The notes beneath the pieces were generated by a model that saw only the letters and a list, made by a program, of their open reading frames with translations, ran no database searches and had not been told where the DNA came from. Made by a program: the position numbers and the translations under genes. A stretch of 50,562 nucleotides of DNA from Dyella sp. ASV24 (GTDB taxonomy: Bacteria > Pseudomonadota > Gammaproteobacteria > Xanthomonadales > Rhodanobacteraceae), in the NCBI RefSeq assembly GCF_016428905.1, contig NZ_JAELTQ010000020.1, positions 1-50,562 on the forward strand. Direction: 5' to 3'. Below are positions 1 through 50,562 of this stretch, one piece after another; the first letter of the stretch is position 1; every line of letters begins with the position of its first letter.

Positions 1-300
1 CTTCTCGGGTACGTCCCCGACCAGCCGGCGACCAAAAACGAGGGTCGTCATCGGTTCGGCAGGGGCCAATGGGCTGCGCGCCGCCACCCGCCATACATGA
101 ACGAGATAGCCCACCCATACCAGGCCCAGGCTCAGCAACACCGCCACAGTCGTCACCACGGCCGCATGCAGCACGTCACGGTCGCTGAGATAGCGCCAGG
201 GGCCACGTTTGAGCGGGGCAATGAAAGGAGGCACGAACGGGCAGGGTGGGGCAGGCGGAGGCCGGTAGCGCAGTGTGCGCAGCCCCTTGCCCAGACGCAA
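1..300 (-). CDS. YdcF/DUF218-like membrane protein, N-terminal part (cut by window edge)
   Basis: An open frame on the minus strand runs off the left edge; about 100 residues are visible. It shows a basic, proline-rich N-terminus, one hydrophobic segment near residues 48-72 (LHAAVVTTVAVLLSLGLVW), then a short linker and the start of a Rossmann-like strand (TTLVFGRRLVGDVPEK). A single N-terminal membrane anchor followed by LVFGRRL...VPE resembles the start of the DUF218 (YdcF/SanA) fold, but the diagnostic remainder lies outside the window. No ATG exists upstream of the hydrophobic segment; a TTG at 298-300 or a GTG at 231-233 are the possible starts, so the 5' end is uncertain. It is divergent from the ketosynthase gene. 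Confidence 0.5.
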   Translation of the reverse strand, partial: MRLGKGLRTLRYRPPPAPPCPFVPPFIAPLKRGPWRYLSDRDVLHAAVVTTVAVLLSLGLVWVGYLVHVWRVAARSPLAPAEPMTTLVFGRRLVGDVPEK

Positions 301-395
301 TCCGGCGTTCGGCGCATACCGGTTAAAATGAACAGGCTTACCCCTGTCGATTGTCCAGACTAGGAAATATCGAAGCCCCTCGCTAGGCTCGCGCG

Positions 396-1595
396 ATGTC
401 AGTACCGATCCACCCCCTTGCCGTCCGTGCCTACACGGTGACTTCGGCGCTGGGCCAAGGCCTCGAAAGCCACCTCGCCGCCCTGTCCTCGGGCCGCGGG
501 GGCCTACGTCAAAACGACTTCAGCAGCGCCCCACTGGCGTGCTGGATAGGCCGTGTCGATGGCGTCGAAGATGCCGCGCTGCCCGCTGCCCATGCCGCGT
601 GGGAATGCCGCAACAACCGCCTCGCCTGGTTGGGACTCCATCAGGACCGTTTCCTGGAGCACGCGCTGGACGCCCGCCAGCGCTATGGCGCCGCGCGCGT
701 GGCCTTGGTGTTGGGCACCTCTACCGCGAGCATCGGCGCCACCGAGGAAGGCTATCGCCACCTCGACGAGAACGGGCACATGCCGCCGGACCTCCGTCGC
801 CCCCTTATTCACGCGCCGCATTCGCTGGCCGGCTTTGTGGCCGAGGCATTGGGGCTGGAAGGGCCGTGCCTGACGGTATCGACGGCCTGCTCGTCCAGCG
901 CCAAGGTATTCGCCAACGCCGAACGACTGATTCGGCTCGGCCTTGCCGACGCCGCGGTAGTCGGTGGCGTGGATACCTTGTGCGACAGCGTGCTGTTCGG
1001 CTTCAACGCACTGGAACTGGTTTCGCCCGAACCCTGCCGCCCCTTCGATCAGGCGCGTCGTGGCATTTCCATCGGTGAGGCCGCCGGTTTTGCGTTGCTC
1101 GAACGCGTGGATGCCGCACCGGATGCGCTACGCCTGCTCGGCTATGGCGAATCCAGCGATGCGCACCATATGTCCACACCGCACCCCGAAGGTCTGGGCG
1201 CCGAACTCGCCTTGCGCGACGCCCTGGCACGAGCGGGTTTGAGTGCAGAGCAAGTCGATTACATCAACCTGCACGGCACGGCCAGCCTGAAGAACGACGA
1301 AGTGGAAGCCGCCCTGATCGCGCGCGCGTTTCCCACCACCACACGCGCCAGCTCCACCAAGGGTTTCACCGGGCATACGCTGGGTGCAGCAGGCATTCTC
1401 GAAGCTGCTTTCGCGCTGCTGGCCATCCGCCACGGACAAGTGCCCGGCAACCTCGGTTGCACTCACCCCGACACCGCGTGCGGCCCGCAATTGGCGCTGC
1501 AGAGCGAGCAGCGCCAGGTCAACGTGGCTCTGAGCAATTCGTTTGGATTCGGTGGCAACAATGCCTGCCTTGCCTTCGGGAGGGCGCTGGCATGA
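396..1595 (+). CDS. beta-ketoacyl-ACP synthase of aryl polyene/xanthomonadin type (ApeO-like)
   Basis: Condensing enzyme of 399 residues with the thiolase-fold KAS I/II layout. The nucleophile is in TACSSSAK (Cys165), the first histidine in NLHGTAS (His293), and the second in STKGFTGHTLGAAG (Lys322, His327), so it is catalytically complete. A GFGGNNA glycine loop lies near the C-terminus. In aryl polyene (APE) clusters such a synthase pairs with a chain-length-factor-like partner and extends an ACP-bound aryl starter with malonyl units. That partner is the next gene, whose ATG overlaps this stop codon (GCATGA), so translation is probably coupled. The ATG at 396 has only a weak ribosome-binding site. 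Confidence 0.85.
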   Translation: MSVPIHPLAVRAYTVTSALGQGLESHLAALSSGRGGLRQNDFSSAPLACWIGRVDGVEDAALPAAHAAWECRNNRLAWLGLHQDRFLEHALDARQRYGAARVALVLGTSTASIGATEEGYRHLDENGHMPPDLRRPLIHAPHSLAGFVAEALGLEGPCLTVSTACSSSAKVFANAERLIRLGLADAAVVGGVDTLCDSVLFGFNALELVSPEPCRPFDQARRGISIGEAAGFALLERVDAAPDALRLLGYGESSDAHHMSTPHPEGLGAELALRDALARAGLSAEQVDYINLHGTASLKNDEVEAALIARAFPTTTRASSTKGFTGHTLGAAGILEAAFALLAIRHGQVPGNLGCTHPDTACGPQLALQSEQRQVNVALSNSFGFGGNNACLAFGRALA

Positions 1596-2389
1596 GTGCG
1601 TTGCAGGTTTATGTCGAAGGCATCGGTCTGTGGTCGTCCGAGCTAGGTGACTTCGCGGCGCTGAAGGCCCAGCTCGCGGGTTTGCCGGTGGAACCCCCGG
1701 CAAGCCGTCCCCGTGCGGAGATATTGCCGCCGAATGAGCGCCGCCGCGCGCCGGAAAGCGTGTTGCTCGCTGTGGAAGTCGCGGGACAGGCGGTGGCCAT
1801 GAGCGGCCGCGATGCCCGCGACCTGCCCTGCGTCTTCAGCTCTACGTTTGGCGATCAGCACATCTCCGACTACATGTGCACCACCCTGGCCACGACACCG
1901 GCCGAGCTGTCGCCGACCCGCTTCCACAACTCGGTGCACAACGCGCCAGCCGGCTACTGGACCATCGCTACGGGCTGCCATGCGTCGTCCAGCGCCGTCA
2001 GCGCCAGCCAGGCCAGCCTCGGCGCGAGCCTGCTGGAGGCCGCCACCCTTTGCGTGGCCGAACAGCGGCCCGTGTTACTGGTCTGCAGTGACATCTCGGG
2101 CCAAGGCCCGCTGAGGGAGATGACCGGCACGCACCGATCGTTCGGCATCGCGCTGGTGCTGGCGCCGGCCGCCTCGCCGCAGACGTTGGTCCGCCTCGAT
2201 CTGGACCTGATACCCCATGCTGGCGAGGCACTGCGTCCCGCGCCTGCAACGGGCGCGTGGTACGAAAGCAACCCGATTGCCGCATCCGCTTGGCCGCTGA
2301 TGCAAAATCTCGCTACAGGCGAAGGTGACTGCACCCTTGCCGCCGCCGAAACCCTGGCGTTGAGGGTTGCCCTGGAGACACCTGCTTGA
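1592..2389 (+). CDS. beta-ketoacyl synthase chain length factor (ApeC-like)
   Basis: A 265-residue protein of the short ketoacyl-synthase-like family found next to the ketosynthase in aryl polyene clusters. The typical stretch FHNSVHNAPAGYWTIATG is present, followed by HASSSAVSASQ where an active synthase would carry its nucleophile region. It lacks the two-histidine C-terminal half, so it is probably a non-catalytic partner that shapes chain length with the preceding synthase. Start chosen at 1592 because it overlaps the upstream stop by 4 nt and gives the expected N-terminus (MSALQVYVEGIGLW). The downstream glycosyltransferase overlaps it in turn. Confidence 0.8.
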   Translation: MSALQVYVEGIGLWSSELGDFAALKAQLAGLPVEPPASRPRAEILPPNERRRAPESVLLAVEVAGQAVAMSGRDARDLPCVFSSTFGDQHISDYMCTTLATTPAELSPTRFHNSVHNAPAGYWTIATGCHASSSAVSASQASLGASLLEAATLCVAEQRPVLLVCSDISGQGPLREMTGTHRSFGIALVLAPAASPQTLVRLDLDLIPHAGEALRPAPATGAWYESNPIAASAWPLMQNLATGEGDCTLAAAETLALRVALETPA

Positions 2390-3144
2390 ATACGTCCGAT
2401 GCCCGCTGGTGCGTGCTGATTCCCTGCCTCAACGAAGAGGCCGCGATCGGCAGAATCGTCCAGTCCGTCCTGTCGCTTGGCGTGCCCGTGATCGTGGTCG
2501 ATGACGGCTCGGACGATCGCACCCCCGATATCGTGCGCGACCTGCCGGTCACGCTACTGCGCCACCCACAGCGCAGTGGCAAGGGCGAAGCGCTGCGCAC
2601 CGGCTTCCGCGAGGCCGTGCGCCAGGGTTTCGACGCCGTGCTCACCATGGATGGCGACGGCCAGCATCTGGCCAGTGACATTCCGCGCATCGCCGCCGCC
2701 GCACAGCGCTATCCGAACCACATCGTCATCGGCGCACGCCTGCTCGAGCGCGAACAACAACCCAAGGCTCGCCGCCGCGCCAACGCCGTGGCCGACTGGG
2801 GTATCTCGTGGGCCTGCGCGCAACCGGTAGCCGATACGCAAAGCGGCCAGCGCTGGTATCCGCGCGCTGCGCTCGACCTGGTGGATCTGCCAGCCGAAAA
2901 TTTCGTGTTCGAAGCCGCCATCCTCATCTCCGCCTCGCGCGAGAAAGGGCTGGGTGTCGTGTCGGTACCGATCGCCTCGCGTTACGAAGGCGAATTCCGC
3001 ATCAGCCATTTCAGCCCGATCCGCGACGTCACCCGCATCACGACTTACACCGTCGGGCAGGTGTTCCGTTACGGCGACGTCATGGCCAGCTATCGCCGCT
3101 CGCGCGCATCACGACCGATCGTGTTCGACGCCGCGGTGACCTGA
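2386..3144 (+). CDS. family 2 glycosyltransferase (dolichyl-phosphate-mannose synthase-like)
   Basis: A 252-residue GT-A fold enzyme. Visible motifs are the nucleotide-binding start CVLIPCLNEEAAI, VVDDGSDD (first acidic motif) and the metal-binding DGDGQH. It ends without the membrane segments carried by larger polyprenol-sugar synthases. Homologous GT2 genes sit inside xanthomonadin/APE clusters, where a sugar may be added to the polyene or its lipid anchor; acceptor and donor cannot be read from sequence. No in-frame ATG precedes the conserved motif, and TTG at 2386 overlaps the previous stop (TTGA), so translational coupling from an alternative start codon is the best reading. Confidence 0.75.
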   Translation: MNTSDARWCVLIPCLNEEAAIGRIVQSVLSLGVPVIVVDDGSDDRTPDIVRDLPVTLLRHPQRSGKGEALRTGFREAVRQGFDAVLTMDGDGQHLASDIPRIAAAAQRYPNHIVIGARLLEREQQPKARRRANAVADWGISWACAQPVADTQSGQRWYPRAALDLVDLPAENFVFEAAILISASREKGLGVVSVPIASRYEGEFRISHFSPIRDVTRITTYTVGQVFRYGDVMASYRRSRASRPIVFDAAVT

Positions 3145-3179
3145 ACCTGCACGGCCCAGCCACGCCGGGGCATACGGAC

Positions 3180-3917
3180 TCAGGCCATGCCGCCGTTGAC
3201 GCCGATCACCTGACCATTGATGTAGCCCGCTGCATCGGAGCACAGGAAAGCCACCAAGGCCGCGACTTCTTCCGGCCTTCCGGCACGCTGGGCAGGCACG
3301 ATCTCGCGGATACGCTCCGCTGGGAAATCTTCGCCAATCATGCGACCTTCGATCACGCCCGGCGCCACGACATTTGCCGTGATGCCGCGCGAGGCCATCT
3401 CGCGCGCCAATGATTTGGTGGCGCCATGCAGTGCGGATTTCGCTGCCGCGTAATTGGCCTGCCCTCGATTGCCGAGCTGCGCCGCCACCGAGCTCACCGA
3501 CACGATGCGCCCAAAGCGCGCACGCGCCATAGGCAACAGCAGCGGCTGAGTGACGTGGAAAAAGCCATGCAACGAAACGTCGATCACACGATGCCAGGCT
3601 TCCTCTGACATGCCCGCCATCGGGCTGTCCTCGTGCACCCCGGCGTTGTTAACCACCGCATGGATCGGGCCGTCGGTCATCAAGGCCTCCAGCGCATGTT
3701 TTGTCGCGGCACCATCCGTCACATCGAACGCCACTGCCTGCGCGCTGCCACCGGCATCCCGAATGGCTGCCGCCACGTCGTCCGCGCGGGAAAGACCAGC
3801 GTTCGCGTGCACGATCACGTGATAGCCACCCGCCGCCAAGGCGCGCGATATGGCGCCACCGAGATCACCGCTTCCGCCGGTCACCAGCGCACGACGGGAA
3901 GAATGGGCCTGTGACAT
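3180..3917 (-). CDS. 3-oxoacyl-ACP reductase, FabG-like (ApeQ-like)
   Basis: Classical short-chain dehydrogenase of 245 residues. The NADP-binding motif is TGGSGDLGG (about residues 13-21), NNAG follows near 90, and the catalytic residues are Ser142/143, Tyr156 and Lys160 (YAAAK). It would reduce the beta-keto group after each condensation in polyene synthesis. It is the last gene of the leftward operon, 13 bp after the dehydratase gene, and converges with the glycosyltransferase. The specific assignment to polyene rather than general fatty acid synthesis rests on context. Confidence 0.85.
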   Translation of the reverse strand: MSQAHSSRRALVTGGSGDLGGAISRALAAGGYHVIVHANAGLSRADDVAAAIRDAGGSAQAVAFDVTDGAATKHALEALMTDGPIHAVVNNAGVHEDSPMAGMSEEAWHRVIDVSLHGFFHVTQPLLLPMARARFGRIVSVSSVAAQLGNRGQANYAAAKSALHGATKSLAREMASRGITANVVAPGVIEGRMIGEDFPAERIREIVPAQRAGRPEEVAALVAFLCSDAAGYINGQVIGVNGGMA

Positions 3918-3930
3918 GGCGACCTCGCTA

Positions 3931-4365
3931 TCAGAGAGAAGGATGGATAACGGCAGCTCGCCCGCTTACTAGAGCGCGACCATTCTGCTCCACGCGGAAC
4001 GCGTACTGCGCACCGGATGAATCGGCGTAAAGACTTTCCGCATGGATATCCAGGCGTCCCAACGATGGATCAACGTACTCCACGCTGAGCGATACATCTC
4101 GCAGACTGACCAGGCGCCCAGGACGCACATCACTGGCCCCGTGCTCGCGCGCCAGCAGGGCGCCATGCACAGCCATCGCCTGCGCGCCGTATTCAGCCAG
4201 ATGCACCGCGTGCAACCCGGTAGAGCCACGTAGAGGGTGTTCCGCCAGCGCGTGGCTTTGGGTCACGGCATGGATGGATGTTTCATCCCAGCCCAGCACG
4301 TCATCGAGCAGGCTCATCGCGCCTTGGTGAGGGATAAGAGAAGCCCAATCAGTCTTGGCGAGCAT
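3931..4365 (-). CDS. 3-hydroxyacyl-ACP dehydratase-like hotdog protein (ApeP-like)
   Basis: A 144-residue protein with a FabZ-like opening (LIPHQGAMSLLDDV, His13). The rest of the sequence is diverged, which fits the COG4706-type dehydratase-like subunits of aryl polyene clusters. In characterised APE systems two such proteins work together (ApeI and ApeP); the second candidate here is at 8208-8507. The start overlaps the MMPL exporter stop by 17 nt, so it is co-transcribed and probably translationally coupled. Alone it may be catalytically weak, because the canonical HFPGxPxxPG loop is present only in the partner. Confidence 0.75.
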   Translation of the reverse strand: MLAKTDWASLIPHQGAMSLLDDVLGWDETSIHAVTQSHALAEHPLRGSTGLHAVHLAEYGAQAMAVHGALLAREHGASDVRPGRLVSLRDVSLSVEYVDPSLGRLDIHAESLYADSSGAQYAFRVEQNGRALVSGRAAVIHPSL

Positions 4366-6670
4366 GCGGAGCCATCAGGATCGAAAGGCAGAAATGGAAG
4401 GCGACACCCAGGCTGACCGTGAGGCCGATGGCACGCAGCACGGGAATCGTGCTCCACGCCAGCATGCCGAACACCAGCAGCGCGGACAACACGCAAACCA
4501 GCGTGGCATGCAAGGTGCGACGCTGCTCGGCCGCATCACCGGTATCGCGCTCGAAGAACAGCGCATAGTGCAGACCAAGGCCCGCGGCCAGGATCAACGC
4601 CACGAGATGGAACAGCGATACCTCCACGCCGCACACACGCTCCACCGCCAGCACCAGGAACGTCGCCAGCGTCATCGGCGCCAGCACGTGCCATGCGCGC
4701 CGGAAGCTGCGCAACGCGATGATGATCGCCACTACCAACAGGATGCCCGCACCCAGCAGGGCATGAAGGATGCGCGTGCGGTAGTCGACCACCAGTGACT
4801 CGGCGGCACTCTTGAGATCAAGCAGCCTTACTGCACCGCCGCTATTCTGCGACAGCGCCTGCAGCGCATTGAGATCATGCACGCCGCTCAGCGTGCCCAG
4901 GCCCAGCCAATGCCCATCACGCTCCACCAGCATGCCCGATAGGCGCTGCCCCAAGGGCGATGTGGCGAACTGTTGTGGCGTCAACAAGGGCAGTTCGCGC
5001 GCCTTCTGCACGTCGTCGACGAAGGGCTTGAACAATCCAGGCTGGAACGGCATGCCTTGTTCGGCCTCGGCGAGCGAGCGTTCGAGCACATCGCGGGCGG
5101 GTAACGCCTGTTGACGTACGCGCTGGACGGCCTCGCTCGGCAGATAGCGGGAAGGAAGCTCCACGGCATCGACGGCGTGGCGCGCGACCAGTGCATCCAA
5201 CGCGGGCTCGATCCGCTCCGAAAGCGCCAGCACGCCTTGTTCATTGGGCGCCTGCAGCACCAACAGATAGCGCACGTCCGGCGCGCCAAGCGCCTCGCGC
5301 AGGCGGGCGTCACGCATCAGCAGATCACGAGGCAATGGCGTCAGCGCGGACAGATCGTTCTGCCAGAATGGCCCTTGTGCAAATGCCAGCATCAGCACGG
5401 TGGCTACCGCTACCAGCACAGGAACCCAGCGCGGACGCGGCAGGCGGTCCACCATCCTGCGCGCGCGCATCAGCCAGCCCATATCGGCAACGTCATGTAC
5501 GCGCGCGGGCAGCAGATGGGGCAACAGATAGCGCGTGCTGAAACCGGCCACCAGCAGGCCGGTGACGGTGAAGACAGCAAGCTGCCGGAGTCCGTTCACG
5601 CCCGACGCGAAGAAAGCGAGATACGCGATACACGCCGATGCGATAGCCGTGAGCAACAACGGCCACAGGTCACGCACGCTCTGCACCGCGCTTTCGTCGG
5701 CGCGACGATGGCTCAGCACGCGGATCGGATACTCCTGCGCCACGCCCAGCAAGGTGAAGCCAAAAGCCAGCGTGATGCCATGGACCTGCGGGAACAACAC
5801 AATCAGTGCGGCGATACCGGCCAATGCGGCGCTGGCAATGGGGAGCGCCGAAAACAGCAGCGAGCCGATGCTCCGGTACGCCAGCAAGAGCAAGACGATG
5901 AAGCCCACCGTGGAGATGCGCCCGATCCACTCGGCCTGACCGCGCGTCTGTGCATTCGCCACCACGCTGAAGTAGCCGGGTCCACTAACGATGAGCGAAG
6001 CGCCCGCATGTTCGGGCAACCCGTCGAACGCGCGATGGATACCGTCGATGGCGGATGCCTGTGCATCCGGGTCGAAGCCCGGCGCTTTCGTCAGCACCAG
6101 CAGCAAAGCTTCGTGCTGCGGCGAGAACCACACGCCTTGCACCACTTCAGGCGATTTGGGTGGCGACCAGCGCTCGGCGAGCTTGAGCACTTCCAGCGTG
6201 GGATCGCGTGGCAACAGGCCCTTCAGCAAGCTGGCCGCCGGTGAAGACAGATCATCCAGCCGTTGCTCGAGCTGGTCACGCAGATAGGCCGTGTCCAGAC
6301 GCTCGTGGTCCAACGTAGGTGACAACAAGAAGCGGTAAGGCAGCAGGGTGTCGTCAATCGCGCCGATATCGAAGCTGCCGTTGAGCACCTGCGTGTAACT
6401 TGAATCCTTGCGTAGTGCAGCGCTCAGCTGTTGGCTGAGATCGGCCAGTTGCTCGTCCGATTTACTGGCGATGGCAAGCAGCAACAGACGCGAACCAGGA
6501 CCTTCACCCACCTGCTCCATCAGCAGCCGCTGATCCGGCGTGGTTGGCGCCGGCATGAAACTCCGCAGGTCGGTACTCACGCTGAGATGCGTCACGACGA
6601 ACAGGCCGAGCAGCGCCAGGGCCGCCAGCCAGGCTACAAGCAGAGTCACGCGCCCGCCACGACGCAGCAT
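4349..6670 (-). CDS. MMPL/RND-superfamily exporter of the polyene cluster (ApeM-like)
   Basis: A 773-residue integral inner-membrane protein. One N-terminal hydrophobic segment is followed by a large periplasmic domain (about residues 30-260), a group of membrane segments (about 240-400), a second periplasmic domain and a C-terminal group of segments (about 630-770). This two-fold repeat is typical of MMPL transporters. In aryl polyene and xanthomonadin clusters the family is thought to move the lipid-linked pigment across the inner membrane toward a LolA-like carrier, whose gene directly precedes it here (TGATG overlap). Substrate is inferred from context. Confidence 0.85.
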   Translation of the reverse strand: MLRRGGRVTLLVAWLAALALLGLFVVTHLSVSTDLRSFMPAPTTPDQRLLMEQVGEGPGSRLLLLAIASKSDEQLADLSQQLSAALRKDSSYTQVLNGSFDIGAIDDTLLPYRFLLSPTLDHERLDTAYLRDQLEQRLDDLSSPAASLLKGLLPRDPTLEVLKLAERWSPPKSPEVVQGVWFSPQHEALLLVLTKAPGFDPDAQASAIDGIHRAFDGLPEHAGASLIVSGPGYFSVVANAQTRGQAEWIGRISTVGFIVLLLLAYRSIGSLLFSALPIASAALAGIAALIVLFPQVHGITLAFGFTLLGVAQEYPIRVLSHRRADESAVQSVRDLWPLLLTAIASACIAYLAFFASGVNGLRQLAVFTVTGLLVAGFSTRYLLPHLLPARVHDVADMGWLMRARRMVDRLPRPRWVPVLVAVATVLMLAFAQGPFWQNDLSALTPLPRDLLMRDARLREALGAPDVRYLLVLQAPNEQGVLALSERIEPALDALVARHAVDAVELPSRYLPSEAVQRVRQQALPARDVLERSLAEAEQGMPFQPGLFKPFVDDVQKARELPLLTPQQFATSPLGQRLSGMLVERDGHWLGLGTLSGVHDLNALQALSQNSGGAVRLLDLKSAAESLVVDYRTRILHALLGAGILLVVAIIIALRSFRRAWHVLAPMTLATFLVLAVERVCGVEVSLFHLVALILAAGLGLHYALFFERDTGDAAEQRRTLHATLVCVLSALLVFGMLAWSTIPVLRAIGLTVSLGVAFHFCLSILMAPHARQD

Positions 6671-7317
6671 CAGTCACCCTCGCAGAGGGTCACGAGCGCA
6701 TCGCGAGTGGGCGTAGCCGGCATCCTGGCCGCATAGGCGCCCAGCAGGTCGATGGCCACATCGCCATCGGCCTCCTGCATGCGCATACAGTGAGGCTCGT
6801 TGCCGCGACCGTCGATGTCGATGCGGCTCACCGTCTGCGCGAGTTTCGCGTCTCGCGGTGTCAACGTCAGCGTCCAGTGGTCAGGACCATTCACACTGTG
6901 CTGGACCACGAAAGCTTGCTCGAGTCGCGGTGCATCACCGCCGAGCAACGCGACGAAACTGTCGAGCAGCAACTGCAACTGTGGCGCGCGCTTCAAAGAG
7001 AAACTGCGCGACGAACGACCCTCGCGCTGTTGGGTGACTTCCCCATTGGCAATGGTCGACACCTCATGATTCGGGTGTTCGACAGTGCGCTCCAGACGAT
7101 CGTCGCCCAACCAAGCCAGCTGGCCCGACACCATCAACGGTTTGTCGAGCATCTTCATGAAGCGCGCTTCGGCGAAAGGCGTGCGCGCCGGCGCTGGCCG
7201 TCCCAACGAGGACACCAGCGCGCGCGTGGTGGCTGCATCCTCAGGCGCCGACGCGTTCGCGCACAGCGATAGCATCAGGCCGCACAGCAGTACTAATGTC
7301 TTGCTGCCAGAAATCAT
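6670..7317 (-). CDS. LolA-like outer-membrane lipoprotein carrier protein (ApeL-like)
   Basis: A 215-residue secreted protein. From the ATG at 7317 there is a signal peptide (MISGSKTLVLLCGLMLSLCANA), then a LolA-like half-barrel with the motif F(A/S)EARFMKMLDKPLMVSGQL. Role by family: periplasmic carriage of a lipophilic product, here probably the polyene lipid delivered by the adjacent MMPL exporter. A TTG 27 nt upstream is a possible longer start, but it would precede the signal peptide awkwardly. Either start lies inside the 3' end of the acyltransferase gene; with the ATG the overlap is 77 nt, unusually long for this operon. Confidence 0.75.
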   Translation of the reverse strand: MISGSKTLVLLCGLMLSLCANASAPEDAATTRALVSSLGRPAPARTPFAEARFMKMLDKPLMVSGQLAWLGDDRLERTVEHPNHEVSTIANGEVTQQREGRSSRSFSLKRAPQLQLLLDSFVALLGGDAPRLEQAFVVQHSVNGPDHWTLTLTPRDAKLAQTVSRIDIDGRGNEPHCMRMQEADGDVAIDLLGAYAARMPATPTRDALVTLCEGD

Positions 7318-8194
7318 AGAAGTTGAACCAGTTATAGGGGGCAACGTGGATGTAGTGTTCCACTCGGGCGGCGAAACGGGTGATCACCGCGTCCAGCGCT
7401 TGCGCGCGTTCCTGTCGCGGAATGTCGACGCGTTCGGCGAAGGGCTCGAACACCAGGCGATACCGGTTGCCGCCTTCATAAAGACCAAAGCACAGCACCA
7501 CCGGCACGCGCAGGGAATGCGCGAGCAGCCATGGCCCTACCGGGAAGGGCGCCGGCTCGCCAAGCAAGGGCACACGCCGCAGCACCTCGTGCTCACGGCC
7601 GCGATCAGCCAGTAGCGCCACCATGGCGCCCTGCTGGCACGCCTCCGCCATCGCGAGAGTGATCGAGGCGCCCCCTTGGGATGCGTCGATCACATTGGCG
7701 CCAATGCCTGGTGCCAGCGCTTCCAGCAGCTCGGTCATGGCCGGTGTTTTCTGCTTATCCAGCACAACGCGGAGCGGTGTGTCTGGACTGCGCGTACTGA
7801 TCGCACGCAAGGCCTCAAAACTGCCTTGGTGCGTACCGAGCAGCAGCACGCCTTGCCCGTTGGCCAGGCAAGCCTCGAGTTCGTCCAGGCCTTCCACCGT
7901 GACGTCAAAGCCCTTCTCGCCGTGAGCGAGCAGGAAGACGCGATCGAGGATGGTCGCTGCGAAGTAATGGATGTGCTTCATCACCTGCCAGCACGACACC
8001 GGACGGCCAAGCGCGCGCTGCAGAAAGTGGCGCGATGCGCGCCGCTCCGGCCCTCGACGGAAATAGAAGTACAGGGTGATCGGGTAAAGCGTCAGACGGC
8101 CAAGCCGGCGACCGCCGCGCAGGGCGATGGTGCGGATCAGCCAGAGTGCGAACTTTCCGCCGCCCTCCGGGCGGCTTTGCCAATGCTCAGTCAT
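7241..8194 (-). CDS. LPLAT-family acyltransferase (LpxL-like) of the polyene cluster
   Basis: A 317-residue membrane-associated acyltransferase related to lauroyl/myristoyl lipid A acyltransferases (COG4261-type). Visible features are a short hydrophobic N-terminal region, the catalytic-type motif GTHQGSFEALR, LLADRG and the family-typical C-terminal PYNWFNFYDFW. About 20 further residues follow that motif and overlap the LolA-like gene. In aryl polyene clusters this enzyme is thought to join the polyene acyl chain to a lipid or fatty acyl group. The start ATG at 8194 has a GAGGGA site that lies in one copy of a 17-bp tandem duplication (see 8191-8224). Confidence 0.8.
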   Translation of the reverse strand: MTEHWQSRPEGGGKFALWLIRTIALRGGRRLGRLTLYPITLYFYFRRGPERRASRHFLQRALGRPVSCWQVMKHIHYFAATILDRVFLLAHGEKGFDVTVEGLDELEACLANGQGVLLLGTHQGSFEALRAISTRSPDTPLRVVLDKQKTPAMTELLEALAPGIGANVIDASQGGASITLAMAEACQQGAMVALLADRGREHEVLRRVPLLGEPAPFPVGPWLLAHSLRVPVVLCFGLYEGGNRYRLVFEPFAERVDIPRQERAQALDAVITRFAARVEHYIHVAPYNWFNFYDFWQQDISTAVRPDAIAVRERVGA

Positions 8195-8224
8195 GTTGTT
8201 CCCTCAATCATGTTGCTCCCTCAA
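8191..8224. repeat. 17-bp tandem duplication carrying ribosome-binding site and start codon
   Basis: Two adjacent 17-bp copies (8191-8207 and 8208-8224) differ at one base. Read on the minus strand, each contains GAGGGA, a short spacer and ATGA. The copy at 8191-8207 serves the acyltransferase start. The copy at 8208-8224 encodes the last codons and stop of the dehydratase gene. The upstream ATG would give only a six-codon frame. Confidence 0.8.
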
Positions 8225-8507
8225 CGGTGCCACGTGCGAGCAGTTCGCCATCACGATGGATCTCGAAGCGCACGCGTCCGTTTGCGTCGGTCAGGGTGAC
8301 CTTTGCTTCGTGATCGGGCAACAGAGGCGCCACGAACTTAGCGTCCAGCACGCGGGCGAGTCGTTCGCCACGCCATGCGCGCAACGCCAGTGCTACCTGT
8401 TCCAACAGCATCACGCCCGGGACCAGCGGCGAACCGGGGAAGTGCCCGGGCAGACTGGGGTGATCCGCGGGCACGCGAAATGCGTGCTGATAGTACGGGC
8501 GACTCAT
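8208..8507 (-). CDS. 3-hydroxyacyl-ACP dehydratase, FabZ/FabA-like hotdog (ApeI-like)
   Basis: A 99-residue single-hotdog protein. It carries the canonical dehydratase loop LPGHFPGSPLVPGVMLLEQV with His22 and Glu36 as the expected catalytic pair. It would dehydrate the 3-hydroxyacyl intermediate to build the conjugated double bonds of the polyene, with the diverged dehydratase-like gene at 3931-4365 as probable partner. The ATG at 8507 was chosen because it overlaps the stop of the upstream membrane-protein gene by 4 nt (ATGA) and gives a family-sized protein. Longer in-frame readings upstream would duplicate coding sequence of the neighbour. Confidence 0.8.
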   Translation of the reverse strand: MSRPYYQHAFRVPADHPSLPGHFPGSPLVPGVMLLEQVALALRAWRGERLARVLDAKFVAPLLPDHEAKVTLTDANGRVRFEIHRDGELLARGTVEGAT

Positions 8508-9226
8508 GACGACGCCGCGTCGTCGCCGTGCAGCAGTTTCGGCCAGCGCGTGGCCACACCCAGTATCAACTCGTGCAGGCTTGGATGAGGAATGTTGCGC
8601 AGATGCCAGCGCCGGAAGAAATGCTCCAGCACGAAAGCGCTTGCGATCAACATGTAGCCACCCACGTGGGCGTACGACTGCGCAAGCCCTGCGGATACCG
8701 GCCACGGCGACGCGATACCGAGCGCACCGAGCAAGCCACCGGGCTCCGCGCAGAACAACAACACCGCGAGCACCGATGCCTGCGCCGAGGCAAGCAGCGT
8801 CCAGAACCAGGTAAGGTGGCGCGCGTAAGCGGCGACGCCGGGTACATCGAGACGCTCACGACCTTCGAGCGCTTCGATGATGCGTGCGATCAATGGCATG
8901 CTGCCTGCGCGCAAACTGCGCCCGAACAGGCAGGCCAATAAAACGTTGACCGCGATGGGCACACATTCCAAGAGCAACCCTGCCATCCCGTGCCAACCCA
9001 GCCAGCCCATGGCCGCCAGTGTGGCGAGCCAGACGCTCCAAGGCAGCGGACGTCTCGCAGAAAGCGCGGGCGCCATCAGCACGGTAAGCAACAACGCGCA
9101 GGCAGCCAGCGAGAAACCCTGGCGATGCGTCAACGCGCCAGCCATCGCCAACACCGGGTAACCGAGCATCAACGGCAACCAGCGCCGCGACGTCGATTTA
9201 GGTGTGGATGCAGAAGATGGCGACAT
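8504..9226 (-). CDS. COG4648-type polytopic membrane protein (ApeG-like)
   Basis: A 240-residue inner-membrane protein with about six hydrophobic segments, for example near residues 18-35, 40-60, 63-100 and 140-200. Members of this family recur in aryl polyene clusters between the ACP and dehydratase genes, in the same order as here. Biochemical function is not established. The conserved-looking C-terminal region FFRRWHLRNIPHPSLHELI is polar and probably cytoplasmic. It is followed with a 4-nt overlap by the dehydratase gene, indicating coupled translation. Confidence 0.75.
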   Translation of the reverse strand: MSPSSASTPKSTSRRWLPLMLGYPVLAMAGALTHRQGFSLAACALLLTVLMAPALSARRPLPWSVWLATLAAMGWLGWHGMAGLLLECVPIAVNVLLACLFGRSLRAGSMPLIARIIEALEGRERLDVPGVAAYARHLTWFWTLLASAQASVLAVLLFCAEPGGLLGALGIASPWPVSAGLAQSYAHVGGYMLIASAFVLEHFFRRWHLRNIPHPSLHELILGVATRWPKLLHGDDAASS

Positions 9227-9305
9227 GGATGACTCGGCCCATCAGGCAACGTGGCGGCGACAGTGCAAGTCTGCCGCGTGCGCAACCCATCATGCCTGAT
9301 CTTGG

Positions 9306-9575
9306 TTAAACGACGCGGTGCCGCTCGATGTGCTCGGACAGCGTGCGCAAACTAGTGAAGATCTTGCGATTCTCGGGATTATCCGAGCGCAACTGGAATC
9401 CGTATCGCTTGGAAACCGCCAATGCGATTTCGAGCGCGTCGATGGAATCCAGACCCAGATCACCGCCGAAAAGCGGTGCATCGGGCTCGATCTGGTCGGC
9501 GGTGACGGTTTCCAGATTAAGGCTGTCCACGATCAGCGTGGCCAGTTCGTGTTGTGCGGTGCTCTGCTCGGCCAT
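9306..9575 (-). CDS. acyl carrier protein of the polyene cluster (ApeE/ApeF-like)
   Basis: An 89-residue acyl carrier protein with the phosphopantetheine site GLDSIDALE (Ser44). It would carry the growing aryl polyene chain. It is the first gene of the leftward operon, 79 bp before the membrane-protein gene, and diverges from the chorismatase with an 85-bp gap that must hold both promoters. Start at 9575 gives MAEQSTAQHELATL, a normal ACP N-terminus. APE systems usually have two ACPs; only one is visible in this window. Confidence 0.88.
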   Translation of the reverse strand: MAEQSTAQHELATLIVDSLNLETVTADQIEPDAPLFGGDLGLDSIDALEIALAVSKRYGFQLRSDNPENRKIFTSLRTLSEHIERHRVV

Positions 9576-9660
9576 GCCGTTTCGTACCCGAATACTTGCG
9601 CCTCTCCCCCAGTGGCGCCGGCCTAGCAGTGTAACATAGCGTCCCAGTTTCTCCGGTTGG

Positions 9661-10653
9661 ATGCCCATGGTTCAGGGTTGTGAAAACGTCAGGCTGGCGC
9701 TGCGCCGTGCGCCACGAGTGTCCTACCGATGGGTTGATCCCAGACAGATCTTGCAGGAGGCAGGCACGCTGGCCGTGTTCGGCTTCGGCACGGGCGCAAC
9801 GCGTAGCGACGATCCTCGTTGGCTGGGCGTGGATCTGGAAAGCTTTGATGCCCCCACCCCGCTTGAGGTATGGCAGGTCGAAGGCCCCGTAAGCCATGGT
9901 CGGCAGGGTGATGTGCAGTGGTCCAGCGGTGACGGCTGGCTGTTCGCCGCCATCACCCTCGATGAGGCCGCGCATGGCGGCCCATGCGCCACGGCGGTAT
10001 CCGCCTACACGCAACTGTGCAGCTTTGTCGCCACACGCCACGAGCGCCACGTGCAGCGCATCTGGAATTACCTGGGTGATATCAACCAGGGTGAAGGCGA
10101 TGGCGAACGCTACAAGCAGTTCTGCGACGGCCGTGCCGAAGGCATGGGCAACGTTTTCGCGGATGGCTTTCCGGCCGCTACCGCCATCGGCCATCACGCC
10201 TCGGCGATGCGGCTGCAGGTCTATCTGTTGGCCTGCGACGAACCCGGTGGGCGGGTGGAGAATCCCCGCCAGGTCAGCGCCTGGCGTTATCCCCGCCAGT
10301 ACGGCCGTACGCCACCCAGCTTTGCCCGCGCCATGACGCTGCCCGCTCAGGACGCGCTGGCCATCTCCGGTACCGCTGCCGTGGTGGGTCACGCCTCAGC
10401 TCACGAAGACGACTTGCTGGCGCAGCTCAACGAAACGCTGCTGAACCTGGAAGCGCTGCTGGCGAGTGCGGGAATGCCCAGCGGATTCGACACCCAATCG
10501 CCGCTCAAAGCCTATGTGCGACACCCCACCGACGCACCGGTGGTGCATGACTTCCTCCAGCGCCGCCTGCCCGGCGTGCCGGTGCTGCTGCTGCACGGCG
10601 ATGTCTGCCGTAGCGAGCTGCTGGTGGAGATCGACGGCTGGCGTTACGCCTAA
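9661..10653 (+). CDS. xanB2: chorismatase / hydroxybenzoate synthase, XanB2-FkbO-Hyg5 family
   Basis: A 330-residue enzyme of the chorismatase family, distinct from UbiC. The family hallmark RIWNYLGDINQGEGD...ERYKQFCDGR (about residues 133-158) is present, as are GVDLESFDAP early and LLHGDVCRSELLVEI at the end. In Xanthomonas XanB2 converts chorismate to 3- and 4-hydroxybenzoate plus pyruvate; 3-hydroxybenzoate is used as the xanthomonadin head group and 4-hydroxybenzoate for ubiquinone. The position next to the polyene ACP supports the same role here. Product ratio cannot be told from sequence. It converges with the secreted protein gene 8 bp downstream. Confidence 0.85.
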   Translation: MPMVQGCENVRLALRRAPRVSYRWVDPRQILQEAGTLAVFGFGTGATRSDDPRWLGVDLESFDAPTPLEVWQVEGPVSHGRQGDVQWSSGDGWLFAAITLDEAAHGGPCATAVSAYTQLCSFVATRHERHVQRIWNYLGDINQGEGDGERYKQFCDGRAEGMGNVFADGFPAATAIGHHASAMRLQVYLLACDEPGGRVENPRQVSAWRYPRQYGRTPPSFARAMTLPAQDALAISGTAAVVGHASAHEDDLLAQLNETLLNLEALLASAGMPSGFDTQSPLKAYVRHPTDAPVVHDFLQRRLPGVPVLLLHGDVCRSELLVEIDGWRYA

Positions 10654-10660
10654 GCCGGGC

Positions 10661-11455
10661 TCAGCCCGACCAGCCGTTGGGCGAACGACAGGCGGGAAAC
10701 GCCTGCCGGAAACTCGAGACCATGAAGTCCGCCTGTGCGGACTTCGCCGCAGGCAGCGCCGCATAAACCTCGGCCAGCGCCAAGGGACCCTTCTGCGCGT
10801 CACTGGTCGCTGCAATGGCGACGCTGCTTTGCACGGCGGCGTGAACCGCAAGGCCACTGGAGCGATAACGAAACAGCAGCGTGCAATCGTCCGGACGGGA
10901 TTGCCAGCTCATGACGGGGTTGGTCTGTCCCAGGTCGAACCCAGGCGTGCCCAACTCGGCCAGCTGCTCACCGGCGTTGGGAAGCAGGCCATTGGCGTCG
11001 CCAAGGACACATCCCACGCAAACCGGAATCACTTCATAGCTGACCCAGCCTCCAGAGACGCCCTCAGATGCGGTGAATACGTACCGTGTGCCGCCGTCGG
11101 CGCTGATGTCTGCCTCTCGCACGAGCCACCCGACAGGCACCGCCATCCAACCTGCGGCACTGCCGTAGAACCATTGCACGGCGTCTTTGGTCGGCAACGC
11201 AGAGACGGCAGGAAGTCCAGGCAGCCGGGCGATATCCGGCCGTATCCAGTCGCCAGCGGAATAGACGTCGATGAGCGTCGCCTCGGCGCCCGCGAACGAG
11301 ACCGTGCGCAAGCGGTAGTCGGCTCCCGCCGTGGACTGCGCCTCGGGTGAGGCCGGCAGCTCACGAATGTCTTTCGCCGCCCATGCGACTGGGCAAAGCA
11401 CCCATGACATCGCCAAGACGGCGATTGCAAGAACGCCACGAAACCGAATGCGCAT
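10661..11455 (-). CDS. secreted protein of unknown function (possibly DUF4850-like)
   Basis: A 264-residue protein with a clear signal peptide (RGVLAIAVLAMSWVLCPVAWA, cleavage after about residue 27). The mature part contains paired cysteines (VCVGCV and later DDCTLL, FPACRS) that could form disulfides in the periplasm, and a tryptophan-rich middle (WFYGSAAGWMAVPVGW). It resembles, from memory only, DUF4850 proteins of Xanthomonadaceae; I cannot confirm this. Start at 11455 (MRIRFRG) is preferred to a longer frame because it places the signal peptide at the N-terminus. It is same-strand with the next small secreted protein, 146 bp apart. Confidence 0.6.
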   Translation of the reverse strand: MRIRFRGVLAIAVLAMSWVLCPVAWAAKDIRELPASPEAQSTAGADYRLRTVSFAGAEATLIDVYSAGDWIRPDIARLPGLPAVSALPTKDAVQWFYGSAAGWMAVPVGWLVREADISADGGTRYVFTASEGVSGGWVSYEVIPVCVGCVLGDANGLLPNAGEQLAELGTPGFDLGQTNPVMSWQSRPDDCTLLFRYRSSGLAVHAAVQSSVAIAATSDAQKGPLALAEVYAALPAAKSAQADFMVSSFRQAFPACRSPNGWSG

Positions 11456-11601
11456 AAGCCCACCCCTGTCACGCCAGCAGGAAACGGAGCTTATACGGGG
11501 CCGCACACGGTCCGCGAGTCGGACGAACGGTTAGTGAGACACCGCCCTCTCTATGGCGTTAGGAGGATGGATGACCGATCGGGAAGACACCCGCCCAAAG
11601 C

Positions 11602-12153
11602 TCAGGATGTCGGGGATTTCGCGTAGGCCGGATCCAGATGCTTCAGAAAGTCATGCACCTGCGCGTCGAGGTACGGATTCGCCCCGCCCTGATCCCGGTC
11701 GGCCATCTCCTCCTTGCGCCATGTCATCGACTTGACCAGTTTTCCACTGACCGAGTCGAACACACGGACGTTCGCAACGTAGCTCACCAGCGGCGGCCCT
11801 TTGGACGCACTGACGAGGGAATTGCTGACCGACGCCATCTCTGGGGCATAACGCACCGTGACCCGATAAGGACTGCTGTCTGGCTGCCCTTGTGCAGGGT
11901 TTTCAGGAAGGCGCGCCACTTCTTCGGCCGTTACGGTGTTCACGCTTAACCTGCGGTCATCAGCCCAACGGCCAAACATCCGCTCGATGATCTCGCAATT
12001 GACCGTTTTACTGACGCAGGCGAGATAAAAGGAGAAACGCGGCGAGCCATCGTCACCGAACAGTTGCACGCTCGATGCGGCACGCGCGGGCGCACCTATA
12101 CCTTGCAGAACCAGTACACCCAAGACCACACACACGAACGTCCGCAAACGCAT
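11602..12153 (-). CDS. small secreted protein of unknown function
   Basis: A 183-residue protein with a signal peptide (LRTFVCVVLGVLVLQGIGAPARAA) and a mature domain of about 160 residues with two early cysteines (ACVSKTVNC) that could pair. The pattern YRVTVRYAP...VSYVANVRVFDSVSGKLVKSMTW looks like a beta-rich periplasmic domain. I do not recognise a family. It sits 57 bp downstream of glmU on the same strand and could be read through from glmU, but no shared function is implied. Confidence 0.6.
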   Translation of the reverse strand: MRLRTFVCVVLGVLVLQGIGAPARAASSVQLFGDDGSPRFSFYLACVSKTVNCEIIERMFGRWADDRRLSVNTVTAEEVARLPENPAQGQPDSSPYRVTVRYAPEMASVSNSLVSASKGPPLVSYVANVRVFDSVSGKLVKSMTWRKEEMADRDQGGANPYLDAQVHDFLKHLDPAYAKSPTS

Positions 12154-12210
12154 GCTCTGCTCCTTGTCCATGGGTCGCAGCACTGGCAAGAGCGCCATCG
12201 CCGCGGGGAT

Positions 12211-13584
12211 TCACTTCTGCTTGGTGGGTCTATGCCATCCCGTGAGCGTGACTTGCTTGGCGCGCGCCAGCGTCAGCTCGCCAGCCGGCGCATCTTTGCC
12301 GATAACCGAACCCGCACCGATGGTCGCGTCAGCACCGATGGTGACCGGCGCTACCAGCGCGCTATTGGAACCAATGAAGGCACGGTCGCCGATGGTCGTG
12401 AGGTGCTTGTTCACTCCATCGTAATTACAGGTGATCGTACCGGCGCCCACGTTCACACCGCTGCCGATGACGGTGTCGCCCAGATAGCTCAAGTGATTGG
12501 CCTTGCTGCCTTCGCCCAACGTGGCTTTCTTGGTTTCGACGAAGTTGCCGATGTGCACACCTGCGGCGAGTTCGGTACCCGGACGCAGGCGCGCGAATGG
12601 GCCGATGATGCATGGACCGTGCGTCACCACGCCTTCGAGATCGCAGTGGGCCTGCACGATGGTGCCTGCGGCCAGCTTGACGTTCTTCAAGCGCGTGAAT
12701 GGCCCCACCTGCACGTCGTCGCCAAGCACTACCTCGCCTTCGAGAATGACGTTGACGTCAATCTCCACGTCCATACCAGCATGGACCTTGCCACGCACAT
12801 CGATGCGCAGAGGATCCGAGAGACGCACGCCATCCAGCGCAAGTGACTTGGCGCTGCGAGCGCGGTATTCCGCTTCGAGTTCGGCCAACTGCCAGGGATT
12901 GTTCGCACCAGCGGCCTCGTACTCATCCTCGCATTCCACACAGGCTGCGGCGCGATTCTCTTCCGCAGCCATCGCGAAAATATCGGTGAGGTAGTACTCG
13001 CCCTGCACGTTGTTGCGGTCGAGTTTGGACGTCCAACGCTTTAGCGCGTCGGCCTCCGCCGCAACGATGCCGGTGTTGATCAGATTGATGGCGCGCTGGG
13101 TATCATCTGCGTCCTTTTCCTCGACCACCGCACGCACGAAGCCGTTACCGTCGCGCATGACGCGGCCATAGCCGAACGGATTAGTCACGCGTGTGGCGAG
13201 CAGACTCACGGTGCCTTCGGCGCGCACCAGCTTCTCGAGCGTCTGCGGCCGGGTCAGCGGTACATCGCCGTAAAGCACAAGCACTGTCGCGTCGTCAGGC
13301 ACGTCCAGCAGGGCCTCACGCACGGCGTGACCGGTGCCCAGGCGTTGGGATTGCAGCACCCAGCGCAGGTCCGGCTGCCCTTCGAACGCTGCCCGCACCT
13401 GGTCACCGCAATGACCGTAGACCACATGAACAGCTTGCGCCTGCAGGGCACGCGCCGCGTCGAGCACATGGGCCAACAACGGTCGCCCGGCCAGCGGCAT
13501 AAGCACCTTGGCCTTCTTCGATTTCATGCGCTTGCCCTCACCGGCGGCGAGGACGATGACGTGGAGCGGGGCGTTCTTGGGCAT
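12211..13584 (-). CDS. glmU: bifunctional N-acetylglucosamine-1-P uridyltransferase / glucosamine-1-P acetyltransferase
   Basis: A full-length GlmU (457 residues). The N-terminal uridyltransferase domain begins with the nucleotide-binding motif [11 protein letters not shown]...KVL (about residues 12-28). The C-terminal left-handed beta-helix (about 255-457) shows hexapeptide repeats such as [20 protein letters not shown] and [10 protein letters not shown]. It makes UDP-GlcNAc in the cytoplasm for peptidoglycan and lipopolysaccharide. Its place downstream of the atp operon matches a common gammaproteobacterial order, here with a lipoprotein gene between. Start [15 protein letters not shown] is standard. 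Confidence 0.97.
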
Positions 13585-13667
13585 GAGTCGAGCCTGTCTT
13601 TAGCTAGCGGCGGAGGATAGCAGCCAGAATGCGGCTACCCAGGGACCTGAGGAGGTAGGCCTTGTGG

Positions 13668-14237
13668 CTATTTCGAGGTACGTGCGGGCGCCGAGGCATC
13701 CGTGACCGGCTTGCCGTCCTTCCAGGCAAAACGAAATACATAGTCCATGCTGAACGGACGCGCCTCACTACTCACTTCATGGGTGTTGCCGTTGGCATCG
13801 GCAGCCCACTGGCTGATGCGCAGAGGCTCAAACGTCCATTGCATGGCGGCGGCCCGCACCGCCGCGTCGAACAAGCGGGTATCAGGGTCCGCCCGCGCTT
13901 CGTCGTCAATCCGCACTTCGGAAACCCGGCCTTCCTCGTTGACGATCAGGCGTGCTCCGACCTCCCGGGGCGGGAGCCGCAGGTCGAGCAGCGTCGGCGG
14001 ATAGGCAGGTGCCGGGTGCTCGTGTGGTATCGCACCGGTGGATACCTGCCCTAGTGCGAGCGGGTAATGCTGAAGATCGTCCTTGGCAATGGAGCGATAC
14101 GAGGTGTCGCCTTCCGTCCCCGGCCTGGTCGGCCCTGGAGACGGCGCGCTCGCACAGCCCGCAAGGCCAACGCACAGGGCGCCAGCCCAGCAAACAAGGT
14201 GGTACATCCGCCTGCCGCGATGGAGCCATGCGTCCAT
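13668..14237 (-). CDS. lipoprotein with TonB-like C-terminal domain
   Basis: A 189-residue predicted lipoprotein. A strong ribosome-binding site (AAGGAGG, 7 nt spacing) decides the start at 14237. The N-terminus carries a signal sequence ending in the lipobox LAGC. The C-terminal half (about residues 75-180) has the TonB C-terminal pattern PPTLLDLRLPPREVGARL then V(E/S)EVRI and a final MQWTFEPLR. TonB C-terminal domains contact TonB-dependent receptors or act in envelope proteins; without an N-terminal transmembrane and proline linker this is not a normal TonB. It lies between the atp terminator and glmU. Confidence 0.65.
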   Translation of the reverse strand: MDAWLHRGRRMYHLVCWAGALCVGLAGCASAPSPGPTRPGTEGDTSYRSIAKDDLQHYPLALGQVSTGAIPHEHPAPAYPPTLLDLRLPPREVGARLIVNEEGRVSEVRIDDEARADPDTRLFDAAVRAAAMQWTFEPLRISQWAADANGNTHEVSSEARPFSMDYVFRFAWKDGKPVTDASAPARTSK

Positions 14238-14269
14238 GTCTACGCCTCCTTGCCGGATCGACGCAGCAT

Positions 14270-14299
14270 AAACAAAAACGCCGGCACAAGGCCGGCGTT
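14270..14299 (-). terminator. rho-independent terminator of the atp operon
   Basis: Perfect 9-bp stem (AACGCCGGC / GCCGGCGTT) with a 5-nt loop, followed on the minus strand by TTTTTGTTT. It lies 28 bp after atpC and before the lipoprotein gene, so it ends the ATP synthase transcript. Confidence 0.9.
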
Positions 14300-14327
14300 C
14301 TGCAGGTTGCTGCCTGAGCAAGCTCGC

Positions 14328-14753
14328 TCAGTGCTTGAGCGTCTTGCGCAGGCGCTCCAGCGCTTGCAGCTGAGTGATCGCCAGGGCCAGCTTGGCCTGT
14401 GCCTCGGCAATCTCGACCGTATCGGTGCGATTGGCCAGGGCGTCCTCGGCTTCCTGCTTGGCGCGCAGGGCAGATGCCTCATCAAGGTCGGATGCGCGTG
14501 CAGCGGTATCCGCCAGCACGGTGACGACCTGCGGCTGCACTTCCAGGATGCCGCCGGACACCCAGAACTGCTGACGCTCACCATTACCCAGCACCACGTC
14601 GACGTGGCCCGGCTTCAGGCGGGTGATCAGCGGCGCGTGGCGGGGCGCGATGCCCAGCTCGCCCATCTCGCCGGTGGCGACCACGAGCTGCGCGTCGCCC
14701 GAGAAGATCTCGGCTTCAGCGCTGACGATGTCGACACGAAGGGTATGACTCAT
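14328..14753 (-). CDS. atpC: ATP synthase F1 subunit epsilon
   Basis: A 141-residue epsilon subunit. The N-terminal beta-sandwich has the family pattern [13 protein letters not shown]...[14 protein letters not shown], and the C-terminal helical hairpin (about residues 90-138) is alanine- and glutamate-rich. It sits on the central stalk and can inhibit ATP hydrolysis. It is the last gene of the operon, separated from atpD by 127 bp that hold an inverted repeat element. Confidence 0.96.
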
Positions 14754-14773
14754 TGGTGTTCTCGCTTTGCTTC

Positions 14774-14870
14774 GAGGGAATAGGGAATAGGGATTAAGGG
14801 AATCGGAGAAGCAGGGTGCGCCAACGTGCTGCGCTTTAGCTATTCCCTATTCCCGATTCTCTACTCCCTG
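14774..14870. repeat. inverted repeat element between atpD and atpC
   Basis: Left arm (14774-14811) is built from GGGAATA units; right arm (14839-14870) is its approximate reverse complement (TATTCCCTATTCCC). The transcript can fold into a long imperfect hairpin. A related copy lies between atpG and atpA at 17324-17410. From memory, GGGAATAGGGA-type elements are common between genes of Xanthomonadaceae. Confidence 0.8.
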
Positions 14871-14880
14871 AAAGCTGCCC

Positions 14881-16353
<1,473 letters not shown>

Positions 16354-16375
16354 TTAGGTTGGGTTCCGGCGAGCT

Positions 16376-17302
16376 TTAGACCGCCGCTGCGCCGCCCACG
16401 ATTTCCGAGATTTCCTGGGTAATCGCGGCCTGACGCGCCTTGTTGTAGATCAGCGTCAGTTCACCGATCACCTTGTTGGCGTTGTCCGACGCCGCCTTCA
16501 TCGCGACCATGCGCGCGGCATGCTCACTGGCGAGATTTTCCAGCACGCCCTGGTACACCACCGACTCGATGTAACGACCCAGCACGAACTCCAGCACGCT
16601 GGCTGCATCGGGTTCGTAGATGTAGTCCCAATCGTGCTTCTGCTCGAGCTTGAGGCCGGCCACCGGGAAATCCGGCGAATTCGGCTGACCCTCGGCGCCC
16701 ACCATTTCCTGGGCCACCACCGGCAGCGGCAGCAGCGCGTGGATCGACGGCTTCTGCGTCATGGTGTTGATGAAGTCGTTGTGCGCCAGGAACACGCGGT
16801 CCAGCTTGCCGCCGGTATAGGCGTCGAGCAGTACCTTGATAACGCCGATCAGGTCTTCCACCTTCGGCTTCTCACCCAGGTGAGTCGCACTGCCAATCAG
16901 GTTCACACCCTTGAGGCGGCGGAAGAACTGCACGGCCTTCTGGCCAACAGCGACGACGTCGATCTCGACGCCCTTTTCCTGCCACTGCTGGATAATCGGG
17001 AGCAGGCGGCGGAACAGGTTCGAGTTCAGGCCACCGCACAGACCACGATCGGTGCTGACAACCAGGAAACCGACGCGCTGAACCTTCTCGCGCTCCTGCA
17101 GGAACGGATGGCTGAAGTCGGTGCTGGCCTGAGCCACGTGCGCGATCACCTTGCGCATGGAGCGCGCATAGGGACGCGAGGCCTTCATCAGATCCTGCGC
17201 CTTGCGGATCTTCGAGGCCGAGACCATCTCGAGCGCGCGCGTCACCTTGCGCATGTTCTGCGTGCTCTTGATCTTGGTTTTGATTTCGCGTCCGCTTGCC
17301 AT
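16376..17302 (-). CDS. atpG: ATP synthase F1 subunit gamma
   Basis: Central stalk subunit of 308 residues. The N-terminal helix motif is [26 protein letters not shown], and the C-terminal helix [34 protein letters not shown] is complete. A slightly long internal loop (about residues 195-225) is seen compared with the E. coli protein (287 residues). It rotates within the alpha3beta3 ring. It sits 83 bp before atpD; the gap to atpA holds the second inverted repeat element. Confidence 0.97.
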
Positions 17303-17323
17303 TCTTTCGCTCGCTGTGCTCGC

Positions 17324-17410
17324 TCGAGGGAATAGGGAATGGGGATCAGAGAATAGGGCGGCGAGCTTGCAGCTCTTCCGATTCCCTACTCCCTACTCTC
17401 TATTCCCTGT
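17324..17410. repeat. inverted repeat element between atpA and atpG
   Basis: Second member of the GGGAATAGGGA family in this operon. Left arm starts with GAGGGAATAGGGAATGGGG near 17326; right arm ends with CTCTATTCCCTG near 17409. It occupies nearly the whole atpA-atpG gap, so it is transcribed within the atp messenger and can fold into an imperfect hairpin. Confidence 0.8.
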
Positions 17411-17415
17411 ACTAC

Positions 17416-18966
17416 TTACCAGCTGCCAGTCTTCTTGTACTCGTCGAGCGAGGACTTGAAGGTGGCTTCGATGTCGTTGTTCCAGTCACCGGTGGCGACG
17501 ATCTTCTTCATCAGCTCGCCGTGGTTCTGGTGCATGAAGGCATGCAGACCCTTCTCGAACGGCAGCACCTTGTTGACCGGTAGGTCATCGAGGTAGCCCT
17601 TCTCGGCGGCGTAGACCGACAGAGCGAGCTCGGCGATGGAGAGCGGCGCGTACTGCGACTGCTTCATCAGCTCGGTCACGCGCTGGCCACGATCCAGCTG
17701 AGCGCGGGTGGCCGGGTCCAGGTCCGAAGCGAACTGCGCGAACGCAGCCAGCTCGCGGAACTGCGCCAAGGCCAGCTTCACGCCGCCGGACAGCTTCTTC
17801 ACGATCTTGGTCTGAGCAGCACCACCCACGCGCGACACCGAAATACCGGCGTTCACGGCGGGACGGATACCGGCGTTGAACAGGTCGGTTTCCAGGAAGA
17901 TCTGGCCGTCGGTGATCGAGATCACGTTGGTCGGCACGAACGCGGACACGTCACCGGCCTGCGTTTCGATGATCGGCAGCGCGGTCAGCGAACCGGTCTT
18001 GCCCTTCACTTCGCCGTTGGTGAACTTCTCGACGTACTCGGCGGAAACGCGAGCGGCACGCTCGAGCAGACGCGAGTGGAGATAGAACACGTCACCCGGG
18101 TAGGCTTCACGACCCGGCGGGCGCTTCAGCAGCAGCGAGATCTGACGGTAGGCCACGGCCTGCTTGGACAGATCGTCATAGATGATCAGCGCGTCTTCGC
18201 CGCGGTCACGGAAGTACTCGCCCATGGCGCAGCCAGCGTACGGCGCGATGTACTGCAGCGCAGCGGACTCGGAGGCCGAAGCGACCACCACGATGGTGTT
18301 GGCCAGCGCGCCGTGCTCTTCGAGCTTGCGCACCACGTTGGCGATCGACGAGCGCTTCTGGCCGATGGCGACGTAGATGCACTTAATGCCGGAATCTTTC
18401 TGGTTGATGATCGCGTCGATGGCCAGCGCGGTCTTGCCGGTCTGGCGGTCACCGATGATCAGCTCACGCTGGCCACGGCCGATCGGGATCATCGAGTCGA
18501 CGGACTTGTAACCGGTCTGCACCGGCTGGTCGACCGACTGGCGCCAGATCACGCCCGGAGCGACCTTCTCGATCGGCGAGCTGGTCTTGGCATTGAGCGG
18601 GCCCTTGCCATCGATCGGGTTACCCAGCGAATCGACAACGCGACCCAGCAGTTCCGGACCGGTCGGCACTTCGAGGATGCGGCCGGTGGTCTTGGCGGTG
18701 TCGCCTTCGCGCAGGTGCTGGTACTCGCCCAGCACCACGGCGCCGACCGAGTCACGCTCGAGGTTCAGCGCCAGGGCGAACGAGTTGCCCGGCAGTTCGA
18801 TCATTTCGCCCTGCATCACATCGGCCAGGCCGTGGATGCGCACGATGCCGTCGGACACACTGATGATCGTGCCTTCGTTGCGTGCTTCCGCGCCAAGCTT
18901 GAACTGCTCGATGCGGGTCTTGATCAGTTCGCTGATCTCGGACGGGTTCAGAGTGGTGCTGGACAT
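17416..18966 (-). CDS. atpA: ATP synthase F1 subunit alpha
   Basis: Full-length alpha subunit (516 residues). The N-terminus is [19 protein letters not shown], the nucleotide-binding P-loop is GDRQTGKTA, and [11 protein letters not shown] is present. It forms the non-catalytic nucleotide sites of the F1 head. The start ATG at 18966 lies 34 bp after atpH. Confidence 0.97.
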
Positions 18967-19000
18967 GGGTCGATATCCTGAAATGTAAGCCGCTAATTAC

Positions 19001-19534
19001 TTATGCCGTCAGCGCGCGGGTCATGCGCGCCAGACGTCCACGGGCAGAGCCGTCGATTACTTCGCTACCGGTATCGATCACCACGCCACCCAGCAGCGAT
19101 GCATCGACCTGGGTTTCCAGTTCGATCTCGCGCTTGAAACGACGCTTGAGCGATGCCTTGAGCTGCTCGGCCTGCGCGGCATCCAGCGCGAACGCACTGG
19201 TCACCTTCACCAGCAGCTGCGACTCGGATTCACGCTTGTACTGCTCGTACAGGGCACCGATTTCCGGCAACAGCGCCATGCGACGCTGTTCAGCCAGCTC
19301 ACCCAGGAAATGGGCAAACGGTGCGTCGGCAGCCACGCCTTGCGGCAGATGCAGCCCAACGAGCTGTTCCGGCGACACGCGTGGATCGTTGCCGAAACCG
19401 GCCACGCGCGGATCCTTGGCCACTTCCGCGGCAAAGGCCAACGCCTGCGACCATGCGCCAAGCGAGCCGGCCTCATGGGCCAGCTCGAAGGCAGCACGCG
19501 CATAGGGGCGGGCGAGGGTGATTGCCTGCGCCAT
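19001..19534 (-). CDS. atpH: ATP synthase F1 subunit delta
   Basis: Peripheral-stalk delta subunit of 177 residues. The start ITLARPYARAAFELA and the C-terminal signature (GGVVIDTGSEVIDGSARGRL) match the OSCP/delta family. It connects the F1 head to the b-subunit stalk. Only 3 bp separate it from atpF, so the two are tightly coupled. Confidence 0.96.
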   Translation of the reverse strand: MAQAITLARPYARAAFELAHEAGSLGAWSQALAFAAEVAKDPRVAGFGNDPRVSPEQLVGLHLPQGVAADAPFAHFLGELAEQRRMALLPEIGALYEQYKRESESQLLVKVTSAFALDAAQAEQLKASLKRRFKREIELETQVDASLLGGVVIDTGSEVIDGSARGRLARMTRALTA

Positions 19535-19537
19535 GGC

Positions 19538-20008
19538 TTAGATCTCGGCCACGAGCTGGTCGAGCATCGCCTTGTGGGCGTTGGCGTCGACTTCACGCTG
19601 CACGATCTTCTCCGCACCCTGGATGGCCAGTCGGCCAACCCAGCCACGCAACTCTTCACGCGCACGCTGCTGCATGCTCACGATTTCCTCGGCAGCGTTG
19701 GCCTTCACGCGGTTGGCTTCGCCGATTGCTTCGGCGCGAGCCTTGTCCACGATCTGGTTGGCCTGCTGCTGGGCGCGCTCGATGATCTCGTTGGCCTGCT
19801 GACGGGCCTGCTTGATCTCGTTGGCAACCTTGGCGTCGGCGTCCTTCAGTTCGGCGCGCGCCTTTTCGGCGGCAGCCAGACCATCGGCAACCTTCTTCTG
19901 GCGCTCTTCAATCGCGTGATTGAGCTGCGGCCAGATGAACTTGGTGGTGAACCAGACCAGGATGGCGAAAGAGACCATCTGGCCCAGGAAAGTCAGATTG
20001 ATATCCAT
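19538..20008 (-). CDS. atpF: ATP synthase F0 subunit b
   Basis: Peripheral-stalk subunit of 156 residues. One N-terminal membrane helix (about residues 5-25, [20 protein letters not shown]) is followed by a long charged coiled coil rich in Ala, Glu, Lys and Gln. The length equals the E. coli protein. It is separated from atpE by 83 bp that contain a strong hairpin. Confidence 0.96.
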
Positions 20009-20048
20009 GAGCTTTCCAATTAACTCCGGTAACGCGTTAAACCGCCCA

Positions 20049-20076
20049 TCGTCGCAGCGGACATCCGCTGCGACGA
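20049..20076. other. perfect 12-bp hairpin in the atpE-atpF gap
   Basis: TCGTCGCAGCGG, loop ACAT, then the exact reverse complement. It starts 16 nt after the atpE stop in the transcript. No U-tract follows, so it is not a canonical terminator. It could protect the upstream atpE message from 3' decay or limit read-through, both fitting the high copy number of subunit c. Confidence 0.8.
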
Positions 20077-20091
20077 CTCAATTCGCGCCGA

Positions 20092-20388
<297 letters not shown>

Positions 20389-20455
20389 CTATGGATCTTT
20401 CTAAAGAGTGATAAAGGCAAAGCGGTTTAAAGCGGAACCGGATGAAACAAAAACC

Positions 20456-21292
<837 letters not shown>

Positions 21293-21658
21293 TTAGCCCT
21301 TGAATCTGAACGCCAGCAGATTTATTGCGTAAGCAGCCACCAGCCCCGTGATGGCAGCTAGTGGCGGTAATTTCCATTGACCGAAGATCGCGACGAGCCC
21401 TCCGCCGATCACGACCCACTTCAGGACCATGCCTGACATCACGCGCCACATCGTCATGCCGCCACCACCCAGGCCCCTGAAGGTACGCCACGCCAGTAGC
21501 GCGGTACCCAGCGCCACGAGTGTGGCGCCTGCAGCGGCCGCCAAAGCTTGGCGCGGCCCCTGCAAAAGGAAGGTGAGTGCCAGGATCCCCGCCACGGCAA
21601 GCTGCAGCAAGAAAATGCGCAGCGCCAGACGACGACCTGAAGCAAGACTGTTGATCAC
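21293..21658 (-). CDS. atpI: AtpI-like small membrane protein of the ATP synthase operon
   Basis: A 121-residue protein with four predicted membrane segments (about residues 12-33, 36-56, 70-92 and 97-115). Family role by knowledge: helps c-ring assembly and is dispensable in several bacteria. It is the first gene of the operon. The start is GTG at 21656-21658; no ATG gives a better N-terminus. The candidate promoter is about 70 bp upstream. Confidence 0.88.
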   Translation of the reverse strand: MINSLASGRRLALRIFLLQLAVAGILALTFLLQGPRQALAAAAGATLVALGTALLAWRTFRGLGGGGMTMWRVMSGMVLKWVVIGGGLVAIFGQWKLPPLAAITGLVAAYAINLLAFRFKG

Positions 21659-21727
21659 GTGACGTTCCCGTGCGGCTTCGCTCTAGGCGGCACCGAACCA
21701 GCTACGGGCCACGGTCCAATCCCAAAA

Positions 21728-21757
21728 AGTATATCAGCGAGGCATTTACAGCGACAA
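21728..21757 (-). promoter_or_regulatory. candidate sigma-70 promoter of the atp operon
   Basis: On the minus strand TTGTCG (21752-21757) and TATACT (21728-21733) are separated by 18 bp. The expected start point leaves a leader of about 60 nt before atpI. Called by pattern only. Confidence 0.55.
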
Positions 21758-21831
21758 GCCACGCTTGCCGCGGCATCCTGTCAAAGGGCAATTTCGTTCA
21801 CAAAACGATTGGATCGTGAGAAATCGCGGAT

Positions 21832-21863
21832 AGAAAAAGGGCCGGACAATAGTCCGGCCCTTT
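21832..21863 (-). terminator. rho-independent terminator of the phasin gene
   Basis: Perfect 12-bp stem (AAAGGGCCGGAC / GTCCGGCCCTTT) with loop AATA. On the minus strand it is followed by two more T residues then C, so it ends transcription from the phasin gene before the atp promoter. Confidence 0.85.
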
Positions 21864-21904
21864 GACGCAACTGGGGGGAAGAGGCGCTGCGTCGGCAAAC
21901 GGCC

Positions 21905-22300
21905 TTACTTGGCGGCTGCAGCAGCCTTCTTGACGGCGGCGACCGGCGCGGTCACGGCGTCGTTGGCAGCCTGCTGCTGTTCCTGCACCAGCGCGCTCAG
22001 CGACTCAGCGGTCTTCTGCGTCACGGCGATGATTTCCTGGGTCACGGCCACGGCGCGCTCGGCGTTCTCGCGACCGGCGGTGGCAGCCTTTTCCCACAGC
22101 ACGCGCAGGCCATCGGCATCGCGGGTTTCGAAGGCACCGCTGATGAACTCAGCAGCGGCTTCGGACTGCTTCTCGAGCGCGCGGATCTGCAGTTCGGCGA
22201 CCTGCTCCAGACCCTTGAGGGCGACAGACTGGGCCTTGAAGGCGCTGTCAGCGAGCTGCTTGGCGTAGGCGAAAACCTGGGCGTTCAGTTGCTGCGTCAT
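21905..22300 (-). CDS. phasin family protein
   Basis: A 131-residue, almost entirely helical protein with the phasin_2-type pattern FAYAKQLADSAFKAQSVALKG...EKQSEAAAEFI and a low-complexity Ala/Lys tail (VAAVKKAAAAAK). Phasins coat polyhydroxyalkanoate granules; some act as general stress or carrier proteins in species without PHA. Start at 22300 follows a GAGGGA site; an upstream in-frame start would add a non-homologous segment. An AT-rich 150-bp region lies upstream and probably contains the promoter. It is a single-gene unit, bounded by its own terminator. No PHA synthase is seen nearby. Confidence 0.8.
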   Translation of the reverse strand: MTQQLNAQVFAYAKQLADSAFKAQSVALKGLEQVAELQIRALEKQSEAAAEFISGAFETRDADGLRVLWEKAATAGRENAERAVAVTQEIIAVTQKTAESLSALVQEQQQAANDAVTAPVAAVKKAAAAAK

Positions 22301-22453
22301 GACTTGGTCCCTCGACGGGAATAGGGGTAGTGGCACGCACCCTACCAAGTCATTTTGTGCATTGCAATATATTTTTTCTGAACGGGGCGGCGTGTCACAA
22401 AAAATTCAATATTACCAGCACATTACATTAAAACGATCTAATTTTGCGCTGCG

Positions 22454-22816
22454 TCAAAAACTGTCACGACTACAACTGGCTCCCGAGGTGCAGGTCTCGT
22501 GCACGACCACCCTGTCCAGGCCCGGCAGGGAGGGCTGAAGGTGCTTGAAGATCCAGCGGCAGAGCATCTCGCTGGTTGGGTTCTCCAGACCTTCGATGTC
22601 GTTGAGGTAATGGTGGTCGAGTTGGTCGTACAGCGGGGCGAACGCCGCCTTGACGTCGGCGAAGTCCATTACCCAGCCGAGTGTGGGATCGGGCTCGCCT
22701 TCGACGTGGATCTCGACACGGAAGGAATGGCCATGCAGCCGCGCACACTTGTGGCCCGGCGGCACGTTCGGCAGACGATGGGCTGCCTCGATATGGAATT
22801 CTTTGAAGATATGCAT
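22454..22816 (-). CDS. queD: 6-carboxy-5,6,7,8-tetrahydropterin synthase
   Basis: A 120-residue QueD of the PTPS fold. Zinc ligands are His13, His28 and His30 (EAAHRLP and LHGHSF) and the catalytic cysteine is Cys24 (HKCARLHGH). GVMDFAD-type and DHHYLND elements follow. It converts dihydroneopterin triphosphate to carboxytetrahydropterin, the first committed step toward queuosine in tRNA. The C-terminus ([11 protein letters not shown]) is polar and differs from the short tails I recall for the family. A TAGAAT hexamer ends only 6 nt before the ATG, so the message could be leaderless. No queC or queE is in the window. Confidence 0.92.
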
Positions 22817-23168
22817 GCGAGCATTCTAACGCCTCGCCCGCATGCCGCCGGGATATCGCCGCTCCAGCCGGAACCACGTGGAAATTGACTCTCCCTGTGG
22901 GAGGCAATGCGATCAAGCCCGCAGGGCTGTTCGTTCTGCGGTTCTACACAGGCGGCGTGTGGCCTTATCGCGTGGACACGCGCCAACGTGCGCCAGGCGT
23001 GCGCCGTCACCTTGATTGGCACGATCCGTGTGAGCGCCCGCGTCAGAAGAACGGTTAACGCTAACCCGTGTGAAATTGAATCTGTATACAGGCCAGAATC
23101 ACGATCGAGGCTATTTCTGCGGCAACCATGCCGCGGGCTCTGCGGCATGACCGCGAGGGGGAAGGGCA
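22817..23168. other. 352-bp divergent intergenic region, queD / LacI-type regulator
   Basis: No open frame with coding character is seen. The region must contain promoters for queD (minus) and the regulator (plus). It holds two symmetric motifs near the regulator gene: an imperfect LacI-type palindrome at 23053-23066 and a perfect decamer palindrome CTGTATACAG at 23082-23091. Confidence 0.6.
23053..23066. promoter_or_regulatory. candidate LacI-family operator
   Basis: GGTTAACGCTAACC is a 14-bp imperfect palindrome with a central CG, the usual symmetry centre of LacI/GalR-family operators. It lies about 103 bp before the start of the LacI-type gene, which suggests autoregulation. Confidence 0.5.
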
Positions 23169-24245
23169 ATGAGGGAAGCAGGAAAGAGATCGGTTCGCCG
23201 CAAGGGTGGCTCCGTCACCATCGACGACGTGGCCGCGCTGGCCAAGGTATCCCCCATGACGGTGTCGCGCGTGGTCAACGGTCACACCAAAGTGCGTGAT
23301 GCCACCCGCGAACGCGTGATGGAGGCCGTCCGTGAACTAGGCTACATCCCCAACCTCGCGGCGAGCTCGCTGGCCGCCGCGCAGGATGCGCGCATCGCAC
23401 TGATCTACACCAACCCTTCCGCCGCTTATCTGCGCGAGCTGTTGCTCGGCGCGTTACGGGGCGCGGCGCGCACAGCGGCACAGCTAGTCATCGAGAACTG
23501 GGGCGACCTGGATGCCGGCGGCGACCGCAAAGCAGCGCGCGCGTTGGCCAGAAGCGTGACCGGTGTCATTCTGCCGCCGCCGCTGTGTGAATCGAAGGTG
23601 GTGATCGAGGAATTGGTCGAAGCGGGCGTGCCGGTAGTCGCCATTGCCGCAGGCAGCTTCAACCACGAGATATCCAGCGTTCGCATCGACGACTTTCTCG
23701 CTTCAAAGGAAGCGACCGAGCACCTCATCCGCCTGGGCCACACGCGCATCGCCTTCGTGAAGGGCCACCCCAACCAGACGGCCAGCGCACGTCGCCTCGA
23801 CGGTTACCAGGCCGCGCTCAATGAGGCTGGTATCGCGGTCGATCACACGATGGTGCAGCAGGGCTTCTTCACTTATCGCTCGGGACTCGACGCAGTGGAA
23901 AAACTGTTGTCGCTCAAGCACCCGCCCACGGCCATCTTTGCCAGTAACGACGACATGGCCTCCGCCGCTATTTCCGTCGCGCACCGCCACGGGCTCGGCG
24001 TGCCACGCGATATTTCCATCATTGGCTTCGACGATACGTCGGCGGCGACGACGGTGTGGCCGGAAATCAGTACCGTGCGGCAGCCCATCGCCAGCATGGC
24101 CGATACGGCCATCGACATCCTGCTGCGCACGATCCGCCGTAAGGACACGGAGACCAAAGTGGTGGTCGATCACGTGGTTGCCCACCAGCTGGTGCAGCGT
24201 GACTCCGTTGCGCCGCCGGTGGCCACGCGCAAAGCGCGCCACTGA
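23169..24245 (+). CDS. LacI/GalR-family transcriptional regulator
   Basis: A 358-residue regulator. The DNA-binding helix-turn-helix and hinge are at residues about 15-65 (VTIDDVAALAKVSPMTVSRVVNG...YIPNLAASSLA), preceded by a basic extension. The periplasmic-binding-protein-like effector domain follows, with typical ASNDDMASAAI and ISIIGFDDT. A sugar or related metabolite is the expected effector. It converges with the amidohydrolase gene and has no sugar genes beside it, so its target beyond itself is not evident. A candidate operator is at 23053-23066. Confidence 0.9.
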   Translation: MREAGKRSVRRKGGSVTIDDVAALAKVSPMTVSRVVNGHTKVRDATRERVMEAVRELGYIPNLAASSLAAAQDARIALIYTNPSAAYLRELLLGALRGAARTAAQLVIENWGDLDAGGDRKAARALARSVTGVILPPPLCESKVVIEELVEAGVPVVAIAAGSFNHEISSVRIDDFLASKEATEHLIRLGHTRIAFVKGHPNQTASARRLDGYQAALNEAGIAVDHTMVQQGFFTYRSGLDAVEKLLSLKHPPTAIFASNDDMASAAISVAHRHGLGVPRDISIIGFDDTSAATTVWPEISTVRQPIASMADTAIDILLRTIRRKDTETKVVVDHVVAHQLVQRDSVAPPVATRKARH

Positions 24246-24283
24246 AGCGACGCGACGCGACGGCGGAATAGGTTGACGCGTTC

Positions 24284-26092
24284 TTATTCGGCGTGATCGA
24301 ACTCCGGCATCGCGTCGGATAGCTGCCCCTTGCGCCAGCCATCCGCGCCGGGGCGTTGGTACACGATCTTGCCGCCGACGATGGTGTAGAGCACCCGCGT
24401 ACGCAGGATGTCTTCGGCGGGCAAGGTCAGCAGGTCGCCGGAGAACACGTCGATATCCGCCAGCTTGCCCGGCGAAAGGGAGCCAAGTTCATGCTCCTGG
24501 AGTACGGCGTAGGCGTTGTTCCAGGTGTAGGACTGCAGTTCCTGCAAACGGGTCTTGGCTTGGGCAGGGTAGAACGTCTTGGTGCCGTGGCCATAGGCAC
24601 GGGTCACGCCGCAGTAGAAGTTGGGAATGGGGTTGGTGTCTTCGACCGGCGTGTCGGTACCGTCCAGCACGATAGTGCCGCTATCGATGAGCGTCTTCCA
24701 GACGTAAGCGCCTTCCTGCGCGCGCTTCTCGCCCAGGTGGGGCACGACCATCGGCGCATCCGAACAGGTGTGGATGGATTGCATCGAAGCGATGACGCCC
24801 AACTCCGCAAAGCGCGGAATGTCGGCGGGATCCAGATGCTGCGCGTGCTCGATACGCCAACGCAGCGCCGTCGCCGCCGGGTACTGCGTGAAGACGTTCT
24901 GGTAGAGATCCAGAAGTTCACGGTTGGCGCGATCACCAATGGCATGGATGGCCATCTGGAATCCGTCGCGCGCGGCGATCCGAGCCATCTTTGCAAGGTC
25001 GCTCATCGCCGTGACGTTTTTGCCCGTGATGCCGGGGGCGTCGTTGTACGGCGCCAGGAACCAGGCGCTGTGCGTACCCAACGCACCATCGGAAACGTCC
25101 TCACCCAGACCGAGTACGCTGAAATGGTGATCGGCATAGCCGGCAATGCGATAGTCGACGAGATGCTTATCGAGCTTGTCGACTGACTTCTCGTCGATGT
25201 ACACGAACAATCGCAACGGTTGGACCTTGGCGAACTGCTGCTTCATCCAGTCAACGGTCTCGAAATTTTCGCCCTGATCGACGAAGCTCGTAATGCCCTT
25301 GCTGATCTCGTTCTGCACGGCCAGTTGCAACACGTGTTCGCGGCGTGTGGCCCGTTCGGCGGCCGGTAACGCGGTCACGTAGCGGTCGTATGCGGCAAAC
25401 ACAGGATCGGCCGCGCTATCACGCAGCATGCCCATGGCATGGCCTTGCGCATCGCGCACGATGGTGCCGCCGGCAGGATCAGCGGTGGTGTCGGTGATGC
25501 CGGCGAGCTTGAGTGCCTGCGCATTAGCGTAGATACCGTGTCCGCTGGCGTGATTGAGCAGCACAGGGTTGTTGGGCGATATCGCGTCCAAGCTCGTGGG
25601 CAGCGGCAGGCCGTCCACGTTGGGTTGCGGCACCTTGTTCCACTTTGCCTGCTGCCAACCCTGGCCGACGATCCATTCGCCCGGTTTGGCCTTGGCCACG
25701 GCCGCCTTCACGATCGCAACGATCTCGTCCCAGTTGGCGGCCTTGCCCACATCTACTTGCATCAGCGCTTCGCCGGTATCCATCAGATGGCCGTGGCCTT
25801 CGATGAAGCCCGGCGTGACGAATGCACCATGCAGGTCGAGCACCTTGGTTTTTGCGCCCACGTAGTGCCGAATGGCGTCATCACTGCCAAGCGCGGCGAT
25901 GCGTCCATCGCGAACGGCCAGCGCCTGCGCATGCGGTTGCAGTGGATCGAGCGTGGCGATGGTCGCGTCAAGCAGCACCAGATCCGCCGGTTGGAGCGCT
26001 GGCGGAAAGCCGTGGATCGGGGCGTTGTCCGCCACACAGGTAGCAGAGAAAGCGAGTGCCATGCCGGGAATCAATAGTCGGAACGACTTCAT
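24284..26092 (-). CDS. secreted YtcJ-like amidohydrolase
   Basis: A 602-residue metal-dependent hydrolase of the amidohydrolase superfamily. The GGAGG site 7 nt before 26092 decides the start, and a signal peptide follows (SFRLLIPGMALAFSATCVA). The metal-binding pattern is FIEGHGH on the first strand, then MAIHAIGDRANRELLD, RIEHAQHLDP and a late LDGTDTPVED. Members act on amides, hydantoins or N-acyl amino acids, or are uncharacterised; the substrate cannot be read. Periplasmic location and closeness to the LysR/DgcN/beta-lactamase-like genes make a role in peptide or N-acyl amino acid breakdown plausible. Confidence 0.82.
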   Translation of the reverse strand: MKSFRLLIPGMALAFSATCVADNAPIHGFPPALQPADLVLLDATIATLDPLQPHAQALAVRDGRIAALGSDDAIRHYVGAKTKVLDLHGAFVTPGFIEGHGHLMDTGEALMQVDVGKAANWDEIVAIVKAAVAKAKPGEWIVGQGWQQAKWNKVPQPNVDGLPLPTSLDAISPNNPVLLNHASGHGIYANAQALKLAGITDTTADPAGGTIVRDAQGHAMGMLRDSAADPVFAAYDRYVTALPAAERATRREHVLQLAVQNEISKGITSFVDQGENFETVDWMKQQFAKVQPLRLFVYIDEKSVDKLDKHLVDYRIAGYADHHFSVLGLGEDVSDGALGTHSAWFLAPYNDAPGITGKNVTAMSDLAKMARIAARDGFQMAIHAIGDRANRELLDLYQNVFTQYPAATALRWRIEHAQHLDPADIPRFAELGVIASMQSIHTCSDAPMVVPHLGEKRAQEGAYVWKTLIDSGTIVLDGTDTPVEDTNPIPNFYCGVTRAYGHGTKTFYPAQAKTRLQELQSYTWNNAYAVLQEHELGSLSPGKLADIDVFSGDLLTLPAEDILRTRVLYTIVGGKIVYQRPGADGWRKGQLSDAMPEFDHAE

Positions 26093-26183
26093 CCAATCCT
26101 CCATTCGCCGTGCGAACGTTATTTGGTGAGATTACCGGTTACTGCACGCTATGAACGCCGTATCTACGACATTCGTGCCTTCT

Positions 26184-27086
26184 TCAAGGTTGCGCGAGCA
26201 TGAGCTGGGCGAGTTGCCGCACGATATCAAGGAATCGCTTCTGCACCTGGTTCAAGGGACTATCGGGCCGGTGCATGGCGTACAGCACGACTTCCAGATG
26301 CGGTTTCAGCGGTCGCATCTGCACGCTCTTAGGGCCGCCACAGCGCGCGGTGAAGGGATCGACCAGCGCCAGGCCTTCACCCTTGGCAACGAGGGAATGC
26401 GCCAATTGGTAGGTCTGCACCGCAACGTTGATCTTCGGCTCCGGCTCGATTTTGGAGAGGTGGCTTTGCAACATGCCGCCCAAGGCATCGCGCACGTTGA
26501 TGCCGATCATTGGTTGGTTGGCCAGCGCTCCAATCGGCAACGGTTGCCCTAGTTCCTCTTCGGGCCACCAGCCCGGCGGGGCGATCACCATGACCTGACC
26601 ACGGCACAGCACCCGTTGGCGCAGATTGTGGTGACCAGTGTCCTGCAGTGTGAGGCCAATATCGGTTTCAAGCAGCGTCAGCGACTCGCACATCGCCGCC
26701 GAATGCTGCGTGGACAATTCCGCCACCACGTCAGGAAAGTTCTCCCGCAGCAGCATCACCGCCGAAGCCAGCAGGGTCAGCGCCAGCGTCGGCGTGCAGG
26801 TGACCCGCAGCGGGCAATTGCCCGGCTGGCTCATGTTCTTGGTGAGGTGTTCCAGATCGTGCACGTCCTGCACGATCTTCTCGATGCGGTCACGCAGCAG
26901 CAGTGCCTGCTGCGTCGGCAACAGACGTCCCCGCACGCGACTGAACAAGGCGAAGCCAAGCCGGTCTTCGGCGTTCTGCAGCGCCTTGCTGGCCGCGGGC
27001 TGCGAGATGTCCAACAGCTTGGCCGCACCAGTGATGCTGCCCGTGGTCAACACGGCATGAAAGAGCTCGATATAGCGCAAACGCAT
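26184..27086 (-). CDS. LysR-type transcriptional regulator (DgcR-like by context)
   Basis: A 300-residue LysR regulator. The winged helix is at residues about 1-60 (MRLRYIELFHAVLTTGSITGAAKLLDISQPAASKAL), followed by a two-lobed effector domain. It is divergent from the DgcN-type gene across 350 bp, the standard position for a LysR regulator controlling its neighbour. Characterised D-glutamate loci (dgcN-dgcA) carry a LysR activator, DgcR; the same role is inferred here. Start at 27086 places the helix-turn-helix at the N-terminus; longer readings use a TTG start. Confidence 0.88.
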   Translation of the reverse strand: MRLRYIELFHAVLTTGSITGAAKLLDISQPAASKALQNAEDRLGFALFSRVRGRLLPTQQALLLRDRIEKIVQDVHDLEHLTKNMSQPGNCPLRVTCTPTLALTLLASAVMLLRENFPDVVAELSTQHSAAMCESLTLLETDIGLTLQDTGHHNLRQRVLCRGQVMVIAPPGWWPEEELGQPLPIGALANQPMIGINVRDALGGMLQSHLSKIEPEPKINVAVQTYQLAHSLVAKGEGLALVDPFTARCGGPKSVQMRPLKPHLEVVLYAMHRPDSPLNQVQKRFLDIVRQLAQLMLAQP

Positions 27087-27319
27087 GTAGCTTCCGCACC
27101 CCTCTCTGTGTCCCGCAATGTCGTCGATTGAACCCGGCGCGCCCTTGGGCGCTGATTGAATGGCCAACAGCGAGATGGCGTTTTCGCATCATCCGCGCTG
27201 TGCGCACGCCTTTCAGGATCTTTCGACACTCCCCTGTCCCCATACTCTCAAGCTTGCGGGTCTTGGCAAAGGTGCCATTTCTCACAGATGTGCAGCGATG
27301 CGTGTGTGGTGTGGCGACG

Positions 27320-27388
27320 ACCACAACCTTGAGTTATGCCACGTGTCTGTTTTTTCATTGGTGACCGACGGGCGCCGATGGTTATGCT
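27320..27388 (+). promoter_or_regulatory. conserved 69-bp upstream module of the DgcN operon
   Basis: This block matches an ungapped 69-bp block upstream of the TonB-dependent receptor (36322-36390, minus strand). Fixed elements are ACCAyAAC, TATGCC, TTTTCATTGGTG, CGATG and TATGCT at identical spacing; by my count 44 of 69 positions agree. TTGGTG and TATGCT, 19 bp apart, could act as -35 and -10, giving a leader of about 40 nt. The upstream part could bind the divergent LysR regulator. Confidence 0.65.
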
Positions 27389-27436
27389 GCCTGAATCGCC
27401 TGGTGCCGATCAGAAACAAGTGGGAGTCCGGAACGC

Positions 27437-28480
27437 ATGTCTGACCGCAATGAAGCGACCGGCATCCTCCGATGGGGGCCGCCTTATCTGCTGTATATGG
27501 GTAGCGAGGCCGATGACCTGGCCATCAAGACAGCCAGAGGGCTGGCTTACTGGCGACCGGAGTGGTGCATCGGACAGTTTCGGCGCAGCAACTGCCCACT
27601 GACACTCGGCCTGCCCGACATGAACCCGGCACAGGCCAAGGCCGCTGGTGCGGACACCATGGTGATTGGTATTGCCAACGTTGGCGGCATGATGGCGCCC
27701 GAAGCGGTCGGCGACATCATCGCTGCGCTGGATGCCGGCCTCAATGTGATCGCCGGCCTCCACCAGAAGCTACGCGACAACAAGGACATTGTCGCGGCAG
27801 CCCGCGCCAACGGCAGGGCCTTGTTCGATGCGCGCGATGCCAACCGCGCCATTCCCATCGGCAACGGTCGGCGACGCGCCGGGCGGCGACTGCTGACGGT
27901 AGGCACCGATTGCTCCATCGGCAAGATGTACACCACGCTGGCGATCGAACGCAGCATGCGTCGACGCGGCCTCACCGCTGACTTTCGTGCCACGGGCCAG
28001 ACCGGAATGTTTGTCGCGGGAGACGGCATCGCCGTCGATGCCGTCATCGCCGATTTCATCTCGGGCGCGGCTGAAATGCTCTCGCCCGCTCGCAACGATG
28101 GTGGATGGGATCTCATTGAGGGTCAGGGCTCGCTGTTCCATCCGTTGTACGCCGGGGTATCGCTAGGCCTGCTGCACGGCTCCCAGCCCGACGCGCTGGT
28201 GCTGTGCCATGAGCCGACGCGCAGCCATATGCGCGGACTCCCGGACTGTCCGCTCCCGGACCTCAAGCATTGCCTGGAGGCCAATCTAACGGCCGCTCGC
28301 CTGACCAACCCCGCGGTCAAGGCGGTGGGTGTCGCGCTCAACACGTCCGGCATTGCCGAACACGAAGCGCTTGCCGCGTGCCGGGAGATTGAGGACCGGC
28401 TGGGGCTGCCGTGCCAGGATCCGGTCACCATGGGCGTCGAGGCCATCGTGGATCATTTGTTGGCGAGTTGCGCGGACTAG
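27437..28480 (+). CDS. DUF1611 / DgcN-family protein (D-amino acid N-acyltransferase-like)
   Basis: A 347-residue protein with the two-part DUF1611 layout. An N-terminal Rossmann-like domain (about residues 1-140) is followed by a P-loop-like domain with GTDCSIGKMYT (156-166) and the family signature EGQGSLFHPLYAGV (228-241). In marine bacteria DgcN N-acetylates D-glutamate and the partner racemase DgcA converts the product; no DgcA (enolase-superfamily) gene is present here. It heads an operon with a secreted serine hydrolase and a D-amino-acid aldolase, which supports a D-amino acid role but leaves the substrate open. GGAG precedes the ATG. Confidence 0.75.
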   Translation: MSDRNEATGILRWGPPYLLYMGSEADDLAIKTARGLAYWRPEWCIGQFRRSNCPLTLGLPDMNPAQAKAAGADTMVIGIANVGGMMAPEAVGDIIAALDAGLNVIAGLHQKLRDNKDIVAAARANGRALFDARDANRAIPIGNGRRRAGRRLLTVGTDCSIGKMYTTLAIERSMRRRGLTADFRATGQTGMFVAGDGIAVDAVIADFISGAAEMLSPARNDGGWDLIEGQGSLFHPLYAGVSLGLLHGSQPDALVLCHEPTRSHMRGLPDCPLPDLKHCLEANLTAARLTNPAVKAVGVALNTSGIAEHEALAACREIEDRLGLPCQDPVTMGVEAIVDHLLASCAD

Positions 28481-28549
28481 GTGCCGCGGGGAAGTTCAGA
28501 CCGGCATCATCCATCCCGCTGGCACGATGGCACTCATAGGGGAGAACGC

Positions 28550-30103
28550 ATGCGCCGTTTCATCCGATCCATTTTCTGCGCGTCCGCGTTGCTGCTGCTC
28601 GGGAGCCAGGCGCATGCATCTGCACCTGGCGTGCCATCGCAAGCGGAGTACGACCGGCTGGTCGACGCCGTGGTGGCTCGCTATCACTTGCCGGGTATCG
28701 CCGTCGGGGTCATCGACGATGGCAAGGTGGTTTACACCCGCACCGAGGGAAAGCTTGCCTCAGGCAAGCCCATGGATGCGGATACCTTGTTCGGCATCGC
28801 CTCCAACAGCAAGGCGATGACTTCCACCGTGCTTGCGCGGCTGGTGGAGAGCGGCAAGTTGCGCTGGGATGATCCGGTCACCCAATACTTGCCGTCATTT
28901 CGTATGTTCGACCCGTGGGTCACTGCCAACATGCAGGTAGGTGATCTGCTGGTGCATCACAGCGGCCTGCCCGAAGGCGCCGGCGATCTGATGCTGTGGC
29001 CGACACCCAATCAGTTCACACCTGACGACGTCGTGGCCGGGCTGCGCTACCTCAAGCCGGCGTACAGCTTCCGAGCGGGCTACGCCTACGACAACACCTT
29101 GTACATCGTGGCCGGTCAGGTCGCCGCGGCCGCTGGCGGTGCGCCGTATCCCATGCTGCTGCGTCGAGAGGTGTTCCAACCCTTGGGCATGAACCGCTGC
29201 CAGATCGGTACGTGGAATCGCAATACCGTGGGCAACGTCGCCGATCCGTACGTTCTGCACGACGGCCGCTTCGTACCGATACGTACCGACGACCCCATCG
29301 TGCATCCCGCGACCATGGACGCTGCCGGCGGCGTGCGCTGCAGCCTCAACGACATGCTCACCTGGGCCAACAACTGGCTGGCACCAACTCAAGAACAACT
29401 GGCATGGCTGTCGCCAGGACAACGGAGCAAGGAATGGACCGCCTATACGCCCATGCCGATCTCGCCGCGACGCCACGCGTGGGATGGCACGCTTTTCTAC
29501 GGCTATGGCTACGGCTGGCGTATCGCCGATGTCGATGGGCAGATGACCGTATCGCATACCGGTACGCTATCGGGCATGTATTCCGCGATGACACTGCTGC
29601 CATTACGCCGGAGCGGTTTTGTGGTGCTGATCAACGCCGACGCTGAAGACGCGCGCAGCGTGTTGATCGAAGTGCTTACCAAGCATTTCACGGCGCCCGG
29701 CGCGGCACGCAGCGTGGCCAGCTATGCCGATGAGCTGGAACACGACAGCCAGCAACAGCGCATCTCTCACGTTCCCGATACGTCGTCCCGGAAGAATGCG
29801 ACGCCGGCAGAGCTCGCCGGCCAACTTGGCGTGTGGCGCGATCCGTGGTTCGGTGACGTGCGGCTTTGCGCACAAGGCGATACTGTGCGCTTTGCATCAT
29901 TGAAGTCGCCCCTGCTGGCGGGACAGGTCATGCGCGTCGGTGATCGTTACCTGGTGCATTGGGATCGCGACGAGATCGAAGCGTGGCTGCGCTTTCCAGA
30001 ACACTCCGACGGTACGCTGCGCATGGCCAAGGTCGATCCTGATGCCGACTTCAGTTCCGACTATGAAGATCTCGCCTTTACCCGCGAACATGCGTGCAAA
30101 TAA
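28550..30103 (+). CDS. secreted class C beta-lactamase-like serine hydrolase (S12 family)
   Basis: A 517-residue protein with a signal peptide (IRSIFCASALLLLGSQAHA) and a beta-lactamase/D-aminopeptidase fold. All three active-site motifs are intact: Ser85-x-x-Lys88 (SNSK), Tyr180-Asp-Asn182 (YDN) and His336-Thr-Gly338 (HTG, in place of KTG). A C-terminal beta domain (about residues 410-517) resembles the lipocalin-like extension of EstB/D-aminopeptidase relatives. Family members include D-aminopeptidases, esterases and carboxypeptidases. Operon partners point to hydrolysis of D-amino-acid peptides or amides in the periplasm. It starts 70 bp after the DgcN-type gene with a GGGGAG site. Confidence 0.82.
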   Translation: MRRFIRSIFCASALLLLGSQAHASAPGVPSQAEYDRLVDAVVARYHLPGIAVGVIDDGKVVYTRTEGKLASGKPMDADTLFGIASNSKAMTSTVLARLVESGKLRWDDPVTQYLPSFRMFDPWVTANMQVGDLLVHHSGLPEGAGDLMLWPTPNQFTPDDVVAGLRYLKPAYSFRAGYAYDNTLYIVAGQVAAAAGGAPYPMLLRREVFQPLGMNRCQIGTWNRNTVGNVADPYVLHDGRFVPIRTDDPIVHPATMDAAGGVRCSLNDMLTWANNWLAPTQEQLAWLSPGQRSKEWTAYTPMPISPRRHAWDGTLFYGYGYGWRIADVDGQMTVSHTGTLSGMYSAMTLLPLRRSGFVVLINADAEDARSVLIEVLTKHFTAPGAARSVASYADELEHDSQQQRISHVPDTSSRKNATPAELAGQLGVWRDPWFGDVRLCAQGDTVRFASLKSPLLAGQVMRVGDRYLVHWDRDEIEAWLRFPEHSDGTLRMAKVDPDADFSSDYEDLAFTREHACK

Positions 30104-30145
30104 GGAAGTAGCATCCGTGATGCAAACGAAACGCTGGAGAGTCGC

Positions 30146-31303
30146 ATGAATGCGCCGTTTGACGGCCTTGAGCTGGGCTACGATGTACCCGCACTGCCGG
30201 GCATGGATGAGGCGGAAATCCAGACGCCCTGCCTGATCCTTGATCTTGACGCGCTGGAGCGCAACGTCCGCAAGATGGGGGAGTACGCCCGCAAACATGG
30301 CATGCGCCATCGCAGCCACGGCAAAATGCACAAGTCGGTGGATGTGCAGAAGCTGCAGGAGCACCTGGGCGGCGCGGTCGGCGTGTGCTGCCAGAAGGTA
30401 TCCGAGGCGGAAGCGTTCGCGCGTGGTGGTATCCGGGACATCCTGGTCTCCAACGAGGTGCGTGATCCCGCCAAGATCGACCGGCTCGCCCGCCTGCCGA
30501 CCTGGGGCGCGCGGATCATCGTGTGCGTCGACGACTTGGCGAACGTCAGCGAGCTGTCCGCCGCTGCGCAGAAGCACGGCACCACGCTGGAATGCCTTGT
30601 CGAGATCGACTGCGGCCAAGGGCGCTGCGGCGTCGACACCCCTAGCGCCGCCACGGCGATCGCGCAGGCCATCGCTGCCGCACCAGCGCTGATATTTACG
30701 GGCATCCAGGCCTACCAGGGCAGCATGCAGCACCTGGAGAACTATGCGGACCGCAAAGCGAAACTTGACGAGGCCATCGTCCGGGTCAAGGCCGTGGTGG
30801 AGGATCTACGCACCGCCGGGCTCAAGCCCGAACTCATCTCGGGCGGCGGCACGGGCTCGTACTACTTCGAATCCGGCTCTGGTGTTTACAACGAGCTGCA
30901 GTGCGGCAGCTACGCCTTCATGGATGCGGACTACGGACGCATCCATGACAGGCACGGACACCGCATTGACCAGGGCGAATGGGATAACGCGCTCTTCATC
31001 CTGACCTCGGTGATGAGTCGCGCGAAACCCGGTCAGGCGGTCTGCGATGCCGGGCTCAAAGTGCAGTCAGTCGACAGCGGCCTTCCCGTGATTCATGGCC
31101 GCGACGATGTGAAGTACGTCAGCGCGTCGGACGAGCACGGCATCATCGAAGACACGCATGGTGTGTTGCGCATCAATGAAAAGCTGAAGCTCATCCCCGG
31201 ACACTGCGACCCGACGTGTAACCTGCACGATTGGTATGTCGGCGTGCGCAACGGCAAGGTCGAAGTGGTGTGGCCTATCTCCGCCCGCGGAAAAGCTTAT
31301 TGA
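30146..31303 (+). CDS. DSD1-family PLP enzyme, 3-hydroxy-D-aspartate/D-threonine aldolase-like
   Basis: A 385-residue fold-type III PLP enzyme with an alanine-racemase-like barrel. The PLP lysine is probably Lys60 in RSHGKMHKSVD. The C-terminal metal pair appears as His353 and Asp355 (PGHCDP), the His/Asp arrangement of D-threonine and 3-hydroxy-D-aspartate aldolases rather than the His/Cys of D-serine dehydratase. The strings KMHKSVD and GGAVGVCCQKVSEAE recall 3-hydroxy-D-aspartate aldolases, which release glycine and glyoxylate. It is cytoplasmic, the third gene of the operon, 42 bp after the hydrolase. The exact substrate is inference. Confidence 0.82.
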   Translation: MNAPFDGLELGYDVPALPGMDEAEIQTPCLILDLDALERNVRKMGEYARKHGMRHRSHGKMHKSVDVQKLQEHLGGAVGVCCQKVSEAEAFARGGIRDILVSNEVRDPAKIDRLARLPTWGARIIVCVDDLANVSELSAAAQKHGTTLECLVEIDCGQGRCGVDTPSAATAIAQAIAAAPALIFTGIQAYQGSMQHLENYADRKAKLDEAIVRVKAVVEDLRTAGLKPELISGGGTGSYYFESGSGVYNELQCGSYAFMDADYGRIHDRHGHRIDQGEWDNALFILTSVMSRAKPGQAVCDAGLKVQSVDSGLPVIHGRDDVKYVSASDEHGIIEDTHGVLRINEKLKLIPGHCDPTCNLHDWYVGVRNGKVEVVWPISARGKAY

Positions 31304-31355
31304 TGTGCGCGGCGTCCTAGCGGACAAGCATTGCCGCACGACAGAGCTTCCATCT

Positions 31356-32942
31356 TCATTCCATCAGAACACCAGCGTCACGCAGACGCCTACGCAGAGG
31401 GTCGAGCCGATCGCCATATCGCGCGCTACGCGCGGTGTTGCGTAACAAGGGTTGGCGCACCTGGGCGGCACTCGGCGCGCTACGCACCGCGCGTTGCGTC
31501 TTGTGAAAGTCGAGACAGGCGGGATCGAATGGCAGGTTGCAGAATTCCAGCAAGCGACGGATCACCGCCTCCGGCTCGGCCTGCAAGGCCTCGTATTCAA
31601 GATCGAACACTTGCGTTGGATATCGATCGAGCCACAACCGCGTCAGGCGCAGGAAGTCGATGCAGTAGTCAGCCATTTCGTCGAGGTCGGTACCGAAACC
31701 GTTCTTCTCACTAAAGAGTTGCCGGTAGCAGGCCAGACAGGTTTCCACCGGATCGCGCCGAACGATGACGACGCGTGCCGCGGGCAACATGGTCAGCGTG
31801 GAACCAACGAGGTACCAGTTGAGGAGATTTTTATCGGTGAACCGAGGCCTGGCTTCGCGCCAGCGCGCGGTCCGCGCGAGATACTCCTGACCCAGGCGAT
31901 GCCAATCCTGCGCGGTAGCGTCGGCTGTCCACAACGGGAACGCGGAGCCCCGCCGCTTGGTTTCCGCGTCGATCACCTGCGATAGGTCACTGATCTCGTT
32001 CGCGCCCGTTACCTCCGGATGCGAGGCTAGAATCTGCTCAACCAGGCTCGAGCCAGAACGCGGAATGCTGGTGATCAGAATGACTTCGCGGCCCAGCTTG
32101 TCATCCAGCGGTGGCGGCATTTCTTTCATCGCGGTCGCTGCGATGGCCTCCACGCGCCTGCGTTCGCCCGTAGCGTCCCATGGCGTCCGTTGACGCCTCG
32201 AGGTGTTGGCGGACTGGAAAGCATCAAACGCCCGCGCATAGTCGCCTTGATCTTCCATCGCCTTGGCGAGCGCGAAGCCCAGCAGCTCACGGTGCCGCGC
32301 CGGCAGGTCGCCGCGTGCCAAAGCGCGCTCCAGACAAGCCACGTCCGACGCATCGAAGCGCACGGTATTGAGATTCGACAGGCCGAACCATGCTTCGGCG
32401 TTGGCGGGCTCGCGCCGCACAATGTCCCTGAAGCCCGTCACTGCGGCATCAATGTCACCCAGGCTCGCTTGCGCCTTGGACAAGGACAGTCGCGCCGATA
32501 CATGCCCGGGATCCACCGCCAGCGCGCGTTGCAAGGCCGCCACAGCCTCCTCGGTATGGGCCTCCCTTACCAAGGCCTCGCCGAGGTTGAACCATGCTGG
32601 CGCCGACCCAGGCTGCAATTCGCAGGCATGCCGCAGGTGCATCAACGCCTTGTCGATATCGCCGCGCTCAAACAGCGCGATACCGAGGCAAACGTGCAGA
32701 TCGGAGTCATCAGGCCATATCGCCAGCACGCGTCGAAAGCAGTCGATAGCGCGCACGGCGTCACCGCGACGCTGCGCCACCATGCCAAGCATCCGCATCG
32801 CCGTCGGCTCATCGGGCGCCAGGGCCAACACGTTGAGCAAGGACCTTTCAGCGGCGTCGAAGGCGCGGCGGGCCCATTCCTCGCGTGCCCTTGCCAACAT
32901 CCGCTCGGCCATCGGTGGAAGCGTCGGTCGAGGTTCGCTCAT
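31356..32942 (-). CDS. tetratricopeptide-repeat sulfotransferase family protein
   Basis: A 528-residue two-domain protein. Residues about 15-250 are TPR units (for example AWFNLGEALVREAHTEEAVAALQRALAVDP). Residues about 285-510 form a sulfotransferase domain with the 5'-phosphosulfate loop SIPRSGSS (292-299) and the 3'-phosphate-binding VVIVRRDPVETCLACYRQLF (about 390-410). PAPS-dependent transfer is expected but the acceptor is unknown. It follows the TonB-dependent receptor gene across a strong terminator; a TATAGT at 32972-32977 on the minus strand may give it its own promoter. It converges with the aldolase gene. Confidence 0.82.
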   Translation of the reverse strand: MSEPRPTLPPMAERMLARAREEWARRAFDAAERSLLNVLALAPDEPTAMRMLGMVAQRRGDAVRAIDCFRRVLAIWPDDSDLHVCLGIALFERGDIDKALMHLRHACELQPGSAPAWFNLGEALVREAHTEEAVAALQRALAVDPGHVSARLSLSKAQASLGDIDAAVTGFRDIVRREPANAEAWFGLSNLNTVRFDASDVACLERALARGDLPARHRELLGFALAKAMEDQGDYARAFDAFQSANTSRRQRTPWDATGERRRVEAIAATAMKEMPPPLDDKLGREVILITSIPRSGSSLVEQILASHPEVTGANEISDLSQVIDAETKRRGSAFPLWTADATAQDWHRLGQEYLARTARWREARPRFTDKNLLNWYLVGSTLTMLPAARVVIVRRDPVETCLACYRQLFSEKNGFGTDLDEMADYCIDFLRLTRLWLDRYPTQVFDLEYEALQAEPEAVIRRLLEFCNLPFDPACLDFHKTQRAVRSAPSAAQVRQPLLRNTARSARYGDRLDPLRRRLRDAGVLME

Positions 32943-32993
32943 GTCGTCACCGCAAACGGTCGGATCAGCTGACTATACACAAGGCCCCACGAC

Positions 32994-33025
32994 AAAAAAA
33001 AAGAGCGCCGAGCAATGCCCGGCGC
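32994..33025 (-). terminator. rho-independent terminator of the TonB-dependent receptor gene
   Basis: GCGCCG / CGGCGC stem with additional inner pairs around an AAT loop, followed on the minus strand by an uninterrupted run of nine T residues. It lies directly after the receptor stop codon and before the sulfotransferase gene. Confidence 0.88.
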
Positions 33026-33047
33026 GCGGGGAGATGACGATGCGTCA

Positions 33048-36000
33048 TCAGAAGTCGTAGGCGACGGAGAACCTGATGTAGCGTGGCGCAGTCGCGTCCT
33101 GCACGCGGCCATAGTCCGGGTTCGGGCTGGACGTAGTGCCGTAGAAGTCGTTGTAGAACACCGGCGTCTGCTGGTTGAACAGATTGATGACCGCCACATT
33201 GAAGTCGAGCTTGTGATCTGACCAACTCGGCTTGTAATCGACGTTGAGGTTGACCTGATGAGTCCATGGCAGGCGGCCCAGCGAACCCGGCGGCACGGGC
33301 ACGCCACCGCACCAGTAGTAGGTGTGCGAGCCGTGAAGGGCGAGCTGATCCGGGCCGTAGCCACCACGACAGAGACGCGGCGTACCGGACGCCATGTAGA
33401 TGTTGGCGCCCACCGCCCAGTCCTTGGCGATCTGGTAGGCGCCGTAGAACTTGATCTGGTGCTTGCGATCATTGGGCAGGACGCCCGAGGAGTACTCCAT
33501 GCGCTCCGGGAAGTCCCACGCGGTGGTGAGTGATTCGTAGGAACCGCCCTGCTGCGAATAGGTGCTTACCGGGCCTTCGTCATTACCCCAGGTGCGGGAG
33601 AACATGTAGTCGAACTTGGCGAACCACTTGCCGTCCCATGCGTGTTCCAGCGACAGATCCAGCGAGTAGTAGCGACGCGTCGCCCCCTTGGGGAATGCCT
33701 GATCTTTGGCGGTCAGCGTCACCGGCACGAGCGCACCACTGGGCGATTGCATCAGCAGCTTGGCGGTTTCACCCGGATTGATCAGCACCAGGCTCTGCGC
33801 CCACTGACTGCAGCTGTCTGCCGTCATATAGGCATAGCCCTGCGCACGTCCCGCCGCACATTCGATCTGGATGTCATCGAAGTCGTCGATGATGCGATCC
33901 ATGCGCTGGTATGTGCCGGTAGCACCGAACACCCAGCTTGTTCCCAGCATCTCGAACTGCTGCTGCATGCCCAGCACGTAGTTGTCGGAGAACTCGGCCT
34001 TGATGTTCTGTGCCGTGGAAACACGCGGATCTTTGGCTTGGCCGTATTCGCTGTCGATCGATACGCCCGTCGATGGATTCTGCGGCAGCGGCGTGAAGCC
34101 GATCGGTGCGCCGGTGCTCGGATCGATCCCGGTGTACGTGCCGTACACGCCGGCGTTGGTGACTGGAGCGGCGATGGAAAGCGCCACCTGTTCCGGCAAT
34201 GCAAGGTAGTAGCGACCTGCGTTACCGAACACCTTCAACGAGGAATCGCCATGCACGTCCCAGCTGAAGCCAAGGCGCGGCGCCCATTGCGGCTTGGTCA
34301 ACCGGATATAGGGCACGCCGGATGCGTCGTAGTTAGTGAACTGGTCGCTGCGCAGGCCCAGGTTCAACAGCAGATTGGGAGTCACCTGCCAGTTGTCCAA
34401 CACGTACTGCGCACGTTGCGCGACCCGGACAGAAGCCACGCTGATATCGGTGTGCTGTTGCACGTAATAGCAGCGGACGACGCCGGTGGAATCAGGGTGG
34501 CACTGCGTCGACGGTGCCACATAGGGCGGTACATTGGGGCTCACACCAAAGACGGGCGAACCCGGGTCGCTTTGCCCGTAGATCCATTGATAACCCGGGC
34601 CCGGATCCACGGAACCGTCATTGATATCGCGCGAATTGATGTTGTCGATGCCGACCTGAAAGTCATGGTCGCCCAGCTTGTAGTCCAGGTTCAGACGATA
34701 GTTCGTCACCGACTCCTTGTGGTCGGGATCGGCAATCGAGGAGTTGATCTGCGAGTTCGAGATGCCGCCAGGCGGCGAAAATGCCGGATCCTGCTGCGAG
34801 TTACTGGCGATATGCGGCAGCATCGGGTCATAGCCGGGATACCCGGGCTGACCGGTGTAATACGTGCCGTGCATTTTGCCGACTGTCGCATTCAACGTCA
34901 GGTCGTCGGTGATGTACGAGGTGTAATTGGCCACCCACACCTTGAAGGTGGTGCGATTGATCTGGTCGAGGCTGTTGAAGTCGCCCTGCTTCAGGGTGTT
35001 GTAATCGAAGTTATAGATCGTCCCGTCGGTCTTGTGGGCGTTCTGCAGATAGGTCGCGCTCAGAACGTTGCTGTCGTTGATGTTCCAATTCAGCTTGGTA
35101 TAGAACTTGGGATCCTGCACTTTCCACGTTTCGGTGGTAGCGGTGCTGCTGAACTCCGACGTCGTCCGGTAGTTGGTATTGTCCTGCTCGGCGCCGATAA
35201 AGAAGAACAGCTTGTCCTTGATCAGCGGACCGCTGATGTAGGCGTCGTAGATGTTCTCACTGCTGCTGTTGTTGTTGCGGAAGACAGAGATATCGCCGGG
35301 CCGGTTGCCGACGTTCGTCACCAGCGGATTGGCGTAATAGAAATTATCGGGGTCGGCCCGCATGCTGCCCGGCTGCCACAGTGCACGCACACCGAAATGC
35401 CAGTCGTTGTCGCCGCTCTTGCCAATCTGGTTGATAACGCCGCCGATGGAGCGGCCGTATCTGGCGTCGTAGCCACTGGTGAAGGTCTGCTGCTGTTCGA
35501 TCGCGCCATACGGCAAGGAGATGCCGCCCTGGTTGTTGAGCAACTCGGTGGTGTTCATGCCATCGAGGTAGTAGGCGTTTTCCGCCGTCGACGCACCACC
35601 AAACACCAGATTCGGCGTGCCCAGCGGGCCGTTGCCCACCTCCGGCGAACCCAGGTTGACGCCCGGCGCCAGCAGCGCAATGTTCTCAGCGGTGCGCTGC
35701 AGAGGCAGTTGCTGCAACTGCTTGGCGGTGATCGTCGTCACCTGGTTGGTCGTGCTCACGTCGATGGGCGGCAAGCTGTTGCCGGTGACGCTGACCGTGC
35801 CGAGCGTCTTGGCGCCTGCTTCGGCGGAAGGCACCGCGAAATCCACCACCACCGAGCCAGCCGCCACCGGGCTCACGCCGCTGCGTGAGTCCACGACCTT
35901 GCCGCCCTGCAGGAGCGACACGGTATAGGTGCCGACCGGCAAGGTAACCGAGTACTTGCCGGACGCGCCCACGTCGATGCTGCGATTGAAACCCGAGCCA

Positions 36001-36179
36001 CCGGTGATCTGGATGGTTTCACCTGCAACGGCAGGAACGGTTCCGTAGATAGTGCCGTTCGTCGCCTGTGCCCAGGCAGTGCCGGTGAAGCCCAACGTGG
36101 CCGAACTGATGGCCAGTGCCAGCGCCTTGCGCCGGAGGCCCTTCTTTCGATGCAACGAACGTGAGGACGTTACCTTCAT
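33048..36179 (-). CDS. Oar-like TonB-dependent outer-membrane receptor
   Basis: A 1043-residue receptor. The GGGGAGAG site and signal peptide (ALAISSATLGFTGTAWA) fix the start at 36179. An N-terminal carboxypeptidase-regulatory-like beta domain (about residues 38-115) is followed by a plug domain (VTTITAKQLQQLPLQRTAE; DGMNTTELLNNQGG) and a large barrel with long loops, ending in the aromatic FSVAYDF. This architecture is the Oar group, linked in several bacteria to peptide or protease-product uptake. Upstream lies a 69-bp module shared with the DgcN operon, suggesting a joint substrate. Ligand unknown. A strong terminator follows. Confidence 0.9.
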   Translation of the reverse strand: MKVTSSRSLHRKKGLRRKALALAISSATLGFTGTAWAQATNGTIYGTVPAVAGETIQITGGSGFNRSIDVGASGKYSVTLPVGTYTVSLLQGGKVVDSRSGVSPVAAGSVVVDFAVPSAEAGAKTLGTVSVTGNSLPPIDVSTTNQVTTITAKQLQQLPLQRTAENIALLAPGVNLGSPEVGNGPLGTPNLVFGGASTAENAYYLDGMNTTELLNNQGGISLPYGAIEQQQTFTSGYDARYGRSIGGVINQIGKSGDNDWHFGVRALWQPGSMRADPDNFYYANPLVTNVGNRPGDISVFRNNNSSSENIYDAYISGPLIKDKLFFFIGAEQDNTNYRTTSEFSSTATTETWKVQDPKFYTKLNWNINDSNVLSATYLQNAHKTDGTIYNFDYNTLKQGDFNSLDQINRTTFKVWVANYTSYITDDLTLNATVGKMHGTYYTGQPGYPGYDPMLPHIASNSQQDPAFSPPGGISNSQINSSIADPDHKESVTNYRLNLDYKLGDHDFQVGIDNINSRDINDGSVDPGPGYQWIYGQSDPGSPVFGVSPNVPPYVAPSTQCHPDSTGVVRCYYVQQHTDISVASVRVAQRAQYVLDNWQVTPNLLLNLGLRSDQFTNYDASGVPYIRLTKPQWAPRLGFSWDVHGDSSLKVFGNAGRYYLALPEQVALSIAAPVTNAGVYGTYTGIDPSTGAPIGFTPLPQNPSTGVSIDSEYGQAKDPRVSTAQNIKAEFSDNYVLGMQQQFEMLGTSWVFGATGTYQRMDRIIDDFDDIQIECAAGRAQGYAYMTADSCSQWAQSLVLINPGETAKLLMQSPSGALVPVTLTAKDQAFPKGATRRYYSLDLSLEHAWDGKWFAKFDYMFSRTWGNDEGPVSTYSQQGGSYESLTTAWDFPERMEYSSGVLPNDRKHQIKFYGAYQIAKDWAVGANIYMASGTPRLCRGGYGPDQLALHGSHTYYWCGGVPVPPGSLGRLPWTHQVNLNVDYKPSWSDHKLDFNVAVINLFNQQTPVFYNDFYGTTSSPNPDYGRVQDATAPRYIRFSVAYDF

Positions 36180-36600
36180 GATCTGCTCTCCCCAGACAAT
36201 GAAACCCAAGTAGCGCTGCCTCGATGAAGTCATGGCGTATTGCTTCACCGTGTCGGCAGACACCCAACCCCTACGACCATGACCGCCGCGGCTCCCCAGC
36301 CACGGAACGGTATGTCTCCCGAGCATACTCATCGCCCTGCGGAAACCACCAATGAAAAGACCTGCATCCGGCATAGCCTGGAGTTATGGTTCTCGTTGTC
36401 GCTTAGGCGTCGAAATAGCCGTCCGAAACGAGCCTTGAAAGTGCAGCGATGTGCGGCAGACCTAGAAGAGGGCCGATCTACATGTTGGTAAACGCCATGT
36501 ACGATGCATGCTCATCGCCGATCGACGCGTACCCGTGATTGCGCATGGCGCGCACAGGCACGGAACCCGAGCAGTCCCGCCACGCTGTGCAGAGGGAAGC
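36180..36600. other. 421-bp divergent intergenic region, receptor / M61 peptidase
   Basis: No coding frame is supported. It contains the receptor's conserved upstream module (36322-36390, minus) and a receptor leader of about 135 nt. On the plus strand, TTGGTA near 36484 and CATGCT near 36506 resemble a looser version of the same promoter elements at shorter spacing (about 16 bp), ahead of the peptidase gene. Confidence 0.5.
36322..36390 (-). promoter_or_regulatory. conserved 69-bp upstream module of the TonB-dependent receptor
   Basis: Minus-strand partner of 27320-27388. In transcription order it shows ACCATAAC, 7 bp, TATGCC, 11 bp, TTTTCATTGGTG, 12 bp, CGATG, 2 bp, TATGCT, with every spacing equal to the DgcN copy. 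It points toward the receptor gene 143 bp away. Confidence 0.65.
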
Positions 36601-38499
36601 ATGAAACGACTGACACGATGGTTTGGCGTTGTGGCCCTGGCGATCTCCGCACCTTGCCTCGCCATGGCAGGCGACAACCTGTCGCCCGGCACCACGGCGT
36701 TGACTGTGCGCCTGCCCGATCCCAGCCAGAAACTGCTGTACGTGCACGAGAGGATGCCCGTCCAACCGGGTCCGTTGACGCTCTACTACCCGAAATGGAT
36801 TCCTGGCGATCACTCGCCGGATGGGCCGATCGAGCAGATCATGGGCCTGGTATTCACGGCGGGCGGCCAACGCATCGCCTGGCAACGCGATGAGCTGGAT
36901 CGGTTCGCCTTCCACCTCACGATACCGGCTGGCGTGCAGCAACTGGACATCGACTTCCAGTTTCCCGGAACGGAAAGGGTGACGCCGAATCTGATGGGCG
37001 TGTCCTGGGATCAAGTGGCACTGTACCCGGCCGGCTATGCAACCAAGACGCTGATCTATCAGCCAACCCTGGTCATTCCTGCCGATTGGCATTACGGCAG
37101 CGCGCTGGAAACAGCGACACGCGACGGCGGACGCATTGCCTTCAAACCGGTGCCATTCAACACGCTGGTCGATTCGCCGGTGATTGCCGGCCGATACTTT
37201 CGGCAGATCGACCTGACGTCAGCGGGATCAACGGTGCATCGGTACCTCGACATGGTGGGCGACAACGCGGCTGCACTTGATCTATCGGAGCCGCAGATCG
37301 CCGGCTTCCGCCGACTGATCGAACAGGCGCAGGCGCTGTTCCACTCCCACCATTACGACAGCTATCACCTGTTGCTGACGTTGAGCGATTACGTACCCGT
37401 CGGCGGCCTGGAGCACCACCAGTCGAGCGACGATCGTGCGCGCAGCGGCTCGAAGATGTTCGCTGACGGCGACCATTTCATGCTCGATGCTTCGTTACTT
37501 CCCCACGAGTACACCCATTCGTGGAACGGAAAATTCATGCGTCCAGCAGGTCTGTGGCAGCCCGACTTTGAACAACCCGAGCGCCCCGGCATGCTGTGGA
37601 TCTATGAAGGGCTCACGGTTTACCTGGGCGATGTACTGACCGCGCGCAGCGGTTTGTGGTCGGCGGATACATGGCGTCAGGTGTTGGCATACCGGGCCGG
37701 CGACATGGCGTATCGGCCGGGACGCGCGTGGCGGCCGCTGCTGGATACCAGCGTCGCCGTGGACTATTCGTCACCCACGGCGTGGGGCAACTGGCGACGC
37801 CAGAACGACTTCTACCGCGAGGGCGAGCTGTTGTGGCTTGCTGTCGATATGAAGATTCGCGAACTCAGCCACGGCCAGCGCTCCATCGACGATTTCGCGC
37901 AGAAGTTCTTCGATGTCGACGACGGCAGCTTCGTCACCCACACCTACACCTTCGATGACGTTGTCGCAGCGCTCGACAAGGTGCAGCCGTCTGATTGGAC
38001 AAGCTTTCTCCGCCAGTGGACCGAAGGCGTAGGCGAGCAGGTGCCCCTGCTCTCCGGCATCGAAGCCAGCGGTTGGCGACTGGCTTATACCGATCAGCCG
38101 TCCGCATATCAGCACGCCATCGAAAACATCGGGCAAGGCGAACTGGAAATCAAAGGCATCAACGCCATGGCCTCGATCGGCCTGTTCCTCAAAGACGAAG
38201 GCGAAGTCATTGACGTGTTGTGGGATGGGCCCGCCTTCAAAGCCGGCCTTGCGCCGGGCATGAAACTGACCTCCATCAACGACCGTCACTTCAGCGCATC
38301 CGTATTGCACGAAGAACTCGCACAGACACAACAGAGCAAGAAGCCGCTGCAACTACGCGTGCAGAACGACGGCGAAAGCGAACTCCATGTGGTCCATGAC
38401 GACGGCGGCCCGAAGTACCCCAACCTCGTCCGCACGCCGAGCAAGACCGATGTGCTGCAGCAGATACTCGCACCGAGGCCCACCAGCGGCGTTCCTTGA
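36601..38499 (+). CDS. M61-family metallopeptidase (glycyl aminopeptidase-like) with PDZ domain
   Basis: A 632-residue secreted peptidase. The signal peptide (TRWFGVVALAISAPCLAMA) is followed by an M61 beta domain, the family motif GGLEHHQSS (about 268-276), the zinc site HEYTH (His302, His306) with Glu336 in WIYEGLT, and a PDZ domain (about residues 510-610). M61 enzymes remove N-terminal glycine or alanine from peptides. It is divergent from the Oar-like receptor and probably trims peptides in the periplasm, with glycine as a product relevant to the nearby aldolase. Start at 36601 is the ATG that exposes the signal peptide. Confidence 0.88.
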   Translation: MKRLTRWFGVVALAISAPCLAMAGDNLSPGTTALTVRLPDPSQKLLYVHERMPVQPGPLTLYYPKWIPGDHSPDGPIEQIMGLVFTAGGQRIAWQRDELDRFAFHLTIPAGVQQLDIDFQFPGTERVTPNLMGVSWDQVALYPAGYATKTLIYQPTLVIPADWHYGSALETATRDGGRIAFKPVPFNTLVDSPVIAGRYFRQIDLTSAGSTVHRYLDMVGDNAAALDLSEPQIAGFRRLIEQAQALFHSHHYDSYHLLLTLSDYVPVGGLEHHQSSDDRARSGSKMFADGDHFMLDASLLPHEYTHSWNGKFMRPAGLWQPDFEQPERPGMLWIYEGLTVYLGDVLTARSGLWSADTWRQVLAYRAGDMAYRPGRAWRPLLDTSVAVDYSSPTAWGNWRRQNDFYREGELLWLAVDMKIRELSHGQRSIDDFAQKFFDVDDGSFVTHTYTFDDVVAALDKVQPSDWTSFLRQWTEGVGEQVPLLSGIEASGWRLAYTDQPSAYQHAIENIGQGELEIKGINAMASIGLFLKDEGEVIDVLWDGPAFKAGLAPGMKLTSINDRHFSASVLHEELAQTQQSKKPLQLRVQNDGESELHVVHDDGGPKYPNLVRTPSKTDVLQQILAPRPTSGVP

Positions 38500-38603
38500 A
38501 TGTCAGCTCCGCCAAGGAGAGCGGCGCGCACGCAGACTGCCCGGATTGACGGGTGGTCGAAAAAGGTGAGAAGGAGCGAGTGTCCCAGGGACCTGGAGAC
38601 ACA

Positions 38604-38680
38604 TGGTGGCTATGGGTGGACTCGAACCACCGACCCCAGCATTATGAGTGCTGTGCTCTAACCGGCTGAGCTACATAGCC
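38604..38680 (-). tRNA. tRNA-Met(CAT), elongator type
   Basis: A 77-nt tRNA with encoded CCA. The acceptor stem is GGCTATG / CATAGCC, the D-arm contains AGCTCAG, the anticodon stem-loop is CAGCA-CTCATAA-TGCTG with anticodon CAT, and the T-arm contains GGTTCGAGTCC. It closely matches the E. coli elongator tRNA-Met pattern (GGCTACGTAGCTCAG). tRNA-Ile2 with the same CAT anticodon is the alternative. Confidence 0.95.
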
Positions 38681-38734
38681 TTGGGTGCCGCCTGCAAGCT
38701 GTGTCGACGTGGCGTCGACCAGGCAGGGCCCGGC

Positions 38735-38763
38735 AGTTTAGTGGGCGGCGGCCTCCGGTTCAA
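38735..38763 (-). promoter_or_regulatory. candidate promoter of the tRNA-Met gene
   Basis: On the minus strand TTGAAC (38758-38763) and TAAACT (38735-38740) are exactly 17 bp apart. The predicted start is about 48 nt before the mature tRNA 5' end, and the leader contains a small palindrome (GTCGACG / CGTCGAC). Confidence 0.6.
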
Positions 38764-38862
38764 GTGGTGCGGTTGCCCGGCCTTCCTGGGCTGTGCTTGA
38801 ATCATCCCGAGCCATGGCGGATGTGAGTCGTCCGTCGTACCCGCCCGGCTTCAGGAGGCAAC

Positions 38863-39411
38863 ATGATCGACGTCGATGGCTATCGTCCGAATGTAGGCAT
38901 CGTTCTGCTCAATGCAGACGGCCAGCTATTCTGGGCGCGACGCGTCAATCGTGATGGCTGGCAGTTCCCCCAGGGCGGCATGCGCAGCGACGAGACGCCG
39001 CTGGAAGCGATGTACCGGGAGCTGGAAGAGGAAACCGGCCTGGCCCCGCACCATGTCGAGGTCATTGGCGCCACCCGTGGCTGGCTGCGTTATCGCCTGC
39101 CGAGCCGCTATGTCCGCCACCACCAGCACCCGACCTGCATTGGGCAGAAGCAAGTGTGGTTTCTGTTGCGTCTGGTGGGCGCTGAGGAAGATTTGCGCCT
39201 TGATGCCTGCGAGAAGCCGGAGTTCGACCACTGGCGCTGGGTGGATTTCTGGTATCCGGCGGCCCACGTGGTCAACTTCAAGCGTCAGGTCTACGAGCGC
39301 GCCTTGCGCCACTTCGCGCCCTTGGTGGAATCGCTGTTGAGCGTCGAGTTGGGGGAACTGCCGCATCCCGACCGTGGCGACGGCCCGCGTAAGGGCAAGG
39401 CGGCCGCCTGA
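38863..39411 (+). CDS. rppH: RNA pyrophosphohydrolase
   Basis: A 182-residue Nudix hydrolase. The Nudix box is [21 protein letters not shown], and the RppH-specific start [17 protein letters not shown] and WQFPQGG are present. It removes pyrophosphate from 5' ends of mRNA and so triggers RNase E-dependent decay. An AGGAGG site precedes the ATG. The C-terminal tail after about residue 160 is charged and poorly conserved. Confidence 0.95.
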
Positions 39412-39508
39412 GGGCTGTCTCGGCGCGCCACCTTCCGGGCGACTTCCGTCTTCAACTAACCGGATGGTGCCTGAACGGGCCACCCCGAACCCCCACCCAC
39501 CGTTAGTT

Positions 39509-39527
39509 GACAATCATTCGCATTTGC
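39509..39527. promoter_or_regulatory. candidate Fur box upstream of bfd
   Basis: GACAATCATTCGCATTTGC resembles the 19-bp Fur consensus (GATAATGATAATCATTATC), with the best agreement in the left half and centre. It ends about 10-16 bp before the bfd start. Iron-dependent control of bfd is common knowledge for this gene. Confidence 0.5.
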
Positions 39528-39543
39528 GTTCACATATATGCCC

Positions 39544-39744
39544 ATGTATATCTGCATGTGCAACGCCGTGACCGACGGCGACATCCGCCGAGCCGCCTCC
39601 GAGGGCGTCCATCAGTTCGCCGAGCTGCAGGCTCGCACGGGCTGTTCGGACTGCTGCGGTTGCTGCGAACAGGAAGCCCGCGCCACGTTGGATATGGCCG
39701 TGCAGCAAGTGCGGATGACATTGCCGGTGGTTGCCGCCGCCTGA
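39544..39744 (+). CDS. bfd: bacterioferritin-associated ferredoxin
   Basis: A 66-residue [2Fe-2S] protein. The four ligands are in MYICMCN and GCSDCCGCC, with the family spacing. Bfd reduces the haem of bacterioferritin so that stored iron is released; the bacterioferritin gene lies 158 bp downstream. The ATG at 39544 gives the family-typical start (MYxCxCN); an in-frame ATG at 39538 would add two residues. Neither has a clear ribosome-binding site. A candidate Fur box lies just upstream and a terminator just downstream, so it is its own unit. Confidence 0.92.
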   Translation: MYICMCNAVTDGDIRRAASEGVHQFAELQARTGCSDCCGCCEQEARATLDMAVQQVRMTLPVVAAA

Positions 39745-39774
39745 TTCCAGCCCACATCGATGTACCCCCCCGCG

Positions 39775-39800
39775 ACGCGCAGCCTTGGCTGCGCGTTTTC
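39775..39800 (+). terminator. rho-independent terminator of bfd
   Basis: ACGCGCAG / CTGCGCGT stem (extendable by two C-G pairs) followed by TTTTC, 30 bp after the bfd stop codon. Confidence 0.75.
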
Positions 39801-39902
39801 GTACGTGCGACTTTTCGCATGCGCAACTCCTAGTCATTCTCGTTACGGCATGTGGAAAACAGACGCCGTATAGTCGCTTGCCACGCTGCAAGGAGACTTC
39901 CC

Positions 39903-40373
39903 ATGAAGGGCGACGCCAAGGTCATCGAGTTCCTCAACAAGGTGCTCTACAACGAGTTGACCGCCATCAACCAGTACTGGCTGCATTACCGCATGTACAA
40001 GGACTGGGGCTACAACGAGCTGGCCGAGCACGAGCACAAGGAATCCATCGAGGAGATGAAGCACGCCGATCACCTGATCGAGCGCATCCTGTTCCTCGAC
40101 GGTCTGCCCAACCTGCAGCACCTGGGCAAGCTGCGCATCGGCGAGAACCCGGTGGAATGCCTCCAGGGTGACCTGGATCTGGAAATGGCCGCCGTGAAGG
40201 ATCTGCGCGAAGCCATTGTCTACAGCGAGAGCATCGCCGACTTCGTCAGCCGTGACCTGTTCAAGGGCATCCTCCATGACGAGGAAGAGCACATCGACTG
40301 GCTGGAAACCCAGTTCAGCCTGATCAAGGACCTCAGCGCCGAGCGCTACCTGCAGTCCAAGATCGACAGCTGA
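39903..40373 (+). CDS. bfr: bacterioferritin
   Basis: A 156-residue four-helix-bundle iron-storage protein of normal length. Ferroxidase ligands are visible in [33 protein letters not shown] and [13 protein letters not shown]. The haem-ligand methionine sits in EEMKHAD, so it is the haem-binding type that Bfd can reduce. AAGGAGA at 7 nt decides the start at 39903. A TATAGT at 39869-39874 is a candidate -10, and TAGTCATTCTCGTTACGGC just upstream has weak Fur-box character. Confidence 0.95.
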
Positions 40374-40469
40374 CCGTCCCCCTTGGGAACGGTCGCAAAG
40401 CGTGCCACCGTTCCTTGACGCTCTCTGCACGCCGGGGCTATACGTTGCTTTTCCCTGGGAAGGCCACGT

Positions 40470-41219
40470 ATGGCTTCACGTCCACCACCGCGCTTCGTGG
40501 TACGTCCGCACGACGCGTTCGTCGGACGGCGGCGGCTGTGGCTGGGAGCGGCCTGGCTCGCCAGCCTGCTCATCGTGGGGCTGGTGGTTGGCGGCATTGC
40601 CCACCACGGCACCCCGGTCGCGGCCGAGGAACGCCAACTCAAGGCACTCGCCCGGCAGAACAATGATCTCCAGCAGCAGGTGGCCAACCTGCAGCGCGCT
40701 GGCCAGGTGGCGGACATCGCCAATAGTTCGCTGCGCAAGACGCTGTCCGAGCGCGAGGAGGAGATCAGCGGCCTGCGCGCCGACCTTGGTTTCTATTCCC
40801 GCCTGACCGGCGGCGATGCCCAGCGCGAGGGGCTCAAGGTGCAGGAAGTTCGCCTGCAACCGGTGGAGAACTCGCACGCCTGGAACCTCACGCTCAGCCT
40901 GACTCAGAACGCCAAGCGCGGTGACGACGTCACCGGCAACGCCAGCGTGAGCGTCGAAGGCCTACGCGCCGACAAGGTGGTCCAGCTCGATTGGCCGTCG
41001 CTGGGCGATACCGCGCAGCACGACGGCATTCCGTTCCGTTTCAAGTATTTCCAGCAGCTCCACAGCACCATCGTGCTGCCCACCGATTTCCGGCCCACCC
41101 GCCTCGTCATCAAGGTGCAGCCAGCCGGGGACGATCCTGTGACCCGCGCAGTCGCCTGGGGCGAGGCGCTGTCTGGTCACCTCACACCGACCCAAGGGGA
41201 ACAAGATGCTCAACCGTAA
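40470..41219 (+). CDS. DUF6776-like membrane-anchored coiled-coil protein
   Basis: A 249-residue bitopic protein. A basic N-terminus is followed by one membrane helix (about residues 22-44, LWLGAAWLASLLIVGLVVGG), a coiled coil (about 52-105, heptads rich in Glu, Leu and Gln) and a beta-rich periplasmic domain. The pattern fits the Xanthomonadaceae proteins I know as DUF6776; function unknown. It overlaps the bactofilin gene by 14 nt, which suggests a joint role in envelope or cell-shape organisation. Confidence 0.65.
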   Translation: MASRPPPRFVVRPHDAFVGRRRLWLGAAWLASLLIVGLVVGGIAHHGTPVAAEERQLKALARQNNDLQQQVANLQRAGQVADIANSSLRKTLSEREEEISGLRADLGFYSRLTGGDAQREGLKVQEVRLQPVENSHAWNLTLSLTQNAKRGDDVTGNASVSVEGLRADKVVQLDWPSLGDTAQHDGIPFRFKYFQQLHSTIVLPTDFRPTRLVIKVQPAGDDPVTRAVAWGEALSGHLTPTQGEQDAQP

Positions 41220-41628
41220 GCGCAGCGAGCGTGCGCCGGCCCATCCAGATACCAGCCTGATCGCACGCGGCACCGTCATTCAGGGCGACGTACGCTTCAG
41301 CGGAGCGCTGCATCTCGACGGCCAGGTCGTCGGTTCGGTGCTCGCCGAGGAGCAGGGCGCGGTCTTTACGCTTAGCGAGAGCGGCCAGGTGGAGGGCGAG
41401 ATCCGCGTGCCTCACGCCATCATCAACGGTCATGTCCGTGGCGACATCCACGCTGCCGAGCGCCTGGAACTGGCGTCGGAAGCCCGGGTGATCGGCGACG
41501 TGCACTACCGGACCCTGGAGATGGCCGCCGGCGCCCAGGTGAACGGGCGCATGAGCCATCACTCCGCCGAGACCCCTCGGGAGCTCCCGGCTCCGTCGCT
41601 GGCCGACGCGGAAGCCGTACCCGCCTGA
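41206..41628 (+). CDS. bactofilin family cytoskeletal protein
   Basis: A 140-residue protein with a central bactofilin beta-helix (about residues 18-115), shown by repeated short strands such as [36 protein letters not shown] and [11 protein letters not shown]. The ends are proline-rich and disordered. Bactofilins polymerise without nucleotide and position cell-wall enzymes or morphogenetic proteins at the membrane. The 14-nt overlap with the upstream membrane coiled-coil gene implies coupling. It lies 46 bp before erpA. Confidence 0.9.
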
Positions 41629-41674
41629 TCGCGGTATCCTTGAGTACAGGTCGCCGCACCCCCAATTGAGTCCC

Positions 41675-42052
41675 ATGGATACCGTCGTCTCTCTCCCCAT
41701 CGTTCCCGACTACCGCAGCGCCGGCACCCCGCTGGTGTTTACCGAGGCTGCGGCCCGCAAGGTGCACGAGCTCATTCAGGAAGAGGGTAATCCGGAGCTC
41801 AAGCTGCGCGTGTACATCACCGGCGGCGGCTGCTCGGGCTTCCAGTACGGCTTCACCTTTGACGAAGCCCAGGCCGAGGACGACTACGCGCTGGCGCGCG
41901 AAGGCGTCACGCTACTGGTGGACCCGCTGTCGCTGCAGTACCTCACCGGCGCCGAGATCGATTATTCGGAAAGCCTGAGCGGCTCGCAGTTCGTCATCCG
42001 CAACCCCAACGCCAAGACCACCTGCGGCTGCGGCTCCTCCTTCTCCACCTGA
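41675..42052 (+). CDS. erpA: iron-sulfur cluster insertion protein
   Basis: A 125-residue A-type carrier. The three cluster-binding cysteines are in GGGCSGF and TTCGCGSSF, with the typical [11 protein letters not shown] and FVIRNPNAK. It delivers [4Fe-4S] clusters to apo-enzymes such as those of isoprenoid synthesis and respiration. The ATG at 41675 is preferred; a TTG nine bases upstream is an alternative. Confidence 0.94.
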
Positions 42053-42065
42053 GCCTGGCCACCGC

Positions 42066-43037
42066 ATGGATCGCACCGCCCCGCCGCGACACAACACGTT
42101 CGCGGGCCTTAGCCTGATCCTCGATCGCGTTGCCGAGCGGCGCGACGAATCCATGTGGATCAACGAACTGGCGGTTTCCGACAGTGCGCGCTACCTGCTG
42201 GTCGATCCACTCGGGCAAACCTATCTGCGCGCGGAAGCACCTGCGCTGCGCTGGCTGGACAGCGCCGAACGCGAACGCCTGCTAGGCGATGCGAAGGCGA
42301 GCTTCCTGGGTCTTACGGGCGAGCGCCCGAACTTCCTCATCGCGCTCGATGATGAGCAGCGCGCCGCCGAACTGGAGCATGCGCTGGGCGCACGCCGCGG
42401 TGGGCTGCGCGAAGTGGGCCTGGTGCTGCCAGAGGACGAGGCCGGCCTGTTTGCCTATGGCAAGGGCTTGGCGCACTGGCAGCGCGAAACGCGCCACTGT
42501 CCTTATTGCGGCTCGCCCCTGGTATTGGTGGCGGCGGGTCATCGCTCGCAATGCACCAACAACGATTGCGGCCGTATGCAGTTCCCTCGCACCGACGCCG
42601 CCGTCATCGTCATCGTGGAACACGACGGCGCCTGCCTGCTCGGCCGCCAGGCGGGTTGGCCGAAGGGGCGTTATTCGACACTGGCCGGTTTTGTCGAACC
42701 GGGTGAAGCACTGGAAGACGCCGTGCGCCGAGAGGTTGCCGAAGAATCGGGCGTGGCTGTGGGCGAGGTGCATTACCACTCGTCACAACCGTGGCCTCTG
42801 CCGCAATCGCTGATGGTCGGTTTCACCGCCAAGGCGTTGGACCGCACTATTCGTTTGCGTGATCACGAGCTGGAAGATGCACGTTGGTTCACGCCGCAAG
42901 AGATCGTCGATGGCATGGCCGACGGTAGCTTCCTTCCTTCGCCGCCGCTGTCCGTGTCCTATCGTCTGCTCGAGCATTGGTTGCGCCAGCAGGCGGGGCT
43001 TGAATTGGATGAGCTGGTGAGGCGTCACAAAGGTTGA
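42066..43037 (+). CDS. nudC: NAD(+) diphosphatase / NAD-capped RNA decapping enzyme
   Basis: A 323-residue NudC. The N-terminal domain is followed by a zinc ribbon (CPYCG ... CTNNDC, about residues 142-166), the Nudix box (GFVEPGEALEDAVRREVAEESG) and the NudC signature SQPWPLPQSLM. It hydrolyses NADH and removes NAD caps from RNA. It starts 13 bp after erpA, so the two may share a transcript. It is the second Nudix enzyme in this section after rppH. Confidence 0.94.
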   Translation: MDRTAPPRHNTFAGLSLILDRVAERRDESMWINELAVSDSARYLLVDPLGQTYLRAEAPALRWLDSAERERLLGDAKASFLGLTGERPNFLIALDDEQRAAELEHALGARRGGLREVGLVLPEDEAGLFAYGKGLAHWQRETRHCPYCGSPLVLVAAGHRSQCTNNDCGRMQFPRTDAAVIVIVEHDGACLLGRQAGWPKGRYSTLAGFVEPGEALEDAVRREVAEESGVAVGEVHYHSSQPWPLPQSLMVGFTAKALDRTIRLRDHELEDARWFTPQEIVDGMADGSFLPSPPLSVSYRLLEHWLRQQAGLELDELVRRHKG

Positions 43038-43171
43038 AGCACGTTTTGTAACGTCTTTGACGCTATTCGGGCTTTCGCCGACATGACGAGCACGAGCATC
43101 GCCGCATGACAGGGCGATAACCCGTCACGGCCTTGCCCTACAATGCGGCCGTCGACAGGAGATCTGCACCC

Positions 43172-44041
43172 ATGGCTGTCAGCTTGTTATCCGCACTCAT
43201 CGCACTCGGCCTGGTGCACGTCATGCCGCAACTCGCGCATTGGCGCGGCGATGGCGGATTCCGGCGGTGGGTGGCGCAGCTGAGCGATACGGCTGGCCCG
43301 GCGCGCGTCGCCGTCACGCTGGGTGTGCCGGTGGTGTTGTGCCTCATCGCGCTCTGGCTGATCGGCCTGCTGCCCGGCAGTGAACTGTTCCGCCTGGTGT
43401 TCTCGTTCGTGGTGCTGCTGTACTGCTTTGGGCCGCACGCTTACGAAGCGGATCTCGAAGCCATCATCAAGGCGCCCGATCAACCCTCGCGTGAAGCGGC
43501 CGCACAAGCTTTGTCGGACGACGGCGACCCGGTCACATGGAACGCGGTGGCACTCGGCGAAGCCACCGCTTACGCCGCGCTGCATCGTCGTTTCGGCGTG
43601 CTGCTGTGGTTCTTCGTGCTGGGCCCGGTCGGCGCGCTGCTCTATCGCCTCGCGCAAACGCTGGGTCGCGACCAGTCCTTGCGGCTGGATACGCCGGCAC
43701 GCAATGCGGCGCGCTCGTTCGCCAACGTGGCCGACTGGCTGCCGGCGCAGCTGATGGTGTTTACGCTGGCGCTGGTTGGCCATTGGGATGCGGTGATCGG
43801 CGCGTGGAAGCGCTGGCACCAACAGCAGTCGCCCAACAGTTGGTATGTGGAAGGCCCCGGTTTCCTGGGCGCCGCTGCGCGCGCGGACGTGCAGGTGGAT
43901 ATCGAAGCCGGCGACGGCTATGCGGAAGAGCGCATCGATACGCTGGCCGAGCTGATCCGCTTGCGTGGTGCTTTGCTTCGCGCACTGCTCGCGTGGCTCA
44001 GCGTGGTGGCGTTAGTGGTCATCGCGGGCTGGATGGCCTAA
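43172..44041 (+). CDS. ampE: AmpE-like inner-membrane protein
   Basis: A 289-residue polytopic membrane protein related to AmpE/CobD. Four hydrophobic segments are visible (about residues 5-20, 50-95, 145-170 and 260-285) with the family motif FSFVVLLYCFGPHAYE. AmpE was named with the AmpD amidase in beta-lactamase control, but its own function is unclear; no ampD is in the window. The ATG at 43172 gives MAVSLLSALIALGLVHV; an upstream in-frame start has no homologous look. Confidence 0.8.
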   Translation: MAVSLLSALIALGLVHVMPQLAHWRGDGGFRRWVAQLSDTAGPARVAVTLGVPVVLCLIALWLIGLLPGSELFRLVFSFVVLLYCFGPHAYEADLEAIIKAPDQPSREAAAQALSDDGDPVTWNAVALGEATAYAALHRRFGVLLWFFVLGPVGALLYRLAQTLGRDQSLRLDTPARNAARSFANVADWLPAQLMVFTLALVGHWDAVIGAWKRWHQQQSPNSWYVEGPGFLGAAARADVQVDIEAGDGYAEERIDTLAELIRLRGALLRALLAWLSVVALVVIAGWMA

Positions 44042-44064
44042 GAGCCGCCAACAAAACTACTGCG

Positions 44065-44127
44065 CGACCGCCATGCGGCCGCGGTCGGTGCTCGGAATCC
44101 TCATGTACAAAAGTACACTCCGGTTCC
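44065..44127. repeat. palindromic element in the ampE / MFS-PlsC convergent gap
   Basis: Two stacked palindromes: CGACCGC / GCGGTCG (44065-44071, 44081-44087), then an imperfect hairpin with outer GGAA / TTCC and inner TGTAC-AAAA-GTACA. The second part looks like an intergenic element that I have seen in other proteobacterial genomes (from memory). A further 6-bp hairpin (TCGCTA / TAGCGA) lies at 44159-44178. No U-tract marks a clear terminator. Confidence 0.6.
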
Positions 44128-44233
44128 TGCGCGCCGCCCACACCCACCTGACGGCCGCTCGCTACGTTTTGTTAGCGACTCTAAGCGGTAATCATCAACG
44201 CACGCCCCATCGCGCGTGCGCGCTTCCCGAAGC

Positions 44234-46108
44234 TCAGGCCATATCGCCGCGCAGCTCGCGCACGCGGGCTTCGAGCGCATCCATGCGAACATCTTGCGGC
44301 GCAATCGGCACGCTGCCGACCAGCTCCACGCGGGCGCGGAAGCGGCGCGGCAGGCGAGCGCGGTGCATCATGGAATCACGTCGACTCCACACGCTACCCC
44401 ACAGGCCACGCAACGCCAGCGGCACGACGGGTACCGGACGACGCTCCAGGATGCGCGACACGCCCGGCCGGAACGGCGCGATATCGCCATCCTTGGTCAA
44501 CCCGCCTTCGGGGAAGATGCACACCAGGTCGCCATCGGCGAGTGCCGCATCCACTTCTTCGTACGCCCGGTTCAGCACCTCGGGATCTTCCTTCTGCCCG
44601 GCAATGGGGATCGCCTTGGCGGTGCGGAATACGAACTTCAGCACCGGGATGTTGAAGATCTTGTAGTACATGACGAACCGCGCAGGCCGCCGCAGGTTCG
44701 CCATCAACAGCAGTGGATCCATGAAGCTGACATGGTTGCACACGAGCAGCGCCGGACCCTCTTCCGGAATGTTCTCCAGCCCGTCGACGCGCACGCGGTA
44801 CAACGTGTTCACCAGCACCCAGGTGATGAAGCGCATCAGGAATTCGGGAACGATGGTGAAGATGTAAACCGCCACCACGACATTGAGCAGAGCCACGGCA
44901 AGGAAGATCTGAACCGCCGTGAGGCCCGCCGCACCCAAGCCCAGACCGAAACCCGACGCCAGACAGATAAAGAGCGCGTTGAGGATGTTGTTACCCGCGA
45001 TCACGCGCGACAGACGATCACGCGGCGTACGTGCCTGCACATAGGCGAACAGCGGCACCACATAGAAGCCGCTGAACACGCCGATCAAGGTGAGATCCAT
45101 CACCACGCGCCAGCTTCCGGCGGAATGCAGGAAGGCGAGCCAGTCCAGGCCGTGCACGGTAGCCAGGTGCGGATGGGCGAAGAACAGATCCACGCCGAAC
45201 GCAGTAAGGCCAAACGCGCCCAGTGGCACCAGCCCCACCTCCACGCGGCGACCCGACATGCGCTCGCACAGCAGCGCGCCGATACCCGTACCCAGCGAGA
45301 ACAAGGTAAGCACCAGCACACCGACTGAGCCGCCCCCCCCCAGGTTGAGACGTGTGTAGTTGGGCAACTGCGCGACCAGCACCGTGCCGAAGAACCAGAA
45401 CCACGAGATGCCGAGCACCGCGTTGAACACGCGCCGATCTGCCTTGGTGATGCCAAGCACCCGCGCGGTCTCCGTCACGGGGTTCCAGTTGAAGACAAGG
45501 TTGGGGGCAGTGGCTGGCGCAGGAGGAATGCGGCGACTGGCGAGGTAACCGAGCACAGCAATGGCGATCGTGGCAGCCGATGCAGCGATGGGTCCATGGC
45601 CGCTGATCATCATCAGCGAGCCGCCGGCAATCATGCCGATGAGTATCGCCAGCTGCGTACCCATCTCCACCAGGCCGTTACCGCCCACCAGCTCTTCCGG
45701 CTTCAACGCCTGCGGCAGGATGGCGTACTTGATGGGTCCGAAGGTCGTGGAGTGCAGCCCCATCAGGAACAGCACCATCAGCAGAAGCGTGGTGTGATGC
45801 GTGTAGAAGCCGATCGAGGCGACCAGCATCGCGACGATCTCGAACAGCTTCACGTAGCGGATGATGCGCGTCTTCTCGTATTTCTCCGCCAGTTGTCCCG
45901 CCGTGGCAGAGAACAGGAAGTAGGGCAGGATGAACAGCGCAGGAGCCAGGTTGGTGTAGAGCGACACCGATTTGTCATCCAGCCCCATCTGGAACGCGAC
46001 CAGGGTGACCATGGCGTTGCGAAATGCGCTGTCGTTGAAGGCGCCCAGCGCCTGCGTCCAGAAGAAGGGCGCGAAGCGGCGGCTTCCAAGCAGGCTGAAC
46101 TGGCTCAT
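44234..46108 (-). CDS. MFS transporter fused to 1-acylglycerol-3-phosphate acyltransferase (LplT-PlsC-like)
   Basis: A 624-residue fusion. Residues about 1-410 form a 12-helix MFS domain of the lysophospholipid transporter type (FFWTQALGAFNDSAFRNA). Residues about 430-620 form a PlsC-type acyltransferase with NHVSFMDPLLL and FPEGGLTKDG. It likely flips lysophospholipids inward and reacylates them, similar to LplT plus Aas but without an acyl-ACP synthetase domain. The MFS part contains nine consecutive G on the coding strand (45333-45341), encoding part of LNLGGGGSVG; slippage there would remove the acyltransferase. Confidence 0.88.
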   Translation of the reverse strand: MSQFSLLGSRRFAPFFWTQALGAFNDSAFRNAMVTLVAFQMGLDDKSVSLYTNLAPALFILPYFLFSATAGQLAEKYEKTRIIRYVKLFEIVAMLVASIGFYTHHTTLLLMVLFLMGLHSTTFGPIKYAILPQALKPEELVGGNGLVEMGTQLAILIGMIAGGSLMMISGHGPIAASAATIAIAVLGYLASRRIPPAPATAPNLVFNWNPVTETARVLGITKADRRVFNAVLGISWFWFFGTVLVAQLPNYTRLNLGGGGSVGVLVLTLFSLGTGIGALLCERMSGRRVEVGLVPLGAFGLTAFGVDLFFAHPHLATVHGLDWLAFLHSAGSWRVVMDLTLIGVFSGFYVVPLFAYVQARTPRDRLSRVIAGNNILNALFICLASGFGLGLGAAGLTAVQIFLAVALLNVVVAVYIFTIVPEFLMRFITWVLVNTLYRVRVDGLENIPEEGPALLVCNHVSFMDPLLLMANLRRPARFVMYYKIFNIPVLKFVFRTAKAIPIAGQKEDPEVLNRAYEEVDAALADGDLVCIFPEGGLTKDGDIAPFRPGVSRILERRPVPVVPLALRGLWGSVWSRRDSMMHRARLPRRFRARVELVGSVPIAPQDVRMDALEARVRELRGDMA

Positions 46109-46308
46109 GCGAATCCCTTGCGTGTCATGGCGGCAAGCCTAGCGCGAAAGCCCCTACCCATCGATATAGGCCGTCGCCGTTCTTGTCGAAGGCCATCGCC
46201 CACTTATTTAATGGGACTGCCAGCGTAGGCGGGATCCCTCCCGTAGTCACGGACGAATCGCCGGCAGACCAACAAACGAACCGCATTCGTGCTCACAGGG
46301 AGTGACTC

Positions 46309-46728
46309 GTGCATTTTCGTATCGCTATGGCGCCAGCCATCGCTACCGTTCGCCGTTACGCGGATGAGGCCATCCGCCACATGCGGGACATTTACGGCGT
46401 CAGCCTGAATCACTCGCTGGACTCGCTCGCCCATGTGGATAAGGTGCTGGGCCTATGGCGCGACGGTGGAGCGAGCGCCGATGTCGTGACCAAATCGCTG
46501 TTTTCCTTTGGCAGCTACGCGGGCGAGGTGCTTCGCGAGCAGGAGCCCGGACGCTGGGCCGAGCCGCCCGCCAGCGATCAGGATGCATGGAACGATCAGT
46601 TCCTTTATGTCCGTTTGCTCGATGGCAGGGAGTGGCGGCCCATCGATCTCGCATTCCGGGCGCTGATGGAAGGCCCGCACCCTAGCCTGCTGCAATCCGC
46701 CAAACAGTTGCTCGCCACACCCGCCTGA
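46309..46728 (+). CDS. conserved-looking protein of unknown function
   Basis: A 139-residue soluble protein starting at GTG 46309, supported by an AGGGAG site 8 nt upstream. It is mostly helical, with TVRRYADEAIRHMRDIYG at the start, the aromatic-rich WAEPPASDQDAWNDQFLYVRLL in the middle and WRPIDLAFRALMEGP near the end. No signal peptide or membrane segment is present. I do not recognise the family. It is divergent from the MFS-PlsC gene (200 bp) and 226 bp upstream of the DHFR-like gene. Confidence 0.65.
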   Translation: MHFRIAMAPAIATVRRYADEAIRHMRDIYGVSLNHSLDSLAHVDKVLGLWRDGGASADVVTKSLFSFGSYAGEVLREQEPGRWAEPPASDQDAWNDQFLYVRLLDGREWRPIDLAFRALMEGPHPSLLQSAKQLLATPA

Positions 46729-46954
46729 AGGGTGTGGCATCCCGGCGCCGGGACCATCGATACGCCGCCATGACCTGCATTGCGCTATGCCATGGGGCCA
46801 CTCCCCAGGCCGGTTATGGCCTCATGGCATTCCGCTCCAGCCTGTATGGTTCAGTGCACCACTCGCATGGCAGCGAGCGAGCAAGACGTGCCATGTCGAA
46901 ATGGAACCCCATCGTTCGTCGCATAGTCGATCAATCCTTGAAGGACCACAGACC

Positions 46955-47602
46955 ATGTCGAAACTTCGCGTGCAGAGCTTCGCCGTTTCACTGGACGGCT
47001 TCAGTGCCGGCCCGAATCAGAACCTGGAAAACCCACTGGGCGTCGGTGGCCCCGCACTGATGGAATGGTTTTTTGCCACACGCATGTTCCAAAGCATGTT
47101 TGGGAATGGCGATGGCGAAACCGGCGTCGATAACGGCATAGCGGAAAAAGGCTTTGACGGCATCGGCGCCTGGATTATCGGGCGCAATATGTTTGGTCCG
47201 ATACGCGGTCCGTGGCCAGATGACAGCTGGAAAGGCTGGTGGGGCGACGAGCCACCGTACCATGTGCCTGTGTTCGTGCTGACACATCACGCACGGCCGC
47301 CGCTCACCATGGCCGGTGGCACCACGTTCCACTTCGTTACCGAAGGCATCCACGCCGCGCTCGAACAAGCGCGCGCTGCAGCCGGCAAGCAGGACGTACG
47401 CGTGGGTGGTGGTGTCGCTACGGTACGCCAGTATCTTCAGGCAGGGCTGATCGACAACCTTCACCTTGCCGTGCGCCCGATCCTGATGGGTCGCGGTGAA
47501 GCGCTGTTTGCGGGCCTGGATCTACCCGCGCTCGGCTATGAAACCGTCGACAGCGTGCCCGGCGAACGGGCCACACACGTCTTTCTGCGTAAACGCGCCT
47601 GA
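46955..47602 (+). CDS. dihydrofolate reductase-family protein (RibD C-terminal-like)
   Basis: A 215-residue protein of the RibD_C/DHFR-like superfamily, as seen in YyaP/YwjB-type proteins. Evidence is the start RVQSFAVSLDGFSAGP, the central GAWIIGRNMFGP, VFVLTHH and the late VGGGVATVRQYLQAGLIDNLHLAVRPILMGRG. Such proteins bind NADPH but are usually uncharacterised. AAGGACC precedes the ATG at 46955. With the two SRPBCC genes downstream it forms a group of small soluble enzymes often seen together in proteobacteria. Confidence 0.82.
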   Translation: MSKLRVQSFAVSLDGFSAGPNQNLENPLGVGGPALMEWFFATRMFQSMFGNGDGETGVDNGIAEKGFDGIGAWIIGRNMFGPIRGPWPDDSWKGWWGDEPPYHVPVFVLTHHARPPLTMAGGTTFHFVTEGIHAALEQARAAAGKQDVRVGGGVATVRQYLQAGLIDNLHLAVRPILMGRGEALFAGLDLPALGYETVDSVPGERATHVFLRKRA

Positions 47603-47644
47603 ACGTACACGTCGAAATAAGGCTATGTCGTTCGTCGAATCCAT

Positions 47645-47666
47645 AACGGGCCCGTACGGGCTCGTT
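47645..47666. promoter_or_regulatory. 22-bp near-perfect palindrome before the AHSA1 gene
   Basis: AACGGGCCCGTACGGGCTCGTT is symmetric except for one mismatched pair. It lies 24-45 bp before the AHSA1-type start, so it could be a dimer operator or an RNA hairpin; no U-tract follows. Confidence 0.4.
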
Positions 47667-47689
47667 CATTCCTTCCATGGAGCACTCGC

Positions 47690-48136
47690 ATGACCACCGG
47701 AACCGTCACGCTTCACCGCGTTCTTCGCACTACGCCCGACAAAATCTATCGCGCCTTTACGACCCCAGACGCTATGGCCCGTTGGCTACCGCCGCATGGC
47801 TTTACGGGCAAGGTGCATCAGATGGATGCCAAGGTGGGCGGCACCTATCAGATGTCATTCACCAACTTCACCAGTGGCAACAGCCATTCGTTTGGCGGCA
47901 CGTATCATGAGCTTGTTCCCGGCGAACGCATCCGATACACGGCGCGCTTCGACAATGGCAATCTGCCCGGTGAGATGCAGACGACGGTCACGCTCAAGAA
48001 GGTCTCCTGCGGGACGGAGGTGCATGTCGTGCAGGAAGGCATCCCCAGCATGATCCCAACCGATCAGTGCTACTTGGGCTGGCAGGAATCATTGGTGCAC
48101 CTGGCGCAGCTGGTGGAACCGGAGATTCCAGGCTAA
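47690..48136 (+). CDS. SRPBCC/AHSA1-domain protein
   Basis: A 148-residue protein of the START-like AHSA1 family. It shows the typical VLRTTPDKIYRAFTTPDAMARWLPPHGFTG, followed by GGTYQMSFTNF, GGTYHELVPGERIRYT and the C-terminal GWQESLVHLAQLVEPE. The fold forms a deep hydrophobic pocket for a small ligand. No ligand is known for this subgroup. It starts 87 bp after the DHFR-like gene. Confidence 0.85.
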   Translation: MTTGTVTLHRVLRTTPDKIYRAFTTPDAMARWLPPHGFTGKVHQMDAKVGGTYQMSFTNFTSGNSHSFGGTYHELVPGERIRYTARFDNGNLPGEMQTTVTLKKVSCGTEVHVVQEGIPSMIPTDQCYLGWQESLVHLAQLVEPEIPG

Positions 48137-48182
48137 ATCACCGGCGCGACGCAACGCATCACTTCACCACCAAGGATTCGGC

Positions 48183-48605
48183 ATGTGGACACATGAGGAA
48201 GCGATCGAGATCAGCGCGACGCCTGCTGAGGTGTGGGCCGTTCTCTCGGATGTTCGGGGCTGGAAGCGCTGGAACGCGGGCATCGCATACATCGAACTGC
48301 ACGGTCCGTTTGCCGTCGGCACGACGTTCACCATGCAGCCCCCGGAAACCGATGCGTTCGTCAGCACCTTGATCGCCGTCGAGGAGCACCGCGGCTTTAC
48401 CGACGAAACGGTCATCGACGATATCCGCGTCATTGTCGAACACCGCATCGATGCCCTGACGCCCGATGGCGTCAGGGTGACTTACGCCACGGAAGTCACC
48501 GGCCCCGACGCAGCCCAGATCGGCGCGATGGTCACCGGCGATTTTCCCGATGTATTACGCGGGTTGAAGAGCATCGTGGAACGACGACCAGCACCTGCAC
48601 CCTAA
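48183..48605 (+). CDS. SRPBCC family protein (polyketide cyclase/dehydrase-like)
   Basis: A 140-residue START-like protein. The opening EAIEISATPAEVWAVLSDVRGWKRWNAGIAY is diagnostic for the SRPBCC fold, with GPFAVGTTFTMQPPE and a C-terminal long helix (FPDVLRGLKSIVERR). Substrate unknown. It lies 46 bp after the other SRPBCC gene on the same strand and converges with purD 13 bp downstream. Confidence 0.82.
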   Translation: MWTHEEAIEISATPAEVWAVLSDVRGWKRWNAGIAYIELHGPFAVGTTFTMQPPETDAFVSTLIAVEEHRGFTDETVIDDIRVIVEHRIDALTPDGVRVTYATEVTGPDAAQIGAMVTGDFPDVLRGLKSIVERRPAPAP

Positions 48606-48618
48606 TGCTGCCGCTCGA

Positions 48619-49902
48619 TCAGCTGCGATGCAGCGCGCGATGCGCGATGTCGCGGCGACAGAACGCGCCCTCGTAATGAATCTTCGATACCGCCGCATAA
48701 GCGTTCTCACGAGCGGAGGCAATGTCCTTGCCAAGCGCGCAAACCGTGAGTACGCGGCCACCCGCGCTGACAACCTGGCCCTGGGCATCGAGTTGCGTGC
48801 CGGCGTGGAACACCTTCGTGTCCGGGCCGAAGTCGCTATCCAGTCCGCTGATGACATCGCCACTGCGCACCTTGCCCGGGTAGCCGCCCGCAGCCATCAC
48901 CACGCCCAGTGAAGGGCGTGCGTCCCATTGCACGTGGGTGTGGTGAAGTTCGCCGTCGAGTGCTGCCTCGATCAGTTCCACCAGATCCGACTTCAGGCGC
49001 AGCATGATCGGCTGCGTCTCCGGATCGCCGAAGCGCACGTTGAACTCGATGACCTTGGGCGTACCGCTCTTGTCGATCATGAGGCCGGCGTAGAGGAAGC
49101 CGATGAACGGCGCGCCTTCCATCGCCATGCCGCGCAGGGTCGGCTCGATCACTTCCTTGAGGATGCGCTTCTCCACGTCCGGCGTGACCACCGGCGCGGG
49201 CGAGTAAGCGCCCATGCCGCCCGTGTTTGGGCCCAGATCGCCTTCATCGCGGCGCTTGTGATCCTGGCTGCTGGCCATCGGCAGCGCGTGCTGGCCATCG
49301 CTCATCACGATGTAGCTGGCTTCCTCGCCATCAAGGAATTCCTCGATCACCACGCGCGCGGAGGCATCGCCAAACTGGTGCGCACCCAGCATGTCGTGGA
49401 GCGCCTGCTCGGCATCCGCCAACGTCAATGCGACCACTACGCCCTTGCCTGCCGCCAGCCCATCCGCCTTGATGACGATAGGTGCGCCTTGCTGGCGTAC
49501 ATAGGCCAAGGCAGGGTTGAGCTCGGTGAATACCGCATAGTGAGCCGTCGGGATGTTGTGGCGGAGCAGGAAGTCCTTGGCGAACGCCTTGGAGCCTTCC
49601 AACTGCGCCGCGACCGCGCGGGGACCAAAGCAACGCAGACCGGCGGCGCGAAACTTGTCGACCAAACCCGCCACCAGCGGTACTTCCGGGCCCACCACGG
49701 TCAGCTCGATCTTCTCGTCCTTGGCCAGCTTGAGCAGGCCATCCAGGTCAGTCACCGCCAGGTTCGCGTTGCGCAGGCCCTTTTCGCGCGCCGTACCCGC
49801 GTTGCCCGGGGCCACGATCACTTCGCTTACGCGCGGCGACTGCTTGAGCTTCCACGCCAGCGCGTGTTCGCGCCCGCCGCTGCCGATGACCAGGACTTTC
49901 AT
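48619..49902 (-). CDS. purD: phosphoribosylamine--glycine ligase
   Basis: A 427-residue ATP-grasp ligase. The start MKVLVIGSGGREHALAWKL is the family N-domain motif. The ATP-grasp core shows IVIKADGLAAGKGVVVA, and the purine-ligase signatures DHKRRDEGDLGPNTGGMGAYSP and EFNVRFGDPETQ are intact. It makes GAR, step two of purine synthesis. Start at 49902 is preferred over an upstream in-frame ATG whose extension is not family-like. Upstream lies only repeat DNA; purH, a frequent partner, is not within the window. Confidence 0.96.
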   Translation of the reverse strand: MKVLVIGSGGREHALAWKLKQSPRVSEVIVAPGNAGTAREKGLRNANLAVTDLDGLLKLAKDEKIELTVVGPEVPLVAGLVDKFRAAGLRCFGPRAVAAQLEGSKAFAKDFLLRHNIPTAHYAVFTELNPALAYVRQQGAPIVIKADGLAAGKGVVVALTLADAEQALHDMLGAHQFGDASARVVIEEFLDGEEASYIVMSDGQHALPMASSQDHKRRDEGDLGPNTGGMGAYSPAPVVTPDVEKRILKEVIEPTLRGMAMEGAPFIGFLYAGLMIDKSGTPKVIEFNVRFGDPETQPIMLRLKSDLVELIEAALDGELHHTHVQWDARPSLGVVMAAGGYPGKVRSGDVISGLDSDFGPDTKVFHAGTQLDAQGQVVSAGGRVLTVCALGKDIASARENAYAAVSKIHYEGAFCRRDIAHRALHRS

Positions 49903-50073
49903 GGGGACTCCAACTGCCGAAGAGGTGCGCCGGGGGCGGCGCAATGGGCCATTGTAAGGGGCAGGAGGGGATTTCGCAGCGCAGCATGGTTGAGGGGTTC
50001 AGGCTGGTTGTCGCTTGCGCTGTGGCGGTTGCTGCGTGATCGCGATCTGGCCGCCTACGCGGCGGGCGTTTCA

Positions 50074-50344
50074 CCCTCCTGCCGGAGGGCGAGTCACTTT
50101 TCTTTGCTTGCCCAAAGAAAAGTAACCCAAAGAAAGGGCCCCCCGGATGAGTCGCCTTCCGGGCTTCGCCCTCCAGGTACGCGGACGGGTTCCGGGCTTT
50201 TCGACGGGGCTCCTGCCCCGACGAAAAGGAATCGGCATCCCTGCCGATTCCCCTGCGGGCCTTCTCTCCACCCGCCCGCCGCCTCATACGGGGGCCTGGT
50301 AGATCAAAAGCAGCAAGCAGACGGCTCGTGCAGCAGAGCTGCAC
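50074..50344. repeat. chain of strong hairpins upstream of purD
   Basis: Consecutive inverted repeats: CCCTCC/GGAGGG (50074-50089); ACTTTTCTTTG with an exact 11-bp complement around CTTGCC (50096-50123); a 13-nt arm starting CTTTTCG, 12 pairs plus one mismatch (50197-50228); GGAATCGGCA with an exact complement around TCCC (50228-50251); GTGCAGC/GCTGCAC (50328-50344). Codon structure is absent. The ACTTTTCTTTG-CTTGCC core belongs to an intergenic repeat that I recall as widespread in Xanthomonadaceae. The rest of 49903-50450 shows no gene. Confidence 0.75.
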
Positions 50345-50450
50345 ATCGCATCGCGACAGGCCGCGTTGCTCCTGCACTAGAGCAGGGACGCAAAGCCAAG
50401 GCAGAAGACAACGATGATGCCGTTAGGTGTCGAGCTCTCCCCACCCGGTC

Positions 50451-50562
50451 GGGAAGCGTAGCGTTTGCTTTCCCTTGCCCCAGTGGTGGGAAAGCGTAGC
50501 GCTCCTTTTCCCTCGCCTCGGCGGTAGGAAAGCGTAGCGTCCTCTCTCCCTAGCCTCAGCGA
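50451..50562. repeat. 37-38 bp tandem repeat array, continuing past the window
   Basis: Three head-to-tail units start at 50451, 50488 and 50526. The shared core is GGRAAGCGTAGCG (with one extra A in units 2 and 3), then a pyrimidine-rich stretch ending TCCC, then GCCYCRGYG. In units 1 and 2, GGGAA(A) and TTTCCC can pair, so they form hairpins. There are no unique spacers. The third unit ends with the window. Confidence 0.85.

Follow-up and report, generated by a model that had tools for sequence, protein, structure and literature searches.

Two convergent operons in the analyzed window, a 50,562-nt stretch of Dyella sp. ASV24 DNA, were found to share a 69-bp upstream module (27320..27388 on the plus strand and 36322..36390 on the minus strand), and comparative sequence analysis makes it very probable that both modules are LysR-type promoters by which the protein encoded at 26184..27086 (minus strand) co-controls these operons. 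The first module precedes dgcN (27437..28480, plus strand), whose product belongs to the D-glutamate N-acetyltransferase family (NCBIfam NF041892, 515.6 bits; cut-off 480), followed on the same strand by genes for a beta-lactamase-fold serine hydrolase (28481..30103; PF00144; start uncertain, with most relatives aligning from residue ~8-23) and a BhcC-like 3-hydroxy-D-aspartate aldolase (30146..31303; NCBIfam NF045642, 742.5 bits; cut-off 690). The second module precedes a gene for an Oar-like TonB-dependent receptor (33048..36179, minus strand; PF25183 and PF07715 above cut-off). Its transcript is probably shared by a TPR-sulfotransferase gene (31356..32942, minus strand; PF13469 and TPR families), which adjoins the receptor gene in several relatives.

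The module is composed of a dyad (CAyAACC-N3-rGyTATG), a 13-bp spacer, TTTTCATTGG, a 21-bp spacer, and TAtGCT. The coordinates of the two copies, the order and spacing of their shared elements and the identity of 44 of 69 positions had been given in an earlier note on this DNA, and all proved exact on recheck. The genome and its relatives were scanned with patterns made from the module, and a position matrix, a tool that the note had proposed, was made from 71 distinct sites. In this matrix, CA-AAC, G-TATG, TTTTCATTGG, and TA--CT are invariant or nearly so, and the sequence between them drifts. The receptor module scores 90.0 bits and the dgcN module 87.8 bits, the latter being itself among the 71 sites that made the matrix. 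Among 233 family genomes, 28 had matches to the full pattern of 37 fixed positions (at most three mismatches), 41 sites altogether. A relaxed core (at most two mismatches) was present in 48 of the 233, and of 398 genomes sampled from the order, 32 had a 40-bp core; the reversed control gave no match in either set. We also examined 80 loci chosen by their DgcN relative alone, with the motif unused, and accepted any distance from 0 to 40 bp between the dyad and TTTTCATTGG, at up to three mismatches in total. The loss of spacing in orthologous loci that the earlier note had considered did not occur: 52 of the 53 pairs had the 13-bp spacing, and in all but two a TANNNT followed 20 or 21 bp beyond the pair. 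Among these pairs are those of loci L023, L024, and L026, whose LysR proteins are only 46-50% identical. For 11 of the 51 exact dyads found in this set of loci, TTTTCATTGG (at most two mismatches) is missing from the vicinity.

Further examination of the module revealed the anatomy of a promoter that may depend on an activator. In the dgcN copy (plus strand), the dyad CACAACCTTGAGTTATG occupies 27322..27338, TTTTCATTGG 27352..27361, and TATGCT 27383..27388; the corresponding elements of the receptor copy are located at 36372-36388, 36349-36358, and 36322-36327 (minus strand). Upstream, the module carries an inverted repeat with the consensus CATAACC-N3-GGTTATG, whose dyad symmetry over 102 distinct sites averages 5.33 of 7 pairs versus 0.45-2.75 in 23 shifted registers. 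This symmetry supports the earlier suggestion of an activator site in the upstream half and refines it to a putative LysR-type recognition dyad. If TATGCT, which is conserved in the matrix, is the -10 element, transcription would start near 27395 and 36315, the dyad would be centered near -65, and TTTTCATTGG would lie at about -43 to -34. Such a placement would agree with a passage in PMC8407307, by which LysR-type regulators usually have the recognition site near -65 and the activation site near -35. TTGGTG (27358-27363, plus strand), adjoining TTTTCATTGG, is a poor -35 element with a 19-bp spacer to TATGCT. Of the TTGGTG-N19-TATGCT promoter put forward previously, TATGCT is retained as the proposed -10, but for TTTTCATTGG a role as activation site, overlapping with a poor -35, is a better interpretation than that of an ordinary -35 element. 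A sigma-70 scan of the region found no consensus promoters (2.7 expected in shuffles), which is expected if an activator is needed.

According to a passage in PMC12609908, some LysR-type proteins read boxes of the T-N10-A to T-N13-A form. Here the first box base is T in the receptor site (T-N11-A) and C in the dgcN site (C-N11-A), and C replaces T in 44 of the 71 matrix sites, a departure from the LysR-type pattern. Dyad positions 5 and 15 are occupied by C/T in 57 of the 102 distinct sites, T/C in 27, T/T in 16, and A/T in 1, and C stands at both in only 1. This skew (Fisher 2e-12) and the frequency of C at position 5 in dgcN sites (25/32) versus Oar-like receptor sites (2/27; Fisher 4e-8) carry p-values that are too small, since the sequences are related and not independent. 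These patterns suggest a possible weakness of one half-site, on a side that may vary with the target.

In the most probable mechanism, one LysR dimer would be anchored on the recognition dyad, and the other dimer of the LysR tetramer would contact TTTTCATTGG near the poor -35 and TATGCT. The co-inducer-bound regulator would then help RNA polymerase, and the two modules would jointly switch on dgcN, the serine hydrolase and bhcC on one side and the receptor (probably with the TPR-sulfotransferase) on the other. We thereby infer both binding and activation rather than repression. It is unlikely that LysR binds the modules but mainly represses, with the sites serving negative control of both operons: the -35 is poor and 19 bp away from the -10, and a conserved block stands where an activation site would be placed, which suggests a promoter needing help.

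The candidate regulator has the N-terminal LysR helix-turn-helix (PF00126, 60.0 bits; cut-off 26.6) and the C-terminal substrate-binding domain (PF03466, 92.7 bits; cut-off 28) of a LysR-type protein. Its orthologue (E≤1e-70) was detected in 46 of the 233 family genomes and closely follows the motif: 45 genomes have both, 3 the motif only, 1 LysR only, and 184 neither (Fisher 2.6e-43, a value that is too small because related genomes are not independent). This co-occurrence supports the earlier suggestion that the protein may be the regulator. Among the exceptions, G006 has a 78% LysR piece adjoining the site at a contig end, and in G165 the LysR match is partial (residues 1-190). In G005 and G217, assemblies of ~220 and 520 contigs, the sites lie upstream of receptor genes, and LysR was not matched. 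Among the 129 relaxed-core sites of the family, 111 share a contig with the LysR gene and are no more than 50 kb away from it (median 2.3 kb), 2 are farther off, 12 are on other contigs, and 4 are in genomes with no LysR match. Several sites lie far from the LysR gene (G154:C2:467281, G202:C22:618708, and G094:C2:402462 and 402577), and that of G154 has a second dgcN-like gene ~5 kb away; these sites may be outlying members of the regulon. In the sample of 398 genomes from the order, all 26 genomes with LysR (E≤1e-60) fall among the 32 motif genomes, leaving six with the motif only (G257, G270, G387, G461, G489, and G505). The sites of G257 and G270 have two mismatches; locus L147 has no cluster gene, and in L148 a decarboxylase-like gene (32%) and a LysR (34%) are present. 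G387, G461, G489, and G505, from outside the family, have sites with no LysR at E≤1e-60, which counts against a simple one-regulator picture. The site precedes dgcN in three of them and in G489 is within a region with gltS; near the site of G461 (L142) there is only a 31% LysR. No site was found in locus L027, where dgcN occurs with a LysR of 47% identity.

The sites without a threshold LysR match in these four genomes and in G005 and G217 would fit another transcription factor that reads the module and travels with the cluster, the LysR gene being a passenger. This seems improbable, however, because the proposed dyad and activation-site geometry is that of the LysR type (PMC8407307), and the LysR gene changes its place in the cluster, being divergent from dgcN in some loci and ahead of a receptor gene in others, with sites remaining near it. 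Nor is the LacI gene of the window (23169-24245) favored as the regulator, as it was found only in L003 among loci L001-L032.

The raw identity of 44/69 is weak alone, because unrelated, non-overlapping 69-mers within the window reach up to 43 matches; 44 is also reached by two self-overlapping palindromic stretches, and 53 by the overlapping tandem repeat 50451/50489. What sets the module apart from chance is that its matches cluster in blocks of constant position. With at most three mismatches, the 26 fixed positions of the upstream half were matched at 2 sites in the window and at none in 100 dinucleotide-preserving shuffles. The full pattern, a shorter core, and the relaxed core (each with at most three mismatches) all detected the two sites alone in the 5.6-Mb genome, where the reversed control patterns had no match. 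Chance is thus excluded by the shuffles and by the empty reversed controls in the genome sets. In addition, an occurrence of the block before many unrelated genes, which by the earlier note would have refuted its proposal, was not observed. Outside the 69 bp, the identity of the two copies drops to background; a recent duplication, already doubted in that note, is therefore rejected. Although the 44/69 identity by itself barely exceeds that of unrelated pairs, an origin as a dispersed repeat or general promoter, or by chance resemblance, can be regarded as next to impossible, as the genome has two copies only, the gene set is restricted, the flanks differ, the reversed control is zero in both genome sets, and the blocks stay fixed while the spacers diverge, which holds even for G056 with its 99% identical LysR. 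When the lysR-dgcN gap was aligned with three same-genus relatives, 44/69 module positions were invariant versus 119/281 outside (Fisher p 0.002). The flanks contain further conserved blocks; one of them, at 27210-27260 around ATCTTTCGAC and CCTCTCAAGCTTG, is perhaps the lysR promoter.

To identify the target genes, families were named through Pfam and NCBIfam, and identical sites were counted once, as some genomes are in the set twice. The window and the retrieved loci together yielded 105 distinct sites (at most two mismatches), and 86 of them are within 450 bp upstream of a cluster gene: dgcN (32 sites), the Oar-like receptor (27), a second TonB receptor (12), gamma-glutamyltranspeptidase (11), an amidohydrolase (2), a permease (1), and a decarboxylase-like gene (1). 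The other 19 are unassigned among these seven gene kinds. The placement of receptor and catabolic genes in one regulon, as proposed previously, is supported by these predicted targets. A DgcN match was detected in 57 family genomes, 46 with the motif and 11 without, and two genomes have the motif only. Those 11 have only paralogues that are 47-54% identical, which excludes a motif that simply trails any dgcN; dgcN tracks the motif less tightly than LysR does.

Because the motif in relatives joins dgcN (with dgcA and gltS), gamma-glutamyltranspeptidase and TonB receptors, the most likely role of the regulon is to take up and degrade D-glutamate or gamma-D-glutamyl peptides, and these compounds may be guessed, from the gene set, to be the signal. 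The DgcN-DgcA pathway of D-glutamate use is mentioned in passages of PMC12363236 and PMC10845958. The system described here resembles it in that DgcN exceeds the family cut-off and that dgcA and gltS follow dgcN in many relatives, but dgcA is absent from the cluster in the window. The closest DgcA match in this genome is 32% identical and on another contig, and GltS was not detected at E≤1e-30; the pathway there is therefore incomplete or different. As a rather doubtful joint reading, the regulon might scavenge gamma-D-glutamyl material, either muropeptides or poly-gamma-D-glutamate. Import of this material would fall to the Oar-like receptor and its cleavage to gamma-glutamyltranspeptidase and serine hydrolases, and the D-glutamate would be turned over by DgcN, joined by DgcA in genomes that have it. 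The regulator would sense D-glutamate or N-acetyl-D-glutamate and read two polarized versions of the dyad, mostly CACAAC..GTTATG for dgcN, gamma-glutamyltranspeptidase and second receptor genes and CATAAC..GyTATG for Oar-like receptor genes, the weaker half-site being on different sides for the two target classes. By naming an explicit site and a candidate regulator gene, the analysis makes a regulon for D-glutamate use in Rhodanobacteraceae and related bacteria open to testing. Ligands of Oar-like TonB receptors are difficult to predict from sequence, and for one group of these receptors a class of substrate is suggested here.

Systems of this kind are well known. The proposed promoters resemble those of LysR-type regulators, with a recognition site near -65 and an activation site at -35/-10, in their adjacent and divergent LysR gene, a dyad of T-N11-A size, a second conserved block over the putative -35 region, and fixed spacing; they differ in that TTTTCATTGG is as conserved as the dyad. 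BenM and CatM, studied LysR-type examples, are among the solved relatives of the regulator. Its best NCBIfam match is NF008239 (PRK11013), which we take to be the E. coli LysR that activates lysA. The score of 128.8 bits is far under the cut-off of 288, so the protein is not that LysR, although the clusters of some relatives resemble that system in containing a diaminopimelate-decarboxylase-like gene. In the open-access literature, which does not cover the original DgcN-DgcA paper, we found no description of the motif or regulon and no regulator of the DgcN-DgcA pathway in other bacteria.

Several additional features were observed around the two operons. A strong terminator-like hairpin (33005-33025, minus strand; 9 pairs with a T-rich tail) is located between the receptor and TPR-sulfotransferase genes. 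The leader from the receptor promoter to the ATG (36180-36321, minus strand) is well conserved in 4 same-genus sequences and not in the other 9 aligned, and is a possible regulatory leader; a known RNA was rejected, as there was no Rfam match at gathering scores and only 4/13 aligned sequences were alike. The amidohydrolase gene (24284..26104, minus strand; PF07969) has no site above 12 bits in the matrix scan of the window, and a site precedes the relatives' gene in L005 and L006. An M61 peptidase gene (36508-38499, plus strand) is divergent from the receptor gene, and a relative of it is near the receptor in several loci. Finally, 44103-44177 (plus strand) matches the Xanthomonas small RNA sX9 with 82 bits.
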